Shown in pieces: positions 1 through 40,264 of a stretch of 40,264 bases of DNA; position 1 is the first letter of the stretch, and each line of letters begins with the position of its first letter. Below the pieces are notes generated by a model. That model made no database searches. It worked only from the letters and a program-made list of their open reading frames with translations, and was not told where the DNA came from. The translations under genes and the position numbers were made by a program. The stretch is from a virus: the IMG/VR virus record IMGVR_UViG_3300025669_000086, positions 1 through 40,264 of that record. The stretch is one strand, 5' to 3'.

Positions 1-345
1 CGTACCTGTTCCTGATCCATATTCTGTGGAGAAATTACGGGAGAAACAGAAGACGTAAAACTCTCCTGCCTTCACTTCACCAATGGGGTAAAATCGCACA
101 GTCTCGGGATCGTAGATACCGTATTCAATGTAGTTGGTAGTGTCCAGATTGGCTATGCGACAAAGCCCTGGAAGAGTCAAGGCCGAAAGGTCTACAGCTA
201 CTCCAGCCAAAGGTACGGATATTGCCCCTGGTGTTGGGCCCTTTGCCGTCGATACATCCGCTTGGAAGGATTGAGGTAATGAACGGTATTGCTCATGCCC
301 CACTAAGATTTGTAAACCAGCGAATATTCTTGCTTCGTTTGCCAT
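1..345 (-). CDS. tail-associated structural protein, partial
   Basis: The reading frame opens with ATG at 345 (MANEARIFAGLQI...) and runs off the left edge, so only the first 115 residues are visible. The product looks like a small all-beta phage structural protein of a type often found after the tape-measure gene: the pattern LCRIANLD, then NYIEYGIYDPET, then FYPIGEVKAGE is read as a beta-sandwich of the tail tip or virion surface. The start lies 9 nt after the stop of the preceding gene, so it belongs to the same tail operon. The upstream sequence is only weakly Shine-Dalgarno-like. The role is inferred from position and from a remembered resemblance to other phage proteins. There is no enzymatic motif in the visible part. 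Confidence 0.7.
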   Translation of the reverse strand, partial: MANEARIFAGLQILVGHEQYRSLPQSFQADVSTAKGPTPGAISVPLAGVAVDLSALTLPGLCRIANLDTTNYIEYGIYDPETVRFYPIGEVKAGEFYVFCFSRNFSTEYGSGTGT

Positions 346-354
346 GATTCAACT

Positions 355-1332
355 CTACAGGGAAATGGGTATACCAAGAAGCAAAAAGTTTGCCTCTTTG
401 TGCTTCTGAATTGTGATGACTCCTGGGTCTCCCGTAGCTGCCCCACCATAGATATTGGTGTTAGCAGGAACACCAGAACCATTGAGGAGTACCCGCCCTG
501 GGTTGTTGTCCCGGTCTAGATATTGGTTGAAGTGTCCAGGCTTTGTGGGGTCAGGAGCTTCTCCAGCTATTTTTATCAACTCCCAAGTATTACCCTTCCA
601 TCTCCCACGTAAAGCCTTCACACCTTCATCTGGCACTCTCCGATCAAAACCCAATGCTGGGTCTTCGTCGCTATCGTAGACCACCGTAAAATCTAGCGTG
701 CGGGTGTAGTAGTAGTTGCAAGAACCCCACACCTTACGGTCCCAAGATAGGTTGGACAGCTTAATACATCTCTTTGGTACTCCCCAAAGTGTGTCGTCGT
801 TGACACGGTTGTACATCAACGTCAAAACATCCAATTGGAGAGAGGATACATTCTGTTCAATGGTTACTCCAGCCAATCCTTCGTCAAACTCTACTTGGGG
901 TCCTCTGATCAAATCAAGGCAAGAGTTTTCTATTCTGTCTCCGTCTTTGTCTTCTGTTGCCTCTCTTCTTTCAGAGCTAAACGTACCTCTGATTTTTTGA
1001 GGTTCCAGGAGAGGGTCTTCCACTTCCGTGTCTTGGCATCGACCATAGGGCTTGGTGCTGTATGTTTGTTCTACGGTCCAAAACTTATTTGGCTCGTTGC
1101 TGATGTTAGGCTTTACACTCATCGTCGGGTAGCAAAAAGCCCAAGGGTCAAAGTCGTTCCCTTGCGTCCACATAGTACCCGGCAAGGCAAGTCCCGGAGT
1201 CTGCATGACTGTTTGGGGACCATCCTCAGAGCTAGTTGTTCTGACCCTGAGCTTAACTTTGTATGTGCGGTGGCCATCTTTGTCTCGTTCCAGAGACCAG
1301 AAAGTTCGGCTGCCAACTATTGTTGCGCTCAT
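355..1332 (-). CDS. putative tail protein downstream of the tape measure
   Basis: A 325-residue soluble protein, rich in Tyr, Trp and Asp, with no signal peptide or membrane segment. Its start overlaps the tape-measure stop by 4 nt (ATGA type), so the two are translationally coupled. A protein of this size directly after the tape measure in a siphovirus is usually a distal tail or tail-tip component, and the beta-rich composition (YYYTRTLDFTVVYDSDEDP near residue 210) fits a structural barrel. I do not recognise a specific family. Function is inferred from position only. Confidence 0.65.
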   Translation of the reverse strand: MSATIVGSRTFWSLERDKDGHRTYKVKLRVRTTSSEDGPQTVMQTPGLALPGTMWTQGNDFDPWAFCYPTMSVKPNISNEPNKFWTVEQTYSTKPYGRCQDTEVEDPLLEPQKIRGTFSSERREATEDKDGDRIENSCLDLIRGPQVEFDEGLAGVTIEQNVSSLQLDVLTLMYNRVNDDTLWGVPKRCIKLSNLSWDRKVWGSCNYYYTRTLDFTVVYDSDEDPALGFDRRVPDEGVKALRGRWKGNTWELIKIAGEAPDPTKPGHFNQYLDRDNNPGRVLLNGSGVPANTNIYGGAATGDPGVITIQKHKEANFLLLGIPISL

Positions 1333-4145
1333 AGGTCCACTGTCCCTATCTCAATAGCTTCTTTGTCTAATTGTTGCTGGTTAATGATGACCAACTGTTG
1401 AATACCTTCTGCAATCTTGGGTAGTTGCAAGTCCATGGGAAGCTTCCCAGTTTGAAGTTTAGATTCAAAGACAGTAGGCTTTTGGATTGGGTCAAAGTCT
1501 TTGACTCTTGGGACTCCACCGACTCCCATAGCTTTCGGGGCTGTGAGGTCTTTGACATTAGATGGCATCGGTTGTCCAGGGATACCTTCCTTTCGGCCTC
1601 TGCCAGCCATGTATTCAGCTAGTCTTGCTTCGGCTTCTGCTGATCCGGCAGCTACAGCATCATCCAAACGGAAGCGAAGTTTGATCTCAGGTCTGATTGA
1701 TTCTAGTTCCTTCTTGAGTCTAGCTGCTTCATCAAGGTAAGCACCTTCAGGCATGTGAGGTTTCAGCTTACGCAGAGCATCCATTGATTTGTCATAGCGT
1801 TCCTTGGGAGTAAGGTTACGCTCAATGATTGATTCTACATCCCTCTTGATTTGAGATTCTTTTTGGAGTCTCTCTTTTTCCTTCTTGAACCGCTTCTTCG
1901 CTGAGTTCTCTTGCTCTATTCTCCAAGCATCATAGTAAGCTTTTGCGCTCGCAGCCCCTGCACTTGCTGCCCCCTTTGCTGCATTCTTCAGAGTTTCCAG
2001 AGGCTCCATCGCCCCACTAAAGATTGACCTTCCAAGTCCAATACCTACGCGCGCAGCTCCCTCAGCTTGTTTTCCTAATTGTTGGTAATCTTTCTTGGAA
2101 GTGTACTTCTCCCCCCTCAATCTCTTCATTATGTTCTCTTGGGCAAGCTTTGGGTCTCTTGCTTTGTCTTTACCTATCCGCCCAAGCGTGTCTGCCCAAC
2201 CTTGGAACCACCCGAGGGCCATTTCCTTACCTTCGTTCTTTGATTCTTTCCCATTCTTCTTTAACCAATCATTCCATTCTGTCATTCGGTCTTTGGAAGC
2301 TTTGACTTCATCGTCTAGTTCCTTTGTGCTATCAGCAGCCCCAAAGAACCTCCCAACACTACGGACCATCCCCATTAGGCTGAATGCTTTGTCTTTATGC
2401 TGCCCGTACTTCTCTTTCTCTTTGTTCAACCTGTCTTGAGCATTTTTGTATTCGTGGAGTCTCCCCTCGGTTTCCCTCTTCATCGATTCCCGGTATAATG
2501 CTGTTTTCTCAGCCTTCTTACCAGGATCAGTTTCTTGTTCAGCTGCCTCCTTCAGTTTCTCAATGCTTGTTATCCTAGAAGACTTCATTCTTGTGGTACG
2601 TTCTCTAGCCTCATCGAGTTTATTGATGAGTTTTTGTAGCTCAAGAACAGCCCCAGCAATAAACACCCCAAAGCCCAAACCAATAAGCCCAAAGAGAGCA
2701 ACTTTCAAAGTTATTGCTCCAGCGGCACTGGCAAGCATTGAGGCACGAAGAACTATCAATTTTTTGGAGACAAGAATGATTTGACCAGCAAAGAACGAAA
2801 GGCTGCCAGCACCAATGAGGAGAGGACCGAGGGCAGCGATGAGAAGGGTTACAGCCACTACAGTTTTCTTAGTTCCGTCACTCCAACCCTTCCAAATTGC
2901 TAGTCCAGCCTGAAGAGTTTCGGCTAGCTTCTCAATGTATGGGACCAAGAGCTTTCCAATGCCTATGGAGACAACTTGAACTTGATTCCAAACAGCCTTC
3001 ATCCGATTAGCAAATGCCTTCATTTGCTTGTTGGCTACCTCGTCAGTTATCCCTGCCATATCCCCAAGCTTTTCCGCATACTCTCCGATAGCTTCGCTAG
3101 TTCCTAGCAATGGAAGAATCACGGATTGTACGCGCGCTTGAAATCCCATAGCCTCTAATGCAGCAGACTTCTCTTGCGTGCTCATATCCTTCAAAGCACG
3201 TTCCATATCTCCGATGATATTCTTGAAGGAGCGGAACTCACCGCTTGCATCAAATACCCTCACATTCATACGCTTGAACTCAGAGGCATTGTCTCTGGCT
3301 GCCTTCGTTAGTAGCCGGATCATTCTGTCAGCAGCATTACCAGCCAACTCTGCCTTTATACCTTGGTCTGCATAGGCAGCTAACAGTGCTACACCTTCTT
3401 CTAGCTTGATGTTGTATGATTTGAAGGCGGCTCCAGCCTTACTTGTTAGAGCTACAGAGAATTGTTGGACAGAAGCATTGGCTAGAGTATTGGCTCCAAC
3501 GAGAATATCAGAAAGACGTGCCATATTCTCAGCGTCTTTGATGGCATCTTTACTTGACAATCCAAGAGCGCTTTGTGCGTCCGTAAGTAAGTCCGTGGCC
3601 AACGCCATATCGAAGGCTCCAGCAGTCGCAAACTTGGAAACCTTCGGAAGCAAAGCCATCGATTGTTCAGCGTCCTTACCCGCTGAAGCTAGATAGAAGT
3701 ATGACTTTGCGAGATCAGTTGGACCTTGCAAGGCATCCCCGCTGTAGGACATACCCAAGGCTAGACCAGACATTCTCCTTGCCTGATCTTCTGTGACCTT
3801 CATAATTGAAAGGCTCTCCGTCATAGCCTTATCAAACTTCCCAAAGCTGTAGACGCTCGCAGTCCCAAAAGCTATTATGGGGGCAGTAACTCTCATGGAC
3901 ATAGTACGTCCGAGAGAAGTCATACCAGAGCCAAACTTTTTGAGGGCTGTCCCAGTAATTTCTAGGGAAGAACGAATACGCTTTTGACCGGCTACAAACT
4001 TACCCGTGAGCTTGTCGTGGAGTTTGCCTCCCTTATCAACAAAGCGTTGAGTCTCAACAGTGGAGTTATGAAGCATCTTCTTGTAGTCTTTATTGTCGCC
4101 AGTCAGACGAACAACCAGACGTTCTATTTCGGATTCAATAGCCAT
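1329..4145 (-). CDS. phage tail tape measure protein (TP901 core type)
   Basis: A 938-residue protein that sets tail length and is packed inside the tail tube. The N-terminal half has the TP901/PhageMin_Tail pattern: FDKAMTESLSIMKVTEDQ at about residue 105, then alternating Ala/Gly/Ser-rich helices (DLAKSYFYLASAGKDAEQS, about 145). Around residues 430-500 there are two strongly hydrophobic stretches (VVAVTLLIAALGPLLIGAG and ALFGLIGLGFGVFIAG), typical of tape-measure proteins that insert into the host membrane. The C-terminal half is Lys/Glu/Arg-rich coiled coil. It sits 3 nt after the chaperone T frame and overlaps the next gene by 4 nt. It is the largest tail gene visible here. Confidence 0.95.
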   Translation of the reverse strand: MAIESEIERLVVRLTGDNKDYKKMLHNSTVETQRFVDKGGKLHDKLTGKFVAGQKRIRSSLEITGTALKKFGSGMTSLGRTMSMRVTAPIIAFGTASVYSFGKFDKAMTESLSIMKVTEDQARRMSGLALGMSYSGDALQGPTDLAKSYFYLASAGKDAEQSMALLPKVSKFATAGAFDMALATDLLTDAQSALGLSSKDAIKDAENMARLSDILVGANTLANASVQQFSVALTSKAGAAFKSYNIKLEEGVALLAAYADQGIKAELAGNAADRMIRLLTKAARDNASEFKRMNVRVFDASGEFRSFKNIIGDMERALKDMSTQEKSAALEAMGFQARVQSVILPLLGTSEAIGEYAEKLGDMAGITDEVANKQMKAFANRMKAVWNQVQVVSIGIGKLLVPYIEKLAETLQAGLAIWKGWSDGTKKTVVAVTLLIAALGPLLIGAGSLSFFAGQIILVSKKLIVLRASMLASAAGAITLKVALFGLIGLGFGVFIAGAVLELQKLINKLDEARERTTRMKSSRITSIEKLKEAAEQETDPGKKAEKTALYRESMKRETEGRLHEYKNAQDRLNKEKEKYGQHKDKAFSLMGMVRSVGRFFGAADSTKELDDEVKASKDRMTEWNDWLKKNGKESKNEGKEMALGWFQGWADTLGRIGKDKARDPKLAQENIMKRLRGEKYTSKKDYQQLGKQAEGAARVGIGLGRSIFSGAMEPLETLKNAAKGAASAGAASAKAYYDAWRIEQENSAKKRFKKEKERLQKESQIKRDVESIIERNLTPKERYDKSMDALRKLKPHMPEGAYLDEAARLKKELESIRPEIKLRFRLDDAVAAGSAEAEARLAEYMAGRGRKEGIPGQPMPSNVKDLTAPKAMGVGGVPRVKDFDPIQKPTVFESKLQTGKLPMDLQLPKIAEGIQQLVIINQQQLDKEAIEIGTVDL

Positions 4146-4148
4146 TGT

Positions 4149-4403
4149 TTAGTGACTCACCGCGCGTACCCAACGGTTTTTAGTTTGCTTCAAGGTCTCT
4201 AGGGAAGTCTTCTTCTTAGCAAGCCCGAAATCGAAATCCAACTTTTGGTCCTCCATTTTGATCTTGTTGGGCTTACTTGAAAGTACCTGCTGAACCCTCT
4301 GAGCTACTCGCATCAGGTAGTAGTCTGTCCGATCCGGATTACTCCATTCAGACTGCAACCAACTCAGCCTTGTCCGATACTCCCTATGGCTAATCTGTTC
4401 CAT
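4149..4403 (-). CDS. tail assembly chaperone T-like open frame
   Basis: This is the 84-codon portion after the first in-frame ATG (MEQISHREYRTRLSWLQ). The same frame stays open upstream through 4475, the slippery site of the G gene, so independent initiation at this ATG is less likely than translation as the tail of a frameshift fusion. No good Shine-Dalgarno precedes the ATG (the upstream bases are CCACTCCCTA). The C terminus ends 3 nt before the tape-measure start. I list it because it could still be made separately at low level. Confidence 0.5.
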   Translation of the reverse strand: MEQISHREYRTRLSWLQSEWSNPDRTDYYLMRVAQRVQQVLSSKPNKIKMEDQKLDFDFGLAKKKTSLETLKQTKNRWVRAVSH

Positions 4404-4879
4404 TAGGGAGTGGATTGGTCCCGCATAGCCTACGCTTTGAGCTACGCGGAACCATCCTCCGTATTCTCTGGCACGTTTCCCAACTCATCCTTCTGAAGCT
4501 TGACAAGCTTCTCTTGGGTAACCTTCAACCTCTCTTCCAATGCCTCTTGAGTTTCCTCTTCTTCTTCCAATTCGCTAATCCTCTTAGCTTCCTCAAACAA
4601 AGCCTTCACAATTCGGCTAGGCCAAGATTGAACAGTTGCCAAAGAGACAGCCTTACCCTCCGTGGTAAACAAGCAAAGAGAAACCAGTAGAGGCTCCACG
4701 CTAGCCATACCTGACATGCTCTGAAGATTTCCTTCAGAACCAAATCTGGTACAAGCCAGCATGGTATTACGGTACTTTACGGCAGAAGCTTCTGAAGCTT
4801 CCCGTAAGACATAGGAAACGCCTTTGACTTGGACAGGAAGTTCAATCAATTCCAAGTCGTTAAAATCCAAGCTTTTCAT
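4149..4879 (-). CDS. tail assembly chaperone G-T fusion (-1 ribosomal frameshift product)
   Basis: The upstream chaperone frame (4879-4442) contains a canonical heptamer G GGA AAC in zero-frame register at 4481-4475. The -1 frame is open from there without a stop into the 84-residue downstream frame, giving a predicted 243-residue product: 135 residues of G, then a junction starting RAREYGGWFRVAQ, then the T part ISHREYRTRLSWLQ...KMEDQKLDFDFG. The T part has the Trp/Leu-rich short-helix pattern of phage tail assembly chaperones. This reproduces the lambda gpG/gpG-T layout immediately before the tape measure, where the fusion chaperones the tape-measure protein during tube assembly. The frameshift is inferred from sequence. 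Confidence 0.8.
4417..4453 (-). other. hairpin downstream of the slippery site
   Basis: On the minus-strand RNA, GGTTCCGCGTAG (4453-4442) pairs along all 12 positions with CTATGCGGGACC (4428-4417), with two G-U wobbles, around a 13-nt loop. It starts 21 nt after the heptamer and includes the G stop codon. It may stimulate frameshifting, although the spacing is longer than the usual 5-9 nt. Confidence 0.5.
4442..4879 (-). CDS. tail assembly chaperone G-like protein
   Basis: A 145-residue protein starting MKSLDFNDLELIELPVQVKG. It is a small alpha/beta protein with a strongly acidic, coiled-coil C terminus (ELEEEEETQEALEERL at about residue 105). The position between tail tube and tape measure, the length, and the frameshift signal near the 3' end identify it as the G-type tail chaperone. 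Normal termination is at the TAG at 4444-4442; a fraction of ribosomes should shift at 4475 to make the G-T form. Confidence 0.85.
   Translation of the reverse strand: MKSLDFNDLELIELPVQVKGVSYVLREASEASAVKYRNTMLACTRFGSEGNLQSMSGMASVEPLLVSLCLFTTEGKAVSLATVQSWPSRIVKALFEEAKRISELEEEEETQEALEERLKVTQEKLVKLQKDELGNVPENTEDGSA
4475..4481 (-). other. -1 ribosomal frameshift slippery heptamer
   Basis: The minus strand reads GAG TTG GGA AAC GTG. The heptamer GGGAAAC has the X XXY YYZ form in the correct zero-frame register, and -1 re-pairing gives GGG AAA. The -1 frame is then open for 108 codons into the T-like sequence. Confidence 0.85.
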
Positions 4880-4912
4880 CGTTCGCTCCTAGAAAGAGAA
4901 TGGGTTTAAGTC

Positions 4913-5398
4913 TTAAGTTCCTTCTACTTCTGTCATCACGAAGTCAGCCTCTACATTATTAGTCGGGTCATAGTTGGTAGGCTGGATAACAATGTCAGCC
5001 AAGGGCTGCTCACCCTCTACCAATGCTCCGGGCGTGAACGTTTTCAAGTATCCATAGAACGCCAGAGTGCTGCTATCAGAGAAAGTTACCGTGATGGTTG
5101 TTTCCTCGTTAATGGCTGCTAGAATTTCGTCATAAGCATCTGGATCATAGGCAGCCGAAATGCTCATCTCTGTCATAGTTGAAAGAGACCTAGCACGAAA
5201 CGTTCTCAAAGACGTATTGTGCATGGTAGTCTGCTCAATAGCATCACCGCCGTCTAGTCCAGGAGGCGTAACTTCCTTTTCCCAAAAGCAAATGTCTGTG
5301 TCATATGCAATGGTAACGAGCGTAGAAAACCCATCGGGTAACTGAATACCATCCGGAGTAGTTCTGGTAGTCGGTGCAGGAGGTGTAGCATCAGCCAT
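4913..5398 (-). CDS. major tail tube protein
   Basis: A 161-residue protein with the composition of siphovirus tube subunits: a beta-rich core, acidic and Thr-rich, with the segment ALVEGEQPLADIVIQPTNYD typical of tube-protein C-terminal strands. It lies between the tail terminator and the chaperone genes, the canonical place for the tube protein. The Pro/Thr-rich N terminus (ATPPAPTTRTTPDG) is likely disordered. A good Shine-Dalgarno (GGAG, minus strand) precedes the ATG. Confidence 0.85.
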   Translation of the reverse strand: MADATPPAPTTRTTPDGIQLPDGFSTLVTIAYDTDICFWEKEVTPPGLDGGDAIEQTTMHNTSLRTFRARSLSTMTEMSISAAYDPDAYDEILAAINEETTITVTFSDSSTLAFYGYLKTFTPGALVEGEQPLADIVIQPTNYDPTNNVEADFVMTEVEGT

Positions 5399-5416
5399 AG
5401 TAATCTCCTCTGTTTG

Positions 5417-5857
5417 TCAAGTAGTTTGTCTTAACGACGTTAAGGCATTGATCGTAAAAAGAAATCTTCTCGTTCCAAGTTCCTTACCTAAGTTCAAAGG
5501 CCCACTCACTCGATTGATCGAGTGTACAAGATAGACGTTAGAACCAATCGTCACTGAGTCTTGGTAGGCTGTTTCGTCTAGGGCTATGGCTATGGCGTTT
5601 GCCTTTGCGTGGCCTACTGTTGGACTGGTAGCTCTGATGCGTATTTGGATGCCTTGGTGCTCTGCCATTTTCCCCTCAACGAAATCTCTCCCGTGCTTCT
5701 TCCCCTCTGTACCATAGACCGTGATTGTATTGTCTGGGCTGTCTACTTCTTGAGTTGCATAGATGGGCCAATCATCTTGGTCCTCGGGTAATGTGCCAAG
5801 GTCTAAGCCAATCAGCATGTAACGAATAACATCTTCAGGGGAGTGGGATAAGCTCAT
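5417..5857 (-). CDS. tail terminator / tail completion protein
   Basis: A 146-residue protein. The N-terminal helix (SPEDVIRYMLIGLDLG) followed by strands with WPIYATQEVDSPDNTITVYGT and GIQIRIRATS matches the fold pattern of phage tail-terminator/minor capsid proteins, which cap the tube and join it to the head. It overlaps the gp10-like gene by 4 nt and precedes the tube gene, the usual order. Confidence 0.75.
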   Translation of the reverse strand: MSLSHSPEDVIRYMLIGLDLGTLPEDQDDWPIYATQEVDSPDNTITVYGTEGKKHGRDFVEGKMAEHQGIQIRIRATSPTVGHAKANAIAIALDETAYQDSVTIGSNVYLVHSINRVSGPLNLGKELGTRRFLFTINALTSLRQTT

Positions 5858-6276
5858 CGCTTCTTTCCTTTCTTGGCAGCCTCAAACCTACCCTCAGCTG
5901 CTGCTATGGCCGTGTCAACATCCCTATCTATAGCCGTGAAAGCACTTGCTTTTAATGCTCCTACATCAACTGGGACTAGCTGTTGGCTTTCTCGTTGCAA
6001 TCTCATCCCACCCATGAGTAACGAGTGCTCAAGCGTAGCTCCGGCCTTCAAAGCGGTTGTGATGATGCCTGCTATCTCCTTGGCCTTAGTGCGTTTGGGT
6101 TCTTCCAGAAACTTTGCTTGTGTTCCCGCTGTATGTGCTGCCTCCTTATCTTCATGGACGTAAGCAGCATAGTTGGCAGTGTATCCAACTACAACAATTG
6201 GAGAGTCTTTCCCAAACTTCTTTTTCAGCTTTTGGAAGGCAGCCTTCACAGCATGTAAGCCAAATATTTCAGCCAT
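5854..6276 (-). CDS. HK97 gp10-like neck / tail component
   Basis: A 140-residue protein. YAAYVHEDKEA (about residue 35), KFLEEP (about 55) and the C-terminal LQRESQQLVPVDVGALKAS (about 95) are the recurring signature of the HK97 gp10-like family, whose members act at the head-tail joint. It overlaps the 3' end of the large fibre gene by 8 nt and the terminator gene by 4 nt. Normally this gene would follow the connector genes at 13884-14937 directly; here a cassette of about 7 kb separates them. Confidence 0.8.
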   Translation of the reverse strand: MAEIFGLHAVKAAFQKLKKKFGKDSPIVVVGYTANYAAYVHEDKEAAHTAGTQAKFLEEPKRTKAKEIAGIITTALKAGATLEHSLLMGGMRLQRESQQLVPVDVGALKASAFTAIDRDVDTAIAAAEGRFEAAKKGKKR

Positions 6277-9200
6277 TGTCTGCCTCGTTGCTGATAGTCA
6301 GTACTCCTCGTGCGCGTACATAGTCGTTGGTTGTATCCCACAGGACATAGCGGAAAATGCCGGAGGTTGCCGTGTTCGTATCATCCCCACTAACTGTCAC
6401 TTGGTTACTACTAGCCCCACCAACAGATATGTCTCCATCATCAGAATTGACAGACCAAAGAACAGTAGTTGAATCATCAGCATTGTAGACACAAAAAGTC
6501 AAGTCTGAAGAAGAGAGATCAATAGCCGCGTCATCGTCATCGACAATCGTAAACACGAACGGACCAAACGCTGCATGTTGATATTGCGTAATCGTGTTGT
6601 CAGTAATGGCTCCTGCCGAGACAGTAACCGAAACAGGTGTAAACGTAGTGGTTGCACTTGAGATTGTGGTTGTCAAACATTGAGGTAAGCTGTGCGTGTC
6701 CTTGACAAAACCTGAGCCTTTCATGTCTGCAAGATCAACAATGATTTCGTTTTGCTTTGCCTCCGTTGCATCCCCCCCGCTACCACTTGGCGCCGCTGCT
6801 AGAGCCGCTGTCGTGAAGTCATAGACGGCTCCATCCAAAACCATCGTGGTGTCAAGCTTGTTTGCCACTGCCAAAATAACGGAAACATCCGCCTTGCTCG
6901 CCGTTCGACTGGCTGCGTCGGTTGTCACGTCCGGCAATGCCGTAAGCGTCGATCCGTTCAGCGTGGCAGGCAGGCAGTCAACGTAGCCCAAGAGGCCCGA
7001 TAGTTGAGTGTCGAGGTTCGCCGATGCAAGCCCCACGGCCGCTCGCACACCAGATGCATCGAGCGTGCTTGTCCCAATCGTCGGCTTGTTGCTCACGTCG
7101 GCCGACCAATCGAGCGTAGCAGGTGACTTGGCGACCGCTGCCCCTGACGCATGGCGGCTTGTGATTGTGGCGTCGAGTTTGTCGATGATCCACTTGCCGA
7201 TGCTGCCTGCCGTGGTGAACCCTGACGTTAGTGTGTTCCAGATCACACCAGCAAGCGTTGTCCGCTCGCCCGAGGTCAACGTCATGGAATCACCCGCCGT
7301 GGCGAATCCCGTTGCTGTGGCCCATGCACTATCGCCGTGCGTTTCCAAGGTGCCAAGTGCCGTTGCGACTACGCCTGCTGCATCGGGGACTACAGTATTG
7401 GGAACTACAGTATTGGGAACTACAGTATTCCAGTTTCCCTTGTCATCCAACGAAGATGCAGCAAACGTAGCGGCCACTAGTGCGTTAGCGGCAAAAGCAT
7501 CGGCAGTAAACGCTCCAGTCTTGATCGACGATGCCGTGACGATGTCAGCAGGAAGTACAACCGTATCCATGCCGGTTGACGCCAAACTGAAGCCCGTCTT
7601 GCCCCAGTCGCTCAGGGCCGTGTCGCAAGCGGCGTTAATAGTAGCCGAGTTCGTGTCGTCCTTGAAATCTCGCCAAGAGATGTTCGTGCCGTTGTCTACC
7701 GCTGCTCCATCGCTTGGCCCGCTTGAGCAACTGACAATCATCACGTCGTCAACGCCCACATCAACCTGCCAGCCAGCGGTTGTATGGCCATTGGAGTTGC
7801 ACCACTTGATAATGCCGAGGTCACCAGCGGAGACCAGGAAGCCAGTCGTCGCTGCATTCCCGATAGTCTCACACTCATACGCCTTGATCTGCCCACCTCC
7901 AAAGTCGAACCCGGCAACGGTCGGCAGGGCCGCGAAGTTCCGCCGCATCAGGCAGCCTACCCCGTCAATATCAAAGGCTGTCGTACAAGCTGGCCCGGCA
8001 ATGATGTCTTCCAGTGTGACGGAACTGCCCGTCACCTTCACACCGATTTGACCCGCTTCGGTTACGGTCAGCCCGGATACCACGCACTTGTTTCCAGTGA
8101 CTAGAAGCGTCTGGGTACTGGAGCCGGAATCGGTCAGTGTAGTGCCCGGCTCACAACGAAGCTCCAGAGCATCCTTGCCAGTCGGCAGCTCAAACCCAGC
8201 CTCGTCATAGGTGCCAGCCTTGACGGTAATTCTATCGCCAGCAGAGGCAGCCGTAATGGCCGCACCAATGGTAGCAAAGGCACCATGGACGTAGTCGCCG
8301 ATGTTGGTGTCGTCGCCATCGTCGCCGTCAACGTACCATATTTGGCCCGTGTACTTCGGCATGTGATGAGCTACGTCGTGCCCGTACTCGTTGACCCAGA
8401 CGGCCGTTGCAATCTCAGCCGCCGTCAATTCGTTGATTGCCACTACCGAGATCAGAACTTGGTCAAGGTAGAGGTAGTTGTTCGTGGTCGTGGCTGTTGA
8501 AGTGAAGCGTATCTGCGTTTCACCGTCGCTCGCTTGCTGGTGCTCAGGGAAGACAGTATACGAGTAGTCATCGTCACTAGTACCCTTGATGGCTGTGTCC
8601 GTGTCACTGAGTTGGTCCCAAGATGTCGTGAGGTAGTTATATGCCCAAACGTGGACAACGCCGCCCAAGTTTTCCTTGGCATTGACGCGAATAATATTCG
8701 CCTTCAAATCAGTGCCGAGAGTAAACACCTGCGTGACATTCAAGCCGAACCCACCAACGGCAGCGGCGGCGGCAACCTGCCAGTAAGTGCCGTTGTCAAG
8801 CCACGTTGAATCACTATCGTTTGCAGTGTTGGTGCCGGTGACTACGCTGCCGCCACCCGGTTCCGCATCGGCGTGCTCACTGGACGGGATGCCTGCAACA
8901 ACGGCGGTGGTTAGCTCGCTGAGTGAGTCGGTGCCAGCGTCGAAGGTTGCTCCACCGTTGTCGTCAGCCATCTTCGTGAGCATGGCACCAAGCGTAGCTG
9001 CTCCACCGTCAAGAGCTATGGGCGTGCCGATTAGTCCGTCAGTTGTGGAGTGTGCGGTGGTTACATCAGAGGCTACTGCAAATCCAGTGGCCTTGAAGTC
9101 AGCCAATGCCGTCGCAACGCTGAAGGCGGCTGAAGCCTGGTCAAAGAAGTTCTGGAATCCATCGGCAACTTGCGTGCCCGTCTGGGTCAGCAGGTGGCCG

Positions 9201-9703
9201 AGAATCGCTTCCAGGTTCGCTTTGACTCGATGCGTGCTCGGGTCGTAGCCCGTGTCGGCGAAGTCCTTGAGATCGTCGACCGACTGGGTATCGCCGTCCA
9301 GCAAGACGGTGTCGGTTTCCAGATTGTCGGTACCCTTCACCAGCGAGTTGTAGACCTTCGTCGGAACGATATCGTAGGACGGCGAGCGGAAGGGCAACAC
9401 GCCTGTCGCATGACCTACTGCGGTCAGGGTGCCCTCTTCGGTGTTGTTGAAGCTGGCCCCACCCGACGCGGGAAGTTCCAGCTCGTAATAGCCCTGGTCG
9501 GCGTGGGCCCAATCGTAGTCGCCGCCGGTGGTTGGCGTGACGGCCGTCGTGGCGATAGTGCCGTCGGCCTTCTCGACTATCAGGTCGATTTCCATACCGG
9601 CCGCGTTATAGGCGACGGCCTCCTCGCGGGTCTTGAAGTCCGTGTCGTCGATCAACGGACCCACGATAACTTTGATGGCGGTATCTACTGGCTTGAGCGG
9701 CAT
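6269..9703 (-). CDS. large fibre/spike-like protein with beta-helix segment, chimeric
   Basis: A 1144-residue structural protein with at least four parts. The N terminus (about 1-150) is a domain I have seen in other phage virion proteins (KPVDTAIKVIVGPLIDDTD, YYELELPASGG). Residues about 454-680 have the repeated short-strand pattern of a right-handed parallel beta-helix (WYVDGDDGDDTNIGD, GDRITVKAGTYDEAG), as in tail spikes that bind or cut glycans. Next comes a low-complexity Ala/Thr region with a VVPNT tandem repeat. The last 150 or so residues resemble an Ig-like BppU-N type domain (HAAFGPFVFTIVDDDDAAID). The DNA is visibly GC-rich until about 6770 and then drops to the composition of the tail genes, so the C-terminal domain probably belongs to the resident phage and the rest was fused to it. 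Host recognition is inferred. Confidence 0.7.
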   Translation of the reverse strand: MPLKPVDTAIKVIVGPLIDDTDFKTREEAVAYNAAGMEIDLIVEKADGTIATTAVTPTTGGDYDWAHADQGYYELELPASGGASFNNTEEGTLTAVGHATGVLPFRSPSYDIVPTKVYNSLVKGTDNLETDTVLLDGDTQSVDDLKDFADTGYDPSTHRVKANLEAILGHLLTQTGTQVADGFQNFFDQASAAFSVATALADFKATGFAVASDVTTAHSTTDGLIGTPIALDGGAATLGAMLTKMADDNGGATFDAGTDSLSELTTAVVAGIPSSEHADAEPGGGSVVTGTNTANDSDSTWLDNGTYWQVAAAAAVGGFGLNVTQVFTLGTDLKANIIRVNAKENLGGVVHVWAYNYLTTSWDQLSDTDTAIKGTSDDDYSYTVFPEHQQASDGETQIRFTSTATTTNNYLYLDQVLISVVAINELTAAEIATAVWVNEYGHDVAHHMPKYTGQIWYVDGDDGDDTNIGDYVHGAFATIGAAITAASAGDRITVKAGTYDEAGFELPTGKDALELRCEPGTTLTDSGSSTQTLLVTGNKCVVSGLTVTEAGQIGVKVTGSSVTLEDIIAGPACTTAFDIDGVGCLMRRNFAALPTVAGFDFGGGQIKAYECETIGNAATTGFLVSAGDLGIIKWCNSNGHTTAGWQVDVGVDDVMIVSCSSGPSDGAAVDNGTNISWRDFKDDTNSATINAACDTALSDWGKTGFSLASTGMDTVVLPADIVTASSIKTGAFTADAFAANALVAATFAASSLDDKGNWNTVVPNTVVPNTVVPDAAGVVATALGTLETHGDSAWATATGFATAGDSMTLTSGERTTLAGVIWNTLTSGFTTAGSIGKWIIDKLDATITSRHASGAAVAKSPATLDWSADVSNKPTIGTSTLDASGVRAAVGLASANLDTQLSGLLGYVDCLPATLNGSTLTALPDVTTDAASRTASKADVSVILAVANKLDTTMVLDGAVYDFTTAALAAAPSGSGGDATEAKQNEIIVDLADMKGSGFVKDTHSLPQCLTTTISSATTTFTPVSVTVSAGAITDNTITQYQHAAFGPFVFTIVDDDDAAIDLSSSDLTFCVYNADDSTTVLWSVNSDDGDISVGGASSNQVTVSGDDTNTATSGIFRYVLWDTTNDYVRARGVLTISNEADNG
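7386..7430. repeat. 15-bp tandem repeat, three copies
   Basis: The plus-strand unit ggaactacagtattg occurs three times with single-base differences and encodes the in-frame peptide repeat NTVVP on the minus strand, inside the large fibre gene. Such repeats can expand or contract in frame. Confidence 0.85.
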
Positions 9704-9706
9704 GTG

Positions 9707-11047
9707 TCAAGTTCCCAGCATAGTGTGATGATAGTAGAAGAAAGGATTGCCCGACGGAGCACTACCTTCAGTGATTTCCAGGTACGGGTCTTTATCGGTG
9801 CCTGTTTGGTCGGCGTAGTAGCCATCCGAGCCTGTCGATACGATCACGCCAGGGTCGGAATCCAGATAGTCATACGTTCTGTCCCGACAGCAAATCTTGG
9901 TGGTGCCAGTTGTGTTGACATCATTCACGCCCGTGGAGTTGAACGAAATGCTGTTGTAGCCACTGGTGGACCAACTGCTTTTATATCCGTATTCGCTACC
10001 TGAAAAAGCATCGTAATCACCGACGGCAAGCGTACTGGATTGGGTGCCCTTCTGAGCACTTATCACCAAGCCACCCAGCGCATAACCGTAAATCTTTAGA
10101 TCGATACTCGAAGGGCTGGTTGCTCCCGAAGTGTCGAAGTAAAAGAACGACCGTATTAGTATGGATTCATACACCGCCGGCGGCTGCCTGATTTGTGCGA
10201 CGTATTCAACCACGGCGCTATCATCAACCCTAGTGCCCGAGCCAGCGTCATGTATCGTGTCCCAATCTTCTACCGCTGATCGTCTGACCCGTCCATCGGC
10301 CGTGCTACTGTAGTAGGTATCTGCATCGACATGGTATTCAGCAGGCAGCTTCGCTTTCCCAAACGCCTCGGTCGATACCTTCGTGTAGATGTATGTGCCG
10401 TCGCCGTTATCCGCCAGGTGGTGCTCGACCAGTTCGCCGTCGATCGTGAGTGGCTGAAAGTTCGTGCCGCATAAGCACGGCTTGCGAATGCGAAAGCGGA
10501 ACTCCTTGTCCTTGCCGAAAAACCAGAACTCGCCAAACCGCTTCACGACCGTCAACCCCTTGACGTGCAGCGTGTAGCGAATCTCGAAGCTGGTAATCGG
10601 CCGGTCGACCCGAATTAACTGCCGGGTCCGCTGGCGTGTCGAGCGAACCAGGACGCTACCCAGCCTGGTCGTCAGGTTGTCGGCCTTCTCGTTCTTGCTC
10701 AGGTCGGTTGTTTGGTCCACTCCGCCAAACTTCACCGCGTCGAGGCTGAACTCAAGTTGCTCGGTGCCCAGGGCCTGGTTCACGTCGGGCCGAAAGGCCA
10801 AGAACTTGGCATGATTTCCATCGTCGCGATGTCCGACCGACACAACATGCCGGTCTCGCACATGGTGTTTGCCGACCTTCCCGTTTTGCTTCTCGCGGAT
10901 TGCCAGGTCAATCGGCCGCAGTCCACCCTTTTCGTCCTGGTAGAAGTGCGGGCAGTTGTTCGAGTAGCAAATACACTTCCGCGAGCCGTCATCGAACTCA
11001 ACGAGTTCCTGACAGCGTCGTGTTGGGTAGCGGCGGAGTTCCTGCAT
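9707..11047 (-). CDS. putative virion adhesin/fibre protein
   Basis: A 446-residue protein with no membrane segment. The first 50 residues carry a Cys-containing segment (RKCICYSNNCPHFYQD). The middle is beta-rich (PITSFEIRYTLHVKGLTVV). The last 170 residues are Ser/Thr/Tyr/Gly-rich and end in GYYADQTGTDKDPYLEITEG, a pattern typical of beta-jelly-roll domains at the C terminus of secreted or virion carbohydrate-binding proteins. It lies 3 nt upstream of the large fibre gene within the GC-rich cassette. Adsorption apparatus is the best guess; the family is not recognised. Confidence 0.55.
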   Translation of the reverse strand: MQELRRYPTRRCQELVEFDDGSRKCICYSNNCPHFYQDEKGGLRPIDLAIREKQNGKVGKHHVRDRHVVSVGHRDDGNHAKFLAFRPDVNQALGTEQLEFSLDAVKFGGVDQTTDLSKNEKADNLTTRLGSVLVRSTRQRTRQLIRVDRPITSFEIRYTLHVKGLTVVKRFGEFWFFGKDKEFRFRIRKPCLCGTNFQPLTIDGELVEHHLADNGDGTYIYTKVSTEAFGKAKLPAEYHVDADTYYSSTADGRVRRSAVEDWDTIHDAGSGTRVDDSAVVEYVAQIRQPPAVYESILIRSFFYFDTSGATSPSSIDLKIYGYALGGLVISAQKGTQSSTLAVGDYDAFSGSEYGYKSSWSTSGYNSISFNSTGVNDVNTTGTTKICCRDRTYDYLDSDPGVIVSTGSDGYYADQTGTDKDPYLEITEGSAPSGNPFFYYHHTMLGT

Positions 11048-11072
11048 CCGTATTCAGCCTTTCGTTCGGCCG

Positions 11073-11384
11073 TTATGCCGGGAAGCACTTGAGTTGCTTG
11101 TTGCATGAGCCGTCCAGCTTCGCACCGTTCGGCAACAGTCGATTGTCCGCGTTGACTCTCACCAGCGTCATGTCCTTGACATCCGGCGGGAACAGCGGTG
11201 CATGGGGCTCGTTCTCGCGGTAGAACATGCAATTCTTGAGCGTGCGACCGTCGAACAGCTTGGCAGGCCAATCGCTGAAATCGAAGGACGAGAAGTCGCG
11301 GGGATTTGCCATGCCAGGCAAGACCGTACTGTCCGACGGGTCTTCCATTATCGCGACGATGGCGAGTTGTTCTTTTTCAGTCAC
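11073..11384 (-). CDS. hypothetical protein, GTG start
   Basis: A 103-residue acidic protein. The start is GTG at 11384, supported by GGAGG 7 nt upstream. No domain is recognised. Pro, Asp and Phe are frequent and there are two Cys near the C terminus. It lies between the small membrane protein and the adhesin-like gene in the GC-rich cassette and is probably co-transcribed with them. Confidence 0.6.
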   Translation of the reverse strand: MTEKEQLAIVAIMEDPSDSTVLPGMANPRDFSSFDFSDWPAKLFDGRTLKNCMFYRENEPHAPLFPPDVKDMTLVRVNADNRLLPNGAKLDGSCNKQLKCFPA

Positions 11385-11405
11385 GCGGTACCTCCGCTTT
11401 GATTT

Positions 11406-11546
11406 TCATCGCACCGCCCTCAGCAACAGAGCCAAGCCGAGTAGGGCCAGCAGGATGTAGTCGCTGGCACCGATCTCAGAACCGGTGCCGTTACTCCTTC
11501 TGCACATGGCAGATGAGCTAGTCGGGAAGTAGTCAATCACGTTCAT
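11406..11546 (-). CDS. small single-pass membrane protein (candidate)
   Basis: A 46-codon frame starting MNVIDYFPTSSSAM and ending in the hydrophobic helix DYILLALLGLALLLRAVR. Its ATG overlaps the last codons of the upstream 97-residue gene by 14 nt, which suggests translational coupling, although no strong Shine-Dalgarno is visible. A short protein with one C-terminal membrane helix next to another membrane protein and a cell-wall-type amidase suggests a holin or holin accessory. This is inference. Confidence 0.4.
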   Translation of the reverse strand: MNVIDYFPTSSSAMCRRSNGTGSEIGASDYILLALLGLALLLRAVR

Positions 11547-11826
11547 TGATCTTGTCCAGCTTCTTCTCAATGCGTTGGATACCCTCGCGAACGAAACTGA
11601 ATGAGGTCTGCATTTCAGTCTTATTTTTTCCCGCTGCCCTCTCGGCCTTCCATGCTTCCGCCTTGGCTTCCCCTGCCTTACTGCTTGCCTCTTTTGCAGT
11701 CGTAAATGCAAGGCAAATAACCGTGGCAAATATTGCGAGAATTGCCGTCATACCTTTCAGTGCCCACCAAAGCCTAGACCTCCGGTCGCTGCACTTGCTA
11801 TCTGTTATATCTTTTGGAGCAGGCAT
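11533..11826 (-). CDS. membrane-anchored coiled-coil protein (holin/spanin-like candidate)
   Basis: A 97-residue protein. A short basic N terminus (KCSDRRSRLWWALKG) is followed by one membrane helix (MTAILAIFATVICLAF, residues about 26-41), then an Ala/Lys/Glu-rich coiled coil (EASSKAGEAKAEAWKAER) and a second amphipathic helix to the C terminus. This topology occurs in spanin inner-membrane subunits and in some small holins. It starts 6 nt after the protease stop. The lysis role is inferred from topology and neighbours. Confidence 0.6.
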   Translation of the reverse strand: MPAPKDITDSKCSDRRSRLWWALKGMTAILAIFATVICLAFTTAKEASSKAGEAKAEAWKAERAAGKNKTEMQTSFSFVREGIQRIEKKLDKINERD

Positions 11827-11832
11827 AGTAGA

Positions 11833-13266
11833 TTACTTCCTGGTGGTTTTGGCGGATAACAGCATCGACTTAATATCGGCTAACTCTTCCCTCCAACCGT
11901 GGTCAGGGTCGGCGTGGGTTTCGATTCGCGAGCCGATCTTGGCGGCAATTCGGTCGTCCATCTCGTTGCGAGTACGAGCGGCCAGCTTCTCGATAAAGAG
12001 CGGATCACCCGTCTTGATCTTGTCAAGGATGTCCTTGCGAATCAACCAGACCAAGACGGCCAACACCACGCCCGCGATGCCGAGACCTTGCCAGCCCACC
12101 TTGTCGGTCAGCTTGGCGGCAATCTTCGCAGTCACAGTGGATTCGAGGCGGGCCTTGACTTTGGCCAGTAAGCCGTCGGGTGCCTCTTCGTCGAGTGCCG
12201 CGTCGACCGTCGCTTTTGCATCGGCCGCGCCCGCCACTGCTTTGGTGGCAGCACCCACGGCGGTACTTGCATCAGCCCCGGCCTTCGCTGTGGTTTGCTC
12301 CAGCATCTTCAGTGCGGCCTGAAGCTCGGGCCATTGCTCGGCGAGTTGCCGGGCTTTGTTGGCTGTTATTTCGAGCGGATCGAATCGGGCCGTGTTAGCG
12401 TCGATCAATTGGAGTTGCTCACCCTGTTGGCTTTCCAGGTTGCCGAGTCGCTCATTCACACCGGAGAGGTCAACAGGCGGCTGTTGCGGCAAGGGCGGTT
12501 GCTCAACGGGCACAACGGGCCGGTTGGCCTCCAGCTTGTTCTTGTCCTTCTTCGCCGCCAAGTCCGCATTCCACGGAAAGACGTAGCGGTTTTCCATGGC
12601 GAACGCACAGATGCGGCCGTTGAAAATGCCCTGCGTGCTCTTGCCATCAGTGGTTGCAAGCACGCCAACTAACTCACCCTGAGCGTTCAGGATCGGTCCG
12701 CCGGAATCGCCCTGTCGGGAGCCTCCGGTAACGGAGAGCACTTCGGCCCTACCATTACTGTTACCACTCCAACTGCGGTAGCCAATCACGGAACCAGAAA
12801 TCTCCGTGTACTGCCCTGTCTTGCCATAACCCGCATGAGTCACCCGGTCACCACGCTTGGCATAGTCAGTCGCCATCGTGGCAATGTCTTCGGTCGGTCG
12901 CGGAGTCAACTTAATAAACGCGAGGTCGTGTTGACAGTTCTTCGCAATCACACTGCCAGCGTAACTTCGACCGCCAGGGAATCGGACCGACAGTCGACCA
13001 GCGCCCACGTCGAGTAGGTGAGCACAAGTCAGCACAACGCCATAATCACGCCCCTTGCAGACCAGGGTGCCGCTGCCAATGCTGGCCGTCCGGCCCACCT
13101 GGTTACTGATCCGGCAAACGAACGGCCGTGCCCGCATTTGCTGCTGTCCATGCCATTGCGGAGCCTGTTGGTTCGGACACACACCGCCGGGGCAAGCGCT
13201 CTCAGCCACCCCCGCCATACACATCGCCAGCAAGCAGCCAGCCACTACCGCTAGTAAGCGTTTCAT
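11833..13266 (-). CDS. secreted, membrane-anchored trypsin-like serine protease
   Basis: A 477-residue protein. Residues 1-23 are a signal peptide (MKRLLAVVAGCLLAMCMAG, cleavage near AES/A), followed by a Cys-Pro-rich start of the mature chain (CPGGVCPNQ). The trypsin-fold domain spans about 45-235 with the triad visible: His in LTCAHLLD, Asp in CQHDLAFIKL, Ser in RQGDSGGPI. A Pro-rich linker (VEQPPLPQQPPVD) leads to a long Ala-rich helical region, then a membrane helix (GLGIAGVVLAVLVWLI, about residue 393) and a charged tail. The start overlaps the stop of the upstream amidase gene (ATGA). A secreted trypsin-like protease is unusual in a phage virion region; it may act on envelope proteins during lysis or entry, or be a host gene acquired with the cassette. 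Confidence 0.85.
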   Translation of the reverse strand: MKRLLAVVAGCLLAMCMAGVAESACPGGVCPNQQAPQWHGQQQMRARPFVCRISNQVGRTASIGSGTLVCKGRDYGVVLTCAHLLDVGAGRLSVRFPGGRSYAGSVIAKNCQHDLAFIKLTPRPTEDIATMATDYAKRGDRVTHAGYGKTGQYTEISGSVIGYRSWSGNSNGRAEVLSVTGGSRQGDSGGPILNAQGELVGVLATTDGKSTQGIFNGRICAFAMENRYVFPWNADLAAKKDKNKLEANRPVVPVEQPPLPQQPPVDLSGVNERLGNLESQQGEQLQLIDANTARFDPLEITANKARQLAEQWPELQAALKMLEQTTAKAGADASTAVGAATKAVAGAADAKATVDAALDEEAPDGLLAKVKARLESTVTAKIAAKLTDKVGWQGLGIAGVVLAVLVWLIRKDILDKIKTGDPLFIEKLAARTRNEMDDRIAAKIGSRIETHADPDHGWREELADIKSMLLSAKTTRK

Positions 13267-13862
13267 CGCCCTGCCTCCGGTAATCGATTCCAGTAAAGTG
13301 TAAACAGGTATTCAGCAAATGTTGGGTCGGCTAAGTGCCCCGGCTCGGTTGCGATGTCAGCCGCGTTCGGGCGAGGGTCACGGCCACCGGCCCAACATGC
13401 ATGCGACACGGCCTGGCTGCAAAATGGAGCCGAACCGTTGAGGGAATCGTCGGTGAGCGGTGGGAGAAATCGCGACGTGATCCAGGTGTGCCTCAGCGCG
13501 GAAATGAACAGATTTCCCCAGCCGTACTTGCGGCCGACCACCTTGAGCATTTCGGCAACGGCCTTCTCGGTGTCGTAGGGCTGGCGTGGCCGGAACACGT
13601 CCCACTGACCGGGCCAACCACGCACAACCTTTTCGAGCGGCACCTCACACCCACCTCGCCACTGGCGCGTATGCACCAGGTTAAGCTCGTCACCGCGCCA
13701 TGCGGCCATGCCCGCGTGGACGTAATCACTGCCGCCGATTCGCGCGATAAGCAGGTTTGACGGCTTGGTCCATTGTTGCCGGTCGATCCGCCACAGTATG
13801 GGGTCGCCATCGTGAATCAGCGGGCGAGCATCGGTGTACAGTTGTGGATTAAAATAATCCAA
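13263..13862 (-). CDS. YiiX-like permuted papain-fold cysteine amidase/peptidase
   Basis: A 199-residue protein. Its motifs match the circularly permuted NlpC/P60 (YaeF/YiiX) group: GDPILWR near residue 20, the catalytic-type His in YVHAGMAAW near residue 50, and the Cys in APFCSQAVSHACWAGG near residue 150. Such enzymes cleave peptide or acyl bonds in cell-wall or lipid substrates. There is no signal peptide. The start appears to be TTG at 13862; no ATG lies near the N terminus and the upstream Shine-Dalgarno is weak. It is the first gene of the GC-rich cassette and overlaps the protease start by 4 nt. Endolysin-like activity is inferred. Confidence 0.7.
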   Translation of the reverse strand: MDYFNPQLYTDARPLIHDGDPILWRIDRQQWTKPSNLLIARIGGSDYVHAGMAAWRGDELNLVHTRQWRGGCEVPLEKVVRGWPGQWDVFRPRQPYDTEKAVAEMLKVVGRKYGWGNLFISALRHTWITSRFLPPLTDDSLNGSAPFCSQAVSHACWAGGRDPRPNAADIATEPGHLADPTFAEYLFTLYWNRLPEAGR

Positions 13863-13883
13863 TAGTCTCTACTCAGTTTGAGG

Positions 13884-14258
13884 TTAAGACGTGCTAGGCA
13901 ACTCAGTTCCCAACTTCATTAGTTGGACACTTTTTCGCGTTGCTCTATTCATCACGTCAGGAATCGATTTGTACCTGAAGACGTAATACCTAGTGGGATT
14001 CGTTAGTGCGTTGTACGCGCGTTGCGTACCTAACCAAAAGACGCTTCCCAAGGGGACTACCCTATCCACCACAGCAATTGCGTTTACTGTGCGAGTGTTT
14101 CCTTGAGCATCAATAACTTCCGTTTGCTTGTACTCCCACCTCACGTTGATTTCTATTGGGCTAGAAGAAATCTTCGGCTCTCCATAGTTGTCAAACTCTC
14201 CAGAGGCAGCCCAATACATAGCCTTCTGATGCAGGTCTCTTTCTTCCATGCCTGACAT
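13884..14258 (-). CDS. head-tail joining protein (stopper-like)
   Basis: A 124-residue protein with a beta-rich pattern (INVRWEYKQTEVID, RYYVFRYKSIPDVM) that fits head-completion/stopper proteins. It ends the four-gene connector run after the capsid. Its start shares a base with the stop of the previous gene. The base composition returns here to the value of the head genes, in contrast to the adjacent cassette. Confidence 0.6.
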   Translation of the reverse strand: MSGMEERDLHQKAMYWAASGEFDNYGEPKISSSPIEINVRWEYKQTEVIDAQGNTRTVNAIAVVDRVVPLGSVFWLGTQRAYNALTNPTRYYVFRYKSIPDVMNRATRKSVQLMKLGTELPSTS

Positions 14259-14521
14259 TAGTCACGGTCCTCTTGCGTGGGGATCAATCCCTCAGGCGTA
14301 TCCAAATTCTCTGGAGGCTGTGGCTTGACATTTTCCGTTTCCAACCTACGAATATGAAACTGGTGTGTAACCTTTGCATATCCACGATGTGGAATCACTA
14401 TTTCCATATCCATAGTCAATCCGGTGTGGGGTATCCCAAACCTCTTACACAGCGCCCTGAACTCCTTGGAGTCGTAGAACTCCAGGCCGTCAACTAGCAT
14501 TGGGTACTGTTGTTTAATCAT
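14258..14521 (-). CDS. conserved hypothetical protein in connector cluster
   Basis: An 87-residue protein starting MIKQQYPMLVDGLEFYDS. It contains ALCKRFGIPHTGLTMDMEIV, a beta-strand segment and a Pro-rich acidic tail. Both ends overlap the neighbouring genes by one base, indicating tight translational coupling with connector proteins. The family is not recognised; a role in the neck is inferred from position. Confidence 0.6.
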   Translation of the reverse strand: MIKQQYPMLVDGLEFYDSKEFRALCKRFGIPHTGLTMDMEIVIPHRGYAKVTHQFHIRRLETENVKPQPPENLDTPEGLIPTQEDRD

Positions 14522-14937
14522 TAGTCACGGTCCACATAATCGGTTTGTGAACTAGGAGGCAATCCCAACCAATCGAGTCCCACATTCACTATTCCGTTGT
14601 TGAGCTTGCGAAGGTATCCCGTCAAATCCAACATCATCGCCGTTCGTCCCCAATCGTTTGCGTCAAAACAACCCTTACCACTCTCACCTACTTGGAAACT
14701 TGCGGAGGCGTCTCCAGTTTTCTTCTCCTTGTATTGCTGACAACGGATAGCGTAGAAGTATGCTGCCAAGTATGTTTCCAAATGCCGCAACATACCAACA
14801 GTCATTACACCATTAGTGTCGTTTGTTGCTACCTTATCGACCAACTCATTAGCTACGTCGATCATAGGAGAAACGGATACGTTGGAGTCTACCTCAATAA
14901 TTCCCCCAACGGTTGTGGCAGTGGTACGAATTGCCAT
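14521..14937 (-). CDS. head-tail connector / adaptor protein
   Basis: A 138-residue mostly helical protein. The segment RHLETYLAAYFYAIRCQQYK followed by KTGDASASFQVG and AMMLDLTGYL resembles the HK97 gp6-type adaptors that dock on the portal. It lies two genes after the capsid gene, as expected. The one-base overlaps at both ends keep it coupled to its neighbours. Confidence 0.7.
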   Translation of the reverse strand: MAIRTTATTVGGIIEVDSNVSVSPMIDVANELVDKVATNDTNGVMTVGMLRHLETYLAAYFYAIRCQQYKEKKTGDASASFQVGESGKGCFDANDWGRTAMMLDLTGYLRKLNNGIVNVGLDWLGLPPSSQTDYVDRD

Positions 14938-15299
14938 CAGCTTAACACTCCCCGTATGAGGCTGATAATCTCATTCTTCTTTGTGGCATCCCTAAGATCA
15001 ATTTCCTCTTCAGCTGCCAAGCTTCTCAACTCTGCTACAGTCATAGCTTCCCAACCCCCTGAAGGATTGGTCTTTGCCGTTTTTTCTCCAGGAAGAGAAG
15101 GTTCAACAATAGGCTCCTCCACTTCCTTATATCTTGGGTTCATCCCAGGATAGTTCAATAACCCAAGGTCTCTTGTTGTTTGGATTACATCCCCTGGCTC
15201 ATAGATTCGGGGGCCACCGTTGGCGTCTAGTCCTTCGCTATGGACTCCGCTCAACAGCTCGAAGAAGAAGGTCTTTTCAGACTTCGTTTGTGTTTCCAT
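14937..15299 (-). CDS. hypothetical protein with C-terminal HeH/SAP-like helix pair
   Basis: A 120-residue protein. The first half is polar and Pro-rich. The last 40 residues (MTVAELRSLAAEEEIDLRDA, then KKNEIISLIRG) match the HeH/SAP/Rho-N-like two-helix motif often found at the end of phage head-tail proteins. It is placed directly after the capsid gene. Function is unknown; the motif suggests binding to nucleic acid or to another protein. Confidence 0.65.
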   Translation of the reverse strand: METQTKSEKTFFFELLSGVHSEGLDANGGPRIYEPGDVIQTTRDLGLLNYPGMNPRYKEVEEPIVEPSLPGEKTAKTNPSGGWEAMTVAELRSLAAEEEIDLRDATKKNEIISLIRGVLS

Positions 15300-15322
15300 G
15301 ATTCGCTCCTAAAATTCCCCAG

Positions 15323-15328
15323 ATTATA
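15323..15328 (-). promoter_or_regulatory. possible -10 box (TATAAT)
   Basis: The minus strand reads CACTATAATCTGG, 24 nt upstream of the 120-residue gene. No TTGACA-like -35 is seen at 16-18 nt. One of several TATAAT boxes in short intergenic spaces of this phage. Confidence 0.35.
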
Positions 15329-15330
15329 GT

Positions 15331-15372
15331 GACTCTCGACAGCCTCCCTGGGGAAAGAGACTGCCGAGAGTC
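15331..15372 (-). other. 12-bp stem hairpin between capsid and downstream gene
   Basis: On the minus-strand RNA, GACTCTCGGCAG pairs with CTGTCGAGAGTC over 12 positions (one G-U) around an 18-nt loop. No U-run follows, so it is not a typical rho-independent terminator. It could stabilise the 3' end of the capsid mRNA. Confidence 0.6.
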
Positions 15373-15396
15373 TAAGCCCAAACCCACACACAAACG

Positions 15397-16635
15397 CTAG
15401 GAGGTAGTACCATGAACGATACCACTCACGCGACTAGATGTAGTGGTGCCAACGTACTGGCTACGGAGGTCGGGAACCTTAATGCACATCACGCGGAAGA
15501 CCATTCGGCTTCCGCCTTGCTCTTCCCACTGAACCGTAGTCGTATCCATACCGATGACAGCCCGCACGGTATCCGAGGACATCTGAACCAAGAGAAGCTC
15601 ATCGGTATTGGTGAAAAAGTCAAGCATCTGAACCCGACTAATCCCGTTGATCATTTCTATCCGCTGGCGTACCGTCTTATCAACGGTCGTATAGCCCTGA
15701 GCAGAAGTACCAACGACATAGTCAGTATCCAGGTATTGATCCCAACTCGTGCTGTAATACAGCACAAAGGGACCATAGAACTTTTGAGCCCGAGCCAACT
15801 CCTTCATAGCCAAGACGTTAGCCAAGAACGTAGCAGCCACAAAACTACCCGAGGCGGTCACGTCCGTCTTGGTAATCCTATCGGGCTGGGTACGGAACCC
15901 ATAGATACCGCGATTGGAAAACGTGCTAGAGTCTCCGATTTTGGTGTCAGAGAAGTCCGTCACACCAATCGTCATCTTCTCTAGCGTTTCCGATACCCGA
16001 CGCCCACAACTCTCTGCGTTGCTAGTATCCAATGGCATGCCAGTATTTCGGCTAGAAGCCAATCGCCGTTGAGACAGCTCAAACCCTGCATGGATAATCG
16101 GCAAGGGCAGAATATCCGGGGTATAGAGAGGGCTATCATTGATATCGTTGGATAACGTATCCATATCAACTTTCGCATCGCCAGGATCAGTAACCGAATC
16201 CTTGATGATGCCGGGCGTAGCCATCCCATCAAACCCGCCATAGGTGTTTGCGCTAACCAAATCGTTCCAGGCAGATAGCCTATCACGGCTTGCGCGGGTA
16301 ACAGCCGAGTCAATACGTTGCCAAGCCTGATAGGGCAAAGCAGAAGCGTTGAACGTAGCCGGAACCATTCCGTTACTAATCAGGCGGGGCAGCGGGATAG
16401 CTTCCCTGAGGGGAACTATTCGCTTCTCTTCCTTACCAGTCAAACTGTTGACGACCATCTTCTCTTCAGTCTTGCCAGAATCAATCCAGCAATACTTTTG
16501 GCCGTCCTCCATAATCATCGGGCGAAGCAATCCAGCATCATAGCCTACGGCAGAGAAACGATTAGCCGTAGGGCCTTCAGGCTTTCCCCCCATGACAAAG
16601 TCAATCTCGACATTGTCAACAAATCCAAAGCTCAT
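15397..16635 (-). CDS. major capsid protein (HK97-fold)
   Basis: A 412-residue protein. It has features of the encapsulin-like/HK97 capsid family: LPYQAWQRIDSAVTRASRDR near residue 100 (N-arm and spine helix), a long central domain, and YYSTSWDQYLDTDY followed by VDKTVRQRIEMINGIS near residue 330 in the P-domain. There is no protease-type delta domain at the N terminus. It follows the protease/scaffold and decoration genes in the standard order. A strong Shine-Dalgarno (GAGGAG) precedes the ATG. Confidence 0.9.
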   Translation of the reverse strand: MSFGFVDNVEIDFVMGGKPEGPTANRFSAVGYDAGLLRPMIMEDGQKYCWIDSGKTEEKMVVNSLTGKEEKRIVPLREAIPLPRLISNGMVPATFNASALPYQAWQRIDSAVTRASRDRLSAWNDLVSANTYGGFDGMATPGIIKDSVTDPGDAKVDMDTLSNDINDSPLYTPDILPLPIIHAGFELSQRRLASSRNTGMPLDTSNAESCGRRVSETLEKMTIGVTDFSDTKIGDSSTFSNRGIYGFRTQPDRITKTDVTASGSFVAATFLANVLAMKELARAQKFYGPFVLYYSTSWDQYLDTDYVVGTSAQGYTTVDKTVRQRIEMINGISRVQMLDFFTNTDELLLVQMSSDTVRAVIGMDTTTVQWEEQGGSRMVFRVMCIKVPDLRSQYVGTTTSSRVSGIVHGTTS

Positions 16636-16676
16636 GTCACTCTCCTCTATTGAGTTATCTTGTTAGGTTTTGGGGG

Positions 16677-17186
16677 TTAAGCACCGCCAGCCCCGTTGAA
16701 TCGACAGTAAGCCCAACCATCAGCAGTAAGGGCAGAGACAACTTCCAAGCAGGTGAATGGATGCGCTTCAGCATCAGTATCACAAGCCATCAACTTGCCA
16801 GTCCCGTTATCAACCATCAGCTCATCACCGATACCGAAACTGTCTCCAGTTCCGCTTTGGTTTTCTACGAGCATGTTGGCCTTTTCACCCATAGCCGGGA
16901 AGTACACACGACCCATATCGCCGTCGGCGTATGCATCGTCATAAGTCTTTCCCTCTTGGTCCTTCTCTAGAAGGATTGCAATGGCCTTACGGTCGCCATC
17001 ATTATCCACGAAGTTCCCACTACTGTAGGCTTCTGTGCCATAGGCAGCGTAGGTGAATACACCACCAACAGCAGCCGTGTCAGGTTCCAATTCCATCACC
17101 GTGCCTGGCTTTGGTGTGCCTGTGACAAAAATGTCCTCAAACACTCCCCGCGTGCCAGCACCGGCTAGGATGCGTGTACCTTTCAT
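16677..17186 (-). CDS. capsid decoration protein (DUF2190-like)
   Basis: A 169-residue beta-rich, Gly/Asp/Ala-rich protein (KPGTVMELEPDTAAVGGVF, GIGDELMVDNGTGKL). The pattern of a small barrel with a GDxG-type turn and the position between prohead protease and capsid genes match DUF2190/gpD-like head decoration proteins. A good Shine-Dalgarno (GAGGAGAGG) lies upstream of the ATG. Confidence 0.75.
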   Translation of the reverse strand: MKGTRILAGAGTRGVFEDIFVTGTPKPGTVMELEPDTAAVGGVFTYAAYGTEAYSSGNFVDNDGDRKAIAILLEKDQEGKTYDDAYADGDMGRVYFPAMGEKANMLVENQSGTGDSFGIGDELMVDNGTGKLMACDTDAEAHPFTCLEVVSALTADGWAYCRFNGAGGA

Positions 17187-17229
17187 AATTGTTTCCTCTC
17201 CTCAAACAGATTGTTGATTGGTTAGTAGC

Positions 17230-17835
17230 TTAAAGATACTCACTCGGCAAGCCTACTGGGGTGAGTTTCTTTGTTTGGTTGTTCGTTTGTCCGGCCCCGC
17301 CAGCAGCACCAGAAAAGTTCTGGGTTGTCTCTTCCTTCTTCGGAACCAATACAGACAGAGACCGCAAGTCCTCTAGACTCTTGGTATTCAACGTAGCCGT
17401 CAAAGCCTCTTTAGACTCATCAGCCACATTAGCCGTAAGGTTGTCCACCAACTCTGCCTTCTGCCGTTCCATTTCAGTACGCGCAAACGAAAGTTGCTCA
17501 CGCATAGTCTGAGGCAAGTCCTCTTCCGTAATCGGCTTGGCCTTAGTCTCGTTGACAACAGGCTTCTCCTTGGGTTTCTCTCCGGTCTTCTTGACCTTAG
17601 TTTCCCAAGCCTTAGTCTTCACATTCCAGGTATGGTCATTGCCACCCGGATCGGTAAAGCCCTTGACTGCCTCATTGTGAACAGCCTCTTGCTGATCGCT
17701 CTTGTCGGCTTGCTGCTTTACCTTGGTCAACTGATTGTCAGTGAGCTTCTCTAGCTCTCCCCGATCCTCAGCATCCCAACAACAAGAATTGGCAATCAGA
17801 CCTTCGATGATCTTTTTGCGTTCATCCTTATCCAT
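17230..17835 (-). CDS. nested in-frame scaffold protein (Nu3-like)
   Basis: Inside the protease gene an ATG at 17835 (MDKDERKKIIEGLIANSCC) is preceded by a strong Shine-Dalgarno, GAAGGAG, 6 nt upstream. Starting there gives a 201-residue, highly charged, mostly helical protein identical to the C-terminal half of the protease gene. This is the arrangement of lambda C and Nu3, where the nested product is the internal scaffold. Initiation is inferred from the ribosome-binding site. Confidence 0.7.
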   Translation of the reverse strand: MDKDERKKIIEGLIANSCCWDAEDRGELEKLTDNQLTKVKQQADKSDQQEAVHNEAVKGFTDPGGNDHTWNVKTKAWETKVKKTGEKPKEKPVVNETKAKPITEEDLPQTMREQLSFARTEMERQKAELVDNLTANVADESKEALTATLNTKSLEDLRSLSVLVPKKEETTQNFSGAAGGAGQTNNQTKKLTPVGLPSEYL

Positions 17836-18408
17836 GCTACTCTCCTTCGTGTTTCGGTTTATGTTAATTCCGCAGCCGTCAGCCACAGAACATGCCCCTC
17901 TTTGATCTGGTAGTACAGCTACGTGATCTGGGCGGTAGTTTCGGGCTACAAATCGGTAAGGTACTCCGTTCCAGACAGCCCCATCTTCAGCGGGTACATT
18001 TTCCGTGAACAGCCCGGTACTTAATTCAACGGGTCTACCTGCTTCAAGATTGTTATAGGTGATTGGGGCAATTGCTTTCATCCGCTCCACATCAAACCAA
18101 CTCTCTGCTTTCAACTTCCCGTCTTGGGCCTTAGTGTTAAGGACAGTCCCAACGCCTTGACTTTCCAGAGTAGTTGCGTTGCGTGCCGAGATAGCTTTGC
18201 CATCTTTATACGGATGACGAATTACCAATGGCATCCCATCCCACGCTGCTACGTTGGCGGCTATCTCATCAGCTGGGTAGTACAAAAGGCCCTGACTGCC
18301 ATTGAGAATACCCTCAACAATCAACGTCATGGGAGCAACAAGATGCTCACGGCCAAAGAGAATTTCCTTGCGAACGGAGCCAGTCAGATTTGCTACTAGA
18401 GTTATCAT
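17230..18408 (-). CDS. prohead protease (DUF2213-like) with C-terminal scaffold
   Basis: A 392-residue protein. The N-terminal domain (about 1-190) has the DUF2213-type capsid maturation protease pattern: WDGMPLVIRHPYKDGK (about 55) with a His, GRPVELSTGLF (about 125) with a Ser, and NYRPDHVAVLPDQRGACSV (about 160) with a second conserved His. The C-terminal 200 residues are charged and helical with a coiled coil, typical of scaffold. Fusion of protease and scaffold in one reading frame is common in lambda-like head modules. The ATG follows a 300-bp structured non-coding region, and no capsid-type neighbour overlaps it. Confidence 0.8.
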   Translation of the reverse strand: MITLVANLTGSVRKEILFGREHLVAPMTLIVEGILNGSQGLLYYPADEIAANVAAWDGMPLVIRHPYKDGKAISARNATTLESQGVGTVLNTKAQDGKLKAESWFDVERMKAIAPITYNNLEAGRPVELSTGLFTENVPAEDGAVWNGVPYRFVARNYRPDHVAVLPDQRGACSVADGCGININRNTKESSMDKDERKKIIEGLIANSCCWDAEDRGELEKLTDNQLTKVKQQADKSDQQEAVHNEAVKGFTDPGGNDHTWNVKTKAWETKVKKTGEKPKEKPVVNETKAKPITEEDLPQTMREQLSFARTEMERQKAELVDNLTANVADESKEALTATLNTKSLEDLRSLSVLVPKKEETTQNFSGAAGGAGQTNNQTKKLTPVGLPSEYL

Positions 18409-18715
18409 GCCTGCTAACCTACGCGCAATAGGTGAGCATCCATAGCACGTTTCCCAAGAATTAGCCCTACAGCCTTGCGGAAAAGCCCCAGATACCCCCC
18501 AGGGCAGCCGAGAAGGGGTCTGTAGGGCCTTGCTAGCCTCTAGCCTAGTAATTTAGGGGCTAAACGCACCCAAGGGCTTAGGCGAGGGCTTAGGGCCTTG
18601 CAGAGAAGAGGCTATAGCGGGGGGTATAGAAGGCTATAGCGGGGGGCCTAGGCTTAGACAAGGCAAGAGAATGGGATTAGACGAGGCGAGACAAAAGACT
18701 GAGAGGGATTGGAAG
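18409..18715. other. 307-bp non-coding region, repeat-rich and structured
   Basis: This is the longest non-coding interval in the window. No plausible gene is present. It contains GGCTATAGCGGGGGG twice (18610-18624 and 18632-18646, period 22), AGGGCCTTGC twice, several GGGCTTAGG copies, and a 9-bp perfect inverted repeat GCCCTACAG / CTGTAGGGC (18464-18472 and 18520-18528) that could close a long hairpin. Plus-strand composition is G-rich, unlike its neighbours. Confidence 0.7.
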
Positions 18716-19000
18716 CTATCCTGCTGAGGCTTCTTTGGGATCGATTGGGGGATGACTCAACGGAATGAATACCAGCTTCTTAATCCATTGATACATCCTC
18801 TGGCGTTTGGTCCAAACACATAATACGTCTTCTCCCTGAGCGCGCAACAGCGGGCGGAGTCTGGCTAAGTGTACATTGACAGTTGTGGGATTGCCTAGCT
18901 CATCCGAAAGGCAAGTCATCAATTCCTCTCGGGTGTGAGGCTCTCCATCTCCAAGCACCTTCAAGAGTCTACGGTGTGTGGGCGTTATTCGTTGGGTCAT
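18716..19000 (-). CDS. small winged-helix DNA-binding protein
   Basis: A 94-residue protein. ITPTHRRLLKVLGDGEPHT then NPTTVNVHLARLRPLLRAQG then VLCVWTKRQRMYQW form the helix-turn-helix plus wing pattern of an OmpR/PhoB-like or similar winged helix. It overlaps the stop of the head morphogenesis gene by 4 nt and precedes the structured non-coding region. It could regulate the late operon, perhaps at that region; this is inference. Confidence 0.7.
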   Translation of the reverse strand: MTQRITPTHRRLLKVLGDGEPHTREELMTCLSDELGNPTTVNVHLARLRPLLRAQGEDVLCVWTKRQRMYQWIKKLVFIPLSHPPIDPKEASAG

Positions 19001-20853
19001 TGCTTGGTTGGCTCCAGTTTAGCGGGTTGGATCTTCGTTACTCTTGGCTTGGGTAGTGTAGGCTTGTCTAGGATACTCTTGGGACGTACCTTGGCTATGC
19101 GTACATCGGCTCCTGCCCAGTTGCTACGTGCCTTCTGTTCAGCTAGAGTGCGCTTGGTTTTCTTAGTGAACCTTCCTGTCTCTGGATCTTTGTAGCGTCG
19201 GCCTTGCCCCTTAATCATTCTTCCTTGGGGGATTTCTTGTCTGATGTTCTTGTCGATAGCTCCTTGAACTTCTTTTTGTGTGCGCTTCTGTTTCTTGGTG
19301 TCTTCTCCCACATTGGCTGGCATAAATGCGCAACGACAGTTACTAACTACAAATCCATCGCTACAATAGAGGCTACTTTCTGTGGTATAATCAAATGCAA
19401 GGCCATAGTAGTTACCTAACTCTACTTTTTCGACAGAGAGCCAGACGAAATGATTATCAGCAGCAACCCAAGAGTCAGAGCCGCCCACGCCGCCCGTAGA
19501 GGGCAAAAGGACAGTACAGCAACCAAGAAGGCCCGGGCGGAAACCCGCCACCGTCTTGGAATTGGGATCGGGCCACAAGAGGAGGTCTTCGCGGAGTTTC
19601 TCGATTCCGCTGGGATTTCTTATGGGCAACAAACCCCTTGTGGGACATATTGCTTGGACTTCACCCTCACAGAATACCCTGTCGCCGTGGAGATCGTGAC
19701 TGGGGGAGGAAATAAGAGAGTCTCGGCAAACAGAAAGAATCGTCTCAAATACGTCTTGGGATGTTGGAATCTGTTTGTTGTAAACGCCCGGGGTAAAACC
19801 TTGATCTTGCCGAAGGTCATAGAGTACCTTATCGCCTTCTCTGATTTCCTTGGCGCGAACCATACCCCGAGCGGTCATCATTGGGTGATTAGGGCCGATG
19901 GTCGTCCTATGTTCCCCTCCCCCGGATGCGTACAGTATGACACAAGGACCGCTGTAGTAAGCCCGAACCGCCTCAAGGCACTCACCGTAAGATACAAAGG
20001 TTGAAGGACCAAAAACAGCGTTAGGATGTCTGGGAATTATCCCTCTTGCTTCCTTGAGAGTAAGAACTACACCATCCATATCAGCACATAGGGGACAAGT
20101 TCTGTCATCGTATGCAGCACTCCATTCCACCATTACGCCTACCTGAGCAACCCCCATCTTGTCCATCGCGTCTAGTTGCCCCTCAGCGTGCGCGCGTATA
20201 ATCTCCGTGCGTGCAATAGTCAACGCGCGTGTCTTCCCCATATCTAATGTCTTAACCATGCCTCTTGCAATCGTGCGAGGATTTGCTCCTTGGGCTAACC
20301 CATCTGCAAGTGTTCTGGTAATCCTACTCGCCATGGATGCGTCTACACCCTTGAGGTCAGTATAGACGCGGCCGGTTATCTGTTTGATTTTGTCGATGGC
20401 TATAGGTTGTGCAAACGAGGAGCGTAGAAACTCGTCCTTAGAGCCAGCGTAGAAATCTCGTAAGCTGTCTTGATCGTGCAGGGATGCCTTCCGCGTATCA
20501 TCGAAAGCACGACCAGCCCCCTTCTTGTACCCATCCTCCACAAACTTTTTGTAGTAAGCTGTTTCCAATTGAGCAGCACTACTAGCAATAATCTCTTGTT
20601 GGACTTGAGTAGCAAACCACTGTTGGAACTGTCGTACCTTCGCGGAGTCCGTAGAGAATCGCCAACGAACGTTTACCGTCAATTCGTTGTCTACTCTGTT
20701 GGAAGGCTTCAAACCGAAAGCATCATCCACAAACACTAGTTGGATTATTGCACTCTTAACTCGGTTGAATCTCGCGGATATGTTTTCACAAGCCCTACGT
20801 CTGAGGGTTGCTGATCTAGTTGGATCGGCTCTCAACGGATGTATTGCTGCCAT
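18997..20853 (-). CDS. Mu gpF-like head morphogenesis protein, interrupted by an intein
   Basis: A 618-residue precursor. Residues 1-278 and 506-618 are the exteins. They join as RHPN/CRCAF, restoring the SPP1 gp7/Mu gpF signature RTCPLCADMDG...HPNCRC at the heart of the domain, which includes a Cys-rich loop. TLADGLAQGANPRTIARGM and ARTEIIRAHAEGQ are conserved helices of that family. The protein is a minor capsid component needed for head assembly. The Lys/Arg-rich C-terminal 100 residues suggest interaction with DNA. It lies between the portal/HTH genes and the winged-helix gene. Splicing is required to make the intact signature. Confidence 0.85.
   Translation of the reverse strand: MAAIHPLRADPTRSATLRRRACENISARFNRVKSAIIQLVFVDDAFGLKPSNRVDNELTVNVRWRFSTDSAKVRQFQQWFATQVQQEIIASSAAQLETAYYKKFVEDGYKKGAGRAFDDTRKASLHDQDSLRDFYAGSKDEFLRSSFAQPIAIDKIKQITGRVYTDLKGVDASMASRITRTLADGLAQGANPRTIARGMVKTLDMGKTRALTIARTEIIRAHAEGQLDAMDKMGVAQVGVMVEWSAAYDDRTCPLCADMDGVVLTLKEARGIIPRHPNAVFGPSTFVSYGECLEAVRAYYSGPCVILYASGGGEHRTTIGPNHPMMTARGMVRAKEIREGDKVLYDLRQDQGFTPGVYNKQIPTSQDVFETILSVCRDSLISSPSHDLHGDRVFCEGEVQAICPTRGLLPIRNPSGIEKLREDLLLWPDPNSKTVAGFRPGLLGCCTVLLPSTGGVGGSDSWVAADNHFVWLSVEKVELGNYYGLAFDYTTESSLYCSDGFVVSNCRCAFMPANVGEDTKKQKRTQKEVQGAIDKNIRQEIPQGRMIKGQGRRYKDPETGRFTKKTKRTLAEQKARSNWAGADVRIAKVRPKSILDKPTLPKPRVTKIQPAKLEPTKQ
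19383..19391 (+). promoter_or_regulatory. possible extended -10 promoter for the antisense nuclease gene
   Basis: The plus strand reads TGGTATAAT, an extended -10 form. No good -35 is present. The bases also encode the conserved DYTT of the intein on the other strand, so the match may be incidental. Confidence 0.25.
19450..20004 (+). CDS. antisense Vsr/DUF559-like endonuclease within the intein (candidate)
   Basis: A 184-residue plus-strand frame lying wholly inside the intein-coding DNA, antisense to intein residues 285-468 and codon over codon. A basic N terminus (AARRGQKDSTATKKARAETR) is followed by a pattern expected of Vsr/DUF559-type PD-(D/E)xK nucleases: GPQEEVFAEFLDSAGISYG, TYCLDFTLTEYPVAVEIVTG with Asp and Glu, then RKNRLKYVLGCWNLFVVNA. 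Such nucleases occur as homing endonucleases beside inteins. The start codon ATG has only a weak Shine-Dalgarno. An extended -10 (TGGTATAAT) lies 59 nt upstream. It could be a chance antisense frame, but the motif order argues for real coding. Confidence 0.5.
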   Translation: MIISSNPRVRAAHAARRGQKDSTATKKARAETRHRLGIGIGPQEEVFAEFLDSAGISYGQQTPCGTYCLDFTLTEYPVAVEIVTGGGNKRVSANRKNRLKYVLGCWNLFVVNARGKTLILPKVIEYLIAFSDFLGANHTPSGHHWVIRADGRPMFPSPGCVQYDTRTAVVSPNRLKALTVRYKG

Positions 20854-20858
20854 TGGAG

Positions 20859-21215
20859 TTACCTGATTGGTTTCTTAGGTCCACGGAATATTTTGCATGT
20901 AGGAATGGATGGGGGCACTGTTCCATTAGGCCCTGCCATTTGTCTACTCTGTCGGAGGCTCAATGTCCTCAACGCATCAGCCCTTCGCTGTATCTCTTGA
21001 GGACAAGGCATGTAGCTTCCAGTATCCTCTTGGGATTCACGTGCATGAGCTGCCTCTATGAGGCTCCTGACATGCACTCCAGCATCCACTAGGATATTGC
21101 GAATAAAAGTCCCCGAACACCCGAACCTTCTACTCAGCTTGTACAAGGATTCCCCAGACTTGTACTTCTCAATAATCTCTAGTTTGTCCTTCTCTGTTAC
21201 GTCTTTGCAACTCAT
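20859..21215 (-). CDS. small helix-turn-helix protein
   Basis: A 118-residue protein. KLEIIEKYKSGESLYKLSRR followed by FGCSGTFIRNILVDAGVHVR is a resolvase/Hin-like helix-turn-helix in the first 50 residues. The rest is polar and unrecognised. It lies between portal and head morphogenesis genes with 2-5 nt gaps, so it is co-translated with structural genes. A regulatory or packaging-related role is possible. Confidence 0.65.
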   Translation of the reverse strand: MSCKDVTEKDKLEIIEKYKSGESLYKLSRRFGCSGTFIRNILVDAGVHVRSLIEAAHARESQEDTGSYMPCPQEIQRRADALRTLSLRQSRQMAGPNGTVPPSIPTCKIFRGPKKPIR

Positions 21216-21217
21216 GG

Positions 21218-22696
21218 TTATTCTCCTGAAGGTGCTTCCTTGTTTGGTTCTTCTTCCAACCGCAAATCTTCTAGGGGTGTTGCGTCTTTGAGAATTTCCT
21301 CTGCCTCATCTACGGGAATTTCCAGCACACGAGTCAAGAAGTCTAGCTCACCCATCAGTCCCTCTACACTGCCCTGGATGTACTTTGCCATTGCCTCTGT
21401 CCTTTTGACAGCAATATCGGCTTTGACTTCTGCACTGATAGATCCTAAGTCTGGCCAAGTTACTTCATAGCCATCTGAGGGAACGGGTAGCACTCGCATT
21501 GCAATGAGTCGATCAACGACAGGACTGATTATGCAGGGCGTGAGATAATAGTTTTGCCTATAGGCTAGATTATCATTCCAAGACCCGTCGTCTTGAGAGG
21601 AAGCCAGCTCTCCACGTTCACTTCCCATGAATATCCTCTTAGGACAATCGTGGTAAATGCAGATAGCTTGGATTTGAGCATCGATTTGCGGAGTAGGATC
21701 AACAACCTGTGGTGCTAGGCTCTTGGCTTGTAATCCCTTAGTCACGAAGTACCGTTGGAGGCTGTTCGTATAGGCCTCCATCTGCCCCTGCAAAGCTTCC
21801 TTGTCAATATTGACATCACCTCCCAGGGAAGGGTGAGTTTCAAGAGAGAGTCCGGGAAAGGCTCCACGATAGTACATTTCAGGACTAGCGCAATACAACT
21901 TGCGTAAGCCAAGAATATTGTCGTAGATTGGGAGAAGGCGAGGCACTCCAAACACTTCGCTGCTACCTCGATTGTCAGCTAGATGAACTACCCTGGTCCA
22001 ATGGACCTCTTGCTTGTTTACCAATGCCCCTTCTCTTGTACCCGTTCCACTGGGATCAGCGAAGCTAACAGAATATTGAATAGGTTGTCCGTAACGAGGA
22101 TTGGCCACATCCTTTTCCCAAGCACTAACGGGACATTGAGATTCATCGAAAGCGCGCACATACAAAAGCTTTCGTTGAGGAGTATTTGATCCTGTTGCTT
22201 GTCCATCTTCACCAATGCCTTCAACAGGTTCAACCAAGGGCTTACCATCATCAATACCTAGCAACAGAATACCATACCGGCCAATCCCACTCAGTTCATC
22301 TCCTCTCCGTAGTCTCTCCCAGATTGGGTGCCCCTTCTCTGTTCTATACCAAGAACTTTTCTGTGGTGTGATGCTTAGGTCTCTCCAAGCCTTTTCAAAC
22401 GGAGTCTCTTCGTCTACGTCTTCCGTCTCATAGACAGTAGGCTGTACCATCCAAGATTCGTCGGGGAGCAATCCCACAGACCGCTTGGCTATTGCTACTC
22501 TGTCATAGAGTTGCTTGTAATTATCGATTGTGATCGTTGAGGTTGTGGGCAGCCCACACTCATCATCGAGGTTTCGGCGAGGGTCTAGAAACTTCCTCGC
22601 CATTTGTGCCCTAGAGAGAATTGTGTTTGCCACAAACATCTCATCTAGCTGGTCCACCCTCTTCTTCAATTCTGCTGTTGTGTCTTTATCTGCCAT
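21218..22696 (-). CDS. portal protein (DUF1073-like)
   Basis: A 492-residue protein. The segment LYCASPEMYYRGAFPGLSLE (about residue 275) and ICIYHDCPKRIFMGSERGEL (about 345), then SSQDDGSWNDNLAYRQNYYL, are characteristic of DUF1073-type portals. It forms the dodecameric DNA channel of the head. It follows the large terminase and precedes the head morphogenesis gene as expected. An acidic C terminus is typical. A good Shine-Dalgarno (GGGAGAAG) precedes the ATG. Confidence 0.9.
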   Translation of the reverse strand: MADKDTTAELKKRVDQLDEMFVANTILSRAQMARKFLDPRRNLDDECGLPTTSTITIDNYKQLYDRVAIAKRSVGLLPDESWMVQPTVYETEDVDEETPFEKAWRDLSITPQKSSWYRTEKGHPIWERLRRGDELSGIGRYGILLLGIDDGKPLVEPVEGIGEDGQATGSNTPQRKLLYVRAFDESQCPVSAWEKDVANPRYGQPIQYSVSFADPSGTGTREGALVNKQEVHWTRVVHLADNRGSSEVFGVPRLLPIYDNILGLRKLYCASPEMYYRGAFPGLSLETHPSLGGDVNIDKEALQGQMEAYTNSLQRYFVTKGLQAKSLAPQVVDPTPQIDAQIQAICIYHDCPKRIFMGSERGELASSQDDGSWNDNLAYRQNYYLTPCIISPVVDRLIAMRVLPVPSDGYEVTWPDLGSISAEVKADIAVKRTEAMAKYIQGSVEGLMGELDFLTRVLEIPVDEAEEILKDATPLEDLRLEEEPNKEAPSGE

Positions 22697-22731
22697 GATT
22701 CTTCTCCCTAAGGTTTTGCTCCACTATCTGT

Positions 22732-22737
22732 ATTATA
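22732..22737 (-). promoter_or_regulatory. possible -10 box (TATAAT) upstream of portal
   Basis: The minus strand reads GGCTATAATACAG between the large terminase stop (22740) and the portal start (22696). No TTGACA-like -35 is found at 16-18 nt. Confidence 0.35.
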
Positions 22738-22739
22738 GC

Positions 22740-24317
22740 CTACCAAGCAGCTCCCGCACTTGCTTGTATCTTTTTGCCATAACGACCGTAGACAGCAAGA
22801 GCCAGAGCATCTGCTTCATCGGGACTACACCCGATCAATTCTGTTAGCGTAATGACATTGCTGTTGATGGCTCCAGGTTTCTTCCTCTTGGGGGGAAGTA
22901 TCATCCTACCCTCCTCATTGTATATGCGAGGGATTGGGGCCAATTGTCTTCGTAGCTCCGCGAACTTCGCTGGAATAGCCAACTGTCCTTCCTCTGCTGG
23001 ATCTAATAGGAGGCTGATCATCCCATACATTTGCGCACGCCGATTGAAATAGACGTACCTCTCTTCTTCCTCTCCCTTGCGTACATCAAACGTCTTTAGT
23101 CCTCGCATCTTTTCAGGAGTCAATGGAGTACCAAAGGCCACCGTCCTCACGTTAATTCCCTGAGCCCTTAACCTATCTGCATGTTGCTTGCCTCCACCTC
23201 CGCGATCAAATAGGACTCTCCCTGGACTGAGTTTGTGCTCGCGCATAAGCTTGATTGTTCTACCAACAATGACTGAAGTATCAGGAGTCTTCTCGTTGAT
23301 AACATCTATCACACCCAACCCATCAATCAGCGTCCACACAGTACTATCCCCACCCTCAGCAGGATCCACCCCCATCGTGTCCGCGCGGCGTTGTGGGCTT
23401 AGTGTTTCGGCTAGAGCTTCCGCTTCATTAAGCCACTCAGGCGGATACAAGAGATTCTCAGCCCCCTCATAGAACTCAGCATCAAGGGCCACACACTGTT
23501 TGATCTTGTCCCAGGTCAATCGATGCTTGACGTAAAGGCTGTAGGACTTTACCCCAGGAATAAGGATTTCATCCGTAGGTTTCTTCTCAAGGCTCTTTTG
23601 GAGAAGACCTAGTTGAACGTTTGGGCTATCCTCGGCACTGATCTTGATTACCTTGCGGTAATACCTACCAGGCATCGTGGGGTCTGGCGTATCCCCGCCT
23701 GAGTCTTTGGTTTCTGCATTACCTTTGACTGCCTTCTTGAAGAAATTATCACAGTCCCAAGGATTACCAAAGATCAACTTACGTCTTGCCCAAGTATCCG
23801 CCATTTCATAGTAAGCATTGGGAACCCCGCTTGCCTCATCAGAGACAAACATATTGCGGGGGACATTATCAACAACCCCTGGTGGAGGCTTTACGTGATG
23901 GCCTTGGAATGACTCCGCATTCTCAGGATTAGCTACCATCGTCATAACGTAGCTGAGAGGGCATTCAGAACCACCAACTATCTTGCGAAGATGTTGATGG
24001 TTGATAATGAGAGGCCCGCCGAACTTACTATTCAACGGGTAGGCAGAAGTTCGGATAAACTCACCAATCTCCCCCCACAGAACGCTCAAGTGTTTGTCCT
24101 TAACACTCGTTGTAATGATTCGGCAAGGGTGCCTTGTAAGGAAGAAGGCGAGGACAATGAAGCCTGCCACGTAGTCTTTCCCTAGTTGGTTGCCTGCTAC
24201 CAATACTGTTTCATCGTCCCTCTCTACTGATTCTATAGCCTCTATTTGTTTATCGTAGAAGACTACATCAGGCCACAAGAGTCTCTTCAAGGCCAGCATT
24301 TTGTTGTCAACCAACAT
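22740..24317 (-). CDS. terL: terminase large subunit
   Basis: A 525-residue packaging motor. The ATPase domain shows Walker A VAGNQLGKDYVA (residues about 40-51) and Walker B NMFVSDEASG (about 155). The C-terminal RNase H-like nuclease shows GVDPAEGGDSTVW (about 290), LFDRGGGGKQHADRLR (about 340) and the last acidic motif SPDEADALALAVYG (about 500). Full length and intact. The start overlaps the preceding small gene by 11 nt. Confidence 0.95.
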   Translation of the reverse strand: MLVDNKMLALKRLLWPDVVFYDKQIEAIESVERDDETVLVAGNQLGKDYVAGFIVLAFFLTRHPCRIITTSVKDKHLSVLWGEIGEFIRTSAYPLNSKFGGPLIINHQHLRKIVGGSECPLSYVMTMVANPENAESFQGHHVKPPPGVVDNVPRNMFVSDEASGVPNAYYEMADTWARRKLIFGNPWDCDNFFKKAVKGNAETKDSGGDTPDPTMPGRYYRKVIKISAEDSPNVQLGLLQKSLEKKPTDEILIPGVKSYSLYVKHRLTWDKIKQCVALDAEFYEGAENLLYPPEWLNEAEALAETLSPQRRADTMGVDPAEGGDSTVWTLIDGLGVIDVINEKTPDTSVIVGRTIKLMREHKLSPGRVLFDRGGGGKQHADRLRAQGINVRTVAFGTPLTPEKMRGLKTFDVRKGEEEERYVYFNRRAQMYGMISLLLDPAEEGQLAIPAKFAELRRQLAPIPRIYNEEGRMILPPKRKKPGAINSNVITLTELIGCSPDEADALALAVYGRYGKKIQASAGAAW

Positions 24318-24501
24318 GCTGCGCCTCCAAGCAGAATGTAGCTAGCAATTCTCCATCCTCTTGGACACTGATCACTCTGTTAGGTTTAGCAGAAGCATCA
24401 TAGAGGGCCTTCAAAATACACTCATCGGTGAAGGTTTTTGACTGATAGACTATCTGCCTAATTCTTCCTGTCTTCCGGTCTATTGCAGCAAATACATCCA
24501 T
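24307..24501 (-). CDS. small hypothetical protein between terminase subunits
   Basis: A 64-residue protein if started at ATG 24501 (MDVFAAIDRKTGRIRQIVYQ), which follows the small terminase stop and has AGGA about 9 nt upstream. A longer frame to 24582 would run 71 nt into the terminase gene and lacks a better ribosome-binding site. It is predicted to be a small mixed alpha/beta protein. No family is recognised. It is translationally coupled to the large terminase by an 11-nt overlap. Confidence 0.6.
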   Translation of the reverse strand: MDVFAAIDRKTGRIRQIVYQSKTFTDECILKALYDASAKPNRVISVQEDGELLATFCLEAQHVG

Positions 24502-24511
24502 GGATGTTTTC

Positions 24512-25129
24512 CTAGGAAATGGTTTGGGTTTCTTGCTCCAATCTCTTCTGGATTGGGTCTTCTCTCTTGCTTCCCTGATCAACTAGGCTGTCCCAGTTGA
24601 GAGTGACTGTTTGTTCTGTCTTCTCTACTGCAAACAGCCCCTTGTGTTTCATACACATATCCAACGCGCTTGCCTTGGAGACTAGCTTCAATTCTGTTTC
24701 AATTTCTTCATACTCCGTCCCCTCCGGGTCTCTCCAACTCTTCCTCTTCTGTTTAATGCCGTCGATAGCACATGTGATAGACTTAGGCAAATCGTTGATA
24801 TTCTGTGAGGTAAGCAATAGCTTACCATCCTTATCAACGAAGTCTCTACCATCCCGGGTAGCGCAGGCTGCCAAGTGCATGAGTATCTCGTTACGTTGGA
24901 TCTCGAACTTCTCTTGGCTTTCCCTCTCAAACTTACCTAGGAAAGCTTTTATCACTGGATTCTTGAGTAACTTGGTAGCACGTACCGAAGCAGTCTTCTT
25001 TGAATATCCAGCTCTAATCGCTGCTTGGGTACCGTTATAGTCAACCAAATACTCCAAAGCAAACAACCTCATCTTATCACTGATCCTACCAAGATCAGCC
25101 CCATGACTCCTCAACTCAGTACTACCCAT
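24512..25129 (-). CDS. terS: terminase small subunit
   Basis: Starts at ATG 25129 (MGSTELRSHGADLGRI), supported by GGAGG 6 nt upstream; an ATG 15 nt further up lies before that site. The product is 205 residues. RLFALEYLVDYNGTQAAIRA then GYSKKTASVRATKLL is the terminase_2-type DNA-binding helix-turn-helix, followed by an oligomerisation coiled coil. It recognises the packaging start site. It is directly upstream of the large terminase. Confidence 0.9.
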   Translation of the reverse strand: MGSTELRSHGADLGRISDKMRLFALEYLVDYNGTQAAIRAGYSKKTASVRATKLLKNPVIKAFLGKFERESQEKFEIQRNEILMHLAACATRDGRDFVDKDGKLLLTSQNINDLPKSITCAIDGIKQKRKSWRDPEGTEYEEIETELKLVSKASALDMCMKHKGLFAVEKTEQTVTLNWDSLVDQGSKREDPIQKRLEQETQTIS

Positions 25130-25146
25130 TCCTATCCTCCACATAC

Positions 25147-25152
25147 ATTATA
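25147..25152 (-). promoter_or_regulatory. possible -10 box (TATAAT) upstream of terminase
   Basis: The minus strand reads CTAGTATAATGTATG, about 18 nt before the terminase start. Transcription from here would give a very short leader that begins near the Shine-Dalgarno. No clear -35 is seen. Confidence 0.3.
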
Positions 25153-25190
25153 CTAGAAAACCCACCAACTTCTACCATTCCTCCCACACT

Positions 25191-25400
25191 TCATTTCTTC
25201 AGATAGACCACCTTTCCACAAGCATCGCAAGATAAATAATGAGAGTCTGGAGTCAAGCACTCATCCCAAAGATGCCATCCACGAGAACAACAAAACTTGA
25301 GCCACAACCAATACACAAAATCGCAACCAAACCAAGATGGATAAGTAATCCCATACACCAGGTTTTTCCTCCGCTCAACTTGTTGATGGACTTCACTCAT
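25191..25400 (-). CDS. small zinc-ribbon-like protein
   Basis: A 69-residue protein. The C-terminal half has paired cysteines: CCSRGWHLWDECL and YLSCDACGKVVYLKK, a short zinc-ribbon-like arrangement that I have seen in other phage small proteins. Its ATG overlaps the stop of the upstream gene by 4 nt. Function is unknown. Confidence 0.65.
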   Translation of the reverse strand: MSEVHQQVERRKNLVYGITYPSWFGCDFVYWLWLKFCCSRGWHLWDECLTPDSHYLSCDACGKVVYLKK

Positions 25401-25717
25401 TGCTTTGCTTCCGCTTGCGCGGCTTCGCGTGTACTGTAGCTATCCCTCGCCAACTCCCGACGGTAGCACCTGACTTGACCATCATAATTCGTCCACGCCA
25501 TGTCGAGGCCAAATCCGACATCAATTTCACATACTTTTCCGCATGGGTGGACATAGTATCGCGTCGTGTTCGGTATGATTGGGTCGCCTTGCTTGTCCAC
25601 TGGCAGTTTGTCAACGATAGCTTGCAGTCGGTCGATCTCATCAACCATCCACTGAAGGCACTCTTCACATTGGCATTCCGTTTTGTGGAATGGCTTACTT
25701 ACTGGTCCTAAGTACAT
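25397..25717 (-). CDS. hypothetical small protein
   Basis: A 106-residue protein. The N terminus has Cys/His (FHKTECQCEECLQWMVDE), then a helix with DRLQAIVDKL. The C terminus ends STREAAQAEAKQ. GGAGGTGAAAC precedes the ATG at 25717, a good ribosome-binding site. The composition is somewhat GC-richer than the terminase genes. No family is recognised. Confidence 0.65.
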   Translation of the reverse strand: MYLGPVSKPFHKTECQCEECLQWMVDEIDRLQAIVDKLPVDKQGDPIIPNTTRYYVHPCGKVCEIDVGFGLDMAWTNYDGQVRCYRRELARDSYSTREAAQAEAKQ

Positions 25718-25720
25718 GTT

Positions 25721-26050
25721 TCACCTCCCGCCGCTTGTGCGGCTTCTCGAATTGCATCTGAGATTTCCACTTCGCTGAGATTGTTCGATGACGGCTTTCA
25801 GCCGCTGAATCTCGGCCTTCGCTGCCTTCTGTCCAAGCACCTGCCCGGCCTCGTAATCACCACGCGACTGGTGGAGTTGGAGTGTTTCGTTTGCATCGTC
25901 GAGGGCAGTTTGCAGTCGATCATAATCCCGCAAGCACCGTTTAATGGCACTGGTTAAATTTGTTTCCCCCCAGCCACCATCGTCGAAAGACTTACACTGC
26001 CCTTCTAGGGTTGATCTCCACGAGGGTCTGATTGTTCCTTCTTGCATCAT
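25721..26050 (-). CDS. hypothetical coiled-coil protein, probably frameshifted at its 3' end
   Basis: A 109-residue protein. The middle is a helical coiled coil (YDRLQTALDDANETLQLHQS, AEIQRLKAVIEQ). The last 20 residues (QRSGNLRCNSRSRTSGGR) are Ser/Arg-rich and unlike the rest. In the +1 frame the same DNA reads NNLSEVEISDAIREAAQAAG, which resembles the STREAAQAEAKQ ending of the next gene and would terminate over its start codon. A one-base change near 25780 therefore probably altered the C terminus, either natural or a sequencing error. Confidence 0.55.
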   Translation of the reverse strand: MMQEGTIRPSWRSTLEGQCKSFDDGGWGETNLTSAIKRCLRDYDRLQTALDDANETLQLHQSRGDYEAGQVLGQKAAKAEIQRLKAVIEQSQRSGNLRCNSRSRTSGGR

Positions 26051-26502
26051 TCATCTCCTGTCTTTTTGGCAGCTTTAATTGCTTCCTCTAATTCACGCAA
26101 ATCTTCCGGAACGTATGCGTCTTCGTGGCACGACCGTTCGCCCTCGGTTTCATACCAACTGATTAAGTCATCTTGGACGGTCACGATGGCCTCTAGCCGT
26201 TTAATCTTAATCTCCAAGTCGGAGATGCGAATCGCAACGCCTTCCTTCATGGCAAGGAAGCACTTGTTTTCATTTTGCAGCCGCTCGATTTTCTGCTTGG
26301 CCGCAGTCAACTCGACCGCCAGTCCCGATACCACGTCGTCGCCTGCTTCTAAATATTTAAGCAGGCAGTCTTTGCAATTATCCATTGGTCTTCCTCCCTT
26401 GTAACGCCTTGTGCACCCCATCCAGTCAGTGGCAATGATCGTATTTACTTCTGCTGACTGCACAAGCGTGGCGGGGTCAAGATCGGAGAGTTTAATCCTC
26501 AT
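26047..26502 (-). CDS. hypothetical coiled-coil protein
   Basis: A 151-residue protein. A Cys-containing segment (MDNCKDCLLKYLEAGDD, about residue 40) is followed by a long helix with KQKIERLQNENK and ISDLEIKIKRLEAIV, a predicted coiled coil, and an acidic C terminus. It overlaps the upstream gene by 11 nt and the next gene by 4 nt. No family is recognised. Confidence 0.65.
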   Translation of the reverse strand: MRIKLSDLDPATLVQSAEVNTIIATDWMGCTRRYKGGRPMDNCKDCLLKYLEAGDDVVSGLAVELTAAKQKIERLQNENKCFLAMKEGVAIRISDLEIKIKRLEAIVTVQDDLISWYETEGERSCHEDAYVPEDLRELEEAIKAAKKTGDE

Positions 26503-26836
26503 GTAATCGTTCCTCTTGGATACGGCGGCTTTTTAAGTATCGTACCAATGCGGCATTTTGATCCGCTAACCATTCAAGATAATCCAGTGGGCAATCGTCA
26601 TAGGTGCCACCACTATACTTTCCAAAAAAGATTACCTGCGAGCCAAATGCCTTGGCTTGCTGATCGGGCATCGCACCTGGATCAAGGGCCTCGATGGTAA
26701 AGCACTTCTTGACATGGTCCAGGAAGGCAGTACGAAAAGGGTGGTCCTCACTGACAGGAAGATCGTTTATCACATCCATTGCCCACTTGCGGCCTGCGAT
26801 TCGCTCCTGAAGTGTTTCGAGGCTAGGGGGATTCAT
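26492..26836 (-). CDS. DUF3820-like small protein
   Basis: A 114-residue protein. FFGKYSGGTYDDCPLDYLEW near residue 70 matches the FGK(Y)xG...P..YL.WL signature of the DUF3820 group, whose members occur in phages and next to nucleases. The N terminus (LQERIAGRKWAMDVINDLP) is helical. AAGGAA lies 9 nt before the ATG. It is the first gene of an operon driven from about 26.9 kb. Confidence 0.65.
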   Translation of the reverse strand: MNPPSLETLQERIAGRKWAMDVINDLPVSEDHPFRTAFLDHVKKCFTIEALDPGAMPDQQAKAFGSQVIFFGKYSGGTYDDCPLDYLEWLADQNAALVRYLKSRRIQEERLHED

Positions 26837-26908
26837 GGTTTGATTTCCTTTACCGTAACCCTATAGGATTGCCTTTTAATTTTCCCCTTGCATTCCGAAC
26901 CTAACTGT

Positions 26909-26914
26909 ATTATA
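26909..26914 (-). promoter_or_regulatory. -10 box (TATAAT) of the small-gene operon
   Basis: The minus strand reads CCTAGTATAATACAG, 73 nt upstream of the first gene. The hexamer 17 nt further up is AAACAG, a poor -35. A 32-bp palindrome centred about 37 nt further upstream may bind an activator. Confidence 0.5.
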
Positions 26915-26935
26915 CTAGGCAACGCAGGGGTCTGT

Positions 26936-26967
26936 TTGTGTAATATGTATATATACATAGTACACAA
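26936..26967. promoter_or_regulatory. 32-bp near-perfect palindrome, possible operator
   Basis: The two arms mirror each other with a single mismatched pair (A at 26943 and G at 26960). The core TATGTATATATACATA (26944-26959) is a perfect 16-bp palindrome. It lies between the methylase stop (26981) and the -10 box at 26909-26914. As RNA it forms a hairpin but no U-run follows, so a dimeric-protein binding site is more likely than a terminator. Confidence 0.65.
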
Positions 26968-26980
26968 GAGCAAACACTCC

Positions 26981-29251
26981 TCATTCTTTCTCCCTGTACA
27001 ATCCCGATAGCTTTGGGATACTCAGCAGATTTCCATTGATCCTCGGGATTGCTTGCTCCCGAAGATACTCCTCCGACAAGTCTATTCCAATAGACCTTCT
27101 CCCCTTCTCAATAGCAACACAACAAGCTGTCCCACTACCAACGAACGGATCAAGCACTACACAAGGGACAGACTCTTCAACCCCACAATCGCAAGTAGCT
27201 TCCCAACCGATTGTCTTATCCTTCCTCAGCCTCCGCAACCTCATACCGTCTCCCCCTCGTATATCCTCTTCAACCGAACCATACTTGGTTTCTCTTCCTG
27301 GTCTCGTATCCTCCCGAGTAGTTTCCACTACTCTCTTCCTAGGAGCACCACACTCAGGACAACATCCCATCTCACTAGTACCTGCAAGAATGCAAGGCTC
27401 AACTAGCTTAGGAGGGAACGTAGCAAAGTGAGCACCACCATAAGCATAAGAAGGGATAGACCATACTGATCGTTTGTTGCGTGTTGGGTATGTTTTACCC
27501 TCTGGTATTGTCGTAAAGTCGTGATACCCCTGGTCGTTGGGTATCACATTTGCGGCGTGAATAGCTTTTCTGTTTCTGACCGTTCTGCCTTCTAAAGATT
27601 CCCTATCTATAGACTTTTCCTTGATTGCTTCTGCATCATAGAAGTATCCTCCGCGCTTGGCTAACAAGAACAGATACTCATGGGATTTTGTACATCGATT
27701 CCTAACTGGCTCTGGCATTGGATTAGGCTTGCTGTTGTGTGTGACTACACCACTGGCAAGAGTGAAAAGATGGGAGTCGCCAGCCACTCCAACATCATAC
27801 ATGAACTTTCCAGGTCCAGCATGGGAAGCGCAAATGTCTGTTATCTCACAACGATCCTTCTCGTTGAGATGACCACTTCTGGTCTTTCGTATCTCTCCAC
27901 GAAACCCTGGGAATTCTCTTCCATCAAACACACCGATACAAGGCTTGAGTGTCAACACCCATCCCAGTCTTGCACAAGCTACGCGAATGTCCCTCGCCAA
28001 ACCATGATTTCTCGTGAACCCCAATCTAATCCTTCGGTTTTCTTTATCAGTACTTCCATCCCCATGCAGATAGCCTTCCATCAAGGATTGTAAGAACTGG
28101 TTACTGTACTTCCACACACACGGATTGAAGTGTTTGTCTTTTGATGTTTTACCAGCAATCAACTCTCTGATGATAGATGTGACCACTTTGCCATGGATGC
28201 TTATTGTTTGGTTGTTGCCTTTCATGCGCAGCGTGGCGTGTCCTCCGTATGATCTAACAATTTTGAACACCCTATTCCATCGTGCATATTCCTTCCTATG
28301 CCCAGACAACCCAAACTTATTGCTTTGGTGGTTCTCAGCACCCCACCCTTCTGCCAAGTACAATCCAGCAAGCCATGCGGCATCAACGTCAATATGAATC
28401 GGGGATTTCAAGTCATCTGGTTCTGGTAGAGTGGATTGTGTGAGGCAATCCCCAATAGATAAACCCTCGGCCTTCACTAGCCCCTGATTCTTGGTTGGGA
28501 ACTTGTGTTTAGCAGAACAGCTTATTGTTTCCCCACTCCTCAAAGTTAGCTTGACCTCTCGCCCATCCCGGGGAGTTCTGCTTACACCAAGAAGCTGGAC
28601 CCACTCCTTACCATCCCACATTTTCACAGTGCCTGGGTCCAGCCTTGCGAGGTCTTTAATCATCATAGGCATATCCCCCTTCTGAGACCTAACATAAACC
28701 CAAGTGGCACCACTCAAACACCAAATGATGTCCTGCCTTAGTACCCAACCATCAGCCTGCAATGCAAGAGCAACCCGCCAAGGAATACCGACGAGGTTTC
28801 CTGCCTTAGTCCCTTTTGTATTTGCCTTCCGAGAGTTCTCAGTTCGCAGACGAGAACTTTTATTTTGCCCTGGGTATTTTCTATCCACATCATTCCGGCC
28901 TGGAGAACCTCCCCCATACGTATCGCCGAGATTAAGCCAAACCGTTCCATCGTTCCTCAACACCCTCCTAACTTCAGAGAAGATTTCAACCATCCGATCA
29001 ATATATTCTTCAGGTGTCTTTTCTGATCCTAATTCCTTTGTCTTGTCTGTTCCGTAATCACGTAAGCCCCAATAGGGAGGAGAGGTCATAACCATGTGAA
29101 CAGATTGTGCTGGTAGCTTACGCAATACGTCCAACACATTGCCTTGATAGAGCTTGACTGCCTTCCTATCCTTCGTGGTCCAATAAGGTTTTGCTCTCGC
29201 AACTCTCCGAAGCTTCCTTGGTACTTCCCTTTTCCGCCTAGACATAATCAA
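26981..29251 (-). CDS. DNA methyltransferase (TSPPY type), interrupted by a LAGLIDADG intein
   Basis: A 756-residue precursor. The exteins (1-177 and 507-756) form an N4-cytosine/N6-adenine-type methyltransferase: catalytic TSPPYWGLRDYG (residues 56-67), the NxxDIIW/SKPNPMPEPV segment rejoined at the intein, and the SAM-binding motif VVLDPFVGSGTACC (about 700). A zinc-finger-like insert with CCPECGAPRKR and CDCGV lies between. Spliced length is 427 residues, normal for phage methylases. It is the last gene of the replication operon and overlaps the ATPase gene by 14 nt. Methylation could protect the phage genome; target sequence unknown. Confidence 0.9.
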   Translation of the reverse strand: MIMSRRKREVPRKLRRVARAKPYWTTKDRKAVKLYQGNVLDVLRKLPAQSVHMVMTSPPYWGLRDYGTDKTKELGSEKTPEEYIDRMVEIFSEVRRVLRNDGTVWLNLGDTYGGGSPGRNDVDRKYPGQNKSSRLRTENSRKANTKGTKAGNLVGIPWRVALALQADGWVLRQDIIWCLSGATWVYVRSQKGDMPMMIKDLARLDPGTVKMWDGKEWVQLLGVSRTPRDGREVKLTLRSGETISCSAKHKFPTKNQGLVKAEGLSIGDCLTQSTLPEPDDLKSPIHIDVDAAWLAGLYLAEGWGAENHQSNKFGLSGHRKEYARWNRVFKIVRSYGGHATLRMKGNNQTISIHGKVVTSIIRELIAGKTSKDKHFNPCVWKYSNQFLQSLMEGYLHGDGSTDKENRRIRLGFTRNHGLARDIRVACARLGWVLTLKPCIGVFDGREFPGFRGEIRKTRSGHLNEKDRCEITDICASHAGPGKFMYDVGVAGDSHLFTLASGVVTHNSKPNPMPEPVRNRCTKSHEYLFLLAKRGGYFYDAEAIKEKSIDRESLEGRTVRNRKAIHAANVIPNDQGYHDFTTIPEGKTYPTRNKRSVWSIPSYAYGGAHFATFPPKLVEPCILAGTSEMGCCPECGAPRKRVVETTREDTRPGRETKYGSVEEDIRGGDGMRLRRLRKDKTIGWEATCDCGVEESVPCVVLDPFVGSGTACCVAIEKGRRSIGIDLSEEYLREQAIPRINGNLLSIPKLSGLYREKE
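27734..28720 (-). mobile_element. LAGLIDADG intein in methyltransferase 2
   Basis: Residues 178-506 (329 aa). Starts with Cys1 (CLSGATWVYVRS), block-B-like SCSAKHKFPTKNQG, two LAGLIDADG helices AWLAGLYLAEGWG (about 292) and FLQSLMEGYLHGDGS (about 386), and ends MYDVGVAGDSHLFTLASGVVTHN followed by Ser+1, shown here only by its key residues H505 and N506. Both splicing and homing functions look intact. Inserted between IIW and SKPNP of the methylase. Confidence 0.9.
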
Positions 29252-30572
29252 TAACCTCTCCGTAAAGCTTTGCCATTCTCTTTGTTAGTCTCCAACGGAC
29301 TCGATTATTCTTTGGGGTGTACTGTTCTACCGCGTTGATCTTCCGTAAGAACCGAAGCATAGTCCTCACTTTATTCTCTGCTCGATTCAGCTTCAATCCT
29401 AAGCTGGCAGAAGTTCTCCCCTCAGACTTTTCTTTGGCTAGTGTGTGTACAATATTCAAAGTTTGTCCCCGGCTTGTATCCAAAGCCACACGACGTACCC
29501 TATCCATGACTGATGTGTCTATTGTGCGCTTATTCAAAACGAACGCGGTACACTTAGCCAATCGGATAAGCTGACTGACAAGCCTTGCCCCCAACTCTCT
29601 CTCGGCTGTTTCCTCTTGGTGTTGAGAAGGTCTAGCGCGCATATGGCTCACGAACTTGCCGAGGCGCATACATTGGATCTTAGCTTCCCGATCCATCTCA
29701 ATTAGACCTAACTCTTGTGAAGCATTCTCGCGAAGGTAGTCCACGTAACCTCCTGTCAACGACATGGCCTTGGACAATTCCGGTTCATATTGTGTTTCCA
29801 GTTTGCCATCCGTTTCAATCCCCACGTTTTTCTCTGCTCGATTGGCTACCCTCCAAAGTATCTCGTCTTCCAGATCATCGTCAATACCTTCCATGATGAC
29901 ACAATCCAAGAACCTCTCCCCTAATTCGCTTTGGTCTATTGACCTCAACGAACTAGTCCCACACAACAGCCAGGTCATCCGCACTCCCTCATAATCCTTG
30001 CTCATAGTGTTTCGATAATGAGTACGGCTTGTGCTGTCATATAGGTCTCTTGCTTCGGAAAGAATCTGAGAGAGGTTGGGGCTTTGCAACAGCGTATCAC
30101 CATCCTTTGTCACGAGCGTTTTGCCAAACAGCAAAGCCACGAGGCTGTTGTCTTCTTCCCCTGCTCCATCCGTCTTATACCCACTATGAAATCCTCTGAT
30201 GGTGGACTTTGCCAAGACATAACGCTTGTTGGTACTAATAGCCTCACACAAAGTAGATTTTCCACAAGCGGCAGGCCCAATCACCTTGACCCACAACTGG
30301 TCTCCAACGGCTTTCGTGCTTGCGATTGCGGCAAGCATGACAGTCAATGCATGGTCAAGACCGTCTGTCCATTTCATTGCTTTACGCCACGACATAACCA
30401 ATTTGCGGTAGTCTTGGCATTCTACGCACTCTATAGACTCTTGCCCTCCCGCCGTAGAGCCTTTTGTGCCCTCTGTAAGCCATTCCTTGGGGCAGGGGCA
30501 TAGTTTGCCTAATAGCTCCCCGAGACGCTCTACACGGCCTGCTAGGCCCCCTCTCGCCTGCATTACACCCAC
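29238..30572 (-). CDS. AAA+ ATPase / putative replicative helicase with winged helix
   Basis: A 444-residue protein. An N-terminal segment with paired cysteines (CPCPKEWL, CVECQDYRK) may bind zinc. The P-loop is VIGPAACGKSTLCEA (about residue 95). VRMTWLLCGTSSLRSIDQSE (about 200) is consistent with Walker B/sensor strands, and an arginine-rich region follows. The C-terminal 65 residues (EGRTSASLGLKLNRAENKV, then VRWRLTKRM) form a winged helix. This architecture is found in replication ATPases. It follows primase and methylase 1. The start is GTG at 30572, with AGGAG 7 nt upstream, 4 nt after the methylase stop. Confidence 0.75.
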   Translation of the reverse strand: MGVMQARGGLAGRVERLGELLGKLCPCPKEWLTEGTKGSTAGGQESIECVECQDYRKLVMSWRKAMKWTDGLDHALTVMLAAIASTKAVGDQLWVKVIGPAACGKSTLCEAISTNKRYVLAKSTIRGFHSGYKTDGAGEEDNSLVALLFGKTLVTKDGDTLLQSPNLSQILSEARDLYDSTSRTHYRNTMSKDYEGVRMTWLLCGTSSLRSIDQSELGERFLDCVIMEGIDDDLEDEILWRVANRAEKNVGIETDGKLETQYEPELSKAMSLTGGYVDYLRENASQELGLIEMDREAKIQCMRLGKFVSHMRARPSQHQEETAERELGARLVSQLIRLAKCTAFVLNKRTIDTSVMDRVRRVALDTSRGQTLNIVHTLAKEKSEGRTSASLGLKLNRAENKVRTMLRFLRKINAVEQYTPKNNRVRWRLTKRMAKLYGEVIDYV

Positions 30573-30575
30573 TTG

Positions 30576-32294
30576 TTATCTCCTATCTTGTGTTGCTAGC
30601 CTAATTCGATTCTCTGCCGTCCGAAAAGCCTCTTCATCATTATCGCAGCCGATGAATTTAATCCCTAGCCTCCGACAAACTACACCGGTACTCCCAGAGC
30701 CCATGAAAGGATCAAAGACAACTCCACCCTTTGGTGGCGTTACCAAACGCACGAGGTATTCCATGAGAGCCAGCGGCTTCACTGTTGGATGCTTGTTCTC
30801 AACATCTCCCCCACAAGTCCTCTCACTTTTATTTGCCTTGGCACAATAGAACGCCCTACTTGGTTCTGAGACCTTCACCCCACGATCCATATTGTGATTT
30901 GTGAAACTCAACATGGCAACTACGGCAGAGCCATCTAAAATCATGGGGCTTGTCGTAGTCGTCGTGATGTTTATCTGCTTTGATTTCCCCACAGACTTCG
31001 CAAGGTTGCCGTTTAACTTTGCCGTGCCTATGACCCAAGACCCTCGCAAGTACCCGCTTTCGGTACTCAGGATCAGTGCAATAACGTTTTCGCAAAGCTG
31101 CCTTAACAGCTTCGGCGTTACGTTCATAGAAAGTCCCTGCAAACCGCTTAACTGCCTGGCCCCTTGGCTGGCCTCTGTTACTACACGACTTAGAACAGAA
31201 ACGGCGACTTGATTTGGCAGGGACAAATTGTTGTCCACAGTATTCGCAAGTTTTATCTTCCACGGGAGTCTCCTTTTTGAATTGGATTGTACCGTGTCTA
31301 TTATAGTCTTTGCACGCAAAAGAAACAAGGCTAAGTCTTCTTCTGTGTACGGACATTGTTTGAAAAACCGAGCGGCAGAGCCGGAGTCGCCGCCAAACGG
31401 CTTGGGGGGTTCCTTCCTTCCGCCATACGTGCCATAAACTGGGCTATTGCTTTTTCGCTCTGGAGCGTGGTGGGGCTCAAGACAACCGCTCTTCGTCTTA
31501 GGAAACAGCCCCACCACTTCATCGCTTCCGTCGTGGATTAGGTTGGCGGGGAAGCGGCCTTCTGGATTACCCGGTACATTCGGTCCTTGAATATAATTCC
31601 CATCTGAACCATAAATAGTTACAGCATGGTGTCCGCCCCCATGTGGGGTGCCAGGGATTCGACACCCATCAACATTGATTCCGGCTACACCGTGCTTCAC
31701 AGCATTATTTGCAAACGTGCCGTCGAGAGGTTTCATGGCAAGGATCACTGGCTCATAGCTCGGCTTCAGAGCAGTACCCCAACCGTCCCAGAGTTTGGCG
31801 GCGTCGGTTGCGGGGGCGGTGATAGCCGAACAGTCAATCGCACTGTTTTTGCCATGCCCTCCTGCAAACGAACCACCACGAATATCCTGGACTGGGGTTG
31901 CTGCCCGTCCTGTCTTTCGCCCCACCACTTCACGCTCTGCACCTGCTGCCTTGTCGAGGGATTTGCTGATGTTGTGTGACTTGGGGAAGCCCGATCCGTA
32001 CACCCACATGATACAATCGCGTATCTCCCAACCAGCATCCTCGATAGCACAAGCCAAACGGTGATAAGTTCTCGTGCCGCCGAAGGCTAGAAGCATTGCT
32101 CCAGGTTTACAGACTCTGAGGAACGTCTGCCAGAATTGTACTCCTGGAACTCCATGGTCCCATTCCTTACCCATAAACTTTAGTCCATAGGGTGGATCGG
32201 TCACAATTGCGCTAACCGTGTTGCTGCGAAGTCTGCGGGCTGCCTTTCGGCAATCAAGAGGGTACAGGGTAGGGGAATATGTTGGCTTAGGCAT
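30576..32294 (-). CDS. DNA methyltransferase (DPPY type) containing an HNH gene
   Basis: A 572-codon frame. The methyltransferase shows IVTDPPYGLKFMGKEW (residues about 30) and the SAM motif VVFDPFMGSGSTGVV (about 525), plus a long phage-type variable region. Near residue 325 the expected continuation FFKQCPYTEEDLALFL is followed by about 145 residues unlike the family, before YCAKANKSER and HPTVKPLALMEYL resume. That segment coincides with an HNH endonuclease gene in another frame. The methylase frame has no stop across it, so an in-frame fusion could be made, but it may be inactive. Overlaps primase by 8 nt. Confidence 0.85.
   Translation of the reverse strand: MPKPTYSPTLYPLDCRKAARRLRSNTVSAIVTDPPYGLKFMGKEWDHGVPGVQFWQTFLRVCKPGAMLLAFGGTRTYHRLACAIEDAGWEIRDCIMWVYGSGFPKSHNISKSLDKAAGAEREVVGRKTGRAATPVQDIRGGSFAGGHGKNSAIDCSAITAPATDAAKLWDGWGTALKPSYEPVILAMKPLDGTFANNAVKHGVAGINVDGCRIPGTPHGGGHHAVTIYGSDGNYIQGPNVPGNPEGRFPANLIHDGSDEVVGLFPKTKSGCLEPHHAPERKSNSPVYGTYGGRKEPPKPFGGDSGSAARFFKQCPYTEEDLALFLLRAKTIIDTVQSNSKRRLPWKIKLANTVDNNLSLPNQVAVSVLSRVVTEASQGARQLSGLQGLSMNVTPKLLRQLCENVIALILSTESGYLRGSWVIGTAKLNGNLAKSVGKSKQINITTTTTSPMILDGSAVVAMLSFTNHNMDRGVKVSEPSRAFYCAKANKSERTCGGDVENKHPTVKPLALMEYLVRLVTPPKGGVVFDPFMGSGSTGVVCRRLGIKFIGCDNDEEAFRTAENRIRLATQDRR
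30856..31263 (-). CDS. HNH homing endonuclease inside methyltransferase 1
   Basis: A 135-residue protein starting at GTG 31263, with AAAAAGGAG ending 6 nt upstream; an ATG at 31356 lies in the methylase part and has no such site. A zinc-ribbon N terminus (TCEYCGQQFVPAKSSRRFCS, then KSCSNRG) precedes the HNH core CEVCGEIKADKHHDDYDKP and WLCRSCHVEFHK. A sigma70-like promoter lies just upstream. Flanking sequences TTTCTTTTGCGTGCAAAG and TTCTATTGTGCCAAG (31.3 and 30.85 kb) resemble each other, a possible duplicated target. It is in a different frame from the methylase. Confidence 0.85.
   Translation of the reverse strand: MEDKTCEYCGQQFVPAKSSRRFCSKSCSNRGQPRGQAVKRFAGTFYERNAEAVKAALRKRYCTDPEYRKRVLARVLGHRHGKVKRQPCEVCGEIKADKHHDDYDKPHDFRWLCRSCHVEFHKSQYGSWGEGLRTK
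31300..31328 (-). promoter_or_regulatory. sigma70-like promoter for the HNH gene
   Basis: The minus strand has TTGTTT, a 17-nt spacer and TATAAT (31305-31300). It lies inside the methylase reading frame, 36 nt before the GTG start, which would let the HNH gene be expressed independently. Confidence 0.55.
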
Positions 32295-33180
32295 TGAGAA
32301 AGTCCCTCACATCAAAACCACTTGGTAACTCGGGATCATAACCTAATTCTCCCCATTTTAGGTAGCCTACCGAAGACACCTTGGAGAGAATAGAGGCAGC
32401 ACGCTTCATGCCAGTGTAACCTGCCGATGTTTTCTTCTTTCCTTGGGGATGGTCGCTGTCAAATAGTAGCCGAACGTTTTGCCCTTGAAACAATCCAGAC
32501 CATCGATCCAACGGAGAGTTGCAGCCAGGGACTCCAACCACGTTGATCTTGGAGAGAAGGCTTTTCGTTTTGTTTGAGGTTAGCGCTAGCCCACCCCCCT
32601 CAGTTTCCTTCGCGTTGCCTAGCACTTCCCATAAGGCCATTGCATCCCAAGGCCCCTCGCAGATAAATGTTTGAGGCTTACTCTTATCAAACAAAGGGAT
32701 ACCAAACATTCCGTGATGAAGGGTGGGAGTGGGCAACAAAACCTTCCACCCCTTGATAGAAATGTATCGGCCCTTGATAGAAATGTATCGGTAAAGTTGG
32801 ACAAGCTTACCTTGAGCAGAATAACCGGGAAGCATCCAACACCGATCAATTGTTGACTTAACGGCTCCCCAGTGCATCAAGGTTTCAGAGAAGACCAGTC
32901 CTCGATCCTTTGTCAGCAGTTTGTATTTGCTTGTGGCTGCATCACTTTTCTTCCAAAGCAACTGAACAAACGATTGAGCATTCCCTCCGCCTTTCTTTCC
33001 TCCTTCACCACAGACAAAGCAATTCCAACACCCAGTTTTGACTTCAATGCTAAACTTGCCTTCTCTACCACACCAAGGACAATCGGCTGACGCTTGTTTC
33101 TCTCCCTCTCTCCATTGCAAATCCAAACCATGAAAAACGTAAGGTCTCAACTCTTGGGGATAATCCTTTAATCGTTTCAT
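32287..33180 (-). CDS. DNA primase (zinc finger plus Toprim)
   Basis: A 297-residue protein. The zinc finger is CPWCGREGKFSIEVKTG with the second pair in CWNCFVCGEGG (residues 34-60). The Toprim domain shows TFICEGPWDAMALWEVLG (about 170) and VRLLFDSDHPQGKK (about 245). Compact bacterial/phage-type primase lacking a helicase domain, which fits the separate ATPase gene nearby. It contains a 7-residue duplication (RYISIKG twice). Overlaps MazG by 4 nt and methylase 1 by 8 nt. Confidence 0.85.
   Translation of the reverse strand: MKRLKDYPQELRPYVFHGLDLQWREGEKQASADCPWCGREGKFSIEVKTGCWNCFVCGEGGKKGGGNAQSFVQLLWKKSDAATSKYKLLTKDRGLVFSETLMHWGAVKSTIDRCWMLPGYSAQGKLVQLYRYISIKGRYISIKGWKVLLPTPTLHHGMFGIPLFDKSKPQTFICEGPWDAMALWEVLGNAKETEGGGLALTSNKTKSLLSKINVVGVPGCNSPLDRWSGLFQGQNVRLLFDSDHPQGKKKTSAGYTGMKRAASILSKVSSVGYLKWGELGYDPELPSGFDVRDFLNA
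32750..32791. repeat. perfect 21-bp tandem duplication in the primase gene
   Basis: The 21-bp unit cccttgatagaaatgtatcg(g) occurs twice in direct succession (32750-32770 and 32771-32791), encoding RYISIKG twice on the minus strand. Identity of the copies suggests a recent slippage event that kept the frame. Confidence 0.9.
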
Positions 33181-33818
33181 GCTTGTGGGTTCTCCTCTGC
33201 ATAGCAGTCAGGACAAAGTCCTGATGAATTGTTATCGTGAATGGGTGTTCTTTTGCATCGAGAACACTTGCGGGAATAGCTGTTGGTGTCCTCTTGACTC
33301 CCGAAAGATGCTCCCTCACAACAAGACCCACACACCACGCTATGGTAAGCCTCATGCGCCTCAACCTGTATTGCCTTCTCTTCAGCTCTTTCTTCTGGTT
33401 CTTCTGGCGTCTTCGTTGCTGTCTTCTTGATGATCTCTGCCTCTTTTTCCCTATCTCGGTTCTCTTCTACTGCTTGGGACTCGGAAAACTTTTCAGGATA
33501 CCTCTTTTGAAGCTTTTGGATGTTAGCCTCCATGATAGCCTCTAAACTAAACCCGGCTGCATTACAAGCCTCAGCCATATACCAAAGACAATCCCCCAAC
33601 TCTTCTTGGAGGTTAGTCTCATCCAGAGGTTGTCCATAGTATATCCACCGCTCGATAGCTGCTGCCAACTCTCCCACCTCCCCACACAACCCCAAGACAG
33701 CGTGGTTTAGTCTCACAGGTACAGGCAGCCCTTTCACCAAGGCCTTCATTCTGTTTCGCGAAACTGTTTGATTGCATTCTGTACGTTCCGCGAGTCGTTG
33801 GTATTGGTTCGCTTGCAT
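33177..33818 (-). CDS. MazG-like NTP pyrophosphohydrolase with zinc-ribbon tail
   Basis: A 213-residue protein starting at ATG 33818 (MQANQYQRLAERTE), whose first base is the last base of the upstream stop (TGATG coupling). The MazG/all-alpha NTPase motif is GLCGEVGELAAAIERW (EVGEL, about residue 45) with EELGDCLWYMAEACNAAG (about 75) giving the E-x2-D set. A charged linker and a C-terminal zinc ribbon (CSRCKRTPIHDN, CPDCYAEE) follow. It likely hydrolyses a (d)NTP to dNMP and PPi. With the adjacent thymidylate synthase and nucleotidase it would adjust thymidine pools, for example to remove dTTP in a phage with modified thymine; that is inference. Confidence 0.85.
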   Translation of the reverse strand: MQANQYQRLAERTECNQTVSRNRMKALVKGLPVPVRLNHAVLGLCGEVGELAAAIERWIYYGQPLDETNLQEELGDCLWYMAEACNAAGFSLEAIMEANIQKLQKRYPEKFSESQAVEENRDREKEAEIIKKTATKTPEEPEERAEEKAIQVEAHEAYHSVVCGSCCEGASFGSQEDTNSYSRKCSRCKRTPIHDNNSSGLCPDCYAEENPQA

Positions 33819-34387
33819 CAGTATTTTCTCACCTCCCAAAAAACTGTGTTGTAGCCAGGCAGTGTTCCCCACTCTACGCTGTAGGTAGAAAACTCAACCA
33901 CATGGCCTTCATAATTGTCCAACAAGTACATCAACCAATCATAGCTTCTTTCACACAAGAATTTTCTCAGGAGGGTGATTGCTATTATACCCCCTGCCAC
34001 GTGCGTCTGGTCTTTAAGCGCTTCCCTCATAGGCTTAGCAACAGTCGTATAGGTTAGCTCATAGCTCCAGACTCCTCTTGAAACCTCTCCTTGAAAGATT
34101 GTCTTTTCGCTTGGAGCCATTGCACTGATATACAACGTGCTAGGATCAACCCCGTTTGCTGTAATCTTCCCCCAAGTAGTCACTACTTCCCGAGCCAGCA
34201 GATTGTACCAAGTAGGCCCGCCCGCCACTCTGTTTCGGATATGAAACAAAGCCCTTGGATTAGTTCCTGGAATGCGTTGGTCCAGTAGCCAACGATCAAG
34301 AGCCTTCCAAGTGGGAGAGTGATTTCCAAATTCCCCCTTGGCATACCTCTTGACAAAGTTTCTCTTAGTAAGTACAGGCTTAACCAT
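33818..34387 (-). CDS. conserved protein of unknown function in nucleotide operon
   Basis: A 189-residue protein starting MVKPVLTKRNFVKRYAKGEF. Features: FHIRNRVAGGPTWYNLLARE (about residue 50), a Tyr-rich segment (LTYTTVAKPMREAL) and the C-terminal VEWGTLPGYNTVFWEVRKY. I do not recognise the family although the FHIRNRVAGGPTWY string looks familiar from phages. It overlaps both the thymidylate synthase (8 nt) and MazG (1 nt), so a function in nucleotide metabolism or DNA modification is plausible. Confidence 0.6.
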   Translation of the reverse strand: MVKPVLTKRNFVKRYAKGEFGNHSPTWKALDRWLLDQRIPGTNPRALFHIRNRVAGGPTWYNLLAREVVTTWGKITANGVDPSTLYISAMAPSEKTIFQGEVSRGVWSYELTYTTVAKPMREALKDQTHVAGGIIAITLLRKFLCERSYDWLMYLLDNYEGHVVEFSTYSVEWGTLPGYNTVFWEVRKY

Positions 34388-36299
34388 CAGATTGATTTCC
34401 TGAAGGGGCTACTTTGCTTTTGTGTTCCCAAGCCTCTTTTCTTTTTTCTATCCAAGCTGTCCCTGCCTCCTTCCAATCGGGCGCATGTACCCGACTCATT
34501 AAAGTCAAAGCGTTATTGTCTCCATAGTACCTCCGTTGCTTGTGCGCTCTGTATGCGGCACACATAGGTTGGGCTACGTTGCGGAGAAATGGCTCAGTAA
34601 ACTCTTGGTCTATCCCACGAGAAACAAAGCGAATAACTTCCATGTCAAATACGTCTGGGTTGTCTACCAGTGGTATCAGCTCCCATGGCTTTTGATAATC
34701 CATCGAGAAATTGCTAGCCCACTTTTTAGGCTCCCACTTGTCTTTGTAGACGTGCAAGTTGTTTGTCAGGTGGTGATAGGTGCCAACCTCAACACCAATA
34801 CGCTTTGCCATGTACTCCAAGAGAAACGAATAGTGTACGACGTTTGCTCCCAACATTCCCCAAACCAAGTCGTTGCTACGATTGCAAACAGTCATGTCTA
34901 GATAGCTTTTCCAAACTGCCATGTCTCTTTCTTGATGATGAACAGAGAAATAGACGTTGGTATTGCAATTATGCACAAGCACCCCATTGCTTAATACTGC
35001 ATTATGCCTTCCAGGAACCTCAAAATCATACACAGCCAACGTTCCGGCCCTCTCTACGCTCACTACACGATGATTCCCTTTTGATGCTTGATACTCTTGG
35101 ATCATCTCCCATTGTTCTTCAGTACGAAACGCCTTACGTTGCTGTAGTGCTTTTCTAAGTTCGGGTGTTAATCCGGCATAGTGTCTCTTCAAGCTAGCGG
35201 AGTGTTTTTTGCCTCTTGCATCTTTTTGGGATTCTGTCATTTTACAATGGGGATTATTCGCACCAAACTTACCTATAGCATTGTGTTGGCTTGCTTCCAT
35301 TTGTTGTAAATTATCAAATTGGTTATTCAAGATATTACCATCTCTGTGGTGTATTGCAAATCCTCTGTGTATTGGCTCAACAAGACCAAAATACTCTCTG
35401 TGCTCCCTTTTGAGATTAACTCCTGAAGTGTTTCTGTAAAGATTCCGTTTGAACTGTAAATATCCCTTTGGGCAATACCTACTTGCCGCAGTTTCTGGAA
35501 GAGCTGCAACTACATGATCGCCAACAACTAAATTACCCAAAGTGCATTCTTGCACCGATAATCCCACACAACGGCTTCCTTCAAACCTTCTTGTTTTGCG
35601 GTAGAACAAATGGTCATTTGTAGCTAAAACTGAAGAGTTATCATCAAACTTGATTCGGTAGACTTCTTTTTTACCAGACTTCCAAGCGTTAGTCATCCAA
35701 GCCAATCGCTGATCTCCTGTGCCAGTATCCACAGTGTATACTGGATACTTAAATGTATTTTGAGTCTGGAATTTCTTAGCCAACCATTGGATAGTTTGGT
35801 CTCCCTCAGGAGACCTAAACTTTGTATTGCCTGCCAAACAAGGCAAATCTTTTGAATCTGTCTCCAAGTCTTTTGTTGGAGACCAGATAGACAATACCTG
35901 ACGACGGCAATCGGGGTCAGCTTCCAATGCGTCTGCAATCCTCAGTAGTTGATCCATCCCAAAGGCAACCCGCCAACGATGGCCATAAGCCCCATGGAAC
36001 TTCTCCCCATCGTCAGAGTAGTTGCCAATGTTGCTGTTGTAATACGCCAACGGCTGTACTTTGTTTGATCCTGAGAGCATCCACAGAGACTCAAACAAAT
36101 GAAAGAATGGGTTGGCGTCTCTTTCTGAATTGAACAGCACTCTCTGGAGAGGATGAGTGTAGGAGACCAATACTGGTTCAGTGACTTTGAGTACGGGGCC
36201 ATTACGGCTAGGCCGTTCAACGGTTGGAATAGACTTTAGAGCTATCCCGTTGACTAGTCGATCAAAAGCATCGTTGACATTACGAAAATGGAAGTGCAT
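34380..36299 (-). CDS. thyA: thymidylate synthase-family protein, interrupted by an HNH intein
   Basis: A 639-residue precursor. Exteins 1-153 and 445-639 make a 348-residue thymidylate synthase homologue: ESLWMLSGSNKV (about 71), HGAYGHRWRVAFG (about 102), DCRRQVLSIWSPTKD (about 130), the catalytic Cys in DLP/CNT at the junction, and DLVWGMLGANVVHYSFL containing the Asn that favours dUMP over dCMP. It could make dTMP or, as in hydroxymethyluracil phages, act as a dUMP hydroxymethylase. The catalytic cysteine is residue 445, the intein's +1 residue, so the enzyme cannot work before splicing. Confidence 0.9.
   Translation of the reverse strand: MHFHFRNVNDAFDRLVNGIALKSIPTVERPSRNGPVLKVTEPVLVSYTHPLQRVLFNSERDANPFFHLFESLWMLSGSNKVQPLAYYNSNIGNYSDDGEKFHGAYGHRWRVAFGMDQLLRIADALEADPDCRRQVLSIWSPTKDLETDSKDLPCLAGNTKFRSPEGDQTIQWLAKKFQTQNTFKYPVYTVDTGTGDQRLAWMTNAWKSGKKEVYRIKFDDNSSVLATNDHLFYRKTRRFEGSRCVGLSVQECTLGNLVVGDHVVAALPETAASRYCPKGYLQFKRNLYRNTSGVNLKREHREYFGLVEPIHRGFAIHHRDGNILNNQFDNLQQMEASQHNAIGKFGANNPHCKMTESQKDARGKKHSASLKRHYAGLTPELRKALQQRKAFRTEEQWEMIQEYQASKGNHRVVSVERAGTLAVYDFEVPGRHNAVLSNGVLVHNCNTNVYFSVHHQERDMAVWKSYLDMTVCNRSNDLVWGMLGANVVHYSFLLEYMAKRIGVEVGTYHHLTNNLHVYKDKWEPKKWASNFSMDYQKPWELIPLVDNPDVFDMEVIRFVSRGIDQEFTEPFLRNVAQPMCAAYRAHKQRRYYGDNNALTLMSRVHAPDWKEAGTAWIEKRKEAWEHKSKVAPSGNQSDG
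34968..35840 (-). mobile_element. HNH-containing intein in thymidylate synthase
   Basis: Residues 154-444 (291 aa). Begins with Cys1 (CLAGNTKFRSPEGD); block-B-like VLATNDHLFYRKTR near 225; an HNH domain with NRNTSG...GFAIHHRDGNILNNQFDNLQ (key residues HHRDG) near 317; and ends VYDFEVPGRHNAVLSNGVLVHN, quoted only in part, with His443-Asn444 before Cys+1. Splicing and endonuclease motifs appear intact. Confidence 0.9.
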
Positions 36300-36317
36300 A
36301 ACAGGCTTCTCCGTTGG

Positions 36318-36881
36318 TTAGCATTTGAGGGAGTGGTCTAGGTTTTTGAGTGTGTACCCCAGTGGGTCATCACAAGCGTGGAGATGATTGCACCAAGCAG
36401 GATATAGGATGGCATTGCCTCCCGCCCTCTCAAACTGCGCAGTATTGGATTCACTGTCGTCAATCAAGATAGTATCTGGGTTGGCTAATAGGTGCTTGTG
36501 ATTCGTGAGAACCAATCGGTTCCAATCCATCCCTAGATGCTCTTGCACCCATGCACGAATCCCAGCATAACTTGAAGTGTGTTGAGAAGGGCTGGAAACA
36601 ATGTACCATTCCTCAATTAAAGACAGCCGTTGAGTATCCAACCAATGAATTAAATAAGGTGCTTCGGGGAGCATGAGAAGATCACGCCAAAAACCTTCCC
36701 CAGCCCGATTGATCGGGTACCAAAAATCCTCGTCAGATAGCCCCAACTGTCTAGCTAGGTCCCATGCCCCAGGAATATACGAGGGCAAAGCCTCAAACTC
36801 TTTCCGACTGTAACCGTGAATCTTCAGGGCAGCCCCCGTAAAATCAGCCAAAACCTCGTGACAATCAAGCAGAATCCTCAT
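36318..36881 (-). CDS. HAD-superfamily 5'(3')-deoxyribonucleotidase-like protein with altered motif I
   Basis: A 187-residue protein. The cap/core order matches cytosolic/mitochondrial 5'-nucleotidases: motif I LLDCHEVLADF at residue 4, motif II IVSSPSQHTSSYAG (about 95), the Lys region LVLTNHKHLL (about 123) and motif III ILIDDSESNTAQF (about 138). Motif I normally reads DxD; here it is D-C-H, so the second Asp (general acid/base) is His. The enzyme may be altered in activity. It heads the operon leading to thymidylate synthase, suggesting a dNMP phosphatase role. Confidence 0.7.
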   Translation of the reverse strand: MRILLDCHEVLADFTGAALKIHGYSRKEFEALPSYIPGAWDLARQLGLSDEDFWYPINRAGEGFWRDLLMLPEAPYLIHWLDTQRLSLIEEWYIVSSPSQHTSSYAGIRAWVQEHLGMDWNRLVLTNHKHLLANPDTILIDDSESNTAQFERAGGNAILYPAWCNHLHACDDPLGYTLKNLDHSLKC

Positions 36882-36933
36882 AATTCAACCCCAGATTCCA
36901 AGAATCCAAAAACTATTTTCCCAGCCTTAACCT

Positions 36934-36963
36934 ATTATAACATGAGGGTTTAGGGCTTTCCAA
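36934..36963 (-). promoter_or_regulatory. promoter of the nucleotide/replication operon
   Basis: The minus strand has TTGGAA (36963-36958), an 18-nt spacer and TATAAT (36939-36934), with TGT just before the -10 as in extended -10 promoters. It lies 53 nt upstream of the nucleotidase start. Confidence 0.65.
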
Positions 36964-36997
36964 GGAGCCATCTTCAAAGATTTCCTACTGATTGGTA

Positions 36998-37026
36998 TTG
37001 CAATCCGTCGATACCCTAGTTATAAC
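36998..37026 (+). promoter_or_regulatory. promoter of the H1-like gene
   Basis: The plus strand has TTGCAA (36998-37003), a 17-nt spacer and TATAAC (37021-37026). It is divergent from the operon promoter at 36934-36963 and lies 58 nt upstream of the ATG at 37085. Confidence 0.7.
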
Positions 37027-37084
37027 AGGCATAGTCGGGCATACGACATGCTCAACACACAACCCCAATTCGAGGAGCGAAACG

Positions 37085-37492
37085 ATGAAGAAAGTCACGA
37101 AGCCCACTGCCAAGAAGCCCACTGCCAAGAAGGCACCTGCTAAGAAGACGACGAAGAAGGCAGCCCCGAAGAAGAAGAAGACGACGAAGAAAGAAACGAA
37201 GAAGTCAGTGAAGAAAGATGGTGCCAAGGAAGTTGCATCCAAAGTTAATTTGGATATTGACCAAGTTCGCATCGTCCGGGCTCTAACCAACCGCAAGGAA
37301 GCTATTTCCATGGCTGACCTTAAGGACAAAGTTGGCATCGGTCGGGATAACAAGTACAGTGGCAAGTGGTTGACTTCCCTCAAGAGCCTTGAATCCAGGA
37401 GGATTGTGTCAATCGGCACCCAAGAAAACGTCAGAGGGCACACTTACATCATCACAGCAATTGGACGCAAAATGGCTGCCAAAGTCAAATAG
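37085..37492 (+). CDS. histone H1-like basic protein with winged-helix domain
   Basis: A 135-residue protein starting at ATG 37085 with GAGGAG about 8 nt upstream; an earlier in-frame start at 36992 lies before the promoter -10. The N-terminal 50 residues are Lys/Ala/Pro/Thr repeats (KPTAKKPTAKKAPAKKTTKK) like the tails of HC1/H1-type bacterial DNA-binding proteins common in planctomycetes. The C-terminal domain (DIDQVRIVRALTNRKEAISM, then SLKSLESRRIVSIG, YIITAIGRKMA) is a winged helix. The same winged helix appears at the end of the protein at 39456. It could compact or regulate phage or host DNA. It is the only free-standing plus-strand gene. Confidence 0.8.
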   Translation: MKKVTKPTAKKPTAKKAPAKKTTKKAAPKKKKTTKKETKKSVKKDGAKEVASKVNLDIDQVRIVRALTNRKEAISMADLKDKVGIGRDNKYSGKWLTSLKSLESRRIVSIGTQENVRGHTYIITAIGRKMAAKVK

Positions 37493-37514
37493 ACCAAACC
37501 CCAAGTGAGACATT

Positions 37515-37542
37515 AGCCCCGGATTACTTCTGGGGCTTTTTT
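37515..37542 (+). terminator. rho-independent terminator of the H1-like gene
   Basis: The plus strand forms a 9-bp stem, AGCCCCGGA with TCTGGGGCT (one G-U), around a TTACT loop, followed by six T. It ends the plus-strand transcript just after the gene and overlaps the 3' end of the convergent Mom-like gene. Confidence 0.9.
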
Positions 37543-38291
37543 ATTGGGACCACTCCTCTACCAATAAGCATCTTGGTCGGTTGTCCTTCTTCAATGCTAT
37601 TTTGTGATCCTCCACATGGCAATACCACCTTGCCCTTATGGTCTTGGTTCGATGATCTAATCGTGTTTCTCGTCTTACCACGCGCCAACATTGGCTTAGG
37701 GTAGGCGAGACTCTTCAGCCCCATCTCTACCGCCTTCTTCATGCCAGCCTTGTTGATTGGTTTCCAATACAAATGCTTGCCAAGATCAAAATGAGGTGTC
37801 ACTTGTGAATTTGGCATAGATTTCTTTAGGTCACTTACTGAACTTGTACCGTGTCGTTGGTTGCAAGTTCTGGCTGGCACAAAAACACCGTCAATATTAA
37901 ACCCATCTAGTCTCTTCTTGGTTGTCCCGCTGTAAATCCATGACGCAGCTTGGTAAATTCCTCCGTGATGGTCCTCTTCAATGTCAGCAAACGAGAGCAC
38001 CAAATTGGCTAATTTGTGCTTCCTTATATGCCCAATTGCATTACCAATCATCCTCGTTAGTGGCTTATCATACTCGGGCAACCGCACAAGGCGAGTAAGT
38101 TCCCACAGATTGTGAACTTCCCACCTTCCAGTAGCAATTGAAAATATACAACAAGCCACAACTGATAATGGTGGAGTAACCACGTCCCCATAACACAACT
38201 GGACGTTACTTGGCATTCTGCCGCTGTAGTGATATGGAATCACCAAACTACGGCAAGCCTTCATACTCACTTCTCTATACTTACTAGCCAA
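37524..38291 (-). CDS. Mom-like DNA modification acyltransferase
   Basis: A 255-residue protein if started at TTG 38291, which has GGGAGG 8 nt upstream; an upstream ATG at 38321 has a weaker site. The family signature of phage Mu Mom-like GNAT-fold enzymes is present: VIPYHYSGRMPSN (N-terminal), LVRLPEYDKPLTRMIGNAIG, the central DIEEDHHGGIYQAASWIYSG and the C-terminal RHGTSS. Mu Mom converts adenine in DNA to an N6-carbamoylmethyl derivative that blocks restriction. The Shine-Dalgarno lies inside the preceding ParB-like gene, so the two are coupled. A Lys/Gly-rich C-terminal tail of 70 residues is extra. Confidence 0.8.
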   Translation of the reverse strand: MASKYREVSMKACRSLVIPYHYSGRMPSNVQLCYGDVVTPPLSVVACCIFSIATGRWEVHNLWELTRLVRLPEYDKPLTRMIGNAIGHIRKHKLANLVLSFADIEEDHHGGIYQAASWIYSGTTKKRLDGFNIDGVFVPARTCNQRHGTSSVSDLKKSMPNSQVTPHFDLGKHLYWKPINKAGMKKAVEMGLKSLAYPKPMLARGKTRNTIRSSNQDHKGKVVLPCGGSQNSIEEGQPTKMLIGRGVVPIKKPQK

Positions 38292-39459
38292 TGTCGATAC
38301 CTCCCATTCTTGGGTGTTCATCAAGAACTCTGAACCCAGCTTCGTCTTGAGTATAAGCCAAAGCACAATCGCTCATAACCAAGCGTTTCTTTTTTCTGAA
38401 CACTTGCCAAGCTTTGACAATCATGGCAAGCTTTTCTCCTATTTGTACATTGGTATCTTCTTCAAGGTTTTCCGCTAACTTATTCAAGGATCGTTGCAGA
38501 GGTTTCAATGAGTCGCCAACTGAAAACTCACTCCAAAACTCGGCAGCAATTTCCCATTGAGTCATAATCAGTCTGGATTCACCATGGGGCTCCTTATCTG
38601 AATATGCATCATAGTCACTATCAGAAGCAGCCATAAGGTACATTAGCCCAGCAGCATAACCCAAACTGATATATTTCTTTATTGACCCAGCACAATCTTC
38701 GTCGTAGACATGCTTGACGCAAGGCACAATCTTGGGGTGATTAGAAATGAACTCCAGAGCTTCGCTGTGTGTTCTTCTCGGCAAGAATGCGTTATTAGAT
38801 GCGCCAGTACGCTTCCATAGTAAGCGGACAGCGTAGTCCAAAATGCGTGTGATTGGTTTGCGGTCTTTCGGGCGGTGTTGGGCAAACGTCTTAGACATAA
38901 ACAAAACGTCCGCCAACGTTCTGGGCTTTACGTTATCCAATGTCCTCGTTGCTTCTTCACTTTCATCAGCCCCAAATGCAACCAATGTTTCGATACTTGG
39001 TTCCGTGTTCCACACTTTGGACCAATAGGAATGTTTTTGCCATAGTTGACATGCAAGAATCAACCCAATAAGTCTGTGTTGCCCGCTTAAAACTTGCCCA
39101 TCCCGGCCGATGATAATTGTTTCCAAGTTCAACTTCCATCGCTTGTTGAGTATGTCTTGGGCTATAGACCTTGCCCATGAATCATCAAATGGGCGGTTCT
39201 TGCGATTGCAACTACATTGCACCTTACAGTTTTCTTCATCCTTAAACAAGTACCTATCGTGGAACTTGACTGTTCTTGTTTCTGTCTTCCATCCGAGTAA
39301 TTGCTTGGCGTGGGCACAAGTTAACGCCTCGTTGCCAACACAAACCCGGACTTCTACGTCAGGATAAACATACTTAGGGCGCAATTTAATCTTCAATTGC
39401 TTCTTGCTTCCCACTTTCTTATGCCTACGTTTCTTGCTTCCTGTTTTCTTATGTATCAT
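38284..39459 (-). CDS. ParB/DGQHR-like protein
   Basis: A 391-residue protein. A basic N terminus repeats HKKTGSKKRR/HKKVGSKKQL. The ParB/sulfiredoxin-like core is WKLNLETIIIGRDGQVLSGQ followed by HRLIGLILACQLW, with SGQHRL matching the xGQHR motif of ParB-like and DGQHR proteins. The rest is helical (about 160-390) and unrecognised. DGQHR proteins accompany several DNA base-modification systems. Here the gene overlaps the aGPT-like gene by 4 nt (ATGA) and the Mom-like gene by 8 nt. A role in DNA modification is inferred. Confidence 0.7.
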   Translation of the reverse strand: MIHKKTGSKKRRHKKVGSKKQLKIKLRPKYVYPDVEVRVCVGNEALTCAHAKQLLGWKTETRTVKFHDRYLFKDEENCKVQCSCNRKNRPFDDSWARSIAQDILNKRWKLNLETIIIGRDGQVLSGQHRLIGLILACQLWQKHSYWSKVWNTEPSIETLVAFGADESEEATRTLDNVKPRTLADVLFMSKTFAQHRPKDRKPITRILDYAVRLLWKRTGASNNAFLPRRTHSEALEFISNHPKIVPCVKHVYDEDCAGSIKKYISLGYAAGLMYLMAASDSDYDAYSDKEPHGESRLIMTQWEIAAEFWSEFSVGDSLKPLQRSLNKLAENLEEDTNVQIGEKLAMIVKAWQVFRKKKRLVMSDCALAYTQDEAGFRVLDEHPRMGGIDIG

Positions 39460-40264
39460 TGAATTGCTTTCTTGCCGGTTTCGGTTATCGTGTACAAAAG
39501 TAAGTCTCGACTTCCCATGTCATGTTTCTCAACATGCACATATCCAAGAGTATCCAACGCCGGAAACTGCCAGCGCTTGAGAGCCTTATCTGTTTGGTTT
39601 GGTGGTCGGGGGCCTGCATAATCACCCACTTTTGTTGGATCTACTTTTGATCTCTTTGCAATTTGATTCCGAGACAATGGAGACCCTGACAACGACAGAC
39701 AATGCAAAATAGCCACTTGAGGCTTTTTCATCTTTGTTTGCCCATTTTCAATCTGGGTATACCCATCGCTTCTTTTTGCTTGGGGTCTCAAATCACATGG
39801 GGTTTTTGCCACTTGCCCATCATACCTCCTCTTTGACCTACCAGTGTTGAACAACATGCGATTGTACTTATCAACCTCACAACAAATATGCTCAATCTCC
39901 CGCATCTCAAACCGAGGCATATCGGGCAAGCGTTCCCTGGTTATTTTGAGCAGGTCTCGCATTCGTTTTTGCCAATCCTTTGGCTTGGGGGGACAACTGG
40001 AGTTGGAAGTTATTTTCTCCTCTTCTCCTGCGAGCCAATACAATCCACGAATACACCCAGGCCCAGGATTGCACCACGTGAGCTTGTCCCTTGCATTCTG
40101 TAACAAGTAAGTGAACCGAAGATCGGTAACCAATTCATAAGCCATGAACCCTCCGAGATAAGGATATTGGACTAACCACTCGTGTGCGTTCTGTAGGCTC
40201 TTGCCGAGTAGCTCGTTGACTAATAGCCTACGATCCTTCCACACAATATCCAAGCACTCGCAAA
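39456..40264 (-). CDS. aGPT-pyrophosphorylase-like protein with winged helix, partial
   Basis: The frame is open to the window edge, so the start is outside; the TTG at 40253 has no Shine-Dalgarno in view. The N-terminal part has FMAYELVTDLRFTYLLQNAR then LTWCNPGPGCIRGLYWLAG, the pattern I associate with alpha-glutamyl/putrescinyl-thymine pyrophosphorylase-clade proteins, a DNA glycosylase-like fold found with thymine hypermodification genes. Residues about 175-265 form a winged helix (QVAILHCLSLSGSPLSRNQI, YTITETGKKAIQ) akin to that of the H1-like gene at 37085. A role in modifying or recognising modified DNA is inferred. Confidence 0.7.
   Translation of the reverse strand, partial: CECLDIVWKDRRLLVNELLGKSLQNAHEWLVQYPYLGGFMAYELVTDLRFTYLLQNARDKLTWCNPGPGCIRGLYWLAGEEEKITSNSSCPPKPKDWQKRMRDLLKITRERLPDMPRFEMREIEHICCEVDKYNRMLFNTGRSKRRYDGQVAKTPCDLRPQAKRSDGYTQIENGQTKMKKPQVAILHCLSLSGSPLSRNQIAKRSKVDPTKVGDYAGPRPPNQTDKALKRWQFPALDTLGYVHVEKHDMGSRDLLLYTITETGKKAIQ

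Follow-up and report, generated by a model that had tools for sequence, protein, structure and literature searches.

A phage head-protein intein with a probable Vsr-like homing endonuclease gene on the opposite strand, codon over codon

Can one segment of phage DNA encode an intein on one strand and, codon over codon on the other, the nuclease that mobilizes it? The question is posed by the window, as we call the whole stretch of DNA analyzed here (40,264 nucleotides, positions 1 to 40,264 of IMG/VR virus record IMGVR_UViG_3300025669_000086). As listed in Table 1, its minus strand encodes a head morphogenesis precursor that is interrupted by an intein at an HPN/CRC motif (borders HPN/AVFG...VVSN/CRC). 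When the two exteins were joined, residues 9 to 291 of the 391-residue query aligned with the intein-less MuF protein of Halorubrum phage Hardycor1 across the junction (7e-31). A close intein-less relative of the same phage was not found. Three other IMG/VR contigs (L001, L002, and L003) encode head proteins with 100% amino acid identity, which indicates that the window phage, or very close kin, recurs across metagenomes.

Table 1. Features of the interrupted head gene and of the putative nuclease gene antisense to its intein (positions are those of the window).
Feature	Position	Strand	Basis
MuF-type head morphogenesis (minor capsid) precursor, 618 aa, intein-interrupted	18997..20853	-	Phage_Mu_F PF04233 2.7e-12; phrog_758 head morphogenesis 1.7e-35
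N-extein, residues 1-278, C-terminal end IIPRHPN	20020..20853	-	Match to intein-less MuF of Halorubrum phage Hardycor1, 7e-31
Intein, residues 279-505: Ala1, block B GPNHPMMT, C-terminal VVSN, Cys+1	19339..20019	-	PF14890 Intein_splicing 5.7e-4; REQ3 intein 41.7% identity, 4e-44
Intein C-terminal block F/G region GLAFDYTTESSLYCSDGFVVSN, outside the nuclease overlap in the window	19339..19404	-	Sense codon position 3 fastest
C-extein, residues 506-618, CRCAF at start, plus stop	18997..19338	-	Sequence
Putative antisense nuclease gene, short form without HTH, ATG start, 184 aa plus stop	19450..20004	+	Codon over codon with intein residues 285-468
Basic N-terminal region, nuclease residues 1-36, two predicted helices	19450..19557	+	Aligns with AAHxARRG segment after HTH domains of longer homologues
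Predicted Vsr-like nuclease core, nuclease residues 42-150	19573..19899	+	Alignments; AlphaFold model; Foldseek to 1vsr and 3r3p
Core residues: conserved Y67, D70, E81, R98; E44/E45 on first helix of core	19657-19659 (D70); 19690-19692 (E81)	+	Alignments
Dual-read segment: nuclease strand HHWVIRA (+) over intein block B PNHPMM (-)	19876..19896	both	Sequence; ES2 clade constrains both frames
Nuclease C-terminal tail, residues 156-184, predicted disordered, over intein block A region (sense frame dominant)	19915..20001	+	Model; divergence

The Pfam profile Intein_splicing (PF14890) matched the window intein (5.7e-4) and its relatives (2.5e-6 to 1.6e-5) under its curated cut-off, and an intein embedded in a terminase gene above it (5.3e-9). 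Residue 1 is Ala in the window and in Rhodococcus phage REQ3, and Cys in Cronobacter phage ES2 and most relatives; inteins that begin with Ala are known. Block B of the window intein has Gly where Thr is usual, and this residue together with Ala1 makes splicing uncertain. The C-terminal Asn and Cys+1 are present in the window (VVSN/C) and, as N/C, in nearly all relatives.

The sequence-only reading had described a 184-codon antisense frame inside this intein (residues 279 to 505) in exact codon-over-codon register, and we found both the frame and the register as claimed. None of the Leu and Ser codons in residues 285 to 468 is TTA, CTA, or TCA, the triplets that read as stops on the other strand, although these codons number 31 (17 Leu and 14 Ser) and not about 34, as first counted. 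The frame is bounded, as had also been reported, by Ser284 (TCA) and by a downstream Leu codon (TTA), which is Leu479. Given the amino acid sequence, the chance of a stop-free antisense frame is low (P of ~0.002). Since two other window genes contain equally long open runs (194 codons) in the same antisense register, we dropped open-frame length as evidence for coding. The frame exceeds chance because it is conserved as a protein. As a control, a 190-aa antisense frame over the major capsid gene found no match, though its sense product has homologues at 5e-28. In a promoter scan the promoter-like site of the window gene was at chance level, a terminator scan likewise gave chance-level results, and a search of Rfam found no intron.

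Conservation of the antisense product was followed in public collections, which were searched with single proteins as queries. In translated searches, the product matched the antisense strand of minor-head-protein genes in many phages, among them REQ3 (1e-29), Vibrio phage H2 (4e-13), ES2 (3e-11), and Gordonia phage Malisha (8e-11). For H2 and ES2 the antisense match beat the sense intein match (2e-6 and 2e-8, respectively). Queries with two relatives of the antisense product reached 127 and 112 phage records, and Angelicage, SE1, and 1N2-2 carry the antisense gene though the window query missed them. Other searches for relatives of the window product returned only identical contigs. No copy was found at the DNA level in E. 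coli genomes, and among about 300 genomes surveyed from a single host family there was one true embedded copy, the remaining hits being weak DUF559-type matches.

Most relatives have a long form of the gene (230 to 310 codons) that begins with ATG or GTG after sequences such as TGGAGGTTGTAAAC. In these long forms the Shine-Dalgarno sequence and start codon are formed by the complement of the codons for block F of the intein (HVYNLQ or HVYDLE). Their N terminus consists of one or two HTH domains (HTH_38, 7e-10; HTH_7, 3.5e-9), followed by the nuclease domain. The protein end (G)HYxVIRG is the complement of intein block B (TPNHP), and the codons for VAVEI, a motif of the nuclease, complement those for a DxHGD motif in the same inteins. 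The window (184 aa) and REQ3 (181 aa) have short forms without HTH domains, which start with the AAHAARRG segment, located after the HTH domains in the long forms; their ribosome-binding sites are weak, whereas those of the long-form relatives are strong. Directly upstream of the window head gene lies a 118-aa HTH protein (20859-21215, minus strand; HTH_58, 5e-6). It resembles the HTH modules of the long-form nucleases that are absent from the window nuclease, and may be either a relic or a DNA-binding partner encoded separately.

The sequence-only reading had assigned the product to a Vsr/DUF559-type nuclease and named a profile search as one way to check it. On its own, the window product gave no significant Pfam, PHROG, or PDB sequence match; the assignment held up through family members, whose nuclease domains gave weak, repeated Pfam matches to REase_MTES_1575 (3.8e-5), Vsr (0.003), and DUF559 (0.007), and through agreement of the family profile with the predicted fold. 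The profile, built from 13 antisense proteins with the window product first, matched I-Bth0305I in the PDB (3r3p, titled "Mobile intron protein"; 3.6e-7) and, at 0.0018, the endonuclease-like 3hrl. An AlphaFold model of the window product made from the same 13-protein alignment had a mean pLDDT of 76.9, with values of >90 in several core blocks, and its best PDB matches by Foldseek were 1vsr (probability of 1.00), 3r3p (0.98), and 1cw0 (0.92). A model of one long form (L025; pLDDT of 84.9) matched 1cw0, 3r3p, and 1vsr, all with a probability of 1.00. Because the Foldseek E values are modest (best, 2e-3), we base the fold call on profile and structure agreeing with each other. All sequences in the antisense-protein alignment have D70, E81, Y67, and R98. 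Of the EDxHD signature, E44, D70, and E81 are conserved, and its H and D are not evident after E81 in the window product. On these models, the window antisense product is predicted to have a Vsr-like alpha/beta nuclease fold.

We surveyed 33 intein-embedded loci from about 17 lineages and at least five host-gene families, and the register was identical in all of them. In every locus the sense frame is open through the nuclease, with no TTA, CTA, or TCA codon in the matched nuclease stretch. The sequence-only reading had named stops in the antisense frame of most homologues as one of two findings that would count against it; such stops occurred in 0 of the 33 loci, most of which had been retrieved with the antisense protein, a route biased to open frames. 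Seven loci were fetched by sense search alone, and all seven carry the antisense gene. The interrupted host proteins include Phage_Mu_F, Phage_min_cap2 (in REQ3, 3.2e-49), VG15 (1.3e-30), dCMP deaminase (5.6e-11 and 3.9e-9), and the terminase large subunit (3.5e-4, just below its cut-off). The interruption of several host-gene families argues that the arrangement belongs to the intein and not to a single head gene. The "putative head morphogenesis protein" of Virus Rctr197k is a dCMP deaminase with this type of intein (PF00383, 5.6e-11; L015:619-2025 and L041:2312-3655).

A nuclease homologue also occurs outside inteins. In Acinetobacter phages IME285 and BUCT629 it is free-standing and annotated as a gene of its own (L013:455-1348 and L029:2135-3028), convergent (tail to tail) with an intein-less MuF head gene. 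The frame opposite this copy is broken by stops, and 12 of its 39 Leu and Ser codons are of the "forbidden" kind. In the tree, the free-standing homologue nests in a supported group of embedded copies (97/91), which makes escape from an intein at least as likely as an ancestral free-standing state.

Divergence at the three codon positions separates the two frames. In the ES2 clade (eight loci), the N-extein had the usual pattern at positions 1/2/3 (.235/.196/.530). Over the antisense gene the values were.232/.044/.109, with sense position 1, the wobble position of the antisense frame, changing fastest; in the intein parts without overlap the usual pattern was back (.065/.016/.321 and.025/.021/.230). 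Divergence at sense 4-fold sites was.548 in the extein versus.089 in the overlap, and conservation was 87% for the antisense protein versus 75% for the sense protein. A sliding profile of this clade showed the antisense frame dominant in the middle of the element and both frames constrained over block B. The REQ3 clade repeated the pattern, with changes at 4 of 50 sense 4-fold sites in the overlap versus 69 of 141 in the exteins (p=7e-8, Fisher). Between the window and REQ3, 1 of 16 such sites had changed in residues 354 to 468 versus 47 of 57 outside the nuclease gene (p=3e-8, Fisher), and 17 of 34 antisense 4-fold sites had changed; in residues 285 to 353 (blocks A and B) the sense frame was dominant. 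The inverted wobble and the frozen sense 4-fold sites over the nuclease show that the antisense frame is under selection, in answer to the synonymous-site test that the sequence-only reading had proposed. Purifying selection acts on both frames: on the antisense frame in the middle, on the sense frame at the flanks, and on both over block B. For the window itself, strong selection on the two frames together is apparent only at the ends, and the mid-intein frame behaves mostly as a read-through linker.

The best explanation for these observations, and in our judgment a very probable one, is a mobile intein whose homing endonuclease is encoded by the opposite strand, codon over codon. Judged by sequence, the antisense frame represents a conserved, selected protein of predicted Vsr fold in many phages, and the sense frame represents a conserved intein. 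Beyond this, we infer that the nuclease is expressed, cleaves the empty site, and drives homing, and that the intein splices. According to our model, the late head operon would yield the MuF precursor, from which the intein would splice itself out, and the plus strand would be transcribed separately to give a Vsr/I-Bth0305I-like nuclease. This nuclease would most likely bind and cut the HPNC-coding region of intein-less head genes, and repair would copy the intein and the nuclease gene in together. By interrupting the target site, the intein would shield its own allele. These homing steps are modeled on the behavior of known homing endonucleases (PMC3943268). The middle of the sense frame would need only freedom from stops, a demand that accounts for the avoidance of TTA, CTA, and TCA by the nuclease, and bases would be shared at the ends, with block B over the last nuclease strand and, in the long forms, block F over the ribosome-binding site and start. 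For the family as a whole, it is likely that about 17 phage lineages and at least five host-gene families share an undescribed mobile-intein architecture, with splicing domain and homing endonuclease on opposite strands, codon over codon, the block F codons giving the nuclease its ribosome-binding site and start and the block B codons its last beta strand.

Two alternatives would each do away with one of the frames. If the antisense frame were a chance by-product of codon usage, its conservation would mirror that of the intein codons. The length of the frame alone is indeed not unusual, and the register turns conserved codons into conserved antisense residues. We nevertheless consider this reading extremely improbable: the wobble is inverted and sense 4-fold sites are frozen, the antisense search reaches phages that the sense search misses, often with better scores, and the matched control over the capsid gene gives no match. 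HTH and nuclease domains, the PDB match to I-Bth0305I, and a free-standing homologue without any intein frame also speak against chance. Conversely, the sense strand might not be a working intein, the head gene being merely interrupted by a nuclease and the sense frame read through or dead. Ala1, the Gly in block B, the weak Pfam score, and the freely evolving sense middle would fit such a state. Yet at the splicing ends the sense frame is conserved and its codon position 3 changes fastest, the junction of C-terminal Asn and Cys+1 is conserved, and the sense frame is open in 33 of 33 loci, across head, terminase, and deaminase genes, so that we hold a dead intein to be very unlikely.

Other alternatives accept both frames and differ on the state or role of the nuclease. 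The family may be real and the window copy, perhaps with that of REQ3, a decaying remnant that has lost its DNA-binding domain and start site. Such decay would account for the missing HTH domains and weak ribosome-binding sites of these two copies and for the lack of a promoter signal at the window copy; we think it unlikely, since the 184 codons are stop-free, antisense selection is seen between the window and REQ3 and within the REQ3 clade, and the predicted core fold and the conserved D70 and E81 are intact. The product could instead be a Vsr-fold DNA-binding or repair protein in another role (e.g., regulation or superinfection exclusion of related phages) and not the homing endonuclease of the intein. 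Vsr is a repair enzyme, the fold has non-homing members too, and nuclease activity here is predicted. This role is quite unlikely, however, for a gene that is embedded in an intein in at least five host-gene families, has I-Bth0305I as its best sequence match, and shows the HTH-plus-nuclease layout typical of phage homing endonucleases; the free-standing copy, moreover, adjoins the same target gene. A mobile intein with an opposite-strand homing endonuclease gene is the reading that we retain.

The window holds further mobile-element candidates and one more feature of note, all on the minus strand. Two inteins are conventional, with in-frame nucleases: a LAGLIDADG intein in an N6/N4 DNA methylase gene (26981-29251) and an HNH_3 intein in the thymidylate synthase gene (34380-36299). 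Inside a second DNA methylase gene (30576-32294) lies a 166-aa ORF (30856-31356) in another frame of the same strand, in which zinc-finger-like and HNH-like Cys/His motifs were seen by eye. The methylase frame is open across the whole insertion that holds this ORF. Searches for a phage homologue and for an Rfam intron at the ORF found none, and the ORF may be another dual-coded nuclease insertion, here with both frames on the same strand. A 477-aa protein encoded among the structural genes (11833-13266) contains a trypsin-like peptidase domain (Trypsin_2, 4.6e-18).

In reviews, the nuclease of an intein is described as a domain in the reading frame of the intein (e.g., PMC3943268), and we found no earlier report of the opposite-strand arrangement of intein and nuclease in the openly licensed literature. 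More than 100 phage genomes have been annotated without the arrangement being noticed, and annotators should check inteins on both strands. With its gene antisense, the nuclease would be expressed independently of the late head gene. If our reading is true, these elements are a natural, conserved case of two recognizable protein families on complementary strands. With their many independent homologues, they would let one study in nature how complementary strands can accommodate two proteins under selection, a question that bears on overlapping genes in general and on sense/antisense models of early coding.

Among known systems, I-Bth0305I, the EDxHD homing endonuclease of the recA group I intron in phage 0305phi8-36, resembles the antisense product in its Vsr-like catalytic domain (3.6e-7; Foldseek probability of 0.98 to 1.00). 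It is a phage mobile-element nuclease with extra DNA-binding modules, as most of the homologues would be with their HTH domains; the window and REQ3 forms have no HTH domain. I-Bth0305I, however, is tied to a group I intron and not to an intein, and no sharing of bases with an opposite-strand splicing domain is known for it. The Vsr mismatch endonuclease and the DUF559/MTES_1575 proteins have the same nuclease fold (1vsr, probability of 1.00) and account for the weak Pfam matches of family members, but they are free-standing cellular genes, and Vsr, a repair nickase, has no HTH modules at its N terminus. Conventional bifunctional inteins likewise combine intein and endonuclease in one mobile element at a conserved host-gene motif; their LAGLIDADG or HNH nuclease is an in-frame domain of the intein, whereas that of the window is a separate gene on the other strand. 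Dassa et al. reportedly described in 2009 fractured genes in which a stand-alone Vsr-like endonuclease gene lies between the halves of a split intein. Such genes also associate a Vsr-like endonuclease with inteins in phage genes, but the window intein is not split, and the nuclease gene overlaps it codon over codon. Pairs of proteins encoded codon over codon on sense and antisense strands are familiar from the Rodin-Ohno hypothesis and from bacterial antisense overlapping genes. The present elements share with them the encoding of two proteins on complementary strands of one DNA segment; they differ in that both products belong to recognizable families and that comparative data show which frame is dominant in each region.
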